Positions 1 to 64,000 of a DNA stretch of 64,000 bases are shown one piece after another (the stretch's first letter is position 1; the number at the start of each line of letters is the position of its first letter). The notes under the pieces were generated by a model, which worked only from the letters and a program-made list of their open reading frames with translations, was not told where the DNA came from and searched no databases. The translations under genes were made by a program, and so were the position numbers. Source of the DNA: Pichia kudriavzevii (lineage: Eukaryota > Ascomycota > Pichiomycetes > Pichiales > Pichiaceae); the NCBI RefSeq assembly GCF_003054445.1, contig NC_042506.1, positions 131,501 through 195,500 on the forward strand, given 5' to 3'.

Positions 1-176
1 AAGATAAACAATATTAGAGCAACAACTGCAAAGGCAAAAAATGCATACCTTGCAGCATCCGAGCCATCATCTCCATAATAAAAGGAATCTCTCCTTTTCA
101 ACTCATGAGAGATACCACGGGCAAGTTTCCGCAGCTGAGAATACGTAGAAGGTTTGTGTGGGCGTATCGCTGGCAT
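1..176 (-). CDS. Partial membrane protein, possibly Rcr1/Rcr2-like
   Basis: The reverse strand reads from an ATG at 176 without a stop to the window edge, giving the first 58 codons of a protein whose end lies outside. About 37 hydrophilic, basic residues (containing KLARGISHELKRRD) are followed by SFYYGDDGSDAARY and then a strongly hydrophobic segment, AFFAFAVVALILFI, that looks like a single membrane helix. A short polar N-terminus, aromatic residues and an Arg just before the helix resemble the Rcr1/Rcr2 family of yeast endosomal or ER proteins linked to chitin deposition and permease sorting. The diagnostic basic stretch after the helix is not in the window, so the family call is an inference. 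The reading frame stays open upstream of the ATG as far as about position 320 but contains no other ATG. Confidence 0.4.
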   Translation of the reverse strand, partial: MPAIRPHKPSTYSQLRKLARGISHELKRRDSFYYGDDGSDAARYAFFAFAVVALILFI

Positions 177-1116
177 TGAGGATGCTGTTCTTTGTTCGAC
201 AGCAAATAATGGACAGGAAAATGGATATGTAGTTATTGTTTGAAATATATAAGGTATAACAATAGGTGACCCCTTCTTAGCCGAACAAGGCTTGTACCCT
301 ATTACTTGTGTATCTACAGAATATCACAAAAATTCAAAAAAATGGCATAAATGAATTTTTTTGCGAGTGAGAAAAGAGGGAAAAAAAGAAAAAAAAAACC
401 GGAAACGGAAATAACGGCAGAAAGAGCCAATAAGCCCGAAAGAGGAAAGCGCGAATCAGCGCAAAGGCCTCGAAGAACAAAAAGGAGGCGGGGGAAACAA
501 TAGTATGGGAGGCTCAGTTTATAGGATTAAGAAAATAAATATGTTGATACTGAGTGGCTAAAAAAAAAAAATGGGGAAAAAAAAAAGTGATTTGACTTAG
601 ACCAGATTGTGGGAAACTAAAATTTAAGGAGGAGGAGAACTCCACTCCGAAAAACAGGAAAAACAAAAGGAACGAGAAAAGTTTTTCCGGACGTGATAGA
701 ATGATCATCTATTGTTCATTCTAATGATATTTAAAATTCTGTTCTGCCCTTTGGGTAATAGATGATACCTCCTCATTACTGTTTGCTTGTTGGCCCCTCT
801 TTGCCACTTTCTCTTTTTATTTTTCTTCTTACACAGTACTGTCTTTCTGTTCCCCCCCCCCCCCCCTTTTCCCTCTGGAACAATTATACTCTGTTAGTGG
901 AACCCAGCCTTGTATCTCTCAATATATACCCATACAAGGAAGATCCAAGAAAAAGTATAAAATTCACATAAACTAGCCAAAGTTTAAAACCCCGCTTTTT
1001 TCCCGAAGATCTAAAAAATAGACGTTTATTTTCAGGTATAATCTTGCAAGGGAAACATCTATCAAGCAGAGAAGAAGCTAATATCAAACACACAAAAAAT
1101 AGATTATTGAATCAAT
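177..1116. promoter_or_regulatory. Intergenic promoter region with a C15 tract
   Basis: This stretch separates the leftmost gene (reverse strand) from the kinase-like gene on the forward strand, so it should hold two divergent promoters. It contains purine-rich tracts around 360-400 and 560-590, and an uninterrupted run of 15 C at 852-866. Short ORFs here are low-complexity and unconvincing. No tRNA or other RNA gene was seen. Confidence 0.5.
852..866. repeat. C15 homopolymer
   Basis: Fifteen consecutive C residues follow a T-rich stretch about 250 bp upstream of the kinase-like gene. Similar G or C runs occur at 55064-55079 and 55950-55961. It may affect nucleosome occupancy or form G-quadruplex or i-motif structures, but function is unknown. 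Confidence 0.9.
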
Positions 1117-2802
1117 ATGCCAATACATAGAATCCACTTGCCTTCTCAATCGACGGTATCGATGAATAACTTGGATGAATACTTTAATCCACCTGTCTTG
1201 TCACATACAAACTCAATGCCAGTACATACAATTCATTCAAACAATCACACACATACTAAATCGCCTTCACATTCAAATGATTCCCTAAATTTATTAAAAG
1301 CATCCACTAAAAACTCACTGAAATTTTCAAATTCTTCGAATTCCTCCTCAGGAGTCACCCTGGCAAATGCACAATCCTCTTCTTCCCTTCATTCGATGTT
1401 ATCCAATCAAACGGCAACGACCGAATATTCTCCAAATCTTATAGATGACGAATGCGGCGATTTATTGAAGATCATTGATTTGGACATAGATAGCGACCGA
1501 AGCGTACCTTCCCAATACACAACTGATGATGAACATCAGAAAATTCCTTATAATGGTACATTGCATGAAGATTTGACGTCTTTGAATAGTTCCAATCTGG
1601 ATGTTGATGATACCGACGTACACACTTTACGTGACAATATCAGGGCCCAGTTCCATTTGGAAGACGACGAGTCTGATGACAACGACGATGGCTACTTTGA
1701 TTCGGATATTGATCATCACCATGCTTCAATGTTGTCACCCTTGACCAAGACTACGACCTCAACTGACACCTGTGGTTGCTCGCATACAATAGATGATACC
1801 ATCACTACCGTCATACCCGATTACAAAGATGAATCAAAATGGAACTATAAGGAGAAGTGGGCGTTTGTTTTGATTGGTTTACCCGCTTGCGGAAAATCAA
1901 CAATGATTCATGATTTCATGGATTATGTCAACCAAAATACAGACGGGAAAGTGCGTGTCGACTCTTATAATGCAGGTGAAATCAGAAGGGCCTATGAGCT
2001 GGAAGGACATCATAGATTCGACTTTAATGACTTGAAGTCCTCCCAAAAATTGAGAGATTTTTACGCTTTCGAAGCTCTGAAAAATCTAACAGACTTCTTG
2101 GTTAATGATAAAACCGATATCGGTATATTGGATGCAACTAATACAACCAAGGTAAGAAGAGAGGCTATTTTTGATTACATAAAGAAAGTCTCCAAAGAAA
2201 CAGGTGTTCGAATCAACCCTCTTCTATTAGAAGTTAAGTGTTCAAATAGAGCATTAAGAAGGTATAACATTGAACAAAAGTCTAAAAATAAAGACTATAA
2301 AGCAATGCCGCATGATAATGCAATCAACGATTTCCTAGGTAGAATTTACAGATACGAAAACTCCTATGAAAAGGTCACTATTGATGAAATCCAGCATTTA
2401 AACGTTAAATATTTCGGTATTGATAATGTTGGTGACTCGATTTATTATGACTGTGGTTTGGATCACCACGACGATACTCGACATCAAAATCTGACTTTTA
2501 ACCAAATTGCTTTAGACTTACTCTATAGATTTTTGATTAGCTATAGAACAAAATATGCCGGAGAATATCTTACCAAAGTAGATGAATTTTACACTGGTGG
2601 GCATTATAAACCGATCACTACACATTTCTCAAAACCCGTATCTGTTGACGATGTCAAAAACGTTCAGAAGGAACCTTCAGGTACCATCAACTCTGTTGTT
2701 AAACACGAAAATGACGAATCAAATAATTGTGATGACAAGGTTTCGCACACTAAAGTACAATTTCCAAAAGTTTTATCATCATCAAGAATTGACCTTTATT
2801 GA
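1117..2802 (+). CDS. 6-phosphofructo-2-kinase-like protein (YLR345W type)
   Basis: The 561-residue product has a long Ser/Asn-rich N-terminal half with an acidic patch near residues 185-200, then a 6-phosphofructo-2-kinase domain. The nucleotide-binding loop GLPACGKS lies at residues 254-261, and the family motif DATNTT starts at 339. YNAGEIRR and DYKAMPHDNAINDFLGRI also match the kinase family. This family makes fructose 2,6-bisphosphate, an activator of glycolysis. The fructose-2,6-bisphosphatase half (RHGES motif) of bifunctional enzymes is absent, and the Arg usually found in the GLPARGK loop is Cys. By length and layout it best resembles the uncharacterised S. cerevisiae YLR345W, with PFK26 or PFK27 as alternatives. 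Whether it is catalytically active cannot be told from sequence. The ATG at 1117 is the first in frame. Confidence 0.75.
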   Translation: MPIHRIHLPSQSTVSMNNLDEYFNPPVLSHTNSMPVHTIHSNNHTHTKSPSHSNDSLNLLKASTKNSLKFSNSSNSSSGVTLANAQSSSSLHSMLSNQTATTEYSPNLIDDECGDLLKIIDLDIDSDRSVPSQYTTDDEHQKIPYNGTLHEDLTSLNSSNLDVDDTDVHTLRDNIRAQFHLEDDESDDNDDGYFDSDIDHHHASMLSPLTKTTTSTDTCGCSHTIDDTITTVIPDYKDESKWNYKEKWAFVLIGLPACGKSTMIHDFMDYVNQNTDGKVRVDSYNAGEIRRAYELEGHHRFDFNDLKSSQKLRDFYAFEALKNLTDFLVNDKTDIGILDATNTTKVRREAIFDYIKKVSKETGVRINPLLLEVKCSNRALRRYNIEQKSKNKDYKAMPHDNAINDFLGRIYRYENSYEKVTIDEIQHLNVKYFGIDNVGDSIYYDCGLDHHDDTRHQNLTFNQIALDLLYRFLISYRTKYAGEYLTKVDEFYTGGHYKPITTHFSKPVSVDDVKNVQKEPSGTINSVVKHENDESNNCDDKVSHTKVQFPKVLSSSRIDLY

Positions 2803-3065
2803 TTTTACCTGCTGTTAAAGTGTTGCTTTATGCACTATCATATAAAAATGTTTTGCTTTCTACCACTCTTTCTTTTCATCACCTTAATATACCTCTGCTT
2901 TCCTGCTAATGACCTTTACATTTACCCTTCTATTTTTCACTTGTACTTTCGGTTTATAACTTTATATACATGACCTTTTTTTTTTTTTTTGAAAAGAAAA
3001 AGTCAGCCAAATTAATGAACAGTTTAATGATTAAGAGGAAAAAAAAAAACAGTACGAGGCACCAT

Positions 3066-4514
3066 CTAACTGAAACCAGGTATACTGTTTAGACCAGGTA
3101 TACCTCCTAACGCAAGAGCATTATTATCCTTGAACTCGTCATCTTTAACATTTTCCTCGCCTGTATGTGCCAAGTCTTTAAATGCGTTTTTGTCTCCTGG
3201 TCTGGCACGGCACCACAGTTTCATTGATTTATCAGCACCCGCAGTGCATAACATATGACCTAGTGGATGGTATTCGATAGAATAAATTGCCTTTTCGTGT
3301 GCATGTGGAATAGAATGCCATGCATCGTTTATTACGGGTGTTCCACGGTTGTTCAAATTATTGAAAACATAATCTGATATTTCACTTTTCAAATTAACAT
3401 CGTTCGAATTCCTAAGTTCCTTCATTTTGCCTGCAATTTTTTTATCCTCCTCTTCGATATTCCCCAGTTTGGCGTTGTTATCTTTGAAAATCTCTATTTC
3501 GGCTGTCTTGGACAGATCATAGTGTGCTAAAGATCCATCATAACCGCCAATTGATAACATTGTAGAATGTATTGGATGAAATGCAAGGGATGTTAAATCG
3601 GCCTCTCTGTCACTTTTTATATTACTGATAGGCCTTAACATCCTTAAGTCAAAAATACGTGTTGATTGATCTCTTGAGCATGCTGCCAATAGTCTTTCAT
3701 TACCTCCTTTCTGGAAAATCGTCTTTGAAACAGTATGTTTAAAATCATGTAGTGTGGTTATACAAGTCGCATCCCTAGGATCCCATAGCTTAACTAAATT
3801 ATCCTTTGATCCTGAGACGACTAATCCAAGTGAAGAATGCCAATCGCAACTTTTAACGTCCCAATGGTGACCTTTTAAAACTCTCTCCTCCCTGGCTGTT
3901 GTGAAATCCCAAATTTTCAAAGTTTGATCGTCTGAACAACTAACAAACTTTGAATCGTTAGGCGAAAATTTCAATTCCCCTACAGTATTTTCATGTCCCT
4001 TATTTAAGATATTGACATTATTGAAGTTCGGTTGCCAGTATTTAATACAACCGGATTGGTCTCCGCTAATTAACCATTTACCATTATGTGAATATTCTAA
4101 TGAAAAGATTGGTAAATCATGCGCTTGCATAATAGATTCAAAACTAAAGGTTAGACCATTCCATAAAGTGAATTCTCCACTATAAGAAGATACCAAAATC
4201 CTTCTTGCATCCGGTGTCCACTTAACTGCATGTATTGCATGTCTTGTTTTATTTGTTGATACATGTGTAAATTTACAATTTAAATCAACGATTGATGGAT
4301 TGCTCACCATTGAAGGTGGAAGATCAGTGATAAATGATGGATCTGGACGAACTGAACCGATAGCAAATGCACTTCGACGTCTTCTATTGTATACGTTTTT
4401 CGTGATCATGTACTTACCCAACGGGGTAAAATAATCCACTGTTTTCCTGCTCTGCTTCTGTTTCTGATCATTTGTAATATCCAGATCGTGGACTCTTCTT
4501 GTGGGTACACTCAT
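3066..4514 (-). CDS. PFS2: Polyadenylation factor subunit Pfs2 (WD40)
   Basis: The 482-residue protein matches Pfs2 (human WDR33), the WD40 scaffold of the cleavage and polyadenylation factor that helps recognise the poly(A) signal in the nucleus. A basic N-terminus with RKTVDYFTPLGKYM precedes seven WD40-type repeats from about residue 85. Examples are SGDQSGCIKYW, SCSDDQTLKIWD and SGSKDNLVKLWDPR. The N-terminal block before the propeller is characteristic of this family. Length is close to the S. cerevisiae protein (about 465 residues). It is divergent from the WD40 gene RTT10 and shares a 153-bp promoter with it. The two are unrelated beyond both being propellers. Confidence 0.93.
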   Translation of the reverse strand: MSVPTRRVHDLDITNDQKQKQSRKTVDYFTPLGKYMITKNVYNRRRRSAFAIGSVRPDPSFITDLPPSMVSNPSIVDLNCKFTHVSTNKTRHAIHAVKWTPDARRILVSSYSGEFTLWNGLTFSFESIMQAHDLPIFSLEYSHNGKWLISGDQSGCIKYWQPNFNNVNILNKGHENTVGELKFSPNDSKFVSCSDDQTLKIWDFTTAREERVLKGHHWDVKSCDWHSSLGLVVSGSKDNLVKLWDPRDATCITTLHDFKHTVSKTIFQKGGNERLLAACSRDQSTRIFDLRMLRPISNIKSDREADLTSLAFHPIHSTMLSIGGYDGSLAHYDLSKTAEIEIFKDNNAKLGNIEEEDKKIAGKMKELRNSNDVNLKSEISDYVFNNLNNRGTPVINDAWHSIPHAHEKAIYSIEYHPLGHMLCTAGADKSMKLWCRARPGDKNAFKDLAHTGEENVKDDEFKDNNALALGGIPGLNSIPGFS

Positions 4515-4667
4515 TTTGAGTTGGTTGCCGTATTGGTCGAAACAGAATTAAAATCTGGTTAAGTAATATCTCTAAAAAATAACTTAGAGTGTACGTTATG
4601 GTGGGTTCATGTCGCATGCATTTCTACTAATGCCTGTTGAAGTTTTTTTTTTTTCTTTCAACAGAAA

Positions 4668-7600
4668 ATGGTGGTTGAAAAAAAAAAGAACCATAGTCAA
4701 GAAATCTCTAGTACCCCGCAGATGGTAGAGGTTAAGATGATTCCGGTTCAGCATATGGGTCCCATTTGTTCACTGAAAATTCTTTCTGATGGACTTTTAC
4801 TTGCTGGTAACGGGCCAACATTAGAAATTTACAATTACGTAACAGGTGAAAAATTATTTAAAAGGATCGTTTTCAAAAGAAATAAAATTCATGGTATTGA
4901 GTTTATCAAAAACGGTGAAGCATTCCAACTTGTTGTTTGGGGAGGTAGATCTTTGTCTATTTTCACGTTAGATCAATTCAAGGACGAAAATTTTGAGTTA
5001 CCACTTTTAGGTGTCGGTGATTGGATTTTCCATTGTGTATTTCAAAGTTCAACTGATTTGTATATCTTAAACTCACACAATGTTGTTCACCATGTCACAC
5101 TCGTTTCCGATAGGCCGAAATTATTGGAAACCATAGACTGTAATTGGAAATCTATCCTCTATTCAGGTACTCTACACTTAAATAGAGACAACAACAAAAT
5201 TACAGTGTTAGCGGGCACTGTTATGAATGGTATTTTAGTTTGGGAATTAGAGACTGCAAAAGTTAAGCATAACCTGACTTTACATGAAGGTTCGATTTTT
5301 AGCGTTAATGCTTCACCTGATGGTAGGTATTTAATTAGCTGTTCTGATGACAGATCCATAAAAGTGTGGGACATGGAGTCTGGTAATTTATTATCTAATG
5401 GCTGGGGTCATGGTTCTCGTATATGGGGATTGACCATCTATAATATGACCGCCGATGGGTTCAACATGCTCAGTTGTTCAGAAGACTGCACTGCTCGTAT
5501 TTGGACTTTCAAAGACGGTGCTGATGAAATAAAGCAAGAGAGGATTATATTAGGACACACTGGTAGACACGTTTGGAGTTTGGCTGTTGACGATGAGAAA
5601 ATGATAGGATTCACTGGTGGTGCAGATGGTAAAATCTTAGTTACTGATTTAAATGAGCAGGGTAGAAAAGGATATTGGGGTCATAGGTGGGAATTAAAAG
5701 ATATATTTAGAGAGTGCAATTATGATTTAGAGAAAGGTGAGCTCATAAAAGAGTATGTTGATTTTGGCTATGGTTTGTATGCAGTCACCTCCGAAGGAAA
5801 AGCGATGGTACTAAAGGATCATAAATCATGGTCTCCACTGTTTACCGATTCCAGGTTTGAGAAATTTTGTGTTTTGAAAGGTTTTGAAAGTTCGCCTATT
5901 TGTGTATTAGGCAGCAAGCTAGGTAGAGTCATTATCATGAAGTTCAATGAAAATTGTGAGGTGATCCAACAAAATGAAATTGATCTTTCTTCCCATTTTA
6001 ACAGATTGAATAACATTCTGATTCATGAGTACGATGGTAAATATTTTGCTCTTTTTGAATCACCTAATCCTAAGCACCCATTGGTTTATCAAGAATTTGA
6101 CCCAGTTACTCTACAAGTCCTGTATGAAGTTTTGTTAGAAAAACCGGATGAAAAGGTATGTGTTAGTTCTGTTGAATATAATAAAGCGAAGGAGTATCTT
6201 TTAGTTGGTTGTAGGTATGCTACATTGATTGTATATCAAATCAAATCCGCAGAAAACAAACCTACGAAAGTTTACAGTCATTTATTCAAAGGTGATACTA
6301 TTTCCTCTTTAAAGTCTTTAGATCATGAAGAGTGTATTTTCCATTTGACTAACAAAGATGGTACATACCACCTCATGAAAATACATGATAATCTCCAGTA
6401 CGAGTTCCTCCAGAGCAGCAGAATTCAAAAGGGTTTTCTCGAAGGTGGTTTCAAGATTCCTAATGGGGACTTAATTTTCTATGGCTTTAAATCCGATAGT
6501 TTTTTCATTTGGAATGAAACAAAACAATATGAAATCTTACGTGAGATTTGTGGTGGTCCACATCGACGTTGGTTTTTTAAACACTGGGTAAATGAATCTG
6601 ATAATCGCCTGAAATATAGACTGATTTACACACGTGCTTCTGAAGTACAATTGGTTGAAAAGGGTGAAGCTGAAGCTGTCGAAACGCTTGCCACAGGACT
6701 TCATGGTAGGGAGGTCAGAGATATTTGTATTGTTGATGCTGAGGACGAAAATGAAAAGGTTGTCATAACCGGTGCCGAAGATACCACATTGAAAATTGGT
6801 ACATTGAAGGAGAACGGTGATTTCCAGCTACATTGGACTTATAGAGAACATGTGGCTGGTTTGCAATCTATCCATGCCATTAATAGAAACTATATCATAA
6901 CATCTTCAGCTAGGGAGGAATTATTCATATGGAAAATCACTGAATGTGACGGAAAGAAGTGTATGAGTATGAATGCATCCTTGAAGCCAAGTGAAAAGAA
7001 CCCAGATTTAAGAATTATGAATTTTGACTCCATTGAGGTTTTTTCGGAGAATACAGCAAGAGGATGCCTAATTGTCGCAGTATATTCTAATTCCGCCATT
7101 AAAGTTGTTTACTTTGATTTCGAAGAAAAGAAGTTTAGCACTTTGATTGATGACGCTTACATGCAATGCTGCATTTTTCATGTCAGGTTTGTTTGTATTG
7201 GCGGAAAACTGCATATCATGATTGGTTCTACAAATGGGCATCTTACAATTTATGATATCTCAGAAACTACCGACAAATATTTTGTTGCTGAGTATGAGGA
7301 AAACAGTGTCAAATTGAGAAAAAAACCTGTTGATGTTGGTATGCAAATAATGAAGCTAGGTAAACTATTAATCAATCAGCAGATTCATCAATCGTCAATC
7401 AGGGCACTAGCAACAACACAAACTTCCCAAAATGAAGTTTCAATAGTGACTGGTGGTGATGATAATGCTATTGCACTTTTGAGGCTCTACAAATGTCCCG
7501 GATCCCAAACCAAGCTTGACCTCAAGTCGTTTGAAGCATCCGCTGCTTCTTCTACAATTACAACTATCACACATGTCAACAAAAACCAAGTTCTTATTGG

Positions 7601-7769
7601 TGCGGTTGACCAATCAATTAAGTTATGGAACATTAACAATGGTTTGAAATTGGTTGCCAACAAATACTCTACCGTTGCTGACATTGGGTGTTCCGAGATT
7701 ACGCATTTTGCAAATGGAAAAAAATATGCTTTGATTGGTGGTGCTGGTCTTTCAATTTGGAATTTGTAA
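4668..7769 (+). CDS. RTT10: WDR6-family protein Rtt10/Trm734
   Basis: The 1033-residue product is built almost wholly of WD40-like repeats. Clear examples are SPDGRYLISCSDDRSIKVWD, LSCSEDCTARIWTF and, near the end, IGAVDQSIKLWNI. The motif WGHRWELKDIFRECNYD is typical of the WDR6 family. In S. cerevisiae Rtt10 (Trm734) partners with Trm7 for 2'-O-methylation of the wobble base of some tRNAs and also affects endosomal recycling. Length agrees with the family (about 1013 residues). The next gene is RTC6, and the same pair is adjacent in S. cerevisiae, which supports the assignment. A T12 tract in the short divergent promoter may act as a nucleosome-excluding element. Later in-frame Met codons exist near residues 19 and 24, so the exact start is slightly uncertain. 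Confidence 0.9.
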   Translation: MVVEKKKNHSQEISSTPQMVEVKMIPVQHMGPICSLKILSDGLLLAGNGPTLEIYNYVTGEKLFKRIVFKRNKIHGIEFIKNGEAFQLVVWGGRSLSIFTLDQFKDENFELPLLGVGDWIFHCVFQSSTDLYILNSHNVVHHVTLVSDRPKLLETIDCNWKSILYSGTLHLNRDNNKITVLAGTVMNGILVWELETAKVKHNLTLHEGSIFSVNASPDGRYLISCSDDRSIKVWDMESGNLLSNGWGHGSRIWGLTIYNMTADGFNMLSCSEDCTARIWTFKDGADEIKQERIILGHTGRHVWSLAVDDEKMIGFTGGADGKILVTDLNEQGRKGYWGHRWELKDIFRECNYDLEKGELIKEYVDFGYGLYAVTSEGKAMVLKDHKSWSPLFTDSRFEKFCVLKGFESSPICVLGSKLGRVIIMKFNENCEVIQQNEIDLSSHFNRLNNILIHEYDGKYFALFESPNPKHPLVYQEFDPVTLQVLYEVLLEKPDEKVCVSSVEYNKAKEYLLVGCRYATLIVYQIKSAENKPTKVYSHLFKGDTISSLKSLDHEECIFHLTNKDGTYHLMKIHDNLQYEFLQSSRIQKGFLEGGFKIPNGDLIFYGFKSDSFFIWNETKQYEILREICGGPHRRWFFKHWVNESDNRLKYRLIYTRASEVQLVEKGEAEAVETLATGLHGREVRDICIVDAEDENEKVVITGAEDTTLKIGTLKENGDFQLHWTYREHVAGLQSIHAINRNYIITSSAREELFIWKITECDGKKCMSMNASLKPSEKNPDLRIMNFDSIEVFSENTARGCLIVAVYSNSAIKVVYFDFEEKKFSTLIDDAYMQCCIFHVRFVCIGGKLHIMIGSTNGHLTIYDISETTDKYFVAEYEENSVKLRKKPVDVGMQIMKLGKLLINQQIHQSSIRALATTQTSQNEVSIVTGGDDNAIALLRLYKCPGSQTKLDLKSFEASAASSTITTITHVNKNQVLIGAVDQSIKLWNINNGLKLVANKYSTVADIGCSEITHFANGKKYALIGGAGLSIWNL

Positions 7770-7989
7770 TATCATAATTGATACCTGAGCAGACTTTTCT
7801 AAGAGTGTATTGAAAAGTAGAATCTGAAATAATGAAGAATTTGATTATTGAGACTTGACGAATTATTTAATATACAGGTATATAATAGAGTGTATATACT
7901 TTTATCCAGATGTATTTTGAATTTATAAACAAGAAAAACTTAGCAGAGCACTTATTCTTTAAAATGTTCTTGACTAATTATTAGTTGGC

Positions 7990-8244
7990 TTAAGCTTGCT
8001 TTTGCTTGTGTTTAGGATTAGCTTTACAAAGGACGTAAACTCTTCCTTTTCTTCTAGCAATATAACATTCTGAGCAAAACTTCTTGACAGCGGTTCTGAT
8101 CTTGTAAGTTCTTGCCAAATTTGTCATGAAATTAGGTTGAATCTTCATGTTCAAATGAGAGTGATTATGAGCGCACGCATGCTTGTTTACCGCAGCTGCT
8201 GCACCAATCCTTTGCAAACCGAGTTTAAAGTTGTTAAAAAGCAT
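7990..8244 (-). CDS. RTC6: Mitochondrial ribosomal protein bL36m
   Basis: The C-terminal half carries the bacterial L36 signature: [20 protein letters not shown], then a third Cys and PKHKQKQ. The C-x2-C-x12-C-x5-H pattern of zinc-binding bL36 is complete. It belongs to the large subunit of the mitochondrial ribosome. The first 40 or so residues form a basic, Ala-rich N-terminus suited to a mitochondrial presequence. The start was set at the ATG at 8244, giving 84 residues, because the frame upstream offers only a GTG. The neighbouring RTT10 is also adjacent to RTC6 in S. cerevisiae. Confidence 0.92.
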
Positions 8245-8576
8245 ACTGATCCCCTTCTTTGGTTTCACCTATCTGCTTTTTCGGATGTTTAATGTTTAAC
8301 CATATTGATAACCTCCATTGTAGTACAGTTCTAAATCATGTTCACAGGAGACGCGGAATTTTTTTATTGGCACGTCTGGGTTTAGTGGCAGCGTCGATTA
8401 CTGCTTTTATTCGCGTCGATTTTAGTAGCATGATTTCAATGATACTATAACATTTTGAAGACACCTCTTGCTATTCATGGAATATCTTTGAAGACCCAAA
8501 TAAACTTGCAAAAAACGCAGCTAAGGTTTCATTGGTTCGAACCATTGTTTGCTGCGGTATAATTTAACTCTCCAAA
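8245..8576. promoter_or_regulatory. Divergent RTC6-PAN2 promoter
   Basis: About 330 bp separate the start codons of RTC6 (reverse) and PAN2 (forward). The 63-residue ORF in it has no recognisable features. GTCGATTTTAG and GTCGATTACTG form a loose repeat near 8390-8425. No named regulatory site could be assigned. Confidence 0.5.
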
Positions 8577-11500
8577 ATGGATGATTGGAGTCTGGTATGT
8601 ATCTTAGTGTAAGAGCTATTCTGTTTTGTCTTTTGTTCGAAAAGTGACTAGCATTTCATATGTGTGCATGACTTACTAACATTATTTTCACCAATTTTTC
8701 ACTCAAAATAGTTGAATGCTACAAACGTTGTTCGATTTCCAAAGAACAGAAACATTTTGACTAACGATACACCTGTGTTAGTCACATGCATAAAGTTTGA
8801 TGATTCACATTCTCTACTATGGGTAGGGGACTCAAGAGGATATTTAACCTCCTATACTGGCTCTAGTTTAAGCATGTACACATCTGTGAAGGCACATAAT
8901 GAGCCAATATTGAAAATAATCAACCATAAAAAAGGTGTGTTATCCTTGTCTTTTGGTTCTATCCGCTTAGGAACATCTGAAGGAGTCACACTTTTCAATA
9001 TTCATTCAGAAGAACTAAAAGGTCTCAATACAATGTCATATACTTCAAATACCCAAACTGAATTGTTAGTTGCGGGCGACAAGGATGCAACTGGTTCTCG
9101 GATTTTTAAAGTTGATACTGTTAATCATTGCATCTCGGGTTCTTTTCATTACCCACATACTGTTGTCATGATGGAGACAAATTTGAAGTATATTATACTG
9201 GGAAGAAGCGATGGCTTTATTGATATAATGGACCCTAAAACTCATAACATACTAAAGACTTTCAAGGGGCATTCTTCAGGTATTTCAGATATTTCCGTAA
9301 AGGACAATAACCTTCTTACGAGTGGATTTTCAGTGAAAAAAGAACAGTTTATTCCTGACACTTTTGTGAATTCGTTTGATCTCAAATCATTAACTACTCT
9401 ACCACCAATCCCGTTTCCGGCGGGTGCTGCTAAAGTATTTCACCATCCGACGATGCCAAATGTAATTTTGATTTCATCATCTGCCGGTCATATGAATTTT
9501 TTAGATGTGAAAAATCCTACAAGGCTGAATATATATCAGGCAGAAATTTCTACATATATCACTGCATTTGATATGGCAACATCGGGTTCGTTTTTGGCTT
9601 TTGTTGATGGATCGCATAAATTGAGTTTGTGGTCAAGCAAGTCCAACGAACCGAATTCAGGATTTGCTCTTTTTAACTCTCCTCTAACTTACCCGACACC
9701 CGTCAGCGAGGTAATACCTGCAGAAAATCATATTGTTTCTCCTGAAAGCCCACTGAGTTTAGTTAAAGTTCCCCCATTTCATACGCCACTATTATCCGCA
9801 TTTCCTAGTGACCTCGTTTTCAAAGTGGGGGCTTTGCCTAGGCAAATCGATCCAGAGATTCAAAGAAGCTCAGAAGTAGTTAATGGGGTAGTCGTGGCAC
9901 GATATAATCGGGAAAAGTTTGGGCCAAGAAACCTTGCAAACAAGTACACCAGTATTTCGTCACTAACAAAAAATGGGACAGTAATTCCCCGGTTCTTAAG
10001 TGAAAAGGATGATGACAGTGAAATCGATGATTACGAAAATGCTCAAAATAAAATAAAGGAAGAGGCCATAGCAAATGAAATATTTAGTTTAAAATCTACA
10101 AATAACGATGTACCCAATGCTTACAAACAGCTATCAATATTATACAGTAAGTTCGGTGTCGACGATTTCGATTTCGACATATACAATAAAACCAAATACT
10201 CTGGTCTTGAAATTAATTCAGGAAACTCATTTTTGAATCCAATCTTACAATTGTACAGATTTATTGCTCCAATATTCAACCATGCACTTTTGTCTCTATC
10301 AGAAGATGTTACTATGGAACCAAACTTACTTGTTGAATTGGGGTACTTATATGATATGATGAACAAATCAAATGGTAAGCATTGTGCTGCTTCCAATTTT
10401 CAAATTATCTTCTCTCAACTTGAAAAGGCTAAACAACTTGGTCTAACAAAAGATACAAGTATGTCTCGGGATGACTTCAAACAAAGAAGGCTAATACAAA
10501 CATTTAATAGATTTTTATTGGATAGACTAGCGCTTGATGAGTGTAAACTTTACGGGACGGAGCAACCCAATAGATTAAACGACATATGCGGAGTTCTAAC
10601 AGAAACTAACATATTTTCAAACTTTTGCTCTTTAACTCACAAGCGGGTAGCAATGTATCACTCAATTGACATTAACACGTTACCATCACTGCTCACAATT
10701 CCTACCACAGTTACTATTTTGAACTATATGGAAGCTTCAATAAACAAACATGCCCAACAAAGTATAACTTGTGAAAACTGTGCTCAAATTCACCCCGTTA
10801 ATGCGTCTCTAACCATTAACAAATTATCACATGTGGTTGTACTTAACATTGACTTAACGAATCATCAAATGAACGAGATAAGGTACTTGACGGGATGGTT
10901 AGTTCCAAATTTTTATTATGCTCTTTCTCCGTTAGGAACCCCAGTGCTAAGAACAAATACAATTGGGGGAACAGCAACAGATATGAAAAGATACGAACTT
11001 ATAGGATACACTGCACAAATTACCAATAGAGACAATGAAAGTCATTTGGTGACCTACTCTAAAATACGGAAGAACGCAAACGATTCAGGTACATGGTATC
11101 TTTTCAATGATTTTCTGTCCATGGAGGTTACAGAAGAAGAAGTGCTACAGGTTGCACATTGGTGGAAAAAACCTGTTGTTGTTGTCTATAAAGAAGTCGG
11201 AATTTATGATGAGTTTAACCCTAATATATATATGGAAAATTTGAATAAAGATATTCTCTATAGAGATCAATTTGTGAGTGGTGATAGAGAAAACAAACTT
11301 ATTGATTACACTCTATTAAGTAAGGATGAAGAAATCAAACCAGGAACGTTAGTTGCTCTTGATGCAGAATTTGTTGAGCTTTCTCCCGCAGAATATGAAT
11401 TTAATAGTGACGGATCTAAAACCCTGGTGAGGCCTGCAAAACTTTCACTTGCTCGAATATCTGTAGTTAGAGGAGAGGGTAAGAGGGAAGGCGAGTGTTT

Positions 11501-11993
11501 TATCGATGATTATATTGCAACTGATGAGCCAGTCCATGACTACAAAACTGCATATTCCGGAATCACTCACGGAGATTTAGATCCCAAAGTTTCAAACAAA
11601 AGTTTGGTCCATCTGCAAGTTGCTTATAGAAGAATATGGCTTCTCCTAAACATGGGATGTGTATTCATTGGACACTGGCTTTCAAGTGATTTTAGAATGA
11701 TAAATATTTATATTCCACCTACACAAGTCCGAGACACAGGAAAGTTGTTCTATTTGAAAAAGGAAAGACGTAAACTAGGTTTGAAATTCTTAGCTCACCA
11801 TGTATTAAAGAAAGACGTCCAGATGAGCAACCATAATTCCATAGAGGATGCAGTTTCATCACTACTTTTGTACAAAGAATACCTAAAATTGAAGGAATCA
11901 GGCCAGTTCGATAGCGTTCTCTCTAAAATATATCTTGAGGGACAGTTTTCGAATTTCAAGATTCCGACTGAAATAACTTTAAGGAAGGGATAA
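8577..11993 (+). CDS. PAN2: PAN deadenylase catalytic subunit Pan2, spliced
   Basis: Exon 1 is only 18 bp (8577-8594, MDDWSL). A 117-bp intron and exon 2 (8712-11993) follow, giving 1099 residues against about 1115 in S. cerevisiae. Without the intron the long frame has no ATG at its beginning, whereas splicing joins MDDWSL to LNATNVVRFPKN, similar to the N-terminus expected for Pan2. The protein has an N-terminal WD40 domain, a linker that binds Pan3, a ubiquitin-hydrolase-like domain without its active site (CENCAQIHP in it), and a C-terminal DEDD exonuclease. The catalytic acids are visible: D890 and E892 in LDAEFVEL, D999 in SSDFRM, and D1052 in SIEDAVS. Pan2-Pan3 trims mRNA poly(A) tails in the cytoplasm. 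VPS45 is next door in S. cerevisiae and here lies one gene away. Confidence 0.95.
8595..8711 (+). other. Spliceosomal intron of PAN2
   Basis: The intron begins with the yeast consensus GTATGT at 8595-8600, has the perfect branch site TACTAAC at 8674-8680, and ends with ATAG at 8711. It lies in phase 0 after codon 6. It is the only clear intron seen in the window. Confidence 0.95.
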
Positions 11994-12121
11994 CCAAAGG
12001 TAGCTGTACTATATAATGAAATTATCACTCAATTTCAACTGTAGAATAATTCAACTTTATATACGTATTTTTAAAGTTTTACAACGACGCTAAAAGCTGT
12101 AAATGCGATGCATGAATTTGA

Positions 12122-14608
12122 TTATCGCAAACGAAGGTGCTGCTTATTTTGTCTGTGTTGCTCCTGGTGTTGTTGGAACCGTGTAGTGGGTTGAGTCTGT
12201 GTGTGGACTCCGTGGTTATTATTGTTCACATGATTGTTAGTCACATGCCTGTTTTTACTGCTAGTACCAAAGCTGATATGAGCATTCGTGCCAAATGGAG
12301 TAGTATTTCCTCTTGAAAATAGTGCAGAAGAGCTCGTGTTGCTTGGCTGGTAGCCATACCTGGATGACAAAACATTATTCTCTGATTCAAAAGATGGATT
12401 GGCAGCTTTCCCATTAGACGAGGGAATTTCTTCACTAAAGTCAGCACAGTTTGCCTTCCACATTGTTTTTAGCAAAACATTGAAGCTATCTAAATCCCCA
12501 GTATACCCATCATCTGCAGTATTACTATCTTTAAGTGAAAGACCTAAGCTTTTCGATAGCGAAGCATTCTTCGTTATGTACCCAGTAGTCATTGATTTTG
12601 CTACAGATTTGCTTAGCAAATCGTTAGACTTTGCGTCAATACTCAACCTTTTCTTCGGCGACTGATTTTCATTTATTCTTTTTAATGCATCTAAAGTTGG
12701 GTTAGTATGGCGTCTAATGTGCAAAAATTCACGAGAAATTTTCTCATACTGAAACCGGGTTGTTTGGTTTACAATTTTTGATGTAATCTGGTCGGCACCT
12801 TCTTCAGAAACATTCAAAGATGCAACATTCTCCCTTTGTAGCCAAAGCTTCTGTTGAGTACGGGTCTCTACCTCAGGCTCCTGGCTGGAGAGGTACGATG
12901 ATAAGTCAATTTCTACAATTTTAGCATCATTATTTTTGTCTCTTGAAGAATCTTCATCTATTTTCTCGTCCCTCATCGCCTGTTCGGATAAAAGAGAGGT
13001 CTTTGAATTTGTATTCAAAATAGCTTGTTTCAGTTGTGCATGATTTTTCTGCGGTGTTGGTTGCTCTAGTCTTCCGACTCTCTGATGATTACTCTCTACT
13101 CTTTTATTTTTGTCCGTACTGTTAGTATTTTTAGAAGGTACTCTGAATGACAAGTACGACTCTTGGCGGTGTAACGACGGTTGTGAGACATTTCTTACCA
13201 TACTGCTTGGATTGAACTGGCGAGTATCATTTGTTGTCTGCATTTTTTCGTTGTTCATATTGTACAATGTCAATCCAGATTGACGGAAAATTAATGAGTC
13301 CGGGTTGGTTATATTTGAGGAATCCGATTTATTAGAAAAAGATGTTCCAATAGTATCAGTTTTAGAAGTTGAGCCATGTTGCCTCAAAGTTGAGTCGGGG
13401 AAGGGAGTATCTTTAAAATTTTCAGCAACATCATGATTTTGTTTTGATGTACCATTACAATTTAAGAGTTCTCCTGTTCCGGTATTGTTCGGATCGGTAT
13501 TAACTACAACTTGTGTAGTTGAACTTGATGCTTGAATTTGATGTTCTTGACCGGTGGATTGAGACAATAAAGTATTTAGTTTAAAATTCTTTAATGAAAC
13601 TAGGGAATTGTTTTTAGTTTTTAGATCCCTTAAATAGATGGATGATACCTCATTATGTAACTCTTCAGTGTGTCGGCGTGAACTATTTGGACTTGATTTT
13701 TCATGGTTTCGTATTAGTTCATCATCTCTTATCTTACTTGAAGTTTCATCATCAGTCTTGACAATGTTATTTTCAGTCTCCATGTTCTGCGTACAAGAGC
13801 CAACATTGTGGATAGATTCCGCATCGTTTTGTTGGTTTCCCAACTTTCCTTTTTCTTCTGAACTAATTGCTTTCTCCAAGTTTGAGCAGTCAGTACCGTT
13901 AATTGGATCCTCCCGTGCAATGACACTTTCGTCGTTAACATCATCTTTAACACTACCTATCCTATCACTTTTTTTTTTATCATTATCTTCACTGGTAAAA
14001 TTTCTCTGGTTAACTTGCTCAAAATCTTCCTTTCCTCCACCGGAAATGATCCTTGTGGGAGCACTGGTATCATCACCTTCAATTAAACTGCTGTTGATAG
14101 AGTTTGAGTGCTCTGTCTCGCTTTCCTTCTTATCACTAAAACACTTATGAGTCATGTCTTCCTTTGCTTCAGATACTCTTTTACCTTCCAAGGCAGTTTC
14201 TGCAGGTGTTTGTAAGGCTAAATCATCTGTAGGTTTTGTTCCTTCTTCTGTTTTCATGGTACTACCCAACAAAGTTCCAACATTTGATCCATGTGTTTCT
14301 TTCATAGGCGTTATTGAGTTTTCTATGTGAGGTGGTATTGGTGAATGCCTCAAGTGAATAGCAGCAGGTTCTAATGATCGTGTCCTGGTTAACGATGGTT
14401 TCTTCTTGTCATCTCTCATAAACTCACTCAATAGATCGACTGATCTGTTTCTCAGCAATTTTGTATGTGGTTTTATATTTGATTGTGGAAGTCTAGGCAC
14501 ACTTTTTTTGGAGTTTACCACAGTGAATTGTTTGTTTTTCTTTCGTCTTGGAAGTGGACTGGGTGAATCATTAGAAAAACTTAAGCTATCTTCTACTTTT
14601 TGGGTCAT
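12122..14608 (-). CDS. TCO89: Probable TORC1 subunit Tco89
   Basis: This 828-residue protein is mostly low-complexity, rich in Ser, Asn, Asp and Glu. The conserved island VDLSSYLSSQEPEVETRTQQ, directly followed by KLWLQRENVASLNVSE, matches what I know of the Tco89 family. Tco89 is a fungal subunit of TOR complex 1 at the vacuole, involved in nutrient and stress signalling. The short basic motif RNRSVDLLSEFMRDDKK near residue 55 and RFQYEKISREFLHIRRH near residue 630 look like further conserved patches. Length is close to the S. cerevisiae protein (799 residues). Synteny helps: CTI6 and RTT10, its near neighbours in S. cerevisiae, are close by here. The last 60 residues are rich in Asn, Gln and His. 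Confidence rests on one motif plus gene order. Confidence 0.75.
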   Translation of the reverse strand: MTQKVEDSLSFSNDSPSPLPRRKKNKQFTVVNSKKSVPRLPQSNIKPHTKLLRNRSVDLLSEFMRDDKKKPSLTRTRSLEPAAIHLRHSPIPPHIENSITPMKETHGSNVGTLLGSTMKTEEGTKPTDDLALQTPAETALEGKRVSEAKEDMTHKCFSDKKESETEHSNSINSSLIEGDDTSAPTRIISGGGKEDFEQVNQRNFTSEDNDKKKSDRIGSVKDDVNDESVIAREDPINGTDCSNLEKAISSEEKGKLGNQQNDAESIHNVGSCTQNMETENNIVKTDDETSSKIRDDELIRNHEKSSPNSSRRHTEELHNEVSSIYLRDLKTKNNSLVSLKNFKLNTLLSQSTGQEHQIQASSSTTQVVVNTDPNNTGTGELLNCNGTSKQNHDVAENFKDTPFPDSTLRQHGSTSKTDTIGTSFSNKSDSSNITNPDSLIFRQSGLTLYNMNNEKMQTTNDTRQFNPSSMVRNVSQPSLHRQESYLSFRVPSKNTNSTDKNKRVESNHQRVGRLEQPTPQKNHAQLKQAILNTNSKTSLLSEQAMRDEKIDEDSSRDKNNDAKIVEIDLSSYLSSQEPEVETRTQQKLWLQRENVASLNVSEEGADQITSKIVNQTTRFQYEKISREFLHIRRHTNPTLDALKRINENQSPKKRLSIDAKSNDLLSKSVAKSMTTGYITKNASLSKSLGLSLKDSNTADDGYTGDLDSFNVLLKTMWKANCADFSEEIPSSNGKAANPSFESENNVLSSRYGYQPSNTSSSALFSRGNTTPFGTNAHISFGTSSKNRHVTNNHVNNNNHGVHTQTQPTTRFQQHQEQHRQNKQHLRLR

Positions 14609-14847
14609 AACAAGAAGGACAAGTCAGGTGACTCTATCTACAGGGCTGTGTCCTCAATGTGATTCTATTACTTTCGGTGTAATAATTGTAAGCTGAACAA
14701 AAGACGAGGTGGAAATTAAAAAAGGCGAGATATCTTGAAGCACAGCGATAAATGTTTTGGCTAAACAACTTGTTATGTCCATTGGGCTTTTAGGGCACCT
14801 CTTAAAATTTTATTGGTTAGATCACAGCTTACTCTTAACTGCTTGAG

Positions 14848-16626
14848 ATGGCTGTGACAAAGAAGGTGAATCTATACAAGGTAGCTAATGATTATATCGA
14901 AAAAATACTCGCAAGTGATCGAGGCGAAAATAGTACATCCATTAGAGTTCTATTGTTAGATAAAGATACAGCACCCATCATCTCACTTGTGTCCACTCAG
15001 AGTAATCTTCTAAAAAAAGAAGTCTATTTGGTAGAAAGACTTGAATCGGAAACCAGGGATAAACTCAGAAATTTGAAATGCATATGTTTTTTGAAGCCCA
15101 GTGATTTAACCATAACCAAGCTAGCCCAGGAAATAAATAATCCAAAATATTCCAGCTATGACATTTATTTTAACAATGTTATATCAAAGTCCAGGTTGGA
15201 GAGGTTAGCTGAGGCAGATGATCTAGAAATTGTTCATAAGGTTGTCGAAGTCTTTCAAGACTATTATGTCTTAAATAAATCATTCTTTACAGCAACCAAT
15301 GCTCCCAACCCACTTTTGGCTTCCCCGGCTATTGGATGGGACCCAGCTGCATTCCAATCGTCAATTGACAGTTTATTATCGTTCATTCTTTCACTAAACA
15401 TTAAGCCTACTATAAGATACGAAAATAATTCAAAGATGGCTTTTAAACTTGCTAATGCAATGAAATATGAAATCGAGTCATCTAATAGCCAGTTGTTTGA
15501 TAATATCATGCCTCGGTCTATCACAGAGCCAATGGTTTTAATATTGGATAGAAAGAATGATCCAATAACACCTCTTTTATTCCCTTGGACGTACCAATCG
15601 ATGATACATGAGATGCTGACAATAAATAACACTAACAATACTGTTGATCTGTCACATTTGAGCAGTGTCGGTGAAGAATTAAAGACGGTTATAATGAATG
15701 AAATTCAAGACCCTTTTTATGAAAAATGCATGTACTCAAATTTTGGTGATTTATCATCTCGATTGAAAGAATACGTTGATGACTATAAACAGAAGACAAA
15801 GACAAACTCAAACATTTCTTCCATTAAAGATATGAAGTTTTTCCTTGAGAATTACCCTGAGTTTAAAAAAATATCTTTGAATTTATCCAAACATATGTTG
15901 CTCACATCAGAGATCGATAAACAAATACATCAAAAGAGAATTTGGGAAACCAGTGAATTTGAGCAAGATATGTGTAGTACTCCGGACCTCTCTCATCATG
16001 ATTCTGATCTACAAGAATTAGAGCGGTTTCTACACGATAAAGCAAGTCGGGATGGTACTATTAATAAGCCCATCCCTGAAGATGAAAAGCTTAGACTTTT
16101 ATCATTGTATGCTATAAAATATGAAAATCATGCAAGCTGTAAAACCAAGGATTTATTGGAAACACTAAACAATCCAAAGTTCAGCTCCTTTATTCCATTA
16201 CTTTTGAAATATTGTGGTTCTCAGGCAAGAATGGCGGGTGAAGAAGGACAAATATTTAACAAATTAGGCAATAACGGTGGATCAACCAACCAAGTTGCTG
16301 CATTATTTAACAATTTTTCACGGAACAGTAATTCAGATAACGCTTATATGCAGCATCAACCGAGGCTTGTAAATGTGTTACAGCGTCTACTAAAGACCAA
16401 AACTGGGTTGAGTGACAATTTATTCCCATCTGTAAATACCAACAACACTACAGCAAAAGTTCCACGGGATGTTGTTGTGTTTGTTATTGGAGGTGTATGT
16501 TATGAAGAAGTTAGGTTTGTTTATGAATTGAATCAAAACAACGAAGATTTCAACATCTTGATTGGGGGTACTAATACTCTAAATAGCAATACATTTATTA
16601 ACAATCTCATAGATAGTTCTACATAG
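14848..16626 (+). CDS. VPS45: Sec1/Munc18 protein Vps45
   Basis: The 592-residue protein is an SM-family protein over its full length. MAVTKKVNLYKVANDYI, LLLDKDTAPIISLVSTQS, ATNAPNPLLASPAIGWDP, MVLILDRKNDPITPLLFPWT and VVVFVIGGVCYEEVRFVYEL are typical of Vps45. It chaperones the t-SNARE Tlg2/Pep12 machinery in vesicle fusion between Golgi and endosome. Length is near the S. cerevisiae protein (577 residues). It is divergent from TCO89, with 239 bp between the start codons, and convergent with CTI6. In S. cerevisiae its neighbour is PAN2. Confidence 0.95.
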   Translation: MAVTKKVNLYKVANDYIEKILASDRGENSTSIRVLLLDKDTAPIISLVSTQSNLLKKEVYLVERLESETRDKLRNLKCICFLKPSDLTITKLAQEINNPKYSSYDIYFNNVISKSRLERLAEADDLEIVHKVVEVFQDYYVLNKSFFTATNAPNPLLASPAIGWDPAAFQSSIDSLLSFILSLNIKPTIRYENNSKMAFKLANAMKYEIESSNSQLFDNIMPRSITEPMVLILDRKNDPITPLLFPWTYQSMIHEMLTINNTNNTVDLSHLSSVGEELKTVIMNEIQDPFYEKCMYSNFGDLSSRLKEYVDDYKQKTKTNSNISSIKDMKFFLENYPEFKKISLNLSKHMLLTSEIDKQIHQKRIWETSEFEQDMCSTPDLSHHDSDLQELERFLHDKASRDGTINKPIPEDEKLRLLSLYAIKYENHASCKTKDLLETLNNPKFSSFIPLLLKYCGSQARMAGEEGQIFNKLGNNGGSTNQVAALFNNFSRNSNSDNAYMQHQPRLVNVLQRLLKTKTGLSDNLFPSVNTNNTTAKVPRDVVVFVIGGVCYEEVRFVYELNQNNEDFNILIGGTNTLNSNTFINNLIDSST

Positions 16627-16755
16627 TTAGAAATATTTTTAATGGTGCTAATAATCTTGGCACCACTATTAGCATACTTATAGGTTTGTTTACGTATATT
16701 CATGCAAAATACAAGATCTCAATTTTTTTTTCTGGGTTAAAGAAGATCGGTATTT

Positions 16756-18201
16756 TCAAGTATATCTTTCTTGCCATTTATTTAGCATTGAAGTAAGTGT
16801 GTCCAAATGCATTACGGAATCATTGTAGCACGTTATCAACTTATTCTTTAGCTCGGTTATCTCCGGATTCACTTGGGTTGAATCATCCATTGCATAGAGC
16901 GTTTTCTTGAACTCTTCTTCGTTGCTTAAATTTATATGAATAGTAGAAACAAAATCTACTATCGAAAATATTCTTCTGTTCATTTCATTCATGTTCGTTC
17001 TTGCACTAGGTATATTTGCTCTAAAAGGCTTATCTTCAGGAGCAACATTCTGCTTCTGCTCCTTTTTTTCCCTTCTGCTAGATCTCTTCGAAGGGGTAAC
17101 AGTGTTTGAACCACCCACTAATTTTCTATCTGGAAAATTATTATCAGTCTCGGTGTTTGTTTCGTTAAAGTTTTCTGACTCGTTCATGTCTGATCCGACC
17201 TGGGTTTTCCTTCGGTTTGTCTTTTTTATATCCTTTTTAGGTTTTTCTTCGGCGTTGGTGACATTCACATCATTATCTTTATGATTATGGTTTTGGGTGT
17301 TGATATAGTTTTTGCTATTGTCATTCTTATGTCCTCCCTCTGTACCCTGTTCCAACTTTGGATCAACATCATCTGCTTGATGGTTCCAGGTTTCTGATAA
17401 TTTAGTTTTACTTTTTCTCTGGTTACTATTCCGCAGTTCTCGTCCTTCATTTATTTGAGATGGTGTAATATTGACATCTTCAGGGTTAACACCGCTTTCT
17501 TTGGCACTTTCTTCCAATGCCTTCTTGAGCATCTCTTCGTAGTTATAGATAGATGATCTTTTCCTGTGTTTTCTTTTACCATCATCTGATGTCTCATCAT
17601 TATCTTCATTCTTAATCTCAGAATCAAGGTCAGCAGTTTGCTCATCGCCAGATTTGATAGCTTGGCCTTTTCCTTGTTTTCTTTTTGAGCCTCTTTTGGC
17701 ATGGAAGGAACTTGCTGATGAGGCATCATACTGACTCCGTCGATAACCAAATTTGTCAGTAAACAGGGTATGAAAATGAGGTTTACATTGCTCACACCAG
17801 TATTTTTCCGGTGAGTTCTCTTCATCTTTGATCCCAACACAATAGCCATGCTGCCAAACAGAACATGTCTCACATTGAATAAAGAACCCAGGATCAACGT
17901 TGTTAAATTCTCCCTGATGATTTTTAGGAACACTTAAATCATCCTCTCCGCAGATGCATCTTGTAATCTCTTCTACTTCATCAACAAACTCTTCTCCTTC
18001 TTCTGCTCCTTCTTTTTCTTCCATTTGACGGTTGGTTTCCCCTGCTGTGATGTCCCCGTTCCTACTCCTGTTTGAACGTTTATTTGAAGAAACAGAAGCT
18101 GGTGGATTGTATGTATCCATATCATTTTCCCCAAGATCAAAATCTTCAGTGGCGTATACTGGCTGTGTACTATGGTTTCGTCTTGATCTTCTGGATGACA
18201 T
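16756..18201 (-). CDS. CTI6: PHD-finger protein Cti6 (Rpd3L complex)
   Basis: The start was set at the ATG at 18201 (MSSRRSRRNHST), giving 481 residues. The frame extends upstream only to a TTG. An acidic N-terminal stretch precedes a PHD zinc finger at about residues 82-140, with RCICGEDD, FFIQCETCSVWQHGYCVG and KYWCEQCKP supplying the Cys4-His-Cys3 ligands. The rest is charged and low-complexity, ending in a conserved-looking helical segment with FSIVDFVSTIHINLSNEEEF. Cti6 is a subunit of the large Rpd3 histone deacetylase complex that reads H3K4 methylation and helps relieve Cyc8-Tup1 repression, for instance during iron limitation. The position next to VPS45 and TCO89 fits the synteny block. 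Confidence 0.85.
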   Translation of the reverse strand: MSSRRSRRNHSTQPVYATEDFDLGENDMDTYNPPASVSSNKRSNRSRNGDITAGETNRQMEEKEGAEEGEEFVDEVEEITRCICGEDDLSVPKNHQGEFNNVDPGFFIQCETCSVWQHGYCVGIKDEENSPEKYWCEQCKPHFHTLFTDKFGYRRSQYDASSASSFHAKRGSKRKQGKGQAIKSGDEQTADLDSEIKNEDNDETSDDGKRKHRKRSSIYNYEEMLKKALEESAKESGVNPEDVNITPSQINEGRELRNSNQRKSKTKLSETWNHQADDVDPKLEQGTEGGHKNDNSKNYINTQNHNHKDNDVNVTNAEEKPKKDIKKTNRRKTQVGSDMNESENFNETNTETDNNFPDRKLVGGSNTVTPSKRSSRREKKEQKQNVAPEDKPFRANIPSARTNMNEMNRRIFSIVDFVSTIHINLSNEEEFKKTLYAMDDSTQVNPEITELKNKLITCYNDSVMHLDTLTSMLNKWQERYT

Positions 18202-18465
18202 TGTTGATTTTCCAAAGTATCTCAACCTACGAAACCTCAATTAGAAGGGACAAATAAAGATATATCCCTAAGTTTGTACAATTTGAATAAATGAGATTAT
18301 CCGCATTTCTGCAATCCTAGATAATCAATTAATATTCGAGCATATTCGTAATGGGGGAAAAAAAAACTTTACAAATTTGCGTTTATAGAAGACCTCGTAA
18401 GAAGTGGCGAGGTTGAATATAATGGGTGGGGAGGGGAGGAAGAGAATAAGACGAAATAACAACGA

Positions 18466-18474
18466 ATGACATGA
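18466..18474 (+). promoter_or_regulatory. Two-codon upstream ORF overlapping the ABD1 start
   Basis: The sequence ATGACATGAG reads as ATG-ACA-TGA from 18466, and the main ATG at 18471 overlaps its stop codon. No bases separate termination from the main start. The uORF start has C at -3 (weak) and the main start has G at -3. Confidence 0.7.
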
Positions 18475-19772
18475 GTTTTTACAATGATGATGCTAGCAGG
18501 TACAAGAGAAGACGTGTGGTAAAAAATAGAGTTGGATCAAGTAGGAGAAGGACAACTGACATTGAGCAGACACCCAATGAAGCTAATGAAGATGGTTATC
18601 AAAATGGAAATAATAACGAACTTCTGTCCAATGAGAAGACCAATATGACTGTATCTACACCTGATGTCCTGAAGGAGAAGCCTGTTTGGATGAGTGATGC
18701 GGAGTGGGCTATCCAGCAAGCGTCTGTAAAACGTGCCATTGAACCGTTGGTTCAAGGTGATAACGACGACAAAGAGGTGGATAAAATGGCATACGAGGAC
18801 ATAAATGTCAAGATGAAATATCTAAAGGATATCAAAGATTCCGGTAAGGATGAGATTGTCAAGGAGTATTATAATACACAAACATTCCACTCTAGACAAT
18901 CTAAACGTACTGAATCGCCAATTTACAGGTTGAGATCTTTTAACAACTGTATCAAGTACATTCTAATTAACAAGTATGGTATACCTGAAGGTAGTACATT
19001 GGACCTGGGTTGTGGTAAAGGTGGAGATCTGGCGAAATGGGGGATGAACAACACCAGACAATACGTTGGTATTGATTTAAGTGATGAAAGTATCAGAGAA
19101 GCAATCAAAAGGTATAAGAATGGTAGATACAGTTTCCAAGCTGTATTTGCTACTGGAGATGCCTTCAAGGTTGAATTACCGGAAATCTTGAAAGATTTCT
19201 CAATGGAGCAAGTATCGTTTTTACAGTTTGATAATATCAGTATGCAATTTTGCATGCATTATGCCTTCAGCAGTGAGGCGAGCGTTGAGAGTATGTTGAA
19301 CAATGTAAGCAAAAGTCTCAGGGTTGGAGGGATGTTTGTTGGTACGATTCCAAGTAGCGACTTTATTAAATGGAAGATCAACAAAATGAAAGAAGGGGAA
19401 AAAGGGTGGGGAAATTCGCTTTATTCGGTAACGTTCCCAGATTTAGAAGGGTGTTGGGATAGGGAAAAGAAGAACTTCAAAAAGCCTTTTGGGAATGTGT
19501 ACAACTATTTTCTCAAGGACGCCGTTGAGGATGTCCCCGAATATGTTGTTCCCTTTGAGAAGTTCCGTAGCATGTGTGAAGATCACGGTTTGGAACTTCG
19601 GTACAAAAAGAACTTCTTTGACATGTTCAACAAGGAGATTGCAACATTTTTCCCAATGCTCCCTGGTCCACTAGTGCAGTCTCTCCGCCAAGAGGATGGA
19701 ACATACGGTGTGTCTGGAGAGGAGAGAGAGGCATGTTCCTTTTACCTCTCATTTGCCTTTGAGCGTGTTTGA
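18471..19772 (+). CDS. ABD1: mRNA cap (guanine-N7) methyltransferase Abd1
   Basis: The 433-residue protein matches Abd1 in length and content. The SAM-binding motif LDLGCGKGGDLAKW starts at residue 177, followed by YVGIDLSDESIREAIKRY. FDNISMQFCMHYAF and GGMFVGTIPSSDFI carry further cap-methyltransferase motifs. The enzyme methylates the guanine cap of nascent mRNA in the nucleus and binds the RNA polymerase II C-terminal domain. The N-terminal 100 residues are basic and Asn-rich. Two CTG codons encode conserved hydrophobic positions in the SAM motif (residues 179 and 187), which supports CTG as Leu. A minimal upstream ORF abuts the start. Confidence 0.96.
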   Translation: MSFYNDDASRYKRRRVVKNRVGSSRRRTTDIEQTPNEANEDGYQNGNNNELLSNEKTNMTVSTPDVLKEKPVWMSDAEWAIQQASVKRAIEPLVQGDNDDKEVDKMAYEDINVKMKYLKDIKDSGKDEIVKEYYNTQTFHSRQSKRTESPIYRLRSFNNCIKYILINKYGIPEGSTLDLGCGKGGDLAKWGMNNTRQYVGIDLSDESIREAIKRYKNGRYSFQAVFATGDAFKVELPEILKDFSMEQVSFLQFDNISMQFCMHYAFSSEASVESMLNNVSKSLRVGGMFVGTIPSSDFIKWKINKMKEGEKGWGNSLYSVTFPDLEGCWDREKKNFKKPFGNVYNYFLKDAVEDVPEYVVPFEKFRSMCEDHGLELRYKKNFFDMFNKEIATFFPMLPGPLVQSLRQEDGTYGVSGEEREACSFYLSFAFERV

Positions 19773-20299
19773 CTGCGTCGCATACATGTTGCTGAAGGGG
19801 GGTGGGGGGGTAGACACTAAGCGTCAGATCTGTAATGTACTAAAGAAAAGTAAAGTAATATAATTTTACGCTAATGTGTGAGCGCATCTGTAGGTCCAAA
19901 GTGATAATGGAGTGCATGACACATGCATATGCGAACGCGTACTACAATGCATTATATGTGCAGGATATCAAAGATATATGTGGTATATGTTTTTTTTACT
20001 GCATAAGCACGTCGTTCCTGCGGCATACTAAGAGTCCCGTACGAAAATAGCAGCCGGATTTGCACTAGTGGGCCGTTGCATATTTCCAGTCTGGAAAGTC
20101 AAGAGAAAATGATTATCCGCCAGCCAGCGTCTAGGTGTGGGTCTGGAAGTTTGGTGTCTGTTCCTGTTGGAAGCTCTTTTTGTTTCCATTTATAATTATA
20201 TCACCAGCTACAACTTCTACTACAATCAGAGTTTTATCATCGTCTACAAAACACGACGGCATTAAGAACAACAACAACAACAACAACAACAACTAGAAA
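19773..20299. promoter_or_regulatory. Intergenic region upstream of the BEM1-like gene
   Basis: A G-rich stretch (GGGGGGTGGGGGGG) lies just after the ABD1 stop at about 19797-19810. The rest is AT-rich with no ORF. The end of the region forms the leader of the next gene and contains a pure (AAC)9 run. No RNA gene was seen. Confidence 0.5.
20267..20293 (+). promoter_or_regulatory. (AAC)9 run in the BEM1-like 5' leader
   Basis: Nine perfect AAC units end 6 bp before the start codon. CAA-repeat leaders are known to be unstructured and permissive for scanning. Here that role is an inference. Confidence 0.8.
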
Positions 20300-21709
20300 A
20301 TGGTGTCTATATCTGCGCCCTTCAATGTCCAACATAACCCCAAGGTAAAGGACGTAGCTGTTCTCATGTGGAATAATAAGAGCAACAAAAACGAACAGGA
20401 GTCAAGGTCCTTAAGAAACACATATTCTCAAAACTCGTCTACGCAATCCGTGTCCACTGCTCATAATAGTGGGTCTGGGTTTAGAAAAAATGCAATCGTG
20501 GTGTGCACGATAGAATTCACAGCTGAGTATCATAATGAGCTCTCGTGCTCTCCTGGTGAAGTCTTCAAACTGATAGATCCAAAAGTTGTTAATGGTTGGG
20601 TTTTAGTACAATCTCTAAGCAATGGTGCAAAGGGTTGGGCACCTAATTCGAGTATGAAGCTTCTAGACTTGTTCAAAAACAAAAATGAAAACACATCCAA
20701 ACCTTCCCTGGGTTCTCAGCCAAGCTCTGTTGAAACTTCCCCTTGTGCTACATCACCGAAAAAGGACACAAGACTGTTGTCTTTAAGAAGCTCAGCCGCT
20801 TCTTCTTCAACATCTTCGAGTAATTCATTTATTGACTATTATGCATCCCCAAGAGATAGTTTACCCTACAGTTCGGTTTATGTCCATTCGATGTATCTAA
20901 GAGAGGGGAATCGATACATGTTTTGGTACAGAGTTGACCTACAATCGAAAAACATACCTAACCAAATCATTCATTTGGCTAGATATTATAATGAATTTGC
21001 CAGTCTCCATAAAGCTTTGAATAAGCACATCAAATCGCTGAACCTCGACGTGATTTTGCCCAAACTACCTCCTTCAGTTGACTTGTTGGATTCGTCTGAA
21101 GAATTGGATTCCCTATCAAGAAATTTATCAAACTTGAATAGATACTTGAACGTTGTCTTTGCTATTGTCAACCAACAGCCTACAAATTCACCTCTGCTTC
21201 AAACTCTTGTAACGTTCTTGTCGCCTATTGACAAGGATTTTCAACATTATGTCAGCCTAACTGATGACGAAATAATGAAAATCTTAACTCCTCAATCTTC
21301 CAATAATCCAGAGGAGATCCCGTTGGATATCAGCTTGCCAAACACCACTGATAATAATGGTGAGTTATTTGCTAAGCCTTCATCAATAGGTGTGCATCGT
21401 AGTGCATCCGTCAGTTCAACGTCAAGCCACTCTTCGAAAATTTCCAACATTTTGGACATAAACAAATCTAACGATTTCATAAAGATAAAAATAATATACA
21501 GAGATGAGTTTAGTATTATCAAACTAGACATGAAAACGATCAACTTTTTGACTTTATCTAAGGCAGTTGCTCGAAAGGTCAACAGATTGAACGGGCTGAC
21601 TCTAGCTTACAAGAATTCAAATTCTGTTTTCATTTTACTGAGAGATGATGAGGGTCTCGAACGTGCCTTAAAGGATAACAATTCGAAATTGATTATCAAG
21701 GTTATCTGA
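20300..21709 (+). CDS. BEM1: Bem1-like polarity scaffold with one SH3 domain
   Basis: The 469-residue protein has one SH3 domain at about residues 64-123 (VVCTIEFTAEYHNELSCSPG, then GWVLVQSLSNGAKGWAPNS). A Ser-rich linker and a PX domain at about 193-305 (YFWYRVDL-like strand, LARYYNEFASLHKAL, LPKLPPS) follow. A C-terminal PB1 domain lies at about 388-469 (IKIKIIYRDEFSIIKL, FILLRDDEGLERALKDN). This order is that of Bem1, which links Cdc42, its exchange factor Cdc24 (through PB1) and the PAK kinase during budding and mating. S. cerevisiae Bem1 (551 residues) has two SH3 domains; only one is visible here, and residues 1-60 are low-complexity. It could be the true orthologue with a lost or unrecognisable SH3, or a paralogue. 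Confidence 0.8.
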   Translation: MVSISAPFNVQHNPKVKDVAVLMWNNKSNKNEQESRSLRNTYSQNSSTQSVSTAHNSGSGFRKNAIVVCTIEFTAEYHNELSCSPGEVFKLIDPKVVNGWVLVQSLSNGAKGWAPNSSMKLLDLFKNKNENTSKPSLGSQPSSVETSPCATSPKKDTRLLSLRSSAASSSTSSSNSFIDYYASPRDSLPYSSVYVHSMYLREGNRYMFWYRVDLQSKNIPNQIIHLARYYNEFASLHKALNKHIKSLNLDVILPKLPPSVDLLDSSEELDSLSRNLSNLNRYLNVVFAIVNQQPTNSPLLQTLVTFLSPIDKDFQHYVSLTDDEIMKILTPQSSNNPEEIPLDISLPNTTDNNGELFAKPSSIGVHRSASVSSTSSHSSKISNILDINKSNDFIKIKIIYRDEFSIIKLDMKTINFLTLSKAVARKVNRLNGLTLAYKNSNSVFILLRDDEGLERALKDNNSKLIIKVI

Positions 21710-22017
21710 ATAGACTCTTAATTTTTCATTTTATTTTCTGTGTAAATTAATGCTTTTCCCTTTATCTGTATCTTCCCATTTTCTTGCTTTAAATTATTGC
21801 TTTACTTTTTAAATATGGTTTTACTTTTTGTATTCACTATTTGTTTCCTATTGAAAGGCTTAGTAGTTTTAACAAAAGATTTCTCATGATATTTCGCTTT
21901 AAAAAAAAAGTTGCAAACGAGAATTACATCGGAACTCAGAAATCAAAGCACCCCGCAAGTGAGCATTCATCACCTTCGTAAGGCTAGTTCACAATCAGAG
22001 AATAGAGGTAAACGGCA
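21710..22017. other. Intergenic, AT-rich
   Basis: This T-rich stretch holds the 3' end of the BEM1-like gene and the promoter of the EMC10-like gene. I see no gene, repeat or RNA in it. Confidence 0.5.
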
Positions 22018-22734
22018 ATGCAATTTGGACTCTTAATATGGGTGCTGTATAGTTTGCTTGATTATTGTCTTGCACATACGGGTGAATACGTTTTTGCGAT
22101 CAACCAAATAAATTCAAGTTTCCCGATTCCATTGGCTTCAATTCATATAACTGACAATGAAACAACAATAGATCCATCCAATTTGGTATCGGAACCATTA
22201 GAGGATGTATGCCTATCGTTTTTTCACGCACGTCAGGAAACCCCACAATTTAAATGCTTTAATTACTTCGAAAACTCAAATGTTGCCTCAAAAAATGGCG
22301 AATTGATCGGGGAGTTGAGACTATTTATGGATCATTCATGGATTGATTCTGTTTCTTTCATCAGCACCGACTCCCCACTAAAAATTACATTCAGCAATAT
22401 CAATGAACTACATGATCCACAGCCGAGGTTACAAATACCTACAACTGAGCTATCCTCCAAGGATAAATCTTTCTCAAACGCTAAAGACGTGATGACGAAA
22501 GAGACAAGTGAAAATTTTGAAGTGGAGGGAAAGCAAGAAGACGATAAGTCTTTAAAAAAGCCAAAACTGATTGATGGTGATGTTGATGTTGATGGTGTGG
22601 AATTTGAAGAAGTGGTGAAACCCTCCAACTTTTATAAAGACAACCAAACTTTCATTGAGAGAAACTGGAAATTTATACTTGGTCCAATAGTTGTTATTAT
22701 TATCATTGGTAACCTCTTTGGACCACGTAATTAA
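22018..22734 (+). CDS. EMC10: Probable ER membrane complex subunit 10
   Basis: The 238-residue protein starts with a signal peptide (MQFGLLIWVLYSLLDYCLAH). It continues with a lumenal beta-rich domain of about 120 residues containing two Cys, an acidic and Lys-rich linker, and one C-terminal membrane helix (WKFILGPIVVIIIIGNLF) followed by a very short tail. The juxtamembrane NQTFIERNWKFILGP resembles the end of EMC10 proteins, which have KSFFAKYWMYIIP in human. The EMC inserts tail-anchored and multipass proteins into the ER membrane. The lumenal domain alone did not give a firm match, so other single-pass ER proteins such as Emc7/Sop4 remain possible. Confidence 0.6.
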   Translation: MQFGLLIWVLYSLLDYCLAHTGEYVFAINQINSSFPIPLASIHITDNETTIDPSNLVSEPLEDVCLSFFHARQETPQFKCFNYFENSNVASKNGELIGELRLFMDHSWIDSVSFISTDSPLKITFSNINELHDPQPRLQIPTTELSSKDKSFSNAKDVMTKETSENFEVEGKQEDDKSLKKPKLIDGDVDVDGVEFEEVVKPSNFYKDNQTFIERNWKFILGPIVVIIIIGNLFGPRN

Positions 22735-23062
22735 GAAAAACTAAATGTAACTGGAGTTGCTCAGGCCTCACTATTGCACGAGAGCAAAAGAAAAGAGGGC
22801 AATATTTCCATTATCAAGAGTATGGAGCTTTTTTTTTTACCTATCAGAAGGACAATTTCGTACTTGGATATAGTAATGAATTTATGCTTTCCTTATCATG
22901 GATTCTCTGATATCACATGTTCCACGTTATTGGCTAGAAAATGTAAACCATCTGTGTTGAGTAATTCTAACACCTTCTAATAAATAAAAATGTAAAAAAG
23001 AAACGTTGACATTTCCATCTTGGTTCATTCTATTTGTTATAACTAGTATCAATACCAGGAGA
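22735..23062. other. Intergenic before the ferric reductase pseudogene
   Basis: About 330 bp with no convincing gene. It may contain the decayed promoter of the pseudogene. The 68-residue ORF at 22774-22980 has no recognisable features. Confidence 0.5.
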
Positions 23063-25932
23063 ATGACAACGTGTGTAGGTATTTTGTGTCTTTATGCTGC
23101 TTCAGTTCACGTCTTTTCCCTTTGATTGTCAAATGCTAGATTTATCACTCCATTGTAGGTGTGAGAATGAGGCTTTCTTGCAAACAGTTACTCATTGTAT
23201 TCAAAATTATGCAAGAGATCCAGCTGACTTTACAAGTGCATATAACCAAGTGGCCAGCATGTGTAAAGCGCAAGGAGGTAAAAGTTAGGAAGTTATTAAT
23301 TTGGTTAAATTAAATGAAAATGCAACTAATCATTTAGCCAGTTATGATAGCTTACCAGCACCGGTATATAAGTCAAACTTGGTGTGGAAACCAATTAAAA
23401 TAAACCAGGTTCAACTTAAAAGCATTGAAAATTCAAGAATGGATATAAACCAAAGCAAATAATTTCCGACTCGATTAAAAATTTCAGTAATAGAGTGCTA
23501 GAAAAAGAGCTGTTTCAATATGATGAAGTTCTAGAAGCCCAGTAATTACCCAACTACCATGATTTAAAGGAAATTAAAACATTTACTTTGATAAATTATT
23601 AGATACACCTGGACATTTGCTATACAGTCCGGTAGTTGTTCCAGAGAATTTATATAAGCTGTTTTACGGAAGCGTCTCTAGGCTGGTTGACCAAAGTTCC
23701 TTACCAACATCATATGGTTGGTGCATATATGTATGTTGGGTCGGAGGTGGGGGTACTATAGGTTGCAAATATGGCCAATATATCCTAATGGGCCTCACCA
23801 TATTTAAGTAATAGCTTTGCTAATACAAAGTTTGCACGATGGTTGAAGTGTAATATCATAGGCCTGCAATTGGTTAGACTCTCCAAAGTTTTAAAATTGA
23901 AGCCAAGTAATACAATCAACGATGCAATGAGACTAGTATGTGATGGTCCTATAGAAATGTTTGCAGAAAGAGTTAGAGTCGACAATCAAAAATCAACTCG
24001 CCCGAGCATTTGCCTTTAAGTTACTACAGGAAGAAGTTCGTGATAACTTGGAAACATTAATAAGTAGAATGGATAAAATCAAATACTTTTTGAATGGGAT
24101 CAAATTTGGATTCATAAAAGGATTTAAAAGGTAGCTTTGTGAGTTCTATCTATGCTACACCTGTCAGAATGTATGCGATAGTATTGATTGGGTATTTCAT
24201 ATTAAATTTTATTTTATGTGCTATTAACTAAGGAGTAATTTATGCAAGTGCTGTTTTTGTTTGTCGCAGAGAGGCCATAAGGCTGGTGCAATTGCAGACC
24301 ATACAGGTATCATTGCTACTATTCAGTTACCAGTTGTCTATTTATTCTCAACTTAAAGTAATATCTTTTCACGTATGACATATCTATTTTACCGACCCTT
24401 CCAAATGTTTTATAACTGGACATCTAGGATCGTATTTGTTTTGTTAATTTCTTACTGCATTTTTTATTTGCTGTTTGTAAGTGTTAATGTGAATACATTG
24501 AAAAACGGGGGCGACTAAGATGGAGATGTGCCAATACAGCATTTGGTGTGCTTACTACAGCTGTTGTTTTCTCATTTGTAAGGAAAATGGTTTCTGAAAC
24601 CATCGGATTATCACATGGATTTTTACCAATTGCCTTCTCGATATGTTCTTGGTACCATAGCTGCACTTTAGGAGAAGTTGAATAGTTAGTAGCTGCATAG
24701 GTTCTATGGTGTTTAGAATACCTAACAAGATTGTCCAAGAGAATATCCACAGGTGGTATCTTAAGACGCAAGTGTACCGTCATCCACAATACCAAAAGTT
24801 TCCAACCAGAATCAGTCAGAATTAATTTAGTCATTCTGGACGGTGAAAACCATATTCAGAATGTTACTGTTGAGTAAAGTTTTTAAAGGTTGGTATGTTT
24901 TGAGATTCACACCCGTTTACCGTTTTATTAGTTAATAATGCTACGGGATATAACCAACTTGTTTTCATTATCCGAGTAAAGGACAGATTTACCAAGAGGT
25001 TGGCTCATTGAATATCCGGAAACCCTGGTAGTTCATACACTATACAGTTACTCGTTGAAAGTCCACGTGGCAATAATGTATCATTTAAAAAAGGCAAAAA
25101 GACCACATTGGTAGCGGGTGGTGTTGTGATGGCTTTGATTTATTCAATAGCTATGAGCCAAGCGCAAATATACAGAGCTCAGGCCTTGCTTGGCAAAATA
25201 ACCGGATTGAATGCTGAGGACAAAAGAGCTTCTATTGCCTGGATAGTGTCAAATTTTGAGGCATTGTTAGAATTCAAGAGTAAGCTAAAAAGTTCGTCAA
25301 ACTTTAAAAACAAACTACAGATTCAAGTCTTTATTACCAACAAGCTAACAGTTGGAACTCTGCAGAAATGTGATGAGGATAATAATCAAGTTAAACCTTT
25401 AAGTGATTTGAATGTTGTTTTCGAGGATGGTGATGTAACCGGATTCCTTTCTTCACTACCCAATATGAAAAAGATCCGAAACACAGTTTGGAATGATACA
25501 AATAACCTAGACTGGCAAAAACGTATCGGAACTCAAAATCACAACGTAAATACCTTGGATTCCATCAGGATCGAAGGGCTGGACGGCATCCCAATTAAAG
25601 AATATATAGATACTTTAAATAAAAATACCGCTGACAGTAATATCGAGAAAAAAAGATAGTGGACATACTATGGCTCCCAAAGAAAAGAAGAGATTCAAGT
25701 TATCAAGTGGCTGATCAAAAATAACGGTGATATGATCAGCATCAGTTTTGACAATAAGCCATTTTTACACTAAGAGCTTAGTGAATTCCTTGTCGGTGCT
25801 AAAAGCGAATGCCTTGTTTCTATTATAGCCTGTGGTCCCACAAATATGAGTATAAACGTGCATCTATTTTCTATCAAATGCCTTGAAGAAGGTTTATATG
25901 TTGATTTTTATGAAAAGAAGCTCTTTTGGTAA
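23063..25932 (+). pseudogene. Decayed FRE-type ferric/cupric reductase
   Basis: Pieces of a ferric reductase run in order over 2.87 kb in several frames. A signal-like start (MTTCVGILCLYAASVHVFSL) comes first, then an ectodomain fragment (ENEAFLQTVTHCIQNYARD, later SYDSLPAPVYKSN) read through an in-frame TAG near 23286. Membrane segments follow: ATPVRMYAIVLIGYFILNFI near 24150, DHTGIIATIQLPVVYLF near 24300, FYNWTSRIVFVLLISYCIFY near 24405, and CANTAFGVLTTAVVFSFVRK near 24530. The NADPH-binding half starts with QLLVESPRGNN and VAGG and is intact for 183 codons at 25108-25659. The tail is CLVSIIACGPTN and VDFYEKKLFW, a typical FRE ending. Besides many stops and frame changes, two His positions expected to bind haem in the FYNW helix are Tyr. 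It is the cell's own gene, long dead. Such enzymes reduce extracellular iron or copper before uptake. Confidence 0.88.
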
Positions 25933-26056
25933 AATTATATAGTGTTGTGCGAGCTGTGACAAAGTAAAATGGAAGTAAAACTATTCTAGATTTGTTACTT
26001 TCCATTTTTTCCTCCTTCCCTGAGAAAGTATTCCTTTATAAACATCAAAAGAATAA

Positions 26057-26755
26057 ATGAGTAAAGGTACTAGCAAACAAAACAGCCGAGTGAAACAAAT
26101 CGGGGAAGATATTTGGAAAACTCAAACAACGAAAATCAACAGTGAGTTGTTCACGTTGACTTACGGATCAATCGTTGCGCAATTATGCCGTGAACAAGGA
26201 TATAATTATACGAAAGTGAATGAGATTCTTTATGAAATGGGTGATAATATTGGTGTCCGGTTAATAGATGAATTGCTTAGTAAGGCAAATCTAGAAAGGT
26301 GTACAAGTTTCAAAGAAACTGCTGAAATAATTACGAAAATTGGATTCAAAATGTTCCTTAATATAGTGCCAAACATTACGTATTGGAGTGCTGACGGGCG
26401 TACATTCCAAATGGTATTGCCTGAAAACCCATTAGCCGACTTTGTTGAGTTACCGGACGATGGTGATGACATTGAGAATGATTGTAATCAAGAGTTATCA
26501 ATCAATGAGCAACTCTCTAATTTGAATATTGAAAATGAAAGTGGTGGGGAAATCAAGAGACGTAAAGGATTAGCTCGCAAAGACTTATGGTACAGCAATA
26601 TACTCTGTGGAGTCTTACACGGTGCTCTTGAGATGGTCCAACTAGACTGTCAGGTGACTTTTGTAAGTGATGTCTTACGTGGAGATCCAAGCACAGAGAT
26701 TCGTGTTAAACTCCTACAGATACTAAAGGATGAAATACCGGACGGTGACGAATAG
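26057..26755 (+). CDS. BET3: TRAPP subunit Bet3
   Basis: The 232-residue protein is clearly Bet3: KINSELFTLTYGSIVAQLCR, MGDNIGVRLIDELL, NPLADFVELP, LWYSNILCGVLHGALEMVQL and TEIRVKLLQILKDEIP. Bet3 is the core subunit of TRAPP complexes, which tether ER-to-Golgi vesicles and activate the Rab Ypt1. Cys82 in LERCTSF corresponds to the acylated Cys of mammalian Bet3. Compared with S. cerevisiae (193 residues) it has an extra acidic segment of about 39 residues (135-174) between the conserved ELP and the DLWYSN block. The segment has no intron-like ends. Confidence 0.95.
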   Translation: MSKGTSKQNSRVKQIGEDIWKTQTTKINSELFTLTYGSIVAQLCREQGYNYTKVNEILYEMGDNIGVRLIDELLSKANLERCTSFKETAEIITKIGFKMFLNIVPNITYWSADGRTFQMVLPENPLADFVELPDDGDDIENDCNQELSINEQLSNLNIENESGGEIKRRKGLARKDLWYSNILCGVLHGALEMVQLDCQVTFVSDVLRGDPSTEIRVKLLQILKDEIPDGDE

Positions 26756-27187
26756 ATGTTGTATAGTTTCCAGCATCCTTAATCTACAGTATTTTACCAA
26801 GTAAACGTTAATCAGTCAGTAACAAATCTGTTTCTCTTTCTTAACCGATTCTAGTCGGCTGTCAGGTAATGTAGATAAGGTAAAGAGTGTGATCATCATT
26901 TGAAAAACGTCTACTTATTTTGGAAAGCATGTCATCCCCGACACCTGTCGAATACACAGCACGCCCGTTGCAAATTGGAGCACCCAAAGGAAGACCCAAC
27001 CAGTGTTGTGTAGTAAGGAAGTAAAAAAACTTGTTTTCTGCCGAGAGTAAGACGAGTGGCTAAACTCCCGGAGATGAAAACGAGCATGAAAAAAAAATAA
27101 AAAACGTGCTGAAGGGAATCGCAAATAGGGTTATTTATAGAGACGGTTAAGATCAAAATAGAACAGTGAAGTAGCAAATCTGCAAAA
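26756..27187. other. Intergenic between BET3 and the FYV8-like gene
   Basis: About 430 bp, AT-rich in the first half and more mixed around 26930-27070. I see no gene or RNA. It should contain the promoter of the downstream gene. Confidence 0.45.
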
Positions 27188-28840
27188 ATGACTGATGAAA
27201 TAGCACCACTAAACGAAAATAGGAATCATTTAAATTATGATGAAAGAACAAATACTTCGAAGAAGGAAACGGGGGCGAATGCAAAAACAGAAAAAGGGTT
27301 TCCAGTGGAAGAGACGCAACCTAATGACCATGACCAAGAAGGAGAAAATGAATCCACAATGGTTTTTGATGAACACGGAAATGAGGTAAATCATTCGGAG
27401 GAAGCTGGTGAAGAGATGTATGATGTGGATTTCAACGATTATGCTGAAGACGAAGAGCCTGAAGAGAGTGGTAATAACGAAGAATCTGACGGATCTGAAG
27501 ATGACGATGACGATGATGCTGATGATGAATTTGACGATTCTGAATTGATTTTGCCTGATATTGGTATTAGTAGGGAGAATACGCTTGCATCTCGACTCAA
27601 CGGTGAAAGTGGAATATTTGATAATCCACGTCAGCCATCCATGGCGTATCAACGTCCCTCATTACAATCGCTAAGCCAAGAGATCTTGGATGGAGAAGAA
27701 GCTAAAAACGATGCTGAATTTACTTCAAGTTCATCTGCAGAATTTGTCAACGGAGCACCTAGCCATTCTGCGGAATCTACTAGGACGTCAACGATGAATT
27801 CCGATTTAACCATTGATAACCATGACGAGTTCGTATCAAAGGCCAAAGATGAGGAAAGTATAATATCCTACGAAACAGATGATGCATTTTCTTTTATGGC
27901 GAATGATGACAAAGAATATGAAATTGGATATCAACCACGCGGAGAAGACAGTGGTTATAGTACCGAACAAAATAAGTTCCAAAGGGCTGAAGACGATGAT
28001 CTAACAGATACAGAATCAGTCCGTACAGAAAATGGTGGTGGCAAAGAGGAGGATTATCAGCCACCTATTATTCCGCCTGTACCACATGCTCCAGCTGTGA
28101 GAGATTCCGTTGTTATTGCTACTCGATTGGAATCTGATGTCAATGCAATGAGAAGTGCGTTTGTAAAAGAGAACGGTGATAACGATTACGATAACGATGA
28201 GAGCAGCGATGGCGAAAGTGATAAAGGAGGAAATGGTGGTAAAAAGGGTCAAACAAAAGGTCTCTTAACCAGAGAGGTTGAAGGTAAGGATGCTCCTAGT
28301 AAGGATTTTGATACAAATAAGTCACTAGATAGTGATTGTGACAAGAATATCGATACTGCCACTGATCGAACAAGTACGAGTACAAGCACATTATCAAATA
28401 GCAGTGATTTGCGTAATAAAAAATCGATACAAGTCAATGTTACCACATTCAGTAGCATTCCCAATACAGATTTAATGAGTATACTTTCAAAAATTTCGAC
28501 ATCAGATGAGAAGATATCAAAGCTCAAGGAGATACGGAAAGAACTGACAAACATTGAAACCGGACTAACCGATTGGATATCTTATAATATGGGTGACAGT
28601 GTGAAAATAAGTAAAGAAGATGAAAGATTAGGACCACACGTTAAGGAAGCAATCAAGTTGCTAGACGATGGAACGCTATCCGGTAGTAGTCGAAACTTTG
28701 CCATCAGTGATACTGTCGAGACTGTTGCGTATGGGTTAAAGGTGAGTAAGTTGAAGGAAGCCGTCAAGGATGTCAAGGTGAGCAAAATTGGGCAGCGTGG
28801 TAAGACGCTCTTGAGGAAGTTCAAGAAGGCGCCATCATAG
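27188..28840 (+). CDS. Acidic protein, probably Fyv8-like
   Basis: The 550-residue protein has a very acidic N-terminal half with a run of Asp and Glu around residues 95-120, a Ser-rich middle, and a basic, helical C-terminal domain. In that last part, LMSILSKISTSDEKISKLKE and ELTNIETGLTDWISYNM resemble the C-terminal conserved block of Fyv8, whose function is unknown. The end KIGQRGKTLLRKFKK is strongly basic. The downstream neighbour is SKI6, and in S. cerevisiae FYV8 (YGR196C) is beside SKI6 (YGR195W), convergent as here. The call rests on this synteny and the short C-terminal likeness. The low-complexity part gives no information. Confidence 0.6.
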   Translation: MTDEIAPLNENRNHLNYDERTNTSKKETGANAKTEKGFPVEETQPNDHDQEGENESTMVFDEHGNEVNHSEEAGEEMYDVDFNDYAEDEEPEESGNNEESDGSEDDDDDDADDEFDDSELILPDIGISRENTLASRLNGESGIFDNPRQPSMAYQRPSLQSLSQEILDGEEAKNDAEFTSSSSAEFVNGAPSHSAESTRTSTMNSDLTIDNHDEFVSKAKDEESIISYETDDAFSFMANDDKEYEIGYQPRGEDSGYSTEQNKFQRAEDDDLTDTESVRTENGGGKEEDYQPPIIPPVPHAPAVRDSVVIATRLESDVNAMRSAFVKENGDNDYDNDESSDGESDKGGNGGKKGQTKGLLTREVEGKDAPSKDFDTNKSLDSDCDKNIDTATDRTSTSTSTLSNSSDLRNKKSIQVNVTTFSSIPNTDLMSILSKISTSDEKISKLKEIRKELTNIETGLTDWISYNMGDSVKISKEDERLGPHVKEAIKLLDDGTLSGSSRNFAISDTVETVAYGLKVSKLKEAVKDVKVSKIGQRGKTLLRKFKKAPS

Positions 28841-28946
28841 CTGGAGCTCTCTTACACGTATGTGTGCATACTAGGAGTCTTGCTGCTATGATACAATTAG
28901 ATGGGGGGAGAAGTATTGAAATATATAGAACTTACATAAGGAAGAG

Positions 28947-29696
28947 CTATTCTTTCTTTGATAGTATGTCAAGGCCGATTTCTCTAACGGTGGAATCCAT
29001 CAATTGTCGTATAGTGTGGCAACCGTTTATTCCTAAATTTATCAATATTTGTAGTTTATCGAGTGGGATTTTGTCTTCCATCAATAGCAGGTTAATCTTC
29101 TCACTGTTACCAACCACGCCTATGGTGAGGTTGCTCAAGTCGGTTTCCTCCAAGGAGTTTGAGTCTAATAGCGGACAGTTATCGTATAAAGCGACAGAAC
29201 AAGCAGAGATATAATCGTACATTGCGATTCCAGCATCAATGAAGGCCAAAGTTGCCGCATTCATGCATGCCGCTAGTAGACCACCATCTAGCTGTAAAAC
29301 TGTGATTGAGACGTCAATAAGGGTTCTGGAATAATTTTTCTTGACAATGGTTTGCTGCAATGCCCTCTTGATGAAAATGGCCAATTCGGTCAGGCGGCGG
29401 TCGTTCTTAGAAGTTGATTTTCTCTCCATTTTGGCGTACGGCGGCTGTATTATGGAGACAGAGATTGTTGGTTCTGTCGGATTATTTGGAGTTACAGAAT
29501 TTGAAGATGAGGGGACTAGGGTATCGGATGGTCCACGAACAAGACACAAGACTTTTGTATTGCCCTGGGAGATGTATGCCGAACCATCGGCAGAGTGCTG
29601 GTGGGTGTTGATTTTACATTCAAAAGCCCTCAGTTCGTTATAACGACGGCCATCGACTCTCATTCCTTCTGGAGATAACAGTTCTGATCTAGACAT
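28947..29696 (-). CDS. SKI6: Exosome core subunit Ski6/Rrp41
   Basis: The start was set at the ATG at 29696 (MSRSELLSPEGMRVDGRRYN); the upstream frame has only a TTG. The 249-residue protein is an RNase PH-fold subunit of the RNA exosome: RVDGRRYNELRAFECKIN, TKVLCLVRGP, NDRRLTELAIFIKRAL, SITVLQLDGGLLAACMNAAT. The nine-subunit ring processes and degrades RNA in nucleus and cytoplasm, and in yeast the ring itself is inactive. Length matches S. cerevisiae (246 residues). The gene converges on the FYV8-like gene with about 105 bp between stops. Confidence 0.95.
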   Translation of the reverse strand: MSRSELLSPEGMRVDGRRYNELRAFECKINTHQHSADGSAYISQGNTKVLCLVRGPSDTLVPSSSNSVTPNNPTEPTISVSIIQPPYAKMERKSTSKNDRRLTELAIFIKRALQQTIVKKNYSRTLIDVSITVLQLDGGLLAACMNAATLAFIDAGIAMYDYISACSVALYDNCPLLDSNSLEETDLSNLTIGVVGNSEKINLLLMEDKIPLDKLQILINLGINGCHTIRQLMDSTVREIGLDILSKKE

Positions 29697-30123
29697 GTTT
29701 TTCAAAATAGATAATTGTATAGTTGTTACTGTTGATGTTTAGTTTCTTTTGTGGAGAAATCCCAGTGTAAATGCGTGTGTTAGAAAGTATTCGGCAATTT
29801 CAAAGATGAGAGTGACAACAAGAGGGGAAGAGGGCGTAGTGAACGTTTATACTTGAACTTGCAGTACCTGTACTAGTTCAAACATTTTGTAATTCATGTA
29901 AGTTCCTACTAAGAATAAAAAAAAAAAAAAAAAAAAAAGAGAGAGAGAAAATTTAGTACATGGAAATTGTAAAAGGGGAAGAAAAAATAAATGTACGAAA
30001 AACAGGGGAAAAAAAACTTCTTATTATCAGAATCCAATCAATGGCGGCTCAGTGATTTTCCAACTGCTCTCTTTTTAATAATTGTAGAAGTTTTGTTTAT
30101 TGTTAGTAAACTATGGTTACAAT
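29697..30123. other. Intergenic with an A22 tract
   Basis: This is the promoter of SKI6 on one side and the 3' flank of the DUF202 gene on the other. It contains 22 consecutive A at 29917-29938 followed by GAGAGAGAG. No gene or RNA was seen. Confidence 0.5.
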
Positions 30124-30528
30124 TTACAAAACGCTCTTTATTCCTAGAACAATACATTCCTTGAGAAGAATGACATCGACGACAAAAACACCGACAAAGA
30201 GAAGACCCATTCCAAGAACCGAAGGGTGAATGCTGCTCTTTGGAATAGAGAAGATATTGCGAACACCACGGAGAAAGCCATTGATTGAGACAAAGAGTCC
30301 AACCGACATGAGATATACCACCGTTGGTTTTAGAAAACTAACATACTGATGAAGAAATGTTCTATAGCGGGCAGAATTTGTTGCCGAGCCAACAAGAACG
30401 TTAAGCATTGCCATCATGATGGATGCCCCCGAGAGAAGAGAGGTGCATGTACATCGGAACGAGGCCAAGATGGACCGCTCATTGGCAAGTTGGTCCCTTG
30501 TTAATGATGCCTCGTTTTTCCAATGCAT
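30124..30528 (-). CDS. DUF202-family small membrane protein
   Basis: Starting from the ATG at 30528, the 134-residue product begins MHWKNEASLTRDQLANERSI. The pattern of a charged N-terminus, ANERS and then a helix is that of the DUF202 (YidH) family. Three membrane helices are visible at about residues 20-45, 60-85 and 100-120. The fungal DUF202 member Vtc1 has the same fold and size, but this sequence is not close enough to call it that. It also resembles uncharacterised plasma membrane or ER DUF202 proteins of fungi. Function unknown. Confidence 0.65.
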   Translation of the reverse strand: MHWKNEASLTRDQLANERSILASFRCTCTSLLSGASIMMAMLNVLVGSATNSARYRTFLHQYVSFLKPTVVYLMSVGLFVSINGFLRGVRNIFSIPKSSIHPSVLGMGLLFVGVFVVDVILLKECIVLGIKSVL

Positions 30529-31052
30529 TGCCGGGATGTATAAGGAACAAAGACAGAATAACAAGGTTTATATTTTTCTCTCTCTCCCTGTTAGCCTATT
30601 AGGCTCAGTGTACCGGAATCAATTCTTCAACACCTTGTGTCTTTAAACAAGGGACACTCTAAATTAGGGAAAATCAAAGTTACACTAGATTGCTCAGTTA
30701 GAATATCAGCAAATGCGAAACGGTAAAAGAGAAGGAGGCTCATTAGGAAAAAAAGGGAAATTAAAGAAAAAAAAAGGGGAGGGATTACTCAAAAGGGGAA
30801 TTTTGTTTTTTGCGAAACTTCTGTTTCTGTCACGCTTCTTTCTCGGTAAAAAAAAATTGATAAATTGAAAAAAAAAAAAATGAAAAAATGAAAAAATGAA
30901 TAAATGAAAAAATGAATAAAATAAAAATAAAATAAAAACTCGTTTGCCTTTGCTCGATTTTCAGATTTCCATTATACACCTAATAAACGGATCATTTTAC
31001 ACCTCCTCCCCATCCGCTACATTGTAATTGCTCTTGGATTCTCTTAAAAGTA
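30529..31052. other. Intergenic with a GAAAAAAT-type repeat
   Basis: Over 500 bp, very A-rich on the forward strand. Between about 30870 and 30938 it holds a degenerate tandem repeat of AATGAAAAAATGAATAA units. The rest is promoter-like. No gene was seen. Confidence 0.5.
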
Positions 31053-31268
31053 ATGCAAACCCAGTTCAGTAATCTCCCCAATTGGGAGAATGTGCTTTCC
31101 ATTGTACAAACACTCAAACAGGCATTTATCTGGATTAATTTCACCCTTGCAATGCTTATTTTTGTCCCCTACATGACACTCATTTCACTAGATTTAATCA
31201 TTTACATTGGCAGGCTCCTCCTTGAGGGTCTTTCCTCAAAAAATAACAAACTACAGAAAAACAATTGA
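31053..31268 (+). CDS. Possible membrane microprotein
   Basis: A 71-residue ORF with a polar N-terminus (MQTQFSNLPNWENVLSIVQT), a long hydrophobic stretch (FTLAMLIFVPYMTLISLDLI) and a basic, Lys/Asn-rich tail. The composition looks like a real single-pass membrane protein rather than random AT-rich DNA, and the ATG is the first one after a long A-rich promoter. I do not recognise it. It might be a chance ORF in T-rich sequence; conservation would decide. Confidence 0.4.
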   Translation: MQTQFSNLPNWENVLSIVQTLKQAFIWINFTLAMLIFVPYMTLISLDLIIYIGRLLLEGLSSKNNKLQKNN

Positions 31269-31665
31269 ATTGCATTTCCTCATTTCCACTGTCATCTCTT
31301 TGTTTTAATCAATGTATGTTTGTGTTGTTGTTGTTGTCATTTGTTCTCTTGACATTGTCCTGCTCTCAATTCACCTTATCTGCTGCATAGAGTTAATATG
31401 TGACAATTTAATTCCGCAATCCTCATTCAGTTTATTGACGTCGCTCCTTAGTTTTTCCCAATTCTCAATTGCATCCAATTTTTTTTTCTTCTAAGATTCC
31501 TCTAACTGATTGCCCCCATTACCGTTGGCTGTACTCAACGCCACTCAAATGCATCTTTGAAATTCCCTTACCTTTACTTCTACCTTTACTACCGCTATAC
31601 TTCCCTTACTCGGTGGAGTTCCTCGTCTCTCTCGTAACCTCACCCCCCTTTTCAATCTCTTAAGA
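31269..31665. other. Intergenic, pyrimidine-rich, before CUE5
   Basis: T- and C-rich DNA with a short (GTT)n run at 31324-31338. It should carry the CUE5 promoter and leader. I see no further gene. Confidence 0.5.
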
Positions 31666-32988
31666 ATGTTGCCGGAATTGAACAACGTGTCTGCAGAACC
31701 CCTCGGAGAAGGAGAAATGACAAATATCATACAACCGCAGGAATCAATAAAGTCCAATAACTCCACAAAGACAAAACCTGAATATGACTCTAATTCTCAC
31801 AATGAAGTTCAAAGTCAAGGTCAAGGTAGTTCTGCATCGGGTTCAGCGTCAACGGAAACCCCAGCACAATTCTCTACCAATCCACGAGGCAATTTGCACC
31901 CTACTGTCTCTGCTGGCTCTAATGCTTCAAGAGATTCTAAAATACAAGAAACTCATACAAACGACTCAGATACTCCACCAATGCCTCCAAGACCTTCCAC
32001 CTTATCCCCTCGTTCTGCTACCATTTCTCATTTAAAGGACATTTTCCCAAATATTGACTTGAAATACATTAAAATGGCCTTGATTGCCTCCGAGGGACGT
32101 TTGGAATCAGCTTCAAATGCTTTGTTGTTTTTATCGGACCCTCAATCAGGTATTGAAGTCCCAATTACTTTGAATAGTTCCCCTCAACAGCCTCCTTCTC
32201 TTCAATCTGATGAAAAATTGGCTAGAAGATTGGCCAGATCATATCAATTTCATAAACCACAAACTCATTCAAATAAAAAGCTTCCACCAATTCCTCCAGC
32301 AAAACCAAAATCAATGAGGGAAGGTGATCGAAAGTTTTTGGATTTGGGTGATTATTCTCAAGACGATGTTCTTGATACTTTGGAAAGAAATATCAATGAT
32401 GCCAAACAAACTATAGGATCTTGGTTCAGTAGTGTGGCAAAGAAGTTACAAAATAACGATGATGATATTGATGTTGGTGGTGGTAGTGGTAATTATGGAA
32501 ATGACGGCCTCTATAGTAACAATCATAATCCAAATTTAAGAAGACAGTCTTCTCAAAGTCCATATCAACAACATAATCCTCAGCAGAGATCATCTACTGA
32601 AACATATCCTTTGAGAAACAAAATCAAACTTAACTCGGCTATTGAAAGTGCAGATGATAATGACGATGCTACTGCTGCTGCTGCTTCTGCTGTCGTCGAC
32701 AACGATGATGATGCCCCAAGACTACCACCTCGTTTGAAAAAGAATTTATACTCAGCAGTCAGAATCACAGATTCCTCTCTCGAACCACCTGATGTAAAGG
32801 CAGGTGCCTCTGTTCCGTCCTCTACACAATCATCTAAACCATTAGCGGCACAATCGTCTAATAACAATAAGAAATGGAATCCCGCCAAGGAGACTGTTAC
32901 CGAACCTGCCAATGATGCATTCTTAGTAGAAGACAGTGAAGATGATGAAGATGATAATATCAATAGTGGTAGCACAAGGAAAGAATAA
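31666..32988 (+). CDS. CUE5: CUE-domain ubiquitin-binding autophagy receptor Cue5
   Basis: The 440-residue protein has a Ser/Pro-rich N-terminus and a CUE domain at about residues 119-160 (ISHLKDIFPNIDLKYIKMAL, then ASNALLFLSDP). Proline-rich segments with PPIPPAKPK, an Asp-rich middle and an acidic C-terminus ending in DEDDN and SGSTRKE follow. Cue5 is the yeast CUET adaptor that brings ubiquitinated proteins to Atg8 for autophagy. The S. cerevisiae protein is about 411 residues. The C-terminal KKWNPAKE lies where the Atg8-interacting motif (WQPL, from memory) is expected but has Ala in place of Leu. YSAV at about residue 365 could serve instead. DON1 is a less likely alternative. Confidence 0.8.
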   Translation: MLPELNNVSAEPLGEGEMTNIIQPQESIKSNNSTKTKPEYDSNSHNEVQSQGQGSSASGSASTETPAQFSTNPRGNLHPTVSAGSNASRDSKIQETHTNDSDTPPMPPRPSTLSPRSATISHLKDIFPNIDLKYIKMALIASEGRLESASNALLFLSDPQSGIEVPITLNSSPQQPPSLQSDEKLARRLARSYQFHKPQTHSNKKLPPIPPAKPKSMREGDRKFLDLGDYSQDDVLDTLERNINDAKQTIGSWFSSVAKKLQNNDDDIDVGGGSGNYGNDGLYSNNHNPNLRRQSSQSPYQQHNPQQRSSTETYPLRNKIKLNSAIESADDNDDATAAAASAVVDNDDDAPRLPPRLKKNLYSAVRITDSSLEPPDVKAGASVPSSTQSSKPLAAQSSNNNKKWNPAKETVTEPANDAFLVEDSEDDEDDNINSGSTRKE

Positions 32989-33094
32989 AACTGACTACAG
33001 GTATATCAAGAATTAGTCCTGCCAATTTTACAAACTCGACTTAACATACGTTTATAATAATATGCCTTTATGCACAAATAGAAACCTGCTGAAT

Positions 33095-34837
33095 TTATTT
33101 TGATGAATACCCATTTTCCAGGAACCCTGTAACTGTGTAGTTTCCCTCCCATAATATAGTTCTTAAAACACCTTTTAAAACCTCCACTTGGAAGGTTTCG
33201 TAGGGGAACCGTTCTCCATCAACACTAATATAGCATGGTGTTGTTGATTTCGGCTCTAATCTAAACGCTTCAACTTTCATATGCTCCACACAGTCATCCC
33301 ATACATGCGTACCTTTCTCCAGAGACAGTAATGCATTTGCAGTAGACGCAAATTTACTTCTGGAATCAAAAACGACTAAATCAATTGCACCATCTGCAGG
33401 TAACGCTGCGGGGAAAAAATTTGTGGTAGCCGCAATATATGGCATTTTACCTGAATAAAAGATTCTCATATTTTCAGTCTTATCTTTATCATAAATCTCC
33501 CAATCCTCAGGTAACCGTCTCATGGAAGTGTCCTCTCTAAATTCCTCATGATATTTTAGCTGGAAATCATCTTCAGTTAATTTCCTCAATTGAAGTCCAC
33601 AAGAAACATTCTTATCTTGGCTTTGCTCAGTCAAATCAAACTCTACCGAGTCATCTCTATATATACCTCTAGCACCTTGAATATCTCTATTGTTGTTTTT
33701 CAAATTGCTATAGGTACTACTATTGTTCTTGTATTTTCCGACCTCGTTCTGATAATGCTCCATAACTTCGTCATTGTTTTTGCACTTTATCTTAAAGGCT
33801 AGCTCGCACGGATATTTCTTCCCTGAAAGAACCTCATATGCCACCCCTAGATCGAATCTGATACCACCAATAAACCTCATCCACTCGGTGCCAATATCAG
33901 CCTGTGCAATGGCACCATATGTTTGAGATAGAAAGGATAAAATAACTTCGTCTGAAGAACTCTTGCTAATGGCCATTAGATCACACTGTGATGGTTTCCC
34001 TTTCAAAATCCTTAATGCAGATAGAGATGCAGATGTGGCCCCCAGACATGAGAGTGACATTGCATTACCAGATCCACCCGGCGACTGAACAATATTTATT
34101 TTAGAAAAAGCTTGTGCTCTGTCCGGTCTTTGATAAAATCCGTTGATCACTTCATATGGAATTCCGTCACCAGATGCACATAAAATAGTATCGTACTCAT
34201 CAATATTGAGTTCTCGAGCAAGGTCTGTTGCATGGCCTTGATAATCGGTCAACTGAACAGTGATGTTACAATGCGCACCTTCTAATATGGGTCTTACCTT
34301 ATCGTTAAATATTTCGAGAGCTGTACCTTTACCACTATGTGGATTAATGATGACAAAAATAGACTGTTGATGAAACTCTTCTGTAAATGGATTGAATTGA
34401 CTAAACGGATAGGAGTATTTCAAAATCAAATCACAGGTCTTCATATCCCTATCTTCACTTGGCAGTTCTGATTTAGTGCTTTCAATATCAATGAACATGA
34501 TCTCAGATGCAACTCGAACCTTCCTCTTTGCATCCTCGTATGGTAGTTGGAACTGCATATTATCGCTTGTTTCAAGGTTATCTGAATATGCACATTCTAT
34601 AGGATAAGCATATGTAATTTCAAGTTCATTTTCTCTGCCAGTGGATGTCTCTTGGGCCCACAATATACACAGAAACGGTAAGAATGTTATTGCCGAATTT
34701 GAAAAGTTAGAAGTGGATGTTGAACTCGGTAAGCAACAACCGAGTGGGTTCGTATTGCTATTTGCAGTGTGCGCAGGAATAAGTGGTTGTCCAGATAACT
34801 TTATCCCATTTCTTTTAAAATCAATATGTCCCCTCAT
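33095..34837 (-). CDS. LCB4: Sphingoid long-chain base kinase (Lcb4/Lcb5 type)
   Basis: The start was set at the ATG at 34837 (MRGHIDFKRNGIKL), 580 residues, because upstream there is only a GTG. The diacylglycerol-kinase-type catalytic domain is evident: FVIINPHSGKGTALEIF for nucleotide binding, CASGDGIPYEVINGF as the SGDG loop, and QSPGGSGNAMSLS. The second part has ADIGTEWMRFIGGIRFDLG and, at the end, ISVDGERFPYETFQVEVL, both typical of sphingosine kinases. The enzyme phosphorylates dihydrosphingosine and phytosphingosine, feeding Dpl1 breakdown and heat-stress signalling. S. cerevisiae has two paralogues, LCB4 and LCB5; this gene may be the single counterpart of both. It converges on CUE5. 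Confidence 0.9.
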   Translation of the reverse strand: MRGHIDFKRNGIKLSGQPLIPAHTANSNTNPLGCCLPSSTSTSNFSNSAITFLPFLCILWAQETSTGRENELEITYAYPIECAYSDNLETSDNMQFQLPYEDAKRKVRVASEIMFIDIESTKSELPSEDRDMKTCDLILKYSYPFSQFNPFTEEFHQQSIFVIINPHSGKGTALEIFNDKVRPILEGAHCNITVQLTDYQGHATDLARELNIDEYDTILCASGDGIPYEVINGFYQRPDRAQAFSKINIVQSPGGSGNAMSLSCLGATSASLSALRILKGKPSQCDLMAISKSSSDEVILSFLSQTYGAIAQADIGTEWMRFIGGIRFDLGVAYEVLSGKKYPCELAFKIKCKNNDEVMEHYQNEVGKYKNNSSTYSNLKNNNRDIQGARGIYRDDSVEFDLTEQSQDKNVSCGLQLRKLTEDDFQLKYHEEFREDTSMRRLPEDWEIYDKDKTENMRIFYSGKMPYIAATTNFFPAALPADGAIDLVVFDSRSKFASTANALLSLEKGTHVWDDCVEHMKVEAFRLEPKSTTPCYISVDGERFPYETFQVEVLKGVLRTILWEGNYTVTGFLENGYSSK

Positions 34838-34967
34838 TGTTACTCCACCACTTGAAGTCACGAAAGCTGCTATTGCATGTGCAAAAACATTAGAGTCTTA
34901 CAACAAGTAGACGGTTAAAAATCCAACAATAAAGAGTCTGCGCAAAAATATTTAAAATCTTCAAAAG

Positions 34968-34975
34968 AAAAAAAA
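34968..34975 (-). terminator. RNA polymerase III terminator of tRNA-Ser
   Basis: Eight A on the forward strand are eight T on the tRNA strand, directly after the discriminator base. This is the usual Pol III stop signal. Confidence 0.9.
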
Positions 34976-35057
34976 CGTCAGCTACAGGATTCGAACCTGT
35001 GCGGCCAGAGGCCAAAAGATTTCAAGTCTTTCTCCTTAACCACTCGGACAAACTGAC
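34976..35057 (-). tRNA. tRNA-Ser(UGA)
   Basis: The reverse strand folds into a class II tRNA of 82 nt without CCA. The acceptor stem pairs GTCAGTT with AGCTGAC, and the discriminator is G as in other Ser tRNAs. The A box is in TGTCCGAGTGGTTAAGG. The anticodon loop CTTGAAA holds the anticodon TGA. The long variable arm is GGCC-TCT-GGCC, and the B box is GGTTCGAATCC. It has no intron and reads UCA codons. Confidence 0.97.
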
Positions 35058-36677
35058 TGTTATGCTTTGTAAGAGATCAGACAAAGGACTATCTCTCTAT
35101 TTCCTCATCGGGTAATCATATAGAAGGTTGAAGAAGATTGTAGAAGGTTAAACAGAAGTTCTAGAAGATAATTAAATTCCTCAAAATGCTATTTTTAAAT
35201 TAAAGAATTACTATTTAAACAGAGGACATTCCATATATGTTCTCAGAGAATTAACGTATAAAAATATATAAGATAAATAAGCAATAATCAGATTCTAAAG
35301 TACGCACCACCAGCAACACTTTCATGCTTTGTAAAGGACTAGGTGTAAGGAGTCGAAATTATTTCCTAATTTGGGATGTTTCGACGGTTGAATCTTTTTA
35401 AGAATAATCACTAATCTTATCAATAGCTATAGTATTGTACGCAGGAGTGATAATTGTGATACACGTTTTAGTAAGTACGCAATAGGTGTATAATCGCACG
35501 AGTAAACAATGGGCGTGGTGGAAGTTAGTCGTAGTAGAAGTAGTAATAGATTTCTCTCTTTCTCCTTCTGCTGCTTTCACTCCCGATTAGGAGCTACATC
35601 AGCTATATCAATTCCATATAACAGGATATTGTCTGTCTTTTATATTTCACGCCCGCAACCTGGAATTACCCTCAAATGATAATTAATTTATGCCAATGTC
35701 AGTGTCTCTGACGGTTTCTCTATGCCTATGCTCTACATGATCAACGGGACTAACTCTCTTTGCTTCCTACTCCGGATACTTGTTCCTTGTTAACTTCCCT
35801 TATTCTAAATCGAAACCTTAACATCAGTATGTTATCGTCTATCTACTGGCACTTCCTTTTTTGGAACACATCCTGAAAAATCCCTTTCATGCTTTTGCAG
35901 TTATAACTAACTTATACAAGCTCAGATTTTGGTAATCCTTACAGCTTGAACCATTTTTACGACTCATATTTTTGGTGTATTAGATATTGTGGTTTGAGTT
36001 TTTGATAAATAATAGTTGGAACAACGTTTAACGTAAATAGAGAATTTTAGTACTAGCACTGAGAGAGTTTGAAAAAGTAAATCAAGAAAAATGACAAATA
36101 CTTAATAGCAATTGATGATATGGTTTGTAAAGGCAATATAAATTACTACAATGCTACTAAGCAAAATGCATAAGAATAATCGCCCACAATTGGTGGCCTT
36201 AGGACTGACCCAACTATCACTAAAAAAAAATCAATTTTTGTCAGGCTTCAACTGTTTAATCGATCTTATATATAGCTGAAAATGGTCATTACATTAACAA
36301 TATCGCTAAGTAATGGCCAGCATCAACTTCCAAAAACATGAAACTCAGCGGATTAGTTCTGAGGTTTCAGGTGCTTATTTTCCATCCTTTGGAAAAGATG
36401 CTTGTCTAATAAACTATAGTGATACATCAAATTAATTATAGTAACTTTATGGTTCCACTACCTTTGTCTTTTTTTGACCAAATTCTTAGTTCTTATCAAC
36501 AAATAATAGTAAAAGTAACATAAATTCGTTTAGCTACTACCTAGGTTGCAGTGGTCAAAAACCACGTCATGAAACGCTTGATTGGGAAATCGGTCAATAT
36601 TTTAAAACATTTTTTTGGCTTTTATTAATTTATACAAAGCTACGTTTTCCGTGTTAGATCTACAGAAACTCTACTGA
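35058..36677. other. Gene-free 1.6 kb upstream of the tRNA
   Basis: No convincing ORF, RNA or recognisable transposon is present over 1.6 kb between the 5' end of tRNA-Ser and the 3' end of TEP1. In yeasts such tRNA upstream flanks often collect old LTR remnants. The stretch 35058-35623 starts TGTTAT and ends ATAACA with a TATA-like GTATAAAAATATATAAG near 35255, but has no matching target duplication, so no element is called. Confidence 0.5.
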
Positions 36678-37643
36678 TTATAAAGAAACCCTTGAAATAA
36701 TGATTTTGATGAAACTGAAACACTTTTTCCCCTTTAAGCCAAACCCTAAGACACCATCCATTTCTTCAAATGGTACTTTTATTACACACTGACTTTCATG
36801 GGCACTCTTAGTTGAATTAAGATATTCAATTGCACAGTTGATGCTGAAGGTGCAAAAGGAAAGCATCACTATAGTAGCGTGTCTTATTTCAAAGCAGATA
36901 TCTTCGGAAACTAGTTTGGCGCATACTAATCGTTCATTTACTCTTGTTTTGCCAATTCTGTCAAACTTGTACACGGAAAACTTACTATTTTTCTCTATGT
37001 TTGCCAAGGAAATCTCGAGTTTTCTACTATTACTATTCTTCAAATCTCCTACTATTTCGACACCTTCTACTTTCCATGCTATTGTTTTGAGAATTAAATC
37101 TATATACATCGGCTTAAGGAAAGATAGGTACTGGTGAAAATACTGTAACAATTTCTTTTGAGAATGGACCTGAACGCCATGGTGATAAATACTGCGATGT
37201 TGAATAAACAGAGAGTTAGCTTCCGAGATTGTGAACCGAAACATGAATATTAGGATTGCACAAACAAGTGTTCCTGTTCTCCCTTTGCCATGTTTACAAT
37301 GAACGAAAACTCCTTGGTTGGGTTTAGCAAGAAAATTGGAGACGACATTCACCAAAAGATTTAGTTCTTGGAAGGCAACACTGTGATAATCTACCCAATT
37401 GACATGTTTCACAAGGATATTGGAACTCCTAGCTATATAAGGCTTCCTCTCAGAAACCAAATCAACAATTAATGTTTTTGCAAACTTGGAGCTTAGAATA
37501 GCCTCGTAGTTTTCTGAAAGCAGGGATGACTTTCTTGTATAATCGACTGATGGGTATGAACCTATCAAAAGGTTGGGCTGTATATGGTATAAATCTAATC
37601 TTTTTTGGTCCCTAAAAGATTTTGCAGGTTTTACAACTTCCAT
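36678..37643 (-). CDS. TEP1: PTEN-like phosphoinositide phosphatase Tep1
   Basis: The 321-residue protein has the dual-specificity phosphatase loop HCKHGKGRTG at residues 115-124, with the catalytic Cys116 and Arg122. PTEN reads HCKAGKGRTG, and the two Lys residues that favour phosphoinositides are kept. The loop NWVDYHSV around residue 82-89 gives the probable general acid Asp85. LYHIQPNLLIGSYPSVDY near the start also fits PTEN proteins. The C-terminal 150 residues probably form a degenerate C2-like domain. In yeast, Tep1 acts on phosphatidylinositol 3-phosphates and is linked to spore wall formation. Length is shorter than S. cerevisiae Tep1 (434 residues), mainly at the C-terminus. Confidence 0.85.
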   Translation of the reverse strand: MEVVKPAKSFRDQKRLDLYHIQPNLLIGSYPSVDYTRKSSLLSENYEAILSSKFAKTLIVDLVSERKPYIARSSNILVKHVNWVDYHSVAFQELNLLVNVVSNFLAKPNQGVFVHCKHGKGRTGTLVCAILIFMFRFTISEANSLFIQHRSIYHHGVQVHSQKKLLQYFHQYLSFLKPMYIDLILKTIAWKVEGVEIVGDLKNSNSRKLEISLANIEKNSKFSVYKFDRIGKTRVNERLVCAKLVSEDICFEIRHATIVMLSFCTFSINCAIEYLNSTKSAHESQCVIKVPFEEMDGVLGFGLKGKKCFSFIKIIISRVSL

Positions 37644-38184
37644 TGCTGCTATAAATTTAGCTAGAATAATGACTATTTGTATTAGACCACAAGTGTCCGA
37701 GTATTAGGTGGGAAGTATTATTATACTGGTAGCACAATCTATCTCAATTTTACAATTAGGAGCGCCTTAAATCTTTAAGTTTCTATCATGTCTGGCGAGA
37801 AATGTCACGAAAGTATAATAGGAAAATATTAAATACTATTTACAGAAGGAGATAAGCCGAGTAAAGAGAGTCGAGTCAAAAATGCGGTTCAATAAATGTG
37901 GTCCATATTTAGAAAGGTCCCAGCAAAAACAGCGGGTTAAATTATAAGCTATAGTTTTCACTTGGCAGTTCTTTTTGAAATTATTTCAAGAAAAGATAAA
38001 TTCAGTAGGTGGAAAAGAAAAGACAACCAAAAAATTGTCACATAATTTTAGGTTTTAATGTAACATAAAGCATCTAGTTGCTAAGCTGCTCCTGTTTTAA
38101 CTTTTTAAAAACAACAATAGGATGTTATAAAACAGAACAACCATGATAAAAAACAAAACAGCATATTTTCTAACGTTCTTTATA

Positions 38185-38199
38185 TTTCCCAATTAGGAC
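38185..38199 (+). promoter_or_regulatory. Mcm1-type binding site
   Basis: TTTCCCAATTAGGAC agrees with the Mcm1 consensus (core CCCAATTAGG, a near palindrome). In S. cerevisiae Mcm1 with alpha1 drives alpha-specific genes. Here the Q-box partner site is not obvious. Confidence 0.6.
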
Positions 38200-38237
38200 G
38201 CCAAAGGGAACAATTCTAACATCTTATACTATAAAAG

Positions 38238-38244
38238 TGAAACA
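38238..38244 (+). promoter_or_regulatory. Pheromone-response element 1
   Basis: A perfect TGAAACA, the Ste12 binding site, 463 bp before the start codon. Confidence 0.6.
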
Positions 38245-38467
38245 ACGAGGTTACCAGTCCCTAGAAGAGTTTTACCCCAATCATGAATCTAAAAACACTA
38301 TTATGTCTTGCTAACTTAATTTCCGTTTTCAGGGTTTAAAGGAAGAAAATATTACTAGATATTTAATCCCGGTAAGGTAAAGTAAGTGGGTTTCATTGCA
38401 GTTTTTTCCAACATCAATGGAATGTTGATATGTTTTCGAGCAAAAACAAAAGTTCTTTTATACTGGC

Positions 38468-38474
38468 TGAAACA
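38468..38474 (+). promoter_or_regulatory. Pheromone-response element 2
   Basis: A perfect TGAAACA in the same orientation as the first, 233 bp before the start codon. Confidence 0.6.
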
Positions 38475-38527
38475 GTTTACACCAGAACCATAATAGAGGT
38501 AGCTAATTTTTATTGTCTCAATAATTT

Positions 38528-38534
38528 TGAAACA
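38528..38534 (+). promoter_or_regulatory. Pheromone-response element 3
   Basis: A third perfect TGAAACA, 173 bp before the start codon and 60 bp from the second. Confidence 0.6.
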
Positions 38535-38706
38535 ACCAACTTCTTCGAAAACTTTCCTTACTCAAATAGGCTCATCTAAATTTTCGGATAGTTATTTAAA
38601 CTACAACTATTCCTGATACAAATTAGTTTTGATTTCAATAACAACAGATGTTTTTATTTGTGCATCAAAAAACTAAGTCTTTATATTATACAAAAGAAAA
38701 AAAAAA

Positions 38707-39360
38707 ATGAAATTCACCACAGTTGGTTTATTATCCATTCTCATAGCATCTACAACTTTTGCTGCTCCAGTTTCTCAAGCTGACGCTACAGCTGATGCTG
38801 TTGCAGACGCCGAGGCGTGGAGATGGCACAAGTGGTTTAGAAACCAAGCAATTTACAAGAGAGAAGCAGATGCTTCTGCGGTTGCCGAAGCTGAGGCGGA
38901 TGCTAATGCAGAGGCTTGGAGATGGCACAAGTGGTTCAGAAACCAAGCAATTTACAAAAGAGATGCGGATGCGGATTCGGATGCAGATGCATGGAGATGG
39001 CACAAGTGGTTCAGAAATCAAGCTATCTACAGGAGAGAAGATGAACCAGAACAAGCAGAAGGCGACTTAGAAGAGGAAGAATATGATGGCAAAGAACCAA
39101 TCGGATTTGCTTACGCTTTTGCAGATGATGACAAAAACTCCGAACCCGTTGCTTTTTTTCCAATGTTTGCTTCCGATTTTGAAGAGCAACCAACTAATGG
39201 TACCAACGTTGCAAAGAGGGATGCCGATGCTGATGCGGAAGCATGGAGATGGCACAAGTGGTTTAGAAACCAAGCTATCTACAAGAGAGATGCGGAAGCA
39301 GATGCAAATCCAGATGCATGGAGATGGCACAAGTGGTTCAGAAATCAAGCGATCTATTAA
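38707..39360 (+). CDS. Alpha-type mating pheromone precursor, five copies
   Basis: The 217-residue precursor starts with a signal peptide (MKFTTVGLLSILIASTTFA). It holds five identical 13-mers, WRWHKWFRNQAIY, at residues 38-50, 71-83, 96-108, 180-192 and 205-217. Copies end in KR or RR (Kex2 sites) or, for the last, in the stop codon. Each copy is preceded by X-Ala or X-Pro dipeptides (DADAEA, ANAEA, NPDA), the substrate of Ste13 aminopeptidase. This is the design of the S. cerevisiae alpha-factor precursor. The mature peptide shares W1, W3, Q10 and Y13 with alpha-factor WHWLQLKPGQPMY but lacks the Pro-Gly turn. An acidic segment (residues 111-168), with the only N-glycosylation sequon NGT at 164, lies between copies 3 and 4 instead of before copy 1. 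The promoter has pheromone-response elements. S. cerevisiae names it MFA1/2-like (MF alpha); no symbol is given as orthology is not provable here. Confidence 0.92.
   Translation: MKFTTVGLLSILIASTTFAAPVSQADATADAVADAEAWRWHKWFRNQAIYKREADASAVAEAEADANAEAWRWHKWFRNQAIYKRDADADSDADAWRWHKWFRNQAIYRREDEPEQAEGDLEEEEYDGKEPIGFAYAFADDDKNSEPVAFFPMFASDFEEQPTNGTNVAKRDADADAEAWRWHKWFRNQAIYKRDAEADANPDAWRWHKWFRNQAIY
38818..39357 (+). repeat. Five 39-bp pheromone-coding repeats
   Basis: The 39-bp units lie at 38818-38856, 38917-38955, 38992-39030, 39244-39282 and 39319-39357. They differ only by synonymous changes, which points to recent homogenisation or strong selection on the peptide. Confidence 0.93.
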
Positions 39361-39619
39361 GTTAACCTCTGGTTTTTCAATAAAGTATCATTTCTCTCTT
39401 AGTTTTGTTTTATTTTGAATATTTCTTTTCGTTTATATTGTCACCAAATCTTAAAAATTATTGTTATTTTGAGTAGCACAATTTCCATTTCTAGAAGATC
39501 CAATGACGTTAAAATACTGCCCGTCTAAAGATATATAGAATTATTATCGGAGAACAGAACTTAAACAAATACATAAAGATAAAAGTTAAGATCTACTTAA
39601 AACACATTCTTTATAGAAA

Positions 39620-42600
39620 TCATGCTAAGAGATGATCTAGAGACTCACCCATGAGTTCTTCCATAATTTTGGCCAATCCCTCACGAACTTCAGTTTGAAT
39701 GTCATCGTCATCGTCTTCTAACAACTCTGCAATAATAGGAACAAGTTGTGGCAATAAGCTTAACCATGATTCACCAACACGTTTGTAAATGGTAGTCAGC
39801 GCCTTAACAGACCAGTATTTTTCTCTTGCATTTGGTTCCTTATCGCCAATAACACGCATATGAGATATAATGAGTTCATTTAGCTTTTTATTATGATCAT
39901 CTGAGGATGAAGTATCTTGGGCTAATGAACATAAGGCCTTAACTAAATGCTTACCAATGCTATCTTCAATGTTATGCAGCTGGGAGGTTAGAGCCTCGGA
40001 TATTGAGTCAAATCTTGAATTAACAAGCCAATACTCAGTTTGGTCATACTTGAAGGAGGATGTCAAGGAAATCAAAATTAACCTCCGAAGAGATGAACTT
40101 GATAACTCACCACTTGCAAATCTATTAAGAAGGGAGACAGTTGAATCGAGAATATAGCTATAATAGCTTGTGATAATGGCTCTCAGGTTTTCTTGTAACT
40201 TATTGAAAAACTTGTAAAATGATTCCAACCTTTCCACTTCACCGATCTCGGTGACCACACCTTCACCATCAAAAGCCCACCTGACAATCATCGCAAGGAA
40301 CGGCCTAAAAGATTTATCATTAAGCTTCATAACATAAACAATTGCACAATTATGAATCATAGATTCAACCCTACCCACAGTGTTAGAATCAAATGCAGAA
40401 ATGGCACGGTATTCCAATGCGTTAGTTAGGAACCTAAAAAACAAAGTTGATTCCGAGACTGCAGCAGCCTTATTCATCTTTTCAATCGTATTCTCCATTG
40501 TACCAATAAATAAGCCTAAGGAAGTAGCATTCAAACCAGCCGCAAAAGCCCACAAGGAACATAAAGAAGACATGACCAGTTTTGAGTCAATATATTCGAC
40601 AACTATTTCTAAGACATTCGACCTAATGGAATCAGACACCAAATTTGCCCTAAGCAGGGTTTTCAGAATGTCTTTGATATTCGGCGTTAAAAAGTTTGGA
40701 ATTTTCTTTACCAACGTAGAGAAGAAAACAGTAATAGATATTTGAATTAACCTAGCAGACTCTTGCTTACTGTTGACACATCCCTCAAATATTTTGAATA
40801 TAGGAGGAACAATTTTGGGGAACAAACCGATCATTTTCACACCAACAATGACAATAATACTTGTAATGCAGTTGATAGAAGAAATAGTGAGCTCGGGAGA
40901 GTTTTTGTTAGCCAATCCACACTCACCAGAAATGACACCCAAAAATTTGACCAGATTTGCAGACGCAATGCTGTTACCAAAACGATGTACTAAAGCTGCC
41001 ATAGTATCCAACGAGGCTTGAGAGAGTTCAATATCAGCAGAGGAAGAGATTTTTTCTTGTAATGTCGGCATTAATAATGCAATACCTTCATGTGCATAAG
41101 CATTTTCAGTATGTTCAAGATTGAATTTAGCTGCAGTTAAACTGATAAGGCTCTTCATAGTTTCCACAGATGTACTAGGAGCATTTAGGATATCATTGAC
41201 AGATTTCGAGTAATATTGAATTGGCAGTAATCCTAAAACATCGCCCAATAGCTTATGAAATTTCTTCAGAATTTCTGCATCTTCGTGACGCTTGGTTGAT
41301 GTTTCAATAACATCTAATAAATACGTGATCAAACTGGAGAAACTATTTAACAAGATGTCTGTATTCTTATCTTCCAAAATTAGTGAAGCAACCTTGAGTC
41401 TTAACTTAGGAATATCGCTACCACTTTTGGCATCAGTGAGGGCATGTCTAATAAATGACACGAGCCCTTTCCTCCAATTGTAAAGTTCACTCTTTGTCAT
41501 TGTTACAATGGATGGACCGAAAATAACCCTGGATGATAGCTCCTTAAACTCTTGTGAGTCCTTCTCAACAGGAACTTCAGGGATATGTTTCCATAGATCC
41601 AAAAACTTGATGGCTGCATCCAACTCTTCATTTGCAGAGAAGGCTTGTAAAAATACAGTGGCAAAATCAACCAACGCTGAACAATCGCCCATCCTATGTT
41701 TCATATAAGCATTGACGTATTGCTGACCACATAAGAACAAAATTAAATGAATCGATAGATCACCACCTAAAGTTCGAGCTAGAGTTGTGAATAATCTAAC
41801 TCTTCTATGTCTTGGAACATGTAAAAACGCACTAACAAAAGAAGCAAGCAAAAACTCAATCTCATCGATCTTGCCATATTGGGCTGCGTTAGCTAAAGCT
41901 GGTACAACGCAAATGATCGTTTGCTCAACAACATGACCAGAGAACTCATCATCTTGTCTAATAGTGTGTGCACCCATAAATGTGAAGATAGGCATGACAG
42001 AATGTAAAACTAATTCTGGAGATAGTGAAGCGAGTGCTGCAATAACTAGCAATAATTTATTTTGAACCTGCGGTGAATCTGATGCTCTAATCGCTGAGAC
42101 AATCACATCAGCTCTAATTGCAGATGGGTTCTTGACAACAACATTCATGTCTTTTAGTCTTTCAATAATATTTTTCAAACATGAAGCTATAGTTTCTTGT
42201 GTATATAAAATTGGTAGTTTTCCGTCCTTACCAAGTGTTTCAAGGTCATCTAAAATGGTAAAAATTAAATTCAACAATTCAAAGGATGGATCAAAATATG
42301 GTTTCTTGGATGAAACGTCCAAAATTTCAAGAAGCATGGTGACCTTCTTTAAGTGAGTACTAGCAATATTAGAAACTTCATCGTCTTTCATTGCCTGTCT
42401 TGTTGACTGAGATGATCTTCTTCTTCTCTTTGGTAAATTTGCTGGTTGACTTGATGGTTCGTTGGTATTTAAAGTACAACTTTTCAATAACTCGATAAAA
42501 ACGACATTTTTGATTTCAACAGATTCTAAGATCTCAACAGGATCATAATTAACAATATTATCGGTGAGGTATTCTTCAAGTATGTCATTGATAATTTTAA

Positions 42601-44941
42601 TTTGGAAATCAAACTTTAAAGTCGGTAAAATTTCGATGAGTTGATCCTTTGCCAAGTTTGACAGCTGTTCATATGGAGATGCTAATGCAGACTCCAAAAA
42701 TTTGATAGCAAATTCATTTTTTTCCTTGGGAATGACCAATTTGAGTAAAGTTCTTTCGAAAATGATAGAATCACATTGTGTTTGTTCGCACCTCTTAATC
42801 CACTTGTCTCTAGACTGAACGTATAATTGGAGGACATCTTCAAACAATGTAGATGGAGATGCTGCAAACTTCAGGTTTTCAGCTGATTTGATTGTGATGT
42901 TGATCAAGTTAAGCTTTATTGCTGGAATTTTCACAGATAATGCATGTGTTGTAAATAATGCAAGATAGATCTTACCTAGCTTTTTGTTTTGAAGAAGAGT
43001 TTCCAAACAAGAAAACAATGCAGTATCATCAACAATAAAGTTAGGTGAGCTTTCGTCTAAAGACTCTAATAAAGGCTTGGAATCCTTCGGAGAAACAACT
43101 GCAAAATCTTGAGATTCACTCCCATATAACACATCTGCTAGTAATATTTTTTTGGCTGAACTTCTAGAACAAGAAGACTCTAAAGCTTTGATTAAAATAA
43201 CAGCTGACTGTCTAATTTGTTGAATTGGATCTATCAACAGCGTTATAGAAACAGGGATGATGGTGCCAGCAAAAACATCAGAGTCCAAACTTTCAACAAT
43301 CTGGACCAATTTTACAATGGACAAAAGCCTTGACTTTATCGGGCAACGGGATGTTGCTAATCTCAAGAGGAAGGAAACAGCCGATTCTTTATCCGGAAAA
43401 CAAGTATCCAAAAATGATGCCGTAGAATTATTTAGTATACTTTTCACAAATAAATTCTCAAGGAGATTATACTTGTCTGTAATTTGACTATTCTCATCGT
43501 CAGCCAAGAATGATCTAATTGAAGACTTGTTTGCTTCATAAATTTCAAGTAGGTTCTCGTCGACATCATTTTCAGAGTCCTTAATATCAACCACCTCATC
43601 ATCCGATGGAACTGTTTGCAGTGAATCAACTAAAGTTGATTGGACCATCATTTCTAGATCAGATACCTTGATGTTGAATTTCTCCAAATTTTCTAGAAAT
43701 AGTTCTTGATTTTCCGTGATTAAATATTTCAGCAAGTCAATGTAGTAGTTGTTTGTAGAAGCCGAGTTATTCATAATTGAATTTAATAAATCAGCAGTGA
43801 CTACAGAAAGTTGATGTTTGCTAAAAGTTATATCCAATTTTTTAAGATTTTTAGTTTCGGAAACACCAATATTACCATTATTAGTGATCAGTGACCTCAA
43901 ATAAACACAAACAAATTTTTCGTTGTTTGGAATTTTTTTCAAGGTTTCCATATCCTCTAGCATATTGGATGGTAATAGCTGCAAGATTTTTCCAGGTAAT
44001 GGGTCCAAACCTTGCTCTTGAATAGATTGAAGAAGCTTAATGACACAACTCAAAGCATTTTTTTTGGTTTCTTGGGTACTAGATAACAAAACAGTCTCAA
44101 TGGATGCCAATACAATTGACCTAGTTAAAGGAACTGCAGCTGAAATGACAATCAAGATGGTATAAGCAGCGGTTTTACAATCATCGTTTTTAGAAGATAA
44201 TAGAGAAGAAACCGTTTCCAATGCATACGGAATAAGAGAATTTAGTTTGTCCGATGTTGAGGATGATAATGCTGCAATACTTGAGATCGTCATTGAGACA
44301 TAAAACACCAACTGCTTGGTGAAGTTGCTTTTATGATGTAGTTCATCTTGTAAAAACTTCGAGTATAAATTGAAGAAATCAACATCAGTGAATACCTTGA
44401 TCATGGAGTTCATAGACGGATTGGAATTGCTTTTTTTAAAATTAACAGCCCAAGTGAATAACTTTGGCAAGTCATTGACGACATACAGAATTCTTGGGAA
44501 AACTGGTTGATCAAAGTAAGGTAAGGTAGTCAATAGCAGATGTTCCGCATTGTAGATATTCATTTGAAACCTTCTCAAAGGCCATTCTGCTGCTCTGATT
44601 GCAACAGCTAAATGCCAATAAGGAGCAAGTAAGGAAAGAAAAGCATTGATTGTTTTAGTTAAGTTTTCATTTTCTTCTTGGCTTTGGACGTGCCGGTCAA
44701 TTTGGATGGAAGTCAAGCTAAAGATGGAGTTCTTGAATTTACCAAACCGACGATCTATTGATTCTAATCTCTCCAGTGCGTCTAGGGCATCATAGTAAAT
44801 TGTCTCATAATCTTGTGTTGCTGCAATAGTTGGATCATTGAGAAACGAGACACCATGAATCTTTGTTCTCCGTTTTCTATCTAAGGCAACAGCCTTTGTA
44901 CGCTGTGCAATACCTGCCAACTGCTGAGATAAAGACGTCAT
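39620..44941 (-). CDS. UTP10: U3 snoRNP/t-UTP subunit Utp10
   Basis: The 1773-residue protein matches Utp10 (human HEATR1) in length (1769 residues in S. cerevisiae) and ends. The start has MTSLSQQLAGIAQRTKAVAL and KIHGVSFLNDPTIAATQDYE. The C-terminus has ISHMRVIGDKEPNAREKYW, LTTIYKRVGESWLSLLPQL and VPIIAELLEDDDDDIQTEV, typical of the family. The body is made of HEAT-like helical repeats. Utp10 joins the t-UTP subcomplex of the small-subunit processome, which links rDNA transcription with 18S rRNA processing in the nucleolus. The promoter carries an RRPE-like AAAATTTTTT element, as in other ribosome biogenesis genes. Confidence 0.96.
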   Translation of the reverse strand: MTSLSQQLAGIAQRTKAVALDRKRRTKIHGVSFLNDPTIAATQDYETIYYDALDALERLESIDRRFGKFKNSIFSLTSIQIDRHVQSQEENENLTKTINAFLSLLAPYWHLAVAIRAAEWPLRRFQMNIYNAEHLLLTTLPYFDQPVFPRILYVVNDLPKLFTWAVNFKKSNSNPSMNSMIKVFTDVDFFNLYSKFLQDELHHKSNFTKQLVFYVSMTISSIAALSSSTSDKLNSLIPYALETVSSLLSSKNDDCKTAAYTILIVISAAVPLTRSIVLASIETVLLSSTQETKKNALSCVIKLLQSIQEQGLDPLPGKILQLLPSNMLEDMETLKKIPNNEKFVCVYLRSLITNNGNIGVSETKNLKKLDITFSKHQLSVVTADLLNSIMNNSASTNNYYIDLLKYLITENQELFLENLEKFNIKVSDLEMMVQSTLVDSLQTVPSDDEVVDIKDSENDVDENLLEIYEANKSSIRSFLADDENSQITDKYNLLENLFVKSILNNSTASFLDTCFPDKESAVSFLLRLATSRCPIKSRLLSIVKLVQIVESLDSDVFAGTIIPVSITLLIDPIQQIRQSAVILIKALESSCSRSSAKKILLADVLYGSESQDFAVVSPKDSKPLLESLDESSPNFIVDDTALFSCLETLLQNKKLGKIYLALFTTHALSVKIPAIKLNLINITIKSAENLKFAASPSTLFEDVLQLYVQSRDKWIKRCEQTQCDSIIFERTLLKLVIPKEKNEFAIKFLESALASPYEQLSNLAKDQLIEILPTLKFDFQIKIINDILEEYLTDNIVNYDPVEILESVEIKNVVFIELLKSCTLNTNEPSSQPANLPKRRRRSSQSTRQAMKDDEVSNIASTHLKKVTMLLEILDVSSKKPYFDPSFELLNLIFTILDDLETLGKDGKLPILYTQETIASCLKNIIERLKDMNVVVKNPSAIRADVIVSAIRASDSPQVQNKLLLVIAALASLSPELVLHSVMPIFTFMGAHTIRQDDEFSGHVVEQTIICVVPALANAAQYGKIDEIEFLLASFVSAFLHVPRHRRVRLFTTLARTLGGDLSIHLILFLCGQQYVNAYMKHRMGDCSALVDFATVFLQAFSANEELDAAIKFLDLWKHIPEVPVEKDSQEFKELSSRVIFGPSIVTMTKSELYNWRKGLVSFIRHALTDAKSGSDIPKLRLKVASLILEDKNTDILLNSFSSLITYLLDVIETSTKRHEDAEILKKFHKLLGDVLGLLPIQYYSKSVNDILNAPSTSVETMKSLISLTAAKFNLEHTENAYAHEGIALLMPTLQEKISSSADIELSQASLDTMAALVHRFGNSIASANLVKFLGVISGECGLANKNSPELTISSINCITSIIVIVGVKMIGLFPKIVPPIFKIFEGCVNSKQESARLIQISITVFFSTLVKKIPNFLTPNIKDILKTLLRANLVSDSIRSNVLEIVVEYIDSKLVMSSLCSLWAFAAGLNATSLGLFIGTMENTIEKMNKAAAVSESTLFFRFLTNALEYRAISAFDSNTVGRVESMIHNCAIVYVMKLNDKSFRPFLAMIVRWAFDGEGVVTEIGEVERLESFYKFFNKLQENLRAIITSYYSYILDSTVSLLNRFASGELSSSSLRRLILISLTSSFKYDQTEYWLVNSRFDSISEALTSQLHNIEDSIGKHLVKALCSLAQDTSSSDDHNKKLNELIISHMRVIGDKEPNAREKYWSVKALTTIYKRVGESWLSLLPQLVPIIAELLEDDDDDIQTEVREGLAKIMEELMGESLDHLLA

Positions 44942-45019
44942 TGTAACAGCAGTAGAGATGTTACTCTTTGCTTCAGTTTTATAATCTATCGATTGACTAG
45001 ATATACTTTATTGTTGAAG

Positions 45020-45029
45020 AAAATTTTTT
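45020..45029. promoter_or_regulatory. RRPE-like element of UTP10
   Basis: AAAATTTTTT lies about 80 bp upstream of the UTP10 start and matches the core of the rRNA-processing element bound by Stb3. A T14 tract follows at 45076-45089. No PAC motif was seen nearby. Confidence 0.45.
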
Positions 45030-45238
45030 AAATGCTAATTTTTTCATAGAGAAAAAAAAAAGTTTTTTTTACGAATTTTTTTTTTTTTTGCGTTTTAGCC
45101 TACAGTGTGTCTTGAAAACTGTCTTTAGCCTGGACTGATATAAAAATCTTACATAGGGGATGTGATGATTGGTTGGACATCTATGGTATATTAACTGTTC
45201 ATACACCAATGTTCCTGTCATCAATAGTACGGTTCTGA

Positions 45239-45955
45239 TTACTGGACTCTTTTAAACTCCATTATGCCTACGCATGGTTTAAGATCAGGAGATTTTTCGG
45301 GGATGCTGGAAGTGACTATAATATCAGGTTCGTTGCGACTGGTGCTTAAAATGTTGATGAATTTTCTCATCATTTCCACCTGCCTATCACCAGCCCCCTG
45401 GTTCCGCATATCGTTAAAGTCTTTCCATGGATCTTGACGGTCAAGCTCTTCAATACCAGTCTTGGCAAGCTTTACAAAATCGATTCGGTATTCCCCAGTT
45501 TCGTTTAGTTTATAAATGCAGATTTTGTGAAGTCGTCTATCTTTATCTAGATCCAAGGGTGATATGCTATTAGGATCAATATCTTCTTCGAGAAGGAAGT
45601 CGTGTTTGGAATTGTAGTAAATTGTAGCGTCCTTCAGTTCCAAGGCGCTCAGACTGTATATTGTCCCCACACCAAAATAGGGGGTATCTCTTATATGAAG
45701 GAGAATGGTGGTGAATCCAGATGGAGTGCAACCGATACTGATAGAGCAATCATTGGCATACTTGAAAGTCTTCTGTGTTGGTATAATTGGCGCATTGACA
45801 GTAGGAGGAGGCTGTATATTAATGTAACCTTGGTCGATATTGTTGATCTCTTGAAACACTGGGTTGAGATCTACTATTGACCCCAACTGTGTATTATGTT
45901 CATTTTGATATTGTTGCTGATGCTGCTGGAAATTCTGGTACGCCTGATCACCCAT
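45239..45955 (-). CDS. Protein of unknown function, Gln/Asn-rich N-terminus
   Basis: The 238-residue product is not recognised. The first 60 residues are rich in Gln and Asn. A folded-looking domain follows at about 65-190, with FKYANDCSISIGCTPSGFTT, DTPYFGVGTIYSLSALELKD and RRLHKICIYKLNETGEYRID suggesting beta strands. The remainder contains a helix (RQVEMMRKFINILS) and ends MEFKRVQ. There is no signal peptide or membrane helix, so it is probably soluble and nuclear or cytoplasmic. It stands beside the 350-residue unknown gene in the same direction. An orthologue may exist in other yeasts, but I cannot name it. It is real coding sequence by its length and balanced amino acid content. Confidence 0.75.
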   Translation of the reverse strand: MGDQAYQNFQQHQQQYQNEHNTQLGSIVDLNPVFQEINNIDQGYINIQPPPTVNAPIIPTQKTFKYANDCSISIGCTPSGFTTILLHIRDTPYFGVGTIYSLSALELKDATIYYNSKHDFLLEEDIDPNSISPLDLDKDRRLHKICIYKLNETGEYRIDFVKLAKTGIEELDRQDPWKDFNDMRNQGAGDRQVEMMRKFINILSTSRNEPDIIVTSSIPEKSPDLKPCVGIMEFKRVQ

Positions 45956-46110
45956 GGCTTCTTGTTACTTACAGCTAATATTAACTGGTGTGAGAACAAC
46001 ACGCTGTTAGAGAATAGGTAATTTCTAGTTTGATGGGTTATTTCCGAGCATAGAAAATTGTTACACATATGCACATTGGCGCTGTACTTTACATAAAAAT
46101 TCTAAAGAGA

Positions 46111-47163
46111 TCACCCCCACATGCTCTGAAGTGTAGCAACAATATCTACCTCCGGGACAGCTGTTTGAGGCTGTCTCTTGCATTTCACTCGCTGCATGCT
46201 TTCCATCATCGGATGGTGTCCAAACAAGGCAAGAGATCGAAGGTTACTAGAGGCCTTCTCGTGTTGTACACGTTGTTTCAAGGAGAAGTGCTGAGATTTG
46301 AATGGCTTAGATGTTCTTTTACTTGTTTCTTTTGAAAAATCATTGTTGCTTTTAATATTATCATTGTAATTACTAGGATTCATCCACGCGGAACCTATTT
46401 CTTCTTCATTGTCTGAAGCGTCGTTTAGGGTAACATTCAGTGACCCATTCTCCCTATGGATATTATAGTAGTGTTTTTTAAACTGAGAGCTGCAGTTAAT
46501 TTCATTTATGATGGCTGTAGAGTTATCAATATGCGTGCTGTCTATGTTGTTACTGGCACATATTTCTGTGGAGCTACTTATTAACAAATTAGTATCATTG
46601 CTGCTTGCAGGTGATATTGTTTCCATCACAAATGGGTTTGGCATTCTCAAGTCTACATCTGACTTACCAAGTTTAAGATCAAATTGGATTTGTCTGCTTT
46701 CTTGAGTACTTACACTCCTTGCGTATGTGAACTTACTTTCCGAAGCAGGAACATTCTTTGCCCTACGATCATTGCCGTAATCAAAATATCTATCCATATA
46801 TCTTGGCTCTCCGCCAGCCAATGGTGGGCTAGTGCTCAAAGATGAACAGAGGGAACATTCTGACGAAGGTTCAGGATGAGTGGTGCTATTAGACATAAAG
46901 TATCTTTTATACTGCGTCAGGTTGGTTGAAGAACCAGATGGCACTCTCAGCCTTTCAAAGGGTAATAAATTTGAAGTAGGGCGAAGAATGCTAGACCGCT
47001 TCAGCCCCAAGTCTCTAATAAGGATCTTTGGATCTTCTGAAGTGTCTATTCTAGCAATATTTTTTTGGAGCTTGAAGCGATTCGGTACCTGATGGAGTCG
47101 GCCTCGTTCTGTTTGTTGGTCTAAAGCTTGACCTCTCCTGTGTTCAGCGTGGCTAACAGTCAT
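46111..47163 (-). CDS. Protein of unknown function, Ser/Asn-rich
   Basis: The 350-residue protein is largely low-complexity (Ser, Asn, Thr, Arg) and is not recognised. The N-terminal 100 residues are basic with ILIRDLGLKRSSILRPTSNL. A short cysteine cluster ECSLCSSLSTSPP sits near 110. The end is better ordered, with SLKQRVQHEKASSNLRSLAL and VPEVDIVATLQSMWG. The pattern suggests an intrinsically disordered regulator with short linear motifs. There is no membrane segment. Its stop is about 150 bp from the start of the neighbouring 238-residue gene, in the same direction. Confidence 0.65.
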   Translation of the reverse strand: MTVSHAEHRRGQALDQQTERGRLHQVPNRFKLQKNIARIDTSEDPKILIRDLGLKRSSILRPTSNLLPFERLRVPSGSSTNLTQYKRYFMSNSTTHPEPSSECSLCSSLSTSPPLAGGEPRYMDRYFDYGNDRRAKNVPASESKFTYARSVSTQESRQIQFDLKLGKSDVDLRMPNPFVMETISPASSNDTNLLISSSTEICASNNIDSTHIDNSTAIINEINCSSQFKKHYYNIHRENGSLNVTLNDASDNEEEIGSAWMNPSNYNDNIKSNNDFSKETSKRTSKPFKSQHFSLKQRVQHEKASSNLRSLALFGHHPMMESMQRVKCKRQPQTAVPEVDIVATLQSMWG

Positions 47164-47510
47164 TTGAGTAATATCACAACAATTACTGAAAACTCTTTAC
47201 CAATAGCTTTCTTTTCTGTTTGTGGCTACAATATAAGAAATATACGTACAAACTAGAAAAATATACACAATTCAGGAACCAGATATCCGGCTATCTGACC
47301 AGCAGCTTTTAACGGAGACGCGCGTTTTGATTGGACGATAAGATCAAAATTAAGATAAAGCCAAAGTAGAGTACCTCGAAACAAGATGAAATGTAACCAA
47401 AAGATTAAGTTGTTTCACTATTCTATACGAGACTATAGATCAAGGAGGAAGAAGAAAAAAATAAATATAAAATCATATCACAACTGACTACCAGCGCCAT
47501 CCTTCCTACA
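47164..47510. other. Intergenic between unknown gene and permease
   Basis: About 350 bp containing the 3' end of the permease gene and the upstream region of the 350-residue gene. Nothing else was recognised. Confidence 0.5.
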
Positions 47511-49100
47511 TTAAAGCTCATATCTGAAACCAGTATTTTCTTTGTCGGTATAATCTTGGAAACCCTTAATGATGGCTTCGGCTTTAACTTCTTCTGTAGG
47601 GACGCCATACAATATATCCCTTTTACGGTTTTCCCACATAAGACCAAGCCTATAAACTGCACCAAGCACAATCATACCACCATAACAACATGCAAGACCA
47701 ATAATACCACTAATATATCTTGGTTTTTGTCTTGCATAAAAGATATTTGCACCAATGATATTACCTGCCGCGTAGAAGGTGAACCAAAAGCCATTAGAAA
47801 TGGTTTTCTTTGAAGATCCAGCAACATTTGCAGTCAAAAAAATCCAGGATAAAATAACAGGCCCACCAATTAAATATTGTAACCAGGTACAACCGACTAA
47901 AGACCATTTTTTGTCTAATGGAATTGTAGCGATTCCAATCAATCCACATAAACTTGGAATACAGAGCAAAATAAAAATGTAACAACGTGTATTTTTTATC
48001 AACACGGCAATAACACCGGCGGTAAAGATAACAGCAAATTCGATTGCACCTGTTGGCATCTGTAGAATAGTTGACATATTAGATGAAAAACCGAAGTTTT
48101 TAATCAAGGCCGACTGGAAGTTACTTGCACCACCATTAATAACTCCACAAGCCAATCCGATCAAGGTATAAATGAGAGTTTTATAGTCTGTCAATGCTTC
48201 GATAACTTGGTGCTTTTTATATTTCGCATTTTTGATACCCATCATGTTATTGGCAACTCTTTCCACACCCACCAATTTTTCTTTTTCATCTAAAAACCAT
48301 GCATCGACAGGGGAACTCGGACATAGCAATAAGAAAACTGCTGACCAAACCAAGTTGAGTAAACCGATTAATAGAAAGATTAACTGCCATATTTTCAGGT
48401 GCTTATCATGAGCATGTCCCAAAGCCCAGGATAATAAAGCACCAAGCATAGTTGCAATACCATTGAATGACAAAAAGCAACACATTCTTAGGGGTTGTTC
48501 AGACTTCTTATAAAATGCAGATGAAAGTGCCATACATGATGGCGAGATACAACTTTCCAAAACTCCCAATAAAAATCTTAGAACCAAAATACCGCCATAA
48601 TTTTTAGCCCCTATATGACCAAGCAATATAATCGCCCATATGAATATCATAATAGCAGTGAATTTGGCAACTGGAAATTTTTGGATCAAATAATTCGCAG
48701 GAATGGAACCAGCTAGGTAGCCAAAATTGAAAATGGCTGCAACCCACGAATACCGCTGGCCTTCCAAGCCTAAATCCGGAATAAGCTCATAAGCAGAAGC
48801 ATAGTTGAGGGACAACTTATCCAAGAATTGCAACGTGTAGGTGATACAGATAATTGGCATAATATAACAATCAATTTTCCATCTAACTTTTTTATCCAAA
48901 GCTTCCACCTCTTCAGCGGATAAGTGATTTGCTTTGATCAAGTGGTCTAACCCAGCAATCCCTTCTTTCTCATCTTCATCTAATTCTTCAAATCTTTCAG
49001 ATATATATGAGACAACGTGGACAATATCTTTGTCATCTTTGGAATGGATTATTCCTTGTTCTGAGTCCACAGTTGAATCAATTTCTTTCACTTCACTCAT
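47511..49100 (-). CDS. Dal5/Tna1-family anion:cation symporter (MFS)
   Basis: The 529-residue protein is a major-facilitator permease with a hydrophilic N-terminus of about 75 residues and 12 probable membrane helices. WKIDCYIMPIICITYTLQFL and DKLSLNYASAYELIPDLGLE are the hallmark beginning of the allantoate permease family. IFNFGYLAGSIPANYLIQKF and LRFLLGVLESCISPSCMALS continue the pattern. Members carry allantoate, nicotinate, pantothenate, thiamine precursors or other organic anions with protons. THI73, DAL5, SEO1 and the unnamed YIL166C belong to the group. Sequence alone does not fix the substrate. It stands alone, with 780 bp upstream, so regulation by nutrients is likely, but no firm site was seen. 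Confidence 0.85.
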   Translation of the reverse strand: MSEVKEIDSTVDSEQGIIHSKDDKDIVHVVSYISERFEELDEDEKEGIAGLDHLIKANHLSAEEVEALDKKVRWKIDCYIMPIICITYTLQFLDKLSLNYASAYELIPDLGLEGQRYSWVAAIFNFGYLAGSIPANYLIQKFPVAKFTAIMIFIWAIILLGHIGAKNYGGILVLRFLLGVLESCISPSCMALSSAFYKKSEQPLRMCCFLSFNGIATMLGALLSWALGHAHDKHLKIWQLIFLLIGLLNLVWSAVFLLLCPSSPVDAWFLDEKEKLVGVERVANNMMGIKNAKYKKHQVIEALTDYKTLIYTLIGLACGVINGGASNFQSALIKNFGFSSNMSTILQMPTGAIEFAVIFTAGVIAVLIKNTRCYIFILLCIPSLCGLIGIATIPLDKKWSLVGCTWLQYLIGGPVILSWIFLTANVAGSSKKTISNGFWFTFYAAGNIIGANIFYARQKPRYISGIIGLACCYGGMIVLGAVYRLGLMWENRKRDILYGVPTEEVKAEAIIKGFQDYTDKENTGFRYEL

Positions 49101-49880
49101 TTTTGGTTATTGTTCGGCAAACAAAGTAAAACATAAAGTAAAGACATATCAACCAGTTCAGGGACTAGATGATTTAAATACTGGTTTGGTAACAATAGAA
49201 ACACCAAAGCTTCTCTTATTGATAGAGCAATATCTGATAGGTGTTACTAAACCCTTCTGGTCGCTACATATTCTAACCGAATCCACCTTCAGAAAAAGGA
49301 AACCAGCAGGTCCTTATCGAGAACGACACATGCGGCTGTAATCACAATTCCTATTGCAGTACTAGCCGACCCTGATTTTTTTCTCTTATTGTATGTTCCG
49401 CCATACATGAAAATAATTCGAGTTTTAAACTATAACGCGTTTCATACTATGTACTCGATGTTCATAGGTATGCCATCATGTCACAAGAAATAGAGAAATA
49501 TAAAAGATCACAAAACCAAACCCGTGCAAGGGCAAGTTTTGCTTGTTGTTGGTTTCATTTGTTGACACATCCTTGAAACAGAATCAGAAGCGCTACTTTA
49601 CTATAATGGTATTCTGTTTCGGTTAGGCTTGTATTTACTGAATCCTTATTTTTCCGTCATATGCTTGTGTTGCGATACATATAATGCGGGTTTTAGATAA
49701 GAAACACTAATTCGACCAAAATTTGGCGCAAATTTTAACCTAAGAACATCTGGGTAAATATTCAGGGTTCTCGGATCAAAGAGCCCTTTCCGGAAAATAG
49801 GGAGAGGGTAAACTAATGAAAAAGCCGCACACGCATGTATGCATCTATACATTTTTTGTTATCTATCATATGCTTATCTC
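49101..49880. promoter_or_regulatory. Long upstream region of the permease
   Basis: The 780-bp stretch between the permease start and the SPO14 stop contains no convincing gene. GATAAG-type motifs (AGATAAG near 49695 and its complement near 49870) could bind GATA nitrogen regulators, and TGTTCCGCCATAC near 49393 is G/C-rich. These are weak, single matches. Confidence 0.4.
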
Positions 49881-52800
49881 CTAATCGTAGATTTGGATTG
49901 GAGGTAGCTTATCTGCCTTGTAGAACCAATTAGAGCTTTCAACCTCCTTCTTTAGCCATCTGGTAGGAAAGCAAACAACATGTCCTCTAACCATTTTCAT
50001 CAATTTCAATCCAGTTTCGTGGTCATACACTGTTCCTTTCCCGTAAGGAGTGATGCTGGTTCCTGCATTTTCATTTGTGACAGACATTTGAAATCTTTCG
50101 AGCTCTATCAGTTTGGCGTTCCGCTGTAGCCGACGATGATGTTCCTCAACATCTTCATTTTCATACTCCGTTTCGTCTTGTAAGTTATTTCCTTCTTTTG
50201 GGGGTGATTCGGCACTTTCATTTATCTGAAGATGCCCCTTCAAAATATGTTGATATATGTCAAATGCATTCCTCATTTCTTCGTAATCTTTGTAATCCTT
50301 CCAAGTTTGAACAAAATCGTCAGGTTGGACATGGAAAACCATCCTGAATAACATGGTATTCCTAACTGCCTGCGCCATCCAGGTCCCCTCAAAAAAAGAT
50401 ATATCTAAGGGGTCTTCAAAATTATATGGATCAATAAAGTCGTAATCAACTTGTGGCAACAGAATTTTATCAATCTCTCGCAATTCTTCATCAGTCAGAC
50501 TAACTAATGGATTGTCCGGTATCACAACATTATTATTATTGCCAAAATTACTATTAATTCCACCATTCAATAAATGTTCAACTGGGGGTGGTGAATTCGA
50601 GCTATTATTATCTTCTACCGAATTGAAGTTGTTGAAAGTTTTCCTATTTTTTAAAGCATTATAAGATTCCGAATTATTTCCCAAAAACACCTCTTCCTTC
50701 TCATTTTGTAGTTTTATTTTACAGTACAACCTTCTCATATAAAACAACCTCTTGATCATAGTCCATCTATCTATATTCATTGAGTTGTTTTCCTTCTTAC
50801 TTAGGATTTCGGATTTTTTTTGTGACAAGACTTCGACAATGTCTTCAAAATATGGTAGCGATTCTGGGTCACTGGATTCGGATGAAGTTCGTTGCACCCT
50901 CAGTTTTAGGAACTCTTTGAGTTTCCTTTTTGCGACTATAAAATTGGATGATCTAAACCCATCAATTTCACCTTCAACTTCTTTTCGATGGTTTTCGTTT
51001 GCAACCCTAACATCGTTAGATAAATTTTTGTCACTTCTTAATCCAGGATTAACATTACCCACTCTATGGTTGAATGAAACTGGATATACAAGATCGTCCA
51101 GGTTCTGAGATCTCTCTGCATTAACTTCAATCTTGGTAAAGTTGCTTTTCATTTCCTTCGTCAGCTGGTCCTTCAAACTTTCGTCTTCTTTAATTTCATT
51201 GAAATATGGGGTTCCTTGATCCAAACCTAGCAAATATCTAGTGCCCAATTCCACCATTGCACTTAATTGCATATTACCATCCTTCTTACTTAAAATCGAG
51301 GCTTTGATTCCATTTCCTGACTTACAGAATTTCTCAATTTCTGCAAACCTACGTTCAACTAGATCAATCAAATCAACATCTACTCCCAGATGTTCTCTCA
51401 TCAATCTAACTCTTAAGCTATGAGCAAATTTACCCACATAATACTTTTTACCGTCCATTTTGGACTCGATTAAATCTTTGTCTCTAACAATTGCACAAAC
51501 TTCGGAATCTCTTGTACCTCTCATTGACCTTTCGTTAATGTTGGCTGATCCTATTATTGCAATTCTATCATCCACTATCATAGTTTTTGCATGGATATAC
51601 AACTGCTCCGTAGTTAATAGCTTATAGTCACTAATTAATCCCCATTTCCTTAAAGAATAAAAGTTGATGTAATCTTCTGGTTTTATACCAAGCCTTCTCA
51701 ATCTAGCAAAAATGGAATTTTCGCCCATAGAAATTGACATATATTGACATTGCATGATCAACCTAACAGATCCACCTTCCTTTGTATCAACATCTGCTTC
51801 AAACCCTGGCATCAGTGGAATTACAATGACAGCCTTCCAAGCTTCGCCCCTGGTGTGCGCACAGATAATCCTATCAACCAATGCACTACCAATTTCATTT
51901 TTAACTAGGGTGTTGTCAATAGTCGTAGATGTTACAAAAAATTGGTTTTCGATGTAAATGAAATGCTCACTCTCTTCAATACATTTGACATATGCATTTT
52001 GTATACTTTGCTCATGATCTTTAATACCTAACGACCATTCACAGCTCGATCTTAAAAGCTGGATTTCACAGGTTCCCTTCAATCCTAATTCTTCTAATTC
52101 ATCGTTTGTGAAAGAACGTGGCGGTACCATCAAAGGAGTAGGCCTCGATGGTCTTTTTTGTCTAATTAGGTAATTCCACCTTTGAATAAAGTGTCTGGAT
52201 AAATCACGGGCAATTTGCCCACTTGATACCATATGAACGTCGTGCCAAGGCATCCTAGGAATAAATTGCCTATTGTACATGTCTTTATGAGGATCAGGTA
52301 AATCGAAGAAATCTTTCTTACGTGGGTTTGAATAGTCTTTACCTGGAAAAATTTGGAATTCTCTCTGGAAATCATACCGCAGCTTCTCCATGTCTTCATT
52401 TTCATCAACATTAGGAGGACCTATACTATCTTCACTAACAGCTGTATTGTCATCTTTTTCTTCATCATTTCCAAATTTAGTAAGTGAGTCGTCTACTAGA
52501 ACATGATCAGGAGTATCGTATCTACCATAACATAGGTCAATACCCCCGAGGAAACATACAGTCTGATCAATAATTAACAATTTTTCATGATGGGCCCAAA
52601 AGAAAACATTTTGCATTATTTGATTTGGTGATCTTAAAACAAAGATATTCTCATGTAAATCAAGCAAAGAATGTTTTGTATACATAGAATCTGTTACAAC
52701 AGTAGTACCAACATTCCTATAAATGATAATGTAAATTTTAACACCTTGGTTGGCCTTTTTTTGTAGTAACCTATCAATCCTCCAATCTTGATTTCCATTA

Positions 52801-54791
52801 GCGGGTCTCCTTAAGTATAATTCTGGAGATAACCACCAATCATGAATATAAATAACATCTTTAGCCATATTGATGGCGGTTGAAGCAGCGTACCAATAAT
52901 TTCTTGCATCCACAAACCATTGAGCAAAGCAATCATTTCTAATTGGCGCAAATGAATTAAATCTCTGATTTTGTGACCATTCGGTTTCAGAAACCATTCT
53001 CCGAATTTCATGAGCCCAAATGTTTGAAATTTTGGGTAATTTTGCAACCAACTTAAACTGCCTTTCACTGTTTCTCATTTTGATTTTTGGGTACTTATTT
53101 GTTTTATTTAGTAGCTTTCTAGCAGGAGTGAAGAATAAGTCGGTTTCATCTTGATGGTCGTTGGTATTCTCATTTTCTGTACCGTCATCGTCCAACTCTA
53201 TGTATTCTGTGGTGGTTTGGCCTTGGTATTCAATAGAAGTTGCAGAGTCTACCAAAAAAACATCCTCGATTATGGTTGAATGGAAATTTTTAGTGTACAT
53301 GATGTAAGAATCACCCAAAATTACCCACTTACTAGTGTGGCGTTTGATCGTGCTTGTCCAATCTTGGACTCTAAAATGGGAAACCCTCCAACCTTGCTTT
53401 GCTGAGGAAGTGGTAATATATAGGTAACCTTCTTTATGTTTTTCTCTCAGCTCATTCACCAAGAAAAAACTCATAGGGGACAATTCTAGAAATTGATAAA
53501 CTTTTAAAGATAGGTCATCACTTTTAAGGTTTGATAATAATGCATCTAAATATTTTTCTAAGTCACTTAAAAATTTTTCATTGGCCTCTTGTCTCCTGAT
53601 CAACTGGCTATCCTCAGAATCTGCAATATCCTTCTTCATAAAGGGAATCGACTTTACAGAAAACCGCCTTGGAGTTGAATGAAAGGCAGAAATGGCCACA
53701 TCACTGATGGATGTATGAGAGGAAAGAGGCACATCACTTCTATCCTTATCCTTGTCTCTCTCTCTGTCCTTATGACTCTTGAAATTGTCCACCTTAAGTA
53801 AGTTTAAGGCTTTGTTAACTCTATCACTTCTAGGTAGGGAGGGGAAAGGCAAAACGTTTGGTTTGCCTGATTTATTCGAAAACTCATAAATCCTATTGAG
53901 CCTTCTGTGCAAAGACCTCAAACTCTTGACATCCTTATCGATATCCCAACGTAAAACGTAATCGCCCAAGTTGAATTCCAAATGTAACCTATAGAGTCTA
54001 TTTCTAGCCATAACAGAAGTTTTCAGTATTGATTCTTTGTTCATTCCCCTAGTTGCGGGGCTCTTATTTATGCTATTTTCATCGGCTTTCTTCGATTCCC
54101 GGGCATCAACAAACTGATACGTAATATCAGATAGACACACATTTATTGAAGATGATAAGTTTTCAGGACTCATTTTATTGGTTTTAAATTCACCAATACT
54201 TTTCGGGAATAGGAGTTCATTCATAAAGTTTTCCTTATTTCCCCTCTTACTCTCATTCTTTTTCGAGTTTTGAAACTTCTCATCCAAGACTAGCTGGATA
54301 TCTCTATTATCCAATATTTGCTGAGATTCAAACAGTTTCTCACAATTCGAATGTTTCCAAGTTTTATCACGTCTTGGTAAAATAATAGGTTGGGGATCAT
54401 TCAATAACCTTTGGAAAATGTAATAATCCACCTCTTGTTCATGAGAAGTTCTGTGACTGAATATAGAGTGCAATTCATCATTCTCATTTTTCACATGATT
54501 ATAGTTGTTGATTATTTGTGAGATGTTTTTCATTTGTTCTTTATCGACAGTTTCGACATACTGGGAATCTTCAATGATTTTGTGTTCCTTAGTGAAAAGA
54601 GACTTCAGACTTGTGGTCAATAACCTTAACCCTTCCGTCGAGGAGAGCGTACCATCGATATACGCAAATGGTGCCTGTAGGGGATTCAAATTTGATTTAT
54701 TCCCAACAATTTCTGCATCTTTGATTCTTTGGGCAATTGCATAATCCTTAAGCCTGGTTTGGGTGTCCACGTTGTCAAGCAAATCACCCAT
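49881..54791 (-). CDS. SPO14: Phospholipase D Spo14
   Basis: The start was taken as the ATG at 54791 (MGDLLDNVDTQTRLKDYAIA), 1636 residues; the frame upstream begins with a TTG and has no other ATG. The protein has the order of Spo14 (1683 residues): a PX domain (FNLGDYVLRWDIDKDVKSLR, LPFPSLPRSDRVNKAL), a PH domain (KRHTSKWVILGDSYIMYTKN) and two HKD catalytic motifs. The first is HEKLLIID near residue 735, followed by GGIDLCYGRYDTPDH. The second is HAKTMIVDD near 1065, followed by GSANINERSMRG. The enzyme cleaves phosphatidylcholine to phosphatidic acid and is needed for prospore membrane formation and for growth when Sec14 is bypassed. The long C-terminal extension ends in GLKLMKMVRGHVVCFPTRWL, typical of yeast enzymes. 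Confidence 0.96.
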   Translation of the reverse strand: MGDLLDNVDTQTRLKDYAIAQRIKDAEIVGNKSNLNPLQAPFAYIDGTLSSTEGLRLLTTSLKSLFTKEHKIIEDSQYVETVDKEQMKNISQIINNYNHVKNENDELHSIFSHRTSHEQEVDYYIFQRLLNDPQPIILPRRDKTWKHSNCEKLFESQQILDNRDIQLVLDEKFQNSKKNESKRGNKENFMNELLFPKSIGEFKTNKMSPENLSSSINVCLSDITYQFVDARESKKADENSINKSPATRGMNKESILKTSVMARNRLYRLHLEFNLGDYVLRWDIDKDVKSLRSLHRRLNRIYEFSNKSGKPNVLPFPSLPRSDRVNKALNLLKVDNFKSHKDRERDKDKDRSDVPLSSHTSISDVAISAFHSTPRRFSVKSIPFMKKDIADSEDSQLIRRQEANEKFLSDLEKYLDALLSNLKSDDLSLKVYQFLELSPMSFFLVNELREKHKEGYLYITTSSAKQGWRVSHFRVQDWTSTIKRHTSKWVILGDSYIMYTKNFHSTIIEDVFLVDSATSIEYQGQTTTEYIELDDDGTENENTNDHQDETDLFFTPARKLLNKTNKYPKIKMRNSERQFKLVAKLPKISNIWAHEIRRMVSETEWSQNQRFNSFAPIRNDCFAQWFVDARNYWYAASTAINMAKDVIYIHDWWLSPELYLRRPANGNQDWRIDRLLQKKANQGVKIYIIIYRNVGTTVVTDSMYTKHSLLDLHENIFVLRSPNQIMQNVFFWAHHEKLLIIDQTVCFLGGIDLCYGRYDTPDHVLVDDSLTKFGNDEEKDDNTAVSEDSIGPPNVDENEDMEKLRYDFQREFQIFPGKDYSNPRKKDFFDLPDPHKDMYNRQFIPRMPWHDVHMVSSGQIARDLSRHFIQRWNYLIRQKRPSRPTPLMVPPRSFTNDELEELGLKGTCEIQLLRSSCEWSLGIKDHEQSIQNAYVKCIEESEHFIYIENQFFVTSTTIDNTLVKNEIGSALVDRIICAHTRGEAWKAVIVIPLMPGFEADVDTKEGGSVRLIMQCQYMSISMGENSIFARLRRLGIKPEDYINFYSLRKWGLISDYKLLTTEQLYIHAKTMIVDDRIAIIGSANINERSMRGTRDSEVCAIVRDKDLIESKMDGKKYYVGKFAHSLRVRLMREHLGVDVDLIDLVERRFAEIEKFCKSGNGIKASILSKKDGNMQLSAMVELGTRYLLGLDQGTPYFNEIKEDESLKDQLTKEMKSNFTKIEVNAERSQNLDDLVYPVSFNHRVGNVNPGLRSDKNLSNDVRVANENHRKEVEGEIDGFRSSNFIVAKRKLKEFLKLRVQRTSSESSDPESLPYFEDIVEVLSQKKSEILSKKENNSMNIDRWTMIKRLFYMRRLYCKIKLQNEKEEVFLGNNSESYNALKNRKTFNNFNSVEDNNSSNSPPPVEHLLNGGINSNFGNNNNVVIPDNPLVSLTDEELREIDKILLPQVDYDFIDPYNFEDPLDISFFEGTWMAQAVRNTMLFRMVFHVQPDDFVQTWKDYKDYEEMRNAFDIYQHILKGHLQINESAESPPKEGNNLQDETEYENEDVEEHHRRLQRNAKLIELERFQMSVTNENAGTSITPYGKGTVYDHETGLKLMKMVRGHVVCFPTRWLKKEVESSNWFYKADKLPPIQIYD

Positions 54792-55248
54792 GTTTATTTC
54801 AAGCAAGAAACTCCAGTATCCAATGCAATGGCAACAAGTAAGAGAGATGCAAAGGCAATGGCTGCAACTATAGATAGGGAGACAATGTAGAAATGTCAAC
54901 AGATTCCCGAAACGAGGTAGAAGTAACCGAAAAGAGAAGCGTGCATCGACACTCCCCTAGTAGAGGGACAGAGAAAGATGGGAAAACAGCCTCTCTTCCC
55001 CCATCCTCTGGTGTGCACGTGACCTAGGAAGAAAAGGGGAAGGTAAAAACAAAATTTTTGTTTGGGGGGGGGGGGGGGGAGAACTTTTCCCCCATTGTCG
55101 CTGCTAAAATATATATATATATATATAGCAGTTGCTTGAGAGCATGTAATGAAAATTTCAATAATATTATAGAGATACCGATACATGTATATACACGAGC
55201 TATTAGCGGTGGCGACGCTGAACATTGGACACTGGACACTGGTCCTCA
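54792..55248. other. Intergenic with G16 and (AT)n tracts
   Basis: This region upstream of SPO14 and 3' of IMG2 has no gene. It contains 16 consecutive G at 55064-55079 and an (AT) run at 55108-55127. Short ORFs here arise from the repeats. Confidence 0.55.
55064..55079. repeat. G16 homopolymer
   Basis: Sixteen G in a row about 275 bp upstream of the SPO14 start, the longest G/C run in the window. Confidence 0.9.
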
Positions 55249-55593
55249 CTAGAACTTCTTTTGGAGTAGTTCGAGAATCTCATCCTTAAAATCACCCTTG
55301 ATTCTTAGACAGCCATTTATTGTACGACAAGAGTACTTTTCCTTTGGAATGTGGGGCAAGAGTGTCTGCAGGTCGTTTCTGAAGGAGACCACGTTACCCT
55401 GGACACGTTTTATTTCGGTGTAGACAGCCTGGGAGCGGATTGTCCTGTAGATAGGGAGGTTACCCTTTGATGTGCGAGGAAGAGAGTATGAGGCAAGGGG
55501 TGGCTTTGCTGTGAGCTGAGCAACGGAGATGGAGTCGAGAGATGGCAACACCTTGGAGAGACGTGCAACGACAGAGGATGAGATGGTGGACAT
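55249..55593 (-). CDS. IMG2: Mitochondrial ribosomal protein mL49 (Img2)
   Basis: The start was set at the ATG at 55593 (MSTISSSVVARLSKVLPSLD), giving 114 residues; longer versions in this frame add low-complexity sequence only. The N-terminus is basic and serine-rich, suitable as a mitochondrial presequence. The conserved part is LPIYRTIRSQAVYTEIKRVQ, RNDLQTLLPHIPKE and INGCLRIKGDFKDEILELLQ, which match the mL49/Img2 family. It is a mitochondrial large-subunit protein needed for respiration and mtDNA maintenance. The family protein in S. cerevisiae is about 146 residues. It is divergent from TPI1, sharing a 690-bp promoter region. Confidence 0.88.
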   Translation of the reverse strand: MSTISSSVVARLSKVLPSLDSISVAQLTAKPPLASYSLPRTSKGNLPIYRTIRSQAVYTEIKRVQGNVVSFRNDLQTLLPHIPKEKYSCRTINGCLRIKGDFKDEILELLQKKF

Positions 55594-55834
55594 TCTGTAA
55601 AGAGTTAGGTGTACTGAGAGGTATGGCAAATAAATTAGATGTTCTTCACCTTGTAGGCCACTTTGCATGTACTTGTCTGTGTATACTTGTCTGTGGACAA
55701 GTGGAAAATGGAAAAAAATCATTTTACTAAAGCGAATAGTGCTGCATGCGCCGCCTCGCATTGCCCACGCCCTTCAACATGCGCCACACACACCGTAAAT
55801 TCTCTTCTTTCCCTCCACAGTAGAAACCAAATCA

Positions 55835-55885
55835 AACACCGTGTCGCCCTTAACACCGTGTTGTCGTTAACACCGTGCTGCTCTT
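55835..55885 (+). repeat. Three tandem 17-bp units in the TPI1 promoter
   Basis: Units start at 55835, 55852 and 55869. All share AACACCGTG and end in a pyrimidine-TT, with 17-bp spacing, about 1.6 helical turns. The unit may be a protein binding site repeated three times. Confidence 0.85.
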
Positions 55886-55887
55886 CC
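55883..55887 (+). promoter_or_regulatory. CT-box (Gcr1 core)
   Basis: CTTCC, the core bound by the glycolytic activator Gcr1 in S. cerevisiae, lies 14 bp before the Rap1 site. The short motif alone is weak, but the pairing with Rap1 is the usual glycolytic arrangement. Confidence 0.5.
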
Positions 55888-55901
55888 CTATCTGTCTACA
55901 T

Positions 55902-55914
55902 ACACCCGTACACC
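55902..55914 (+). promoter_or_regulatory. Rap1-type site
   Basis: ACACCCGTACACC fits the Rap1 consensus ACACCCRYACAYM at all 13 positions. It lies about 370 bp upstream of the TPI1 start. Confidence 0.7.
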
Positions 55915-55949
55915 AGAACTTTCTTTACACACACCCCACTAGTCCTTCT

Positions 55950-55961
55950 CCCCCCCCCCCC
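55950..55961. repeat. C12 homopolymer
   Basis: Twelve C residues in the TPI1 promoter, 35 bp downstream of the Rap1-type site. Confidence 0.9.
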
Positions 55962-56283
55962 ACCGGAGACTTTCCGAATTGGGCGCGTCTGCTGACCGCC
56001 GGGTCTTTTGTGTTCCGGAATCCTCATCATTTGGATTGTTGCCCAAAGTGGAGTGAGCCCGGAGTATCTTACCATACAGTGAGAGGCACATTAAGTGTAC
56101 AATAGGTATATATAGATATAACTATATATAGGGGGGACCTTGCTACTAGTGCAGTATAGAAAGTCCAGTAGATACTTTCCCCCAATTTGGGCTTATTTTT
56201 TTCTTCAGGCTGTATAACATCCAACACACACACACGCATACATACACACACACACACCTACTCATATATATATAACTCTTACA

Positions 56284-57036
56284 ATGGCTAGAACTTTCTT
56301 TGTCGGTGGTAACTTCAAGATGAACGGCTCAAAGGCCTCCATCAAAACCATTGTTGAAAACATCAACAACTCCTCTATTCCTTCCAATGTCGAAGTTGTT
56401 CTTTGTCCACCAGCACCATACCTCTCGTACACTGCAGACTTGAATAAGCAAGCAAACGTTCAAGTTGGTGCTCAGAACTGTTACCCAAAGGCTTCTGGTG
56501 CCTTCACCGGTGAAGTTTCTCCACTTGCAGTGAAGGACTCTGGTGCAGAATGGGTCATCACCGGTCACTCCGAGAGAAGACAATACTTCAACGAGTCGGA
56601 CGAGTTTGTTGCTGAAAAGACCAAGTTTGCCATTGACCAAGGGTTGAAGGTCATTCTCTGTATTGGTGAGTCAATTGACGAAAAGAAGGCCGGTAAGACT
56701 CTCGACGTTTGTAAGAGAGAATTGTCTGCTGTCATCAAGGCCGTTGCTCCAGAGGACTGGTCCTCCATTGTCATTGCCTACGAACCAATCTGGGCTATCG
56801 GTACCGGTTTGGCTGCAACCGCCCAAGACGCTCAAGATATTCATGCAGAAATCAGAAAATACTTGGCTTCCCAACTCGGCGAGTCCACTGCCCAAGCTGT
56901 CAGAATCCTATACGGTGGTTCTGCCAACGGTAAGAATGCACCAGAATTCAAGGACAAGGCCGACGTCGATGGTTTCTTGGTTGGTGGTGCTTCCTTAAAG
57001 CCTGAATTTGTTGACATCATTAACTCCAGAGCTTAA
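56284..57036 (+). CDS. TPI1: Triosephosphate isomerase
   Basis: The 250-residue enzyme interconverts dihydroxyacetone phosphate and glyceraldehyde 3-phosphate in glycolysis. GGNFKMNGS carries the catalytic Lys12. [12 protein letters not shown] has His95, and [14 protein letters not shown] holds the catalytic Glu167 and the mobile loop. [11 protein letters not shown] and [12 protein letters not shown] complete the phosphate-binding site. It is two residues longer than S. cerevisiae TPI (248). Codon choice is visibly skewed to the preferred codons of highly expressed genes (GGT, GTC, AAG, TCC), unlike the neighbours. The promoter has Rap1- and CT-box-type sites. Confidence 0.99.
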
Positions 57037-57180
57037 TAATTTAAAGTGTCCCTCATTCTTCTTAATGTCTAACGTCTATACTTTTGTACTGTACAATGAA
57101 AAATAAATGATTATCCATTCGTCCATATATTTTACTGTTTTTTTATATGTAGTTCCATATGTTACACTGCACAGAAACAT

Positions 57181-57609
57181 TCATAGCTCCCCCTCATTCT
57201 CATCCTTCATATCCAGGATTAGTCCCTCAACTTCATTCTCTCTTCCCTCGTTCTTCAGCCGCCTAATCATATCTTTATTCCTCCTTATGGCTCGTCGCTC
57301 AGCCTTGGAAATGCTACCACTAACACCAATCGCCTCCAATACTACGTTTTTCCCGTCCAAGGTCTGGACAAAAAACATTGCACCAAGCACATTTTCAACA
57401 GCATCGAAATGACATCGCAGTATCCCCATCCCAGTCTTGGGAGAGAAATATTTAATTATAAATGATGTGATCGAATCCGCAAGCCCCTTGTCACCGTAGT
57501 TCTTGGAAAGTGATAATCGAAGCGTGGATATGATCGTCTTGGGCGTTGGAGCAGTCTGTGACTCGCTGTGTATTTGAAAGAGAATATATCTTGTCTTTAA
57601 TCTAACCAT
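57181..57609 (-). CDS. POP5: RNase P/MRP subunit Pop5
   Basis: The 142-residue protein starts MVRLKTRYILFQIHSE, as Pop5 does, and has SLSKNYGDKGLADSITSFII, KYFSPKTGMGILRCHFDAVE and SGSISKAERRAIRRNKDMI. It forms a dimer with Rpp1 in the nuclear RNase P and RNase MRP ribonucleoproteins that process tRNA and rRNA. S. cerevisiae Pop5 is 173 residues; here a loop near residue 20 is shorter and the acidic tail is reduced. The gene converges on TPI1 and is divergent from ALA1. Confidence 0.93.
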   Translation of the reverse strand: MVRLKTRYILFQIHSESQTAPTPKTIISTLRLSLSKNYGDKGLADSITSFIIKYFSPKTGMGILRCHFDAVENVLGAMFFVQTLDGKNVVLEAIGVSGSISKAERRAIRRNKDMIRRLKNEGRENEVEGLILDMKDENEGEL

Positions 57610-57646
57610 TAGTATTCTTTTTTAATTCTGTTTGTCTGTTGCAAAG

Positions 57647-57682
<36 letters not shown>

Positions 57683-57926
57683 ATTTCCTAGAAAAACAAT
57701 ATGTGGCTAGCTTGGAATAAGTCGTATATGATGATAATCATTAAACACCTCAGGATATCAACCTCTCTTGCCAAATCTCAAGCTTTTTTTTCTTTTTTCT
57801 AAGCTTTCTCGCAAATTCTTTCGTCGAATCTTGAAAGTTCCAATAACATTTTTTTCAAGAATGCATCGAATTCAGTCAAGACTGTAAAAACTTTAGAGCT
57901 TGTTAATTCTTCCCTCTAGGTTTTGT
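57610..57926. promoter_or_regulatory. Divergent POP5-ALA1 promoter with (TA)n(TG)n
   Basis: About 317 bp. A run of (TA) at 57648-57663 flows into (TG) at 57662-57682, and a T-rich stretch follows at 57785-57800. No other gene was seen. Confidence 0.55.
57648..57682. repeat. (TA)n(TG)n microsatellite
   Basis: Compound dinucleotide repeat directly upstream of POP5. Confidence 0.9.
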
Positions 57927-60842
57927 ATGAGCAGTATCTGGAAACGTACAATAAGAAACATGTCTATTTATACAAATCCAGCTACCAACCCAAAAATTAA
58001 AGAATGGCCTGCGGCCAAAGTCAGAGACACATTCTTGAACTATTTTAAATCAAAAGGTCATACATTTGTACCATCTTCTTCGGTCATCCCACACGATGAT
58101 CCAACTTTATTGTTTGCTAATGCTGGTATGAATCAATACAAGCCGATTTTCCTAGGTACTGTTGATCCATCCAGTTCTTTTGCGAATTTGAAAAGAGCAG
58201 TTAATTCTCAAAAATGTATCAGAGCTGGTGGTAAACACAACGACTTGGAAGATGTTGGTAGAGACTCTTACCACCACACTTTCTTTGAAATGTTGGGTAA
58301 CTGGTCTTTCGGTGATTATTTCAAGGAGGGCGCAATCAAATACTCTTGGGAATTATTGACTGAGGTTTACGGCATTCCAAAGGATAGATTGTATGTGACC
58401 TATTTCGGTGGTGATGAGAAAACAGGCCTTGAACCTGATTTGGAAGCAAAGGGATTATGGCAACAGGTTGGTGTTGCTGATGACCATATTCTACCAGGTA
58501 ACGTCAAGGATAATTTTTGGGAAATGGGTGATCAAGGACCATGTGGACCATGTTCTGAAATCCACTATGACAGAATTGGTGGTAGAAACGCTGCTTCTTT
58601 AGTTAATGAAGATGATCCAGATGTCTTGGAAATATGGAACAATGTCTTTATGCAATATAATAGGGAACCAGATGGATCTCTAGTTCCTTTACCAGCAAAA
58701 CATATCGATACCGGTTTAGGTTTTGAGAGGTTGGTTTCTTTGTTACAGGATGTTAGATCCAATTATGACACTGATGTCTTTTACCCTATTTTCCAAAAAA
58801 TCCAAGAAATTACAGGTGTGAGACCTTACACCGGTAAGTTTGGCAAGGATGATTCCGACGGTATTGATACGGCTTATAGAGTTCTAGCGGATCACGTTCG
58901 TACCCTTACATTTGCTTTGGCTGATGGTGGAGTACCAAACAATGAAGGTAGAGGTTATGTTTTGAGGAGAATTTTGAGAAGAGGTGCTAGATATGTGAGA
59001 AAATATATGAATTATCCAATTGGCAATTTCTTTTCCCAACTAGCACCTACATTAATTGAACAAGTCAAGCACATCTTTCCGGAATTAGAAAAGGACCCAT
59101 CTACTATCTTTGAAATCTTGGATGAAGAAGAAGCTTCCTTTGCAAGGACTTTGGATAGAGGTGAAAAGTTGTTCGAGCAATATGCCTTGATTGCTTCTAA
59201 AACCCCAGAACAAACACTATCAGGTAAAGACGTGTGGAGATTATACGATACCTATGGTTTCCCTGTTGACTTGACTAGATTAATGGCGGAAGAAGCAGGG
59301 TTGAAAATTGACGAAGAGGGGTTTGAAAAGGCAAGACTTGAATCCAAGGAAGCATCAAAGGGAACTGGTACTAAAACAGGAAAGACTTTACTAAAGCTTG
59401 ACGTTCATGCCTTAGCTTCCTTAAATGACCAATCAGTTCCGAAAACGGATGATTCTTTCAAGTATGATACTAAGGATATCCATGCAAAGGTTTTATCGAT
59501 TTACTCCAATGGTCAATTTGTTGACTCGATTTCACAATCCGAACAACAAGTAGGTATTGTCTTAGATAAGACTCCGTTCTATGCCGAACAAGGTGGTCAA
59601 GAATTTGATACTGGTAAAATTGTCATTGATGGTAAGTCCGAATTTAGCGTTGAAAATGTCCAAGTTTACGGTGGCTATGTATTCCATACTGGTTTTGTAC
59701 AAGAGGGGGAATTGAAGGTTGGCGATGATATTATTGCTGGTTACGACGAATTAAGGAGATGGCCTTTAAGAAATAATCACACAGGTACACACATCTTGAA
59801 TTTTGCCCTACGTAAAGTTCTTGGTGATTCTGTCGATCAAAAGGGTTCTTTAGTTGCACCAGAAAAGCTAAGATTCGATTTTTCTCACAAGAAGGCTGTC
59901 GAGTTGAAGGAACTAGAACAAGTTGAAAATATCACGAATAAACTTATCAAAGATAACCTCAAGGTTTATGCAAAGCCAGTTGAACTGGAAATAGCTAAAG
60001 GCATTAACGGCTTGCGTGCTGTTTTTGGCGAAACATACCCTGATCCAGTTCGTGTTGTTTCAGTTGGTGTTCCAGTTGACGACTTGCTAGCTGATCCCTC
60101 CAATGAAAAATGGAACAATTACTCGATTGAATTCTGCGGTGGTACACATGTTGCAAAGACTGATGATATTAAAGAATTCGTCATTATTGAAGAATCTGGT
60201 ATTGCGAAAGGTATTCGTCGTATTGTGGCTGTTTCTGGTATGGAAGCAAAGGAAGTCCAAAGAAAAGCATCTGAATTCAATGGCATATTGAATGAAGTTG
60301 AGAAATTGCCATATGGTGAAGTTAAAGAACGTAGAATTAAGGAATTAGGTACTGAGTTAGGCAAGTTATCCATTTCTGTTATTGAGAAGGCTGCTTTAAA
60401 AGACAAATTTTCAAAGATCGAAAAGGCAGTCAAAGACGAAACTAAATCACGTGTCAAGAAGGATACTGCCAAAGTTATGGACGCTGTTAAATCTTATTTT
60501 GAAACTCCCGAACATTCTGCTGTTTGTACATTGAAGGTTACTGCTGGTGCAAATGCAAAAATTGTTGCCGAGGCAATCAACTACATGAAGAAAGAACAGA
60601 AGGAATCTTGTTTATACCTTGTTCTTGGTGAAGACCAGGGTAAGGTTGCGCAAGGTGTTTACTTGTCACCAGCTGTTCAAGATAAGATTGCAGCAGTTGA
60701 AGTTGCCACTAAGGCTGCAGAATATATTGGTGGTAGAGCAGGTGGTAAAGGTAACTCTTGTCAAGGTATGGGTGATAAAGCAGAGAATGCAGACAAGGCT
60801 GTTGAAGAAATCAAGACATTACTAGAGAAACTGTCAGTGTAA
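57927..60842 (+). CDS. ALA1: Alanyl-tRNA synthetase, cytosolic and mitochondrial
   Basis: From the first ATG (57927) the protein has 971 residues. A second in-frame ATG at 57960 gives 960 residues ([20 protein letters not shown]), close to the S. cerevisiae 958. The class II catalytic core has [38 protein letters not shown] and [13 protein letters not shown]. The editing domain has HTGTHIL and, further on, FCGGTHV, which supply zinc ligands. The C-Ala region is Gly-rich ([20 protein letters not shown]). The 11 extra residues ([11 protein letters not shown]) are basic and lack acids, like a mitochondrial presequence, and the first ATG has T at -3 while the second has A. Leaky scanning could therefore give both isoforms from one gene. 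S. cerevisiae ALA1 instead uses an upstream non-ATG start. Confidence 0.97.
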
Positions 60843-61082
60843 TACATTATGTGATTTTTTAGCCCTTTTTGAATATGTATTGTACGCCTGAAACTATAGC
60901 CATTCTATTATAAATCTTCCCACGTAAAATAGAAACTAGGTGTAGAAAAAAGCACAAAAAAATTAACCTCGAATTCATGAAGATCTAGGTTTTCCTTCAA
61001 GCCACTTTTTTATGAATACTCCTTCGAAAAAACCTTTTCAGCAAGTAGAATACGCTGTAAATGCAATGGATATTAGGGTTTA

Positions 61083-62705
61083 ATGATGGCGCATATGCTA
61101 AATCATTGGACTTTAATATTCCTTTTATTTAACAGCTTCTTCACTCTAGCAGTGGAGCTGGGTAACTTAAGTGGGAGCTCACTTAATACATTATTTAGTG
61201 CGACAATAGATCACAATATAGATGATGAGTACAAGTCCACAGATATTGTCAACTCATATATACTTGCAGAGTCTGTTCCTGTTAAAGACAATATCCCATA
61301 TGGATCGATGCTTGGCTATCGATTCAAGCCTAATATGAGTGCTGAGTTTACACACTCTTACCAAATTATTATTTACTTATCAGCTTCACTTTGCCAGTTG
61401 CCAGTCAATTGGAACACCTCTATTTCAAACAATGGTTTGACTTTGTATTATACGTTTAATGAGACAATAGCAAATAATACAGACTTTAAAAATATGGAGA
61501 AAGTCGATTTTCAAGGTGGCTATGCAAGTGCAATTGCGGAAACGGAAATTATCTCCACTGATAGTGATTACATGTTATATTTGATGATTCAGCCCCAACA
61601 ATGTAACAACTGTACAGCTGAGGATATTTGGGTATATGAATTTGCTGCATCTCAAAGAAAAGTTATGTTCCTCTATGATACAGAACCCAGGATTTCAGTT
61701 CTAGATGTTGATTACGAAGCTGCGATTTTTCAGACAGGCGACATTCCCTTTGGGCAAAATAGTTCATATAGTCTCTATTTATTTAAAGATGAATATCCTA
61801 TACCTATTGGTCTCAATCAGTCATGGTGTGCAATTAGTGAAAACCAACAATATGATAAAAAAATTAGTGTCAATGAATCTCTAGTTTCTAGTTTAAAAAA
61901 CGCATTTGTTGTCTCTGATCTAGATATAGCCAAGACTTACACAGGAGTTTTGGTTATTACCAATGACATCATCCCGTATGGAGGAGGTATTTTTGAGCCA
62001 TTTGTCTTTACAATGTCCAAAACACGATCTTGTAAGCTGGCGTATGGCCTAGAGTTCTGTGATGAGGTGGCTTATGCTGTTCCAATATCGGAGTCTTACT
62101 TGTACGGTAAGGAATCATGGTCAGAATTTGTTTCCAGTTATGACAATTATTCCGAAAGTTTATATCAGCCCTTTGAATATGCACTACAGCAAGTGGCCTG
62201 TGATACAGAGCTTGATGCAAGATATTCTCCTATTCGAACATGCAATGATTGCAAATATTCATATAAACAATGGTTATGTGCAGTCACCATTCCAAGGTGT
62301 GTTTCTTCGTTGAATTCGGGAGTATTCAACCTAAATTACACAGCTGAACAAGGAAGAAATGAATATATTGCAGAACACATAAAGCCTCCGCTTCCTTATA
62401 GTGAGATTCTTCCTTGTTTGAACGTCTGTCAGGCAATTGTTCGTGATTGCCCTGCGGATTTTGGTTTTGGATGTCCCAAAACCCCTGAACTGGTGCAGTT
62501 GAGCTATGGTGACCAAGAGTTATTAAAAGGTAATTCAGATGCTGATGATACTGATGATGACGAAAGTAATGCAATAGCAGAGCTTGTCAGAGAAACACTT
62601 TCCGATGGTAGTATTCAGACTTATCGACTTTGTAACTACTTAGGCGTTTCGAACATCTATACTTCTTCTTCCTCTGCAGAGGCAACCTCTTCGGCATCAA
62701 CTTAG
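61083..62705 (+). CDS. MID1: Stretch-activated calcium channel regulator Mid1
   Basis: The 540-residue protein starts with a signal-like hydrophobic N-terminus (HWTLIFLLFNSFFTLAVE). It then has a large extracellular domain with many N-glycosylation sequons and a Cys-rich C-terminal part: FDTELDARYSPIRTCNDCKY-like stretch, QWLCAVTIPRC and LNVCQAIVRDCPADFGFGCP. These are characteristic of Mid1, a partner of Cch1 in calcium entry during pheromone response and ER or wall stress. Length agrees with S. cerevisiae (548 residues). The end is Ser/Ala-rich. MID1 (YNL291C) and PUS4 (YNL292W) are neighbours in S. cerevisiae, as here. Two further in-frame Met codons lie within the first five residues. Confidence 0.93.
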   Translation: MMAHMLNHWTLIFLLFNSFFTLAVELGNLSGSSLNTLFSATIDHNIDDEYKSTDIVNSYILAESVPVKDNIPYGSMLGYRFKPNMSAEFTHSYQIIIYLSASLCQLPVNWNTSISNNGLTLYYTFNETIANNTDFKNMEKVDFQGGYASAIAETEIISTDSDYMLYLMIQPQQCNNCTAEDIWVYEFAASQRKVMFLYDTEPRISVLDVDYEAAIFQTGDIPFGQNSSYSLYLFKDEYPIPIGLNQSWCAISENQQYDKKISVNESLVSSLKNAFVVSDLDIAKTYTGVLVITNDIIPYGGGIFEPFVFTMSKTRSCKLAYGLEFCDEVAYAVPISESYLYGKESWSEFVSSYDNYSESLYQPFEYALQQVACDTELDARYSPIRTCNDCKYSYKQWLCAVTIPRCVSSLNSGVFNLNYTAEQGRNEYIAEHIKPPLPYSEILPCLNVCQAIVRDCPADFGFGCPKTPELVQLSYGDQELLKGNSDADDTDDDESNAIAELVRETLSDGSIQTYRLCNYLGVSNIYTSSSSAEATSSAST

Positions 62706-62771
62706 TGACCAGGGATTCTAAATATATACAAGCTATACAGAAAACATTATCATGTCTACATACTACGATCT

Positions 62772-63962
62772 TCATTTCTTTTGTCTCTTGTTTGAGTGGT
62801 CATTTTGTCTTTCCTTACGCCTTTTATCTTCTTCTTCTCTCTCTGTTTCTAGCTCTTCAATTTCCTTGTCACTCTTGACAGCTTCAGGATGTTCCTTGAT
62901 CGCTTTTTTCATTTCCTCTCTCACATTCACCTCACCATTATCAGATGTCAAAACTTTTTGTAGAACAGGTGCCCATATTTCCTCACGGTAATTGGTGAAA
63001 TCTTCCATTTCAAAGACATTTTTAGACATATCCCATTGTGCTTGCTTCAGCCTTACAAGATCAACCATATAAGCGCTAGAGCCGACGCAGCGGCCAATAT
63101 CGCTCAACAGAGATCTAATATATGTACCCGACGAAACTGTCGATTCAAAATGCAATAAAGGTGCTCGGTAATCATCGCTTTCATAAGCACTTGAGTCTTT
63201 GACTGGTTTCATTTCTAATGGAAGCCCCTTGTCATCTGAATGTTTTTCTGTCCACTCTTTTGCAAATGGAATTTTATGATCGTTTAAAGTTGGGTTCTTT
63301 GCGAGTTGTTCGGAAAGTGATCTTCCTGTTTCATCAACCTGACTCTTGATAAACTTGTACTCATGATTATTAGTAAGTGTATCTTGCTTATAATTTAAAT
63401 CTATAATCTTGACTTCTCTAGACTTTATTTCACGAGGAAGCGGTAACCCTTCTCTAGCATAGTCATATAATCGTTTACCATCCATCTTTAAAGCACTAAA
63501 AATCGGTGGTGTCTGATCTAAAGTACCAATCATTCTGTCTCTAGTTTTTTCCAACAGTTCCATAGTCACATGGTCAACCTCAGTTTTGAGTAGTAACTCA
63601 CCTTCTGAATCCCCTGTTGTGGTTGATCCACCTAACAAACCTATACATTCGTACCTTTTCACAGAACCATTTGTGTATTCACCTAACTTTTTAGTACCTG
63701 AACCAACACCAATAACCAAAACACCGGAGGCTAAAGGATCCAACGTACCGCCATGGCCCATTTTCAATTTAGAAGTTTTCCATTTCCTCAACCTTTGCTT
63801 GCCGTTGGATTCATTTCTTGCATTTTTTAGTTGATCCAGTGACTTATTTCCACTAGTTGAATTTGACAAGATCCGATTTATTTGATCAACAACTTGCCTA
63901 GAAGTTACACCAGATTTTTTGTTGATAGCAAAAACACCGTCCATGGAAAACACTCTTAGCAT
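62772..63962 (-). CDS. PUS4: tRNA pseudouridine-55 synthase Pus4
   Basis: The 396-residue protein is a TruB-family pseudouridine synthase. MDGVFAINKKSGVTSRQVVD opens the domain, MGHGGTLDPLASGVLVIGVG has the catalytic Asp, and TPPIFSALKMDGKRLYDYAR and SGTYIRSLLSDIGR complete the fold. Pus4 makes pseudouridine 55 in the T-loop of nuclear and mitochondrial tRNAs. The second ATG at 63944, giving MDGVFAIN, is the likelier start by comparison with yeast Pus4; the first ATG adds six residues (MLRVFS) that might favour mitochondrial import. The Lys/Glu-rich tail ends in NKRQKK, a possible nuclear signal. Confidence 0.94.
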   Translation of the reverse strand: MLRVFSMDGVFAINKKSGVTSRQVVDQINRILSNSTSGNKSLDQLKNARNESNGKQRLRKWKTSKLKMGHGGTLDPLASGVLVIGVGSGTKKLGEYTNGSVKRYECIGLLGGSTTTGDSEGELLLKTEVDHVTMELLEKTRDRMIGTLDQTPPIFSALKMDGKRLYDYAREGLPLPREIKSREVKIIDLNYKQDTLTNNHEYKFIKSQVDETGRSLSEQLAKNPTLNDHKIPFAKEWTEKHSDDKGLPLEMKPVKDSSAYESDDYRAPLLHFESTVSSGTYIRSLLSDIGRCVGSSAYMVDLVRLKQAQWDMSKNVFEMEDFTNYREEIWAPVLQKVLTSDNGEVNVREEMKKAIKEHPEAVKSDKEIEELETEREEEDKRRKERQNDHSNKRQKK

Positions 63963-64000
63963 ATATTCTCTTTAAAGGCAACTCTCAAAGGCTATAAAAT

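Follow-up and report, generated by a model that had tools for sequence, protein, structure and literature searches.

The MFalpha precursor of Pichia kudriavzevii: a probable alpha-factor precursor with a pro-region-like element between its pheromone copies

The open reading frame at 38,707 to 39,360 of the window is very probably MFalpha of Pichia kudriavzevii, the gene for the precursor of its alpha-factor, with a putative maturation route of its own and a pro-element that would have been displaced from its usual place. The window is the whole stretch of 64,000 nucleotides analysed, positions 131,501 to 195,500 of contig NC_042506.1 (assembly GCF_003054445.1). As to the layout, the chances seem to us evenly balanced that the precursor is permuted, with the pheromone copies standing directly behind the signal peptide, the ER-exit tripeptide APV or API doubling as the first Ste13 dipeptide, copy 1 matured by signal peptidase and a dipeptidyl aminopeptidase without an N-side Kex2 cut, and the pro-domain moved, not lost.

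The pheromone itself is already published and hence not new, because passages of PMC6053246 (Douglass et al. 2018) name the same peptide in the same species: MFalpha, PKUD0A00810, is given there as five repeats of WRWHKWFRNQAIY from one gene copy, and in species, peptide, number of repeats and single gene copy it agrees with the frame described here. Of the papers in the open-licence literature searched, PMC6053246 alone contains the peptide. The initial annotation had read the frame as an alpha-type pheromone precursor, which these passages bear out with the exact peptide for P. kudriavzevii; an earlier description of the peptide as an alpha-factor, which the annotation had named as telling against its reading, is given by the same report of WRWHKWFRNQAIY. 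The passages of PMC6053246 on PKUD0A00810 carry no mention of an internal pro-element, of the absent Kex2 site before copy 1 or of residue 9, and the permuted precursor (internal pro-element and copy 1 route) appears to be new as far as searches tell, no description having been found in the open-licence literature.

Gene and precursor

The features of the locus are collected in Table 1. Five protein-identical 13-mers of sequence WRWHKWFRNQAIY lie behind a signal peptide (hydrophobic residues 1-19, recognised by eye) in a single frame of 217 residues; the copies and signal peptide of the initial annotation are thereby confirmed, and the peptide does keep W1, W3, Q10 and Y13 and lack Pro-Gly. 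The signal-peptidase cut TFA/AP was placed on the basis of the −3,−1 rule, and AP follows the predicted cut also in P0004, P0005, P0006, P0013 and P0016. Dibasic sites are found after copies 1 to 4 and before copies 2 to 5, with none before copy 1; the KR or RR that had been described ahead of each spacer therefore holds for copies 2 to 5 and fails for copy 1. X-Ala/X-Pro spacers precede all five copies as described, with two exceptional pairs, VS in the spacer of copy 1 and DS in that of copy 3.

Table 1. Features at and upstream of MFalpha, in positions of the window; residues are those of the 217-residue precursor
Feature	Positions	Strand	Remark
TGAAACA, pheromone-response-element-like, first	38238..38244	+	
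TGAAACA, second	38468..38474	+	
TGAAACA, third	38528..38534	+	
MFalpha, alpha-factor precursor frame (very probable), 217 aa and stop	38707..39360	+	same peptide and five repeats as MFalpha PKUD0A00810 in passages of PMC6053246
Signal peptide, residues 1-19, predicted cut TFA/AP	38707..38763	+	−3,−1 rule, by eye
APV, predicted new N-terminus and ER-exit tripeptide (ER-ESCAPE) for Erv29; AP also the predicted first Ste13-type dipeptide	38764..38772	+	
Nine dipeptides from predicted signal-peptidase site to copy 1, 8/9 X-Ala/X-Pro, without dibasic site	38764..38817	+	
Pheromone copy 1, WRWHKWFRNQAIY	38818..38856	+	
KR, Kex2 site after copy 1	38857..38862	+	
Pheromone copy 2	38917..38955	+	
KR after copy 2	38956..38961	+	
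Pheromone copy 3	38992..39030	+	25 residues absent at this place from the four-copy allele P0002
RR after copy 3	39031..39036	+	
Internal acidic pro-element, residues 111-171 (61 residues, net charge −15), KR at end	39037..39219	+	
Residues 123-161, the part of the pro-element hit by the profile from five N-terminal pro-regions	39073..39189	+	E 3.6e-10, 0/200 shuffles
NGT, sole N-glycosylation sequon of the precursor	39196..39204	+	
Pheromone copy 4	39244..39282	+	
KR after copy 4	39283..39288	+	
Pheromone copy 5, stop directly after	39319..39357	+	

A 20-base repeat pattern has five matches in the genome of 10.79 Mb and all are inside MFalpha. The DNA of the five copies differs at five columns, every one a synonymous third position. 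Copy 1 allows 117 single-base changes, 15 of them synonymous, so that the chance of five out of five is about 0.128^5 = 3.5e-5 if the changes are independent. The 13-mer is therefore under constraint, and five protein-identical copies that differ in this way rule out chance repeats.

The exact 217 residues are contained in P0001, and P0002 is the same precursor of P. kudriavzevii with four copies and one substitution, the 25 absent residues being copy 3 with KR and spacer, or the equivalent. P0001 and P0090 were assigned to the species by 100% and 98% identity. Copy number among the P. kudriavzevii alleles is 5, 4 and 3 (the last on a contig of 1991 bases), and the dipeptides at 38,806 to 38,817, before copy 1, read DAEA, DTEA or DTET. 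A run of eleven A (38,697 to 38,707) ends in the start codon; P0001, from another assembly, is 19 residues longer at its N-terminus. The ATG that opens this extension is not in frame in the present sequence and would need the A run to be two shorter, and the extension is probably a gene-call artefact.

Homologues recorded as 'Mating factor alpha' are found in P. inconspicua (P0004, E 7e-55) and in S. paradoxus (P0015, E 1.5e-15). The Pfam model MF_alpha_N reaches 15.2 bits on the MFalpha precursor, below its cut-off of 22 and over residues 1-30 only, and MF_alpha gives no match on it. The cut-offs of these two models are also missed by all ten related precursors scanned (10/10), and the sub-threshold score reflects the limits of the models and not a biological definition. 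The usual layout has the pro-region ahead of all copies, whereas here the related element is between copies 3 and 4, and the published MFalpha assignment in P. kudriavzevii rests on other features despite the unusual place of the pro-region.

Related precursors

With S. paradoxus P0015, a precursor of the MFalpha1 type, P. kudriavzevii shares the signal peptide with an APV start, KR for Kex2, the Ste13 dipeptides and the repeated 13-mers with W1, W3, Q10 and Y13. Unlike P. kudriavzevii, P0015 has its pro-region ahead of all copies and KR before every copy; Saccharomyces has Pro8-Gly9 where P. kudriavzevii has Arg8-Asn9, and the pro-regions of the two are without clear homology. P. inconspicua P0004 shares with P. 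kudriavzevii the internal pro-element (there after copy 2), the lack of KR before copy 1 and a full dipeptide register (9/9), but differs in its peptide WRWHRWVRGVAIY, its four copies and its Gly9. A piece containing NWEWHVTF, not a pheromone, is conserved between KR sites in P0004 and P0005.

The P. membranifaciens precursor P0010 and its relatives P0007 and P0012 share WRWHKWVPNQAIY and a homologous pro-element, and differ in that this element is N-terminal, KR precedes every copy, Pro8 is kept and a second peptide type stands mid-precursor. This unlike peptide (KYRHYYKNIGVF, KYRHYFKNIGVF or KYHQYFKNIGVF) lies between two ordinary 13-mers, and two ligands may come from one gene in P0007, P0010 and P0012. 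P0008 and P0009 have a conserved extra C-terminal peptide with AWYLRNRYK after the last KR. Wickerhamomyces anomalus P0014 shares the WxWxxW start with Pichia, but its main peptide ends NGQPMY as in Saccharomyces and its pro-region is N-terminal with MF_alpha_N (precomputed Pfam). P0014 and its relative P0017 each hold three different 13-mers, including WRWGGWKKGAPMY.

Copy 1 and the proposed maturation route

In the route proposed here cleavage behind residue 19 would free the precursor of its signal peptide and leave APV at the N-terminus for ER exit by way of Erv29. Still uncut, and glycosylated at its one NGT in the displaced pro-element, the chain would move to the late Golgi. Kex2 would cut after the five KR or RR sites, Kex1 would then trim off the exposed Lys and Arg, and the X-Ala/X-Pro pairs would be stripped up to Trp1 by a Ste13-type dipeptidyl aminopeptidase. 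For copy 1 the trimming would start at the signal-peptidase end, with no N-side Kex2 cut needed. On a-type cells the product WRWHKWFRNQAIY would activate Ste2, of which there is one, and would fold at residues 8-9 with Asn9 in place of Gly9. We infer every one of these processing steps, the activation of Ste2 and the turn from sequence. A hydrophobic-Pro-hydrophobic tripeptide at the mature N-terminus, as in ER-ESCAPE, is provided by APV after the predicted cut, and passages of PMC6097701 give both the APV start of P. kudriavzevii MFalpha and this tripeptide as the Erv29 exit signal. The genome has one SURF4/Erv29-family gene, one Kex2-type P-domain protein and two DPP IV-type proteins (dipeptidyl aminopeptidases).

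A rule asking whether a dibasic site precedes copy 1 was applied to 60 precursors with a repeated core (2/62 were without such a core). By this rule ten of the 60 have no such site, and eight after setting aside P0009, which has KNR in front, and P0096, which comes from a filamentous fungus and in which it was the signal peptide that the rule had picked up. The eight are P. kudriavzevii P0001, P0002 and P0090, the P. inconspicua precursor, and P0005, P0006, P0013 and P0016. In these precursors the run between the predicted signal-peptidase cut and copy 1 is of even length and made mainly of X-Ala/X-Pro pairs, at 8/9 here and 9/9, 7/7, 11/11, 14/14 and 8/8 in P0004, P0005, P0006, P0013 and P0016, while the other register of the same runs gives 1-3 such pairs. 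In contrast, seven precursors with an N-terminal pro-region, with the run started, as judged by eye, where the signal peptide ends, give 1, 1, 0, 0, 2, 1 and 4 of 9, the 4 belonging to S. paradoxus.

Given an even run in this register, a dipeptidyl aminopeptidase could work its way to copy 1 from the cut made by signal peptidase, without N-side Kex2. A serious competing reading, to which we give somewhat less than an even chance, is that copy 1 is not a working unit, leaves the cell N-terminally extended, and that only copies 2-5 count. It gains from the lack of a dibasic site before copy 1 and from the departures seen in the run, with VS here, DT in P0002 (7/9), DT and ET in P0090 (6/9) and, in P0003, a different sequence where a normal copy 1 would be; from these departures copy 1 may not be matured efficiently. 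Against an idle copy 1 stand the five related precursors in which every pair is X-Ala or X-Pro and in register, and the fact that in P. kudriavzevii, P0004 and P0013 copy 1 has the same protein sequence as the remaining copies.

The internal pro-element

The acidic 61 residues that separate copies 3 and 4 do not figure in the initial annotation. Passages of PMC6097701 (2018) have P. kudriavzevii MFalpha keeping the APV start and being otherwise without a pro-domain. An acidic pro-region lies ahead of all copies in P. membranifaciens P0010 and in P0007, P0008, P0009 and P0012. A profile built from six internal elements (those of P. kudriavzevii, P. inconspicua P0004, P0003, P0005, P0006 and P0013) matches five of the seven N-terminal pieces of other Pichia-type precursors (E 1.9e-7 to 5.7e-10, 0/300 shuffles each); the N-terminal pieces of P0011 and P0021 (2/7) give no match to it and were for that reason left out of the N-terminal and joint profiles. 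The reverse profile, from the five matching N-terminal pro-regions (P. membranifaciens-type), was run against whole precursors and places its best match inside the internal element in 7/7 of them, P. kudriavzevii being present twice (domain E 1.3e-10 to 0.0023, 0/200 shuffles each). On P. kudriavzevii MFalpha the match covers residues 123-161, or 142-180 of P0001 (E 3.6e-10, 0/200 shuffles). The seven internal-element precursors have ten N-glycosylation sequons and all ten are inside the element, that of P. kudriavzevii (NGT) being at 183 in P0001 numbering; among the five N-terminal pro-regions P0007, P0010 and P0012 have a sequon (3/5), and P0008 and P0009 are without one.

On these sequence comparisons the internal element is homologous to the N-terminal pro-regions of other Pichia-type precursors, and it may work as a pro-region. 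The profile matches in both directions, internal against N-terminal, argue that the pro-region has moved and was not lost. Simple loss of the pro-region, as in the passages of PMC6097701, with the acidic segment being an ordinary spacer that is pro-like by composition, we regard as unlikely. The segment does lack an MF_alpha_N match and clear homology to Saccharomycetaceae-type pro-regions, but composition would not account for reciprocal matches with E down to 1.3e-10, at which none of 200-300 composition-preserving shuffles reaches the score, nor for sequons that fall inside the segment, and loss was rejected on the matches and the sequon positions.

Beyond the Pichia-type precursors, the pro-element shows no clear homology to pro-regions of Saccharomycetaceae and other yeasts in a profile search of 21 sequences (best E 0.19), in which P0019 reaches 1.6 bits, above its 300 shuffles. 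A profile-profile comparison of Pichia-type with other yeast pro-regions likewise gives a probability of 0.62% over 8 irrelevant columns, with 3/100 column shuffles reaching the score. The name pro-region is therefore taken from the Pichia-type relatives. The acidic C-terminal piece of P0016, considered as a candidate third location of the element, scores 6.9 bits with the internal profile (E 0.012, 0/300 shuffles), whereas 40/300 shuffles reach its score with the N-terminal profile; with the joint profile 5/2000 do so and with the profile of five N-terminal pro-regions 25/200. Among the precursors recovered none is named as an Ogataea, Brettanomyces or Komagataella alpha-factor.

In the alpha-factor pre-pro leader the pro-region is placed ahead of the cargo. 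According to a passage of PMC4176846, no secretion signal is more popular in yeast than this leader. A natural mid-precursor pro-element, with pheromone copies immediately following the signal peptide, allows one to ask whether the pro-region acts by its position, in translocation, or as a portable cassette for sorting and glycosylation; the importance of the layout is modest.

Receptor and mating biology

The genome has one STE2 (E 3.3e-65, 404 aa), and the nearest solved chains to its product are entitled 'Pheromone alpha factor receptor' (E 5e-40), which we take to be S. cerevisiae Ste2. Comparison was made over 27/47 receptors, of which P0042-P0056 (15) are called Pichia-like; P0042 stands for P. 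kudriavzevii, the genome's own Ste2 differing from it at one residue, 20. The 34 ligand-near positions came from passages of PMC8942848 and PMC9220813 or from general background, and the residue numbers of S. cerevisiae Ste2 were checked in the receptor alignment. Identity between the P. kudriavzevii and S. cerevisiae receptors is 29% at the 34 positions and 30% over residues 16-299. R58, Y106, N132 and N205 are kept in 15/15 Pichia-like receptors, C59I, S207P, Y266F and D275Q are fixed in 15/15, and positions 201 and 204 are among those that vary within the group. In S. cerevisiae Ste2, D275 contacts His2 of alpha-factor (passages of PMC9220813); this residue is Gln in all 15 Pichia-like receptors, and residue 2 of the peptide is Arg in 16/17. 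As aligned, the ligand pocket is different from that of S. cerevisiae and largely conserved among Pichia-like receptors, and is consistent with co-divergence of receptor and peptide. The expectation that the receptor must have diverged with its ligand thus fits, as far as an alignment goes, with the single STE2 and its contacts.

One STE3 is also present, and the frames of STE2 and STE3 are both free of internal stops. A search of the assembly for MATalpha1 gave no match, but neither did any of the control genomes, so that by itself the negative carries no weight; passages of PMC6053246 have the assembled chromosome carrying MATa, and cite reports of a type strain neither mating nor sporulating beside an older report of sporulation. 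It could be imagined that the repeat peptide, though processed by Kex2, serves an autocrine or other non-mating function in a lineage with rare sex, such peptides being known (passages of PMC6339444) and the type strain being reported as non-mating and non-sporulating. We hold this to be very improbable against the published MFalpha assignment, the one STE2 and one STE3 with open frames, and the purifying constraint on the 13-mer.

Residue 9 and the composition of the peptide

The mating pheromone was compared across 36 precursors, which gave 17 distinct 13-mers from 15 Pichia-type precursors and 23 from other yeasts; P0018, P0027 and P0037 gave none (3/36), and peptides of other length or not starting with W after the spacer were uncounted. 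W1 and Y13 are found in 17/17 of the Pichia-type 13-mers and W3, W6 and I12 in 16/17. Peptides of the P. membranifaciens type retain Pro8 (VPNQAIY), and WQWRVWRNGQPMY of Wickerhamomyces anomalus bridges the Pichia-type peptides to Saccharomyces. At residue 9, 11 of the 17 have Asn, 5 have Gly and 1 has Tyr, and 23/23 from other yeasts have Gly. The Tyr9 exception is from P0021, on a contig of 944 bases; two uncounted peptides, LRWLKWFKYDHIY from the same precursor and a piece TWRWFARARPSIY from P0011, also have Tyr9 and neither Asn nor Gly there. Asn is the L-residue best able to adopt the backbone shape that Gly or a D-residue takes in a type II turn.

In S. cerevisiae, passages of PMC7570734 state, only Gly or a D-residue will serve at position 9: D-Ala9 is active and L-Ala9 nearly inactive, which fits a type II turn. 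Taken together with Asn or Gly at residue 9 in 16/17 Pichia-type 13-mers and the backbone preference of Asn, these data suggest that the turn is probably kept at the same position and not made differently, and the earlier proposal of a bend produced in another way is weakened accordingly. The Asn9/Gly9 pattern offers an easy guide when divergent alpha-factors are to be aligned, and gives a handle on the turn. The resemblance to antimicrobial peptides that had been raised finds no support: a mainly Trp-rich cationic antimicrobial is exceedingly unlikely and was rejected, as it has only composition in its favour (three Trp, two Arg, one Lys, one His), while conservation follows the pheromone positions W1, W3, I12, Y13 and residue 9, position 5 takes eight residue types including Glu, net charge (K/R minus D/E) over the 17 peptides is +1 to +3, being down to +1 in relatives, and STE2, STE3 and the processing genes are in the genome.

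Upstream region and neighbours

Upstream of MFalpha are three copies of TGAAACA, which we liken to the Ste12 consensus. Their starts span 290 bp, and 0.25 would be expected in 700 bp (Poisson P ~0.002, the 700 bp having been chosen post hoc); of simulated windows of this kind, 8% contain a triple as tight as this at some place. No TGAAACA cluster is present at the STE2 and STE3 loci. The triple lends mild support to a reading as pheromone-response elements. An Mcm1-like box CCCAATTAGG lies at 38188, its pattern being not enriched (37 found vs 35.9 expected). Of the neighbours, both on the - strand, that at 36678-37643 has a dual-specificity phosphatase domain, and the downstream one, at 39620-44941, matches the U3snoRNP10, BP28CT and HEATR1 models, as a UTP10-type protein.
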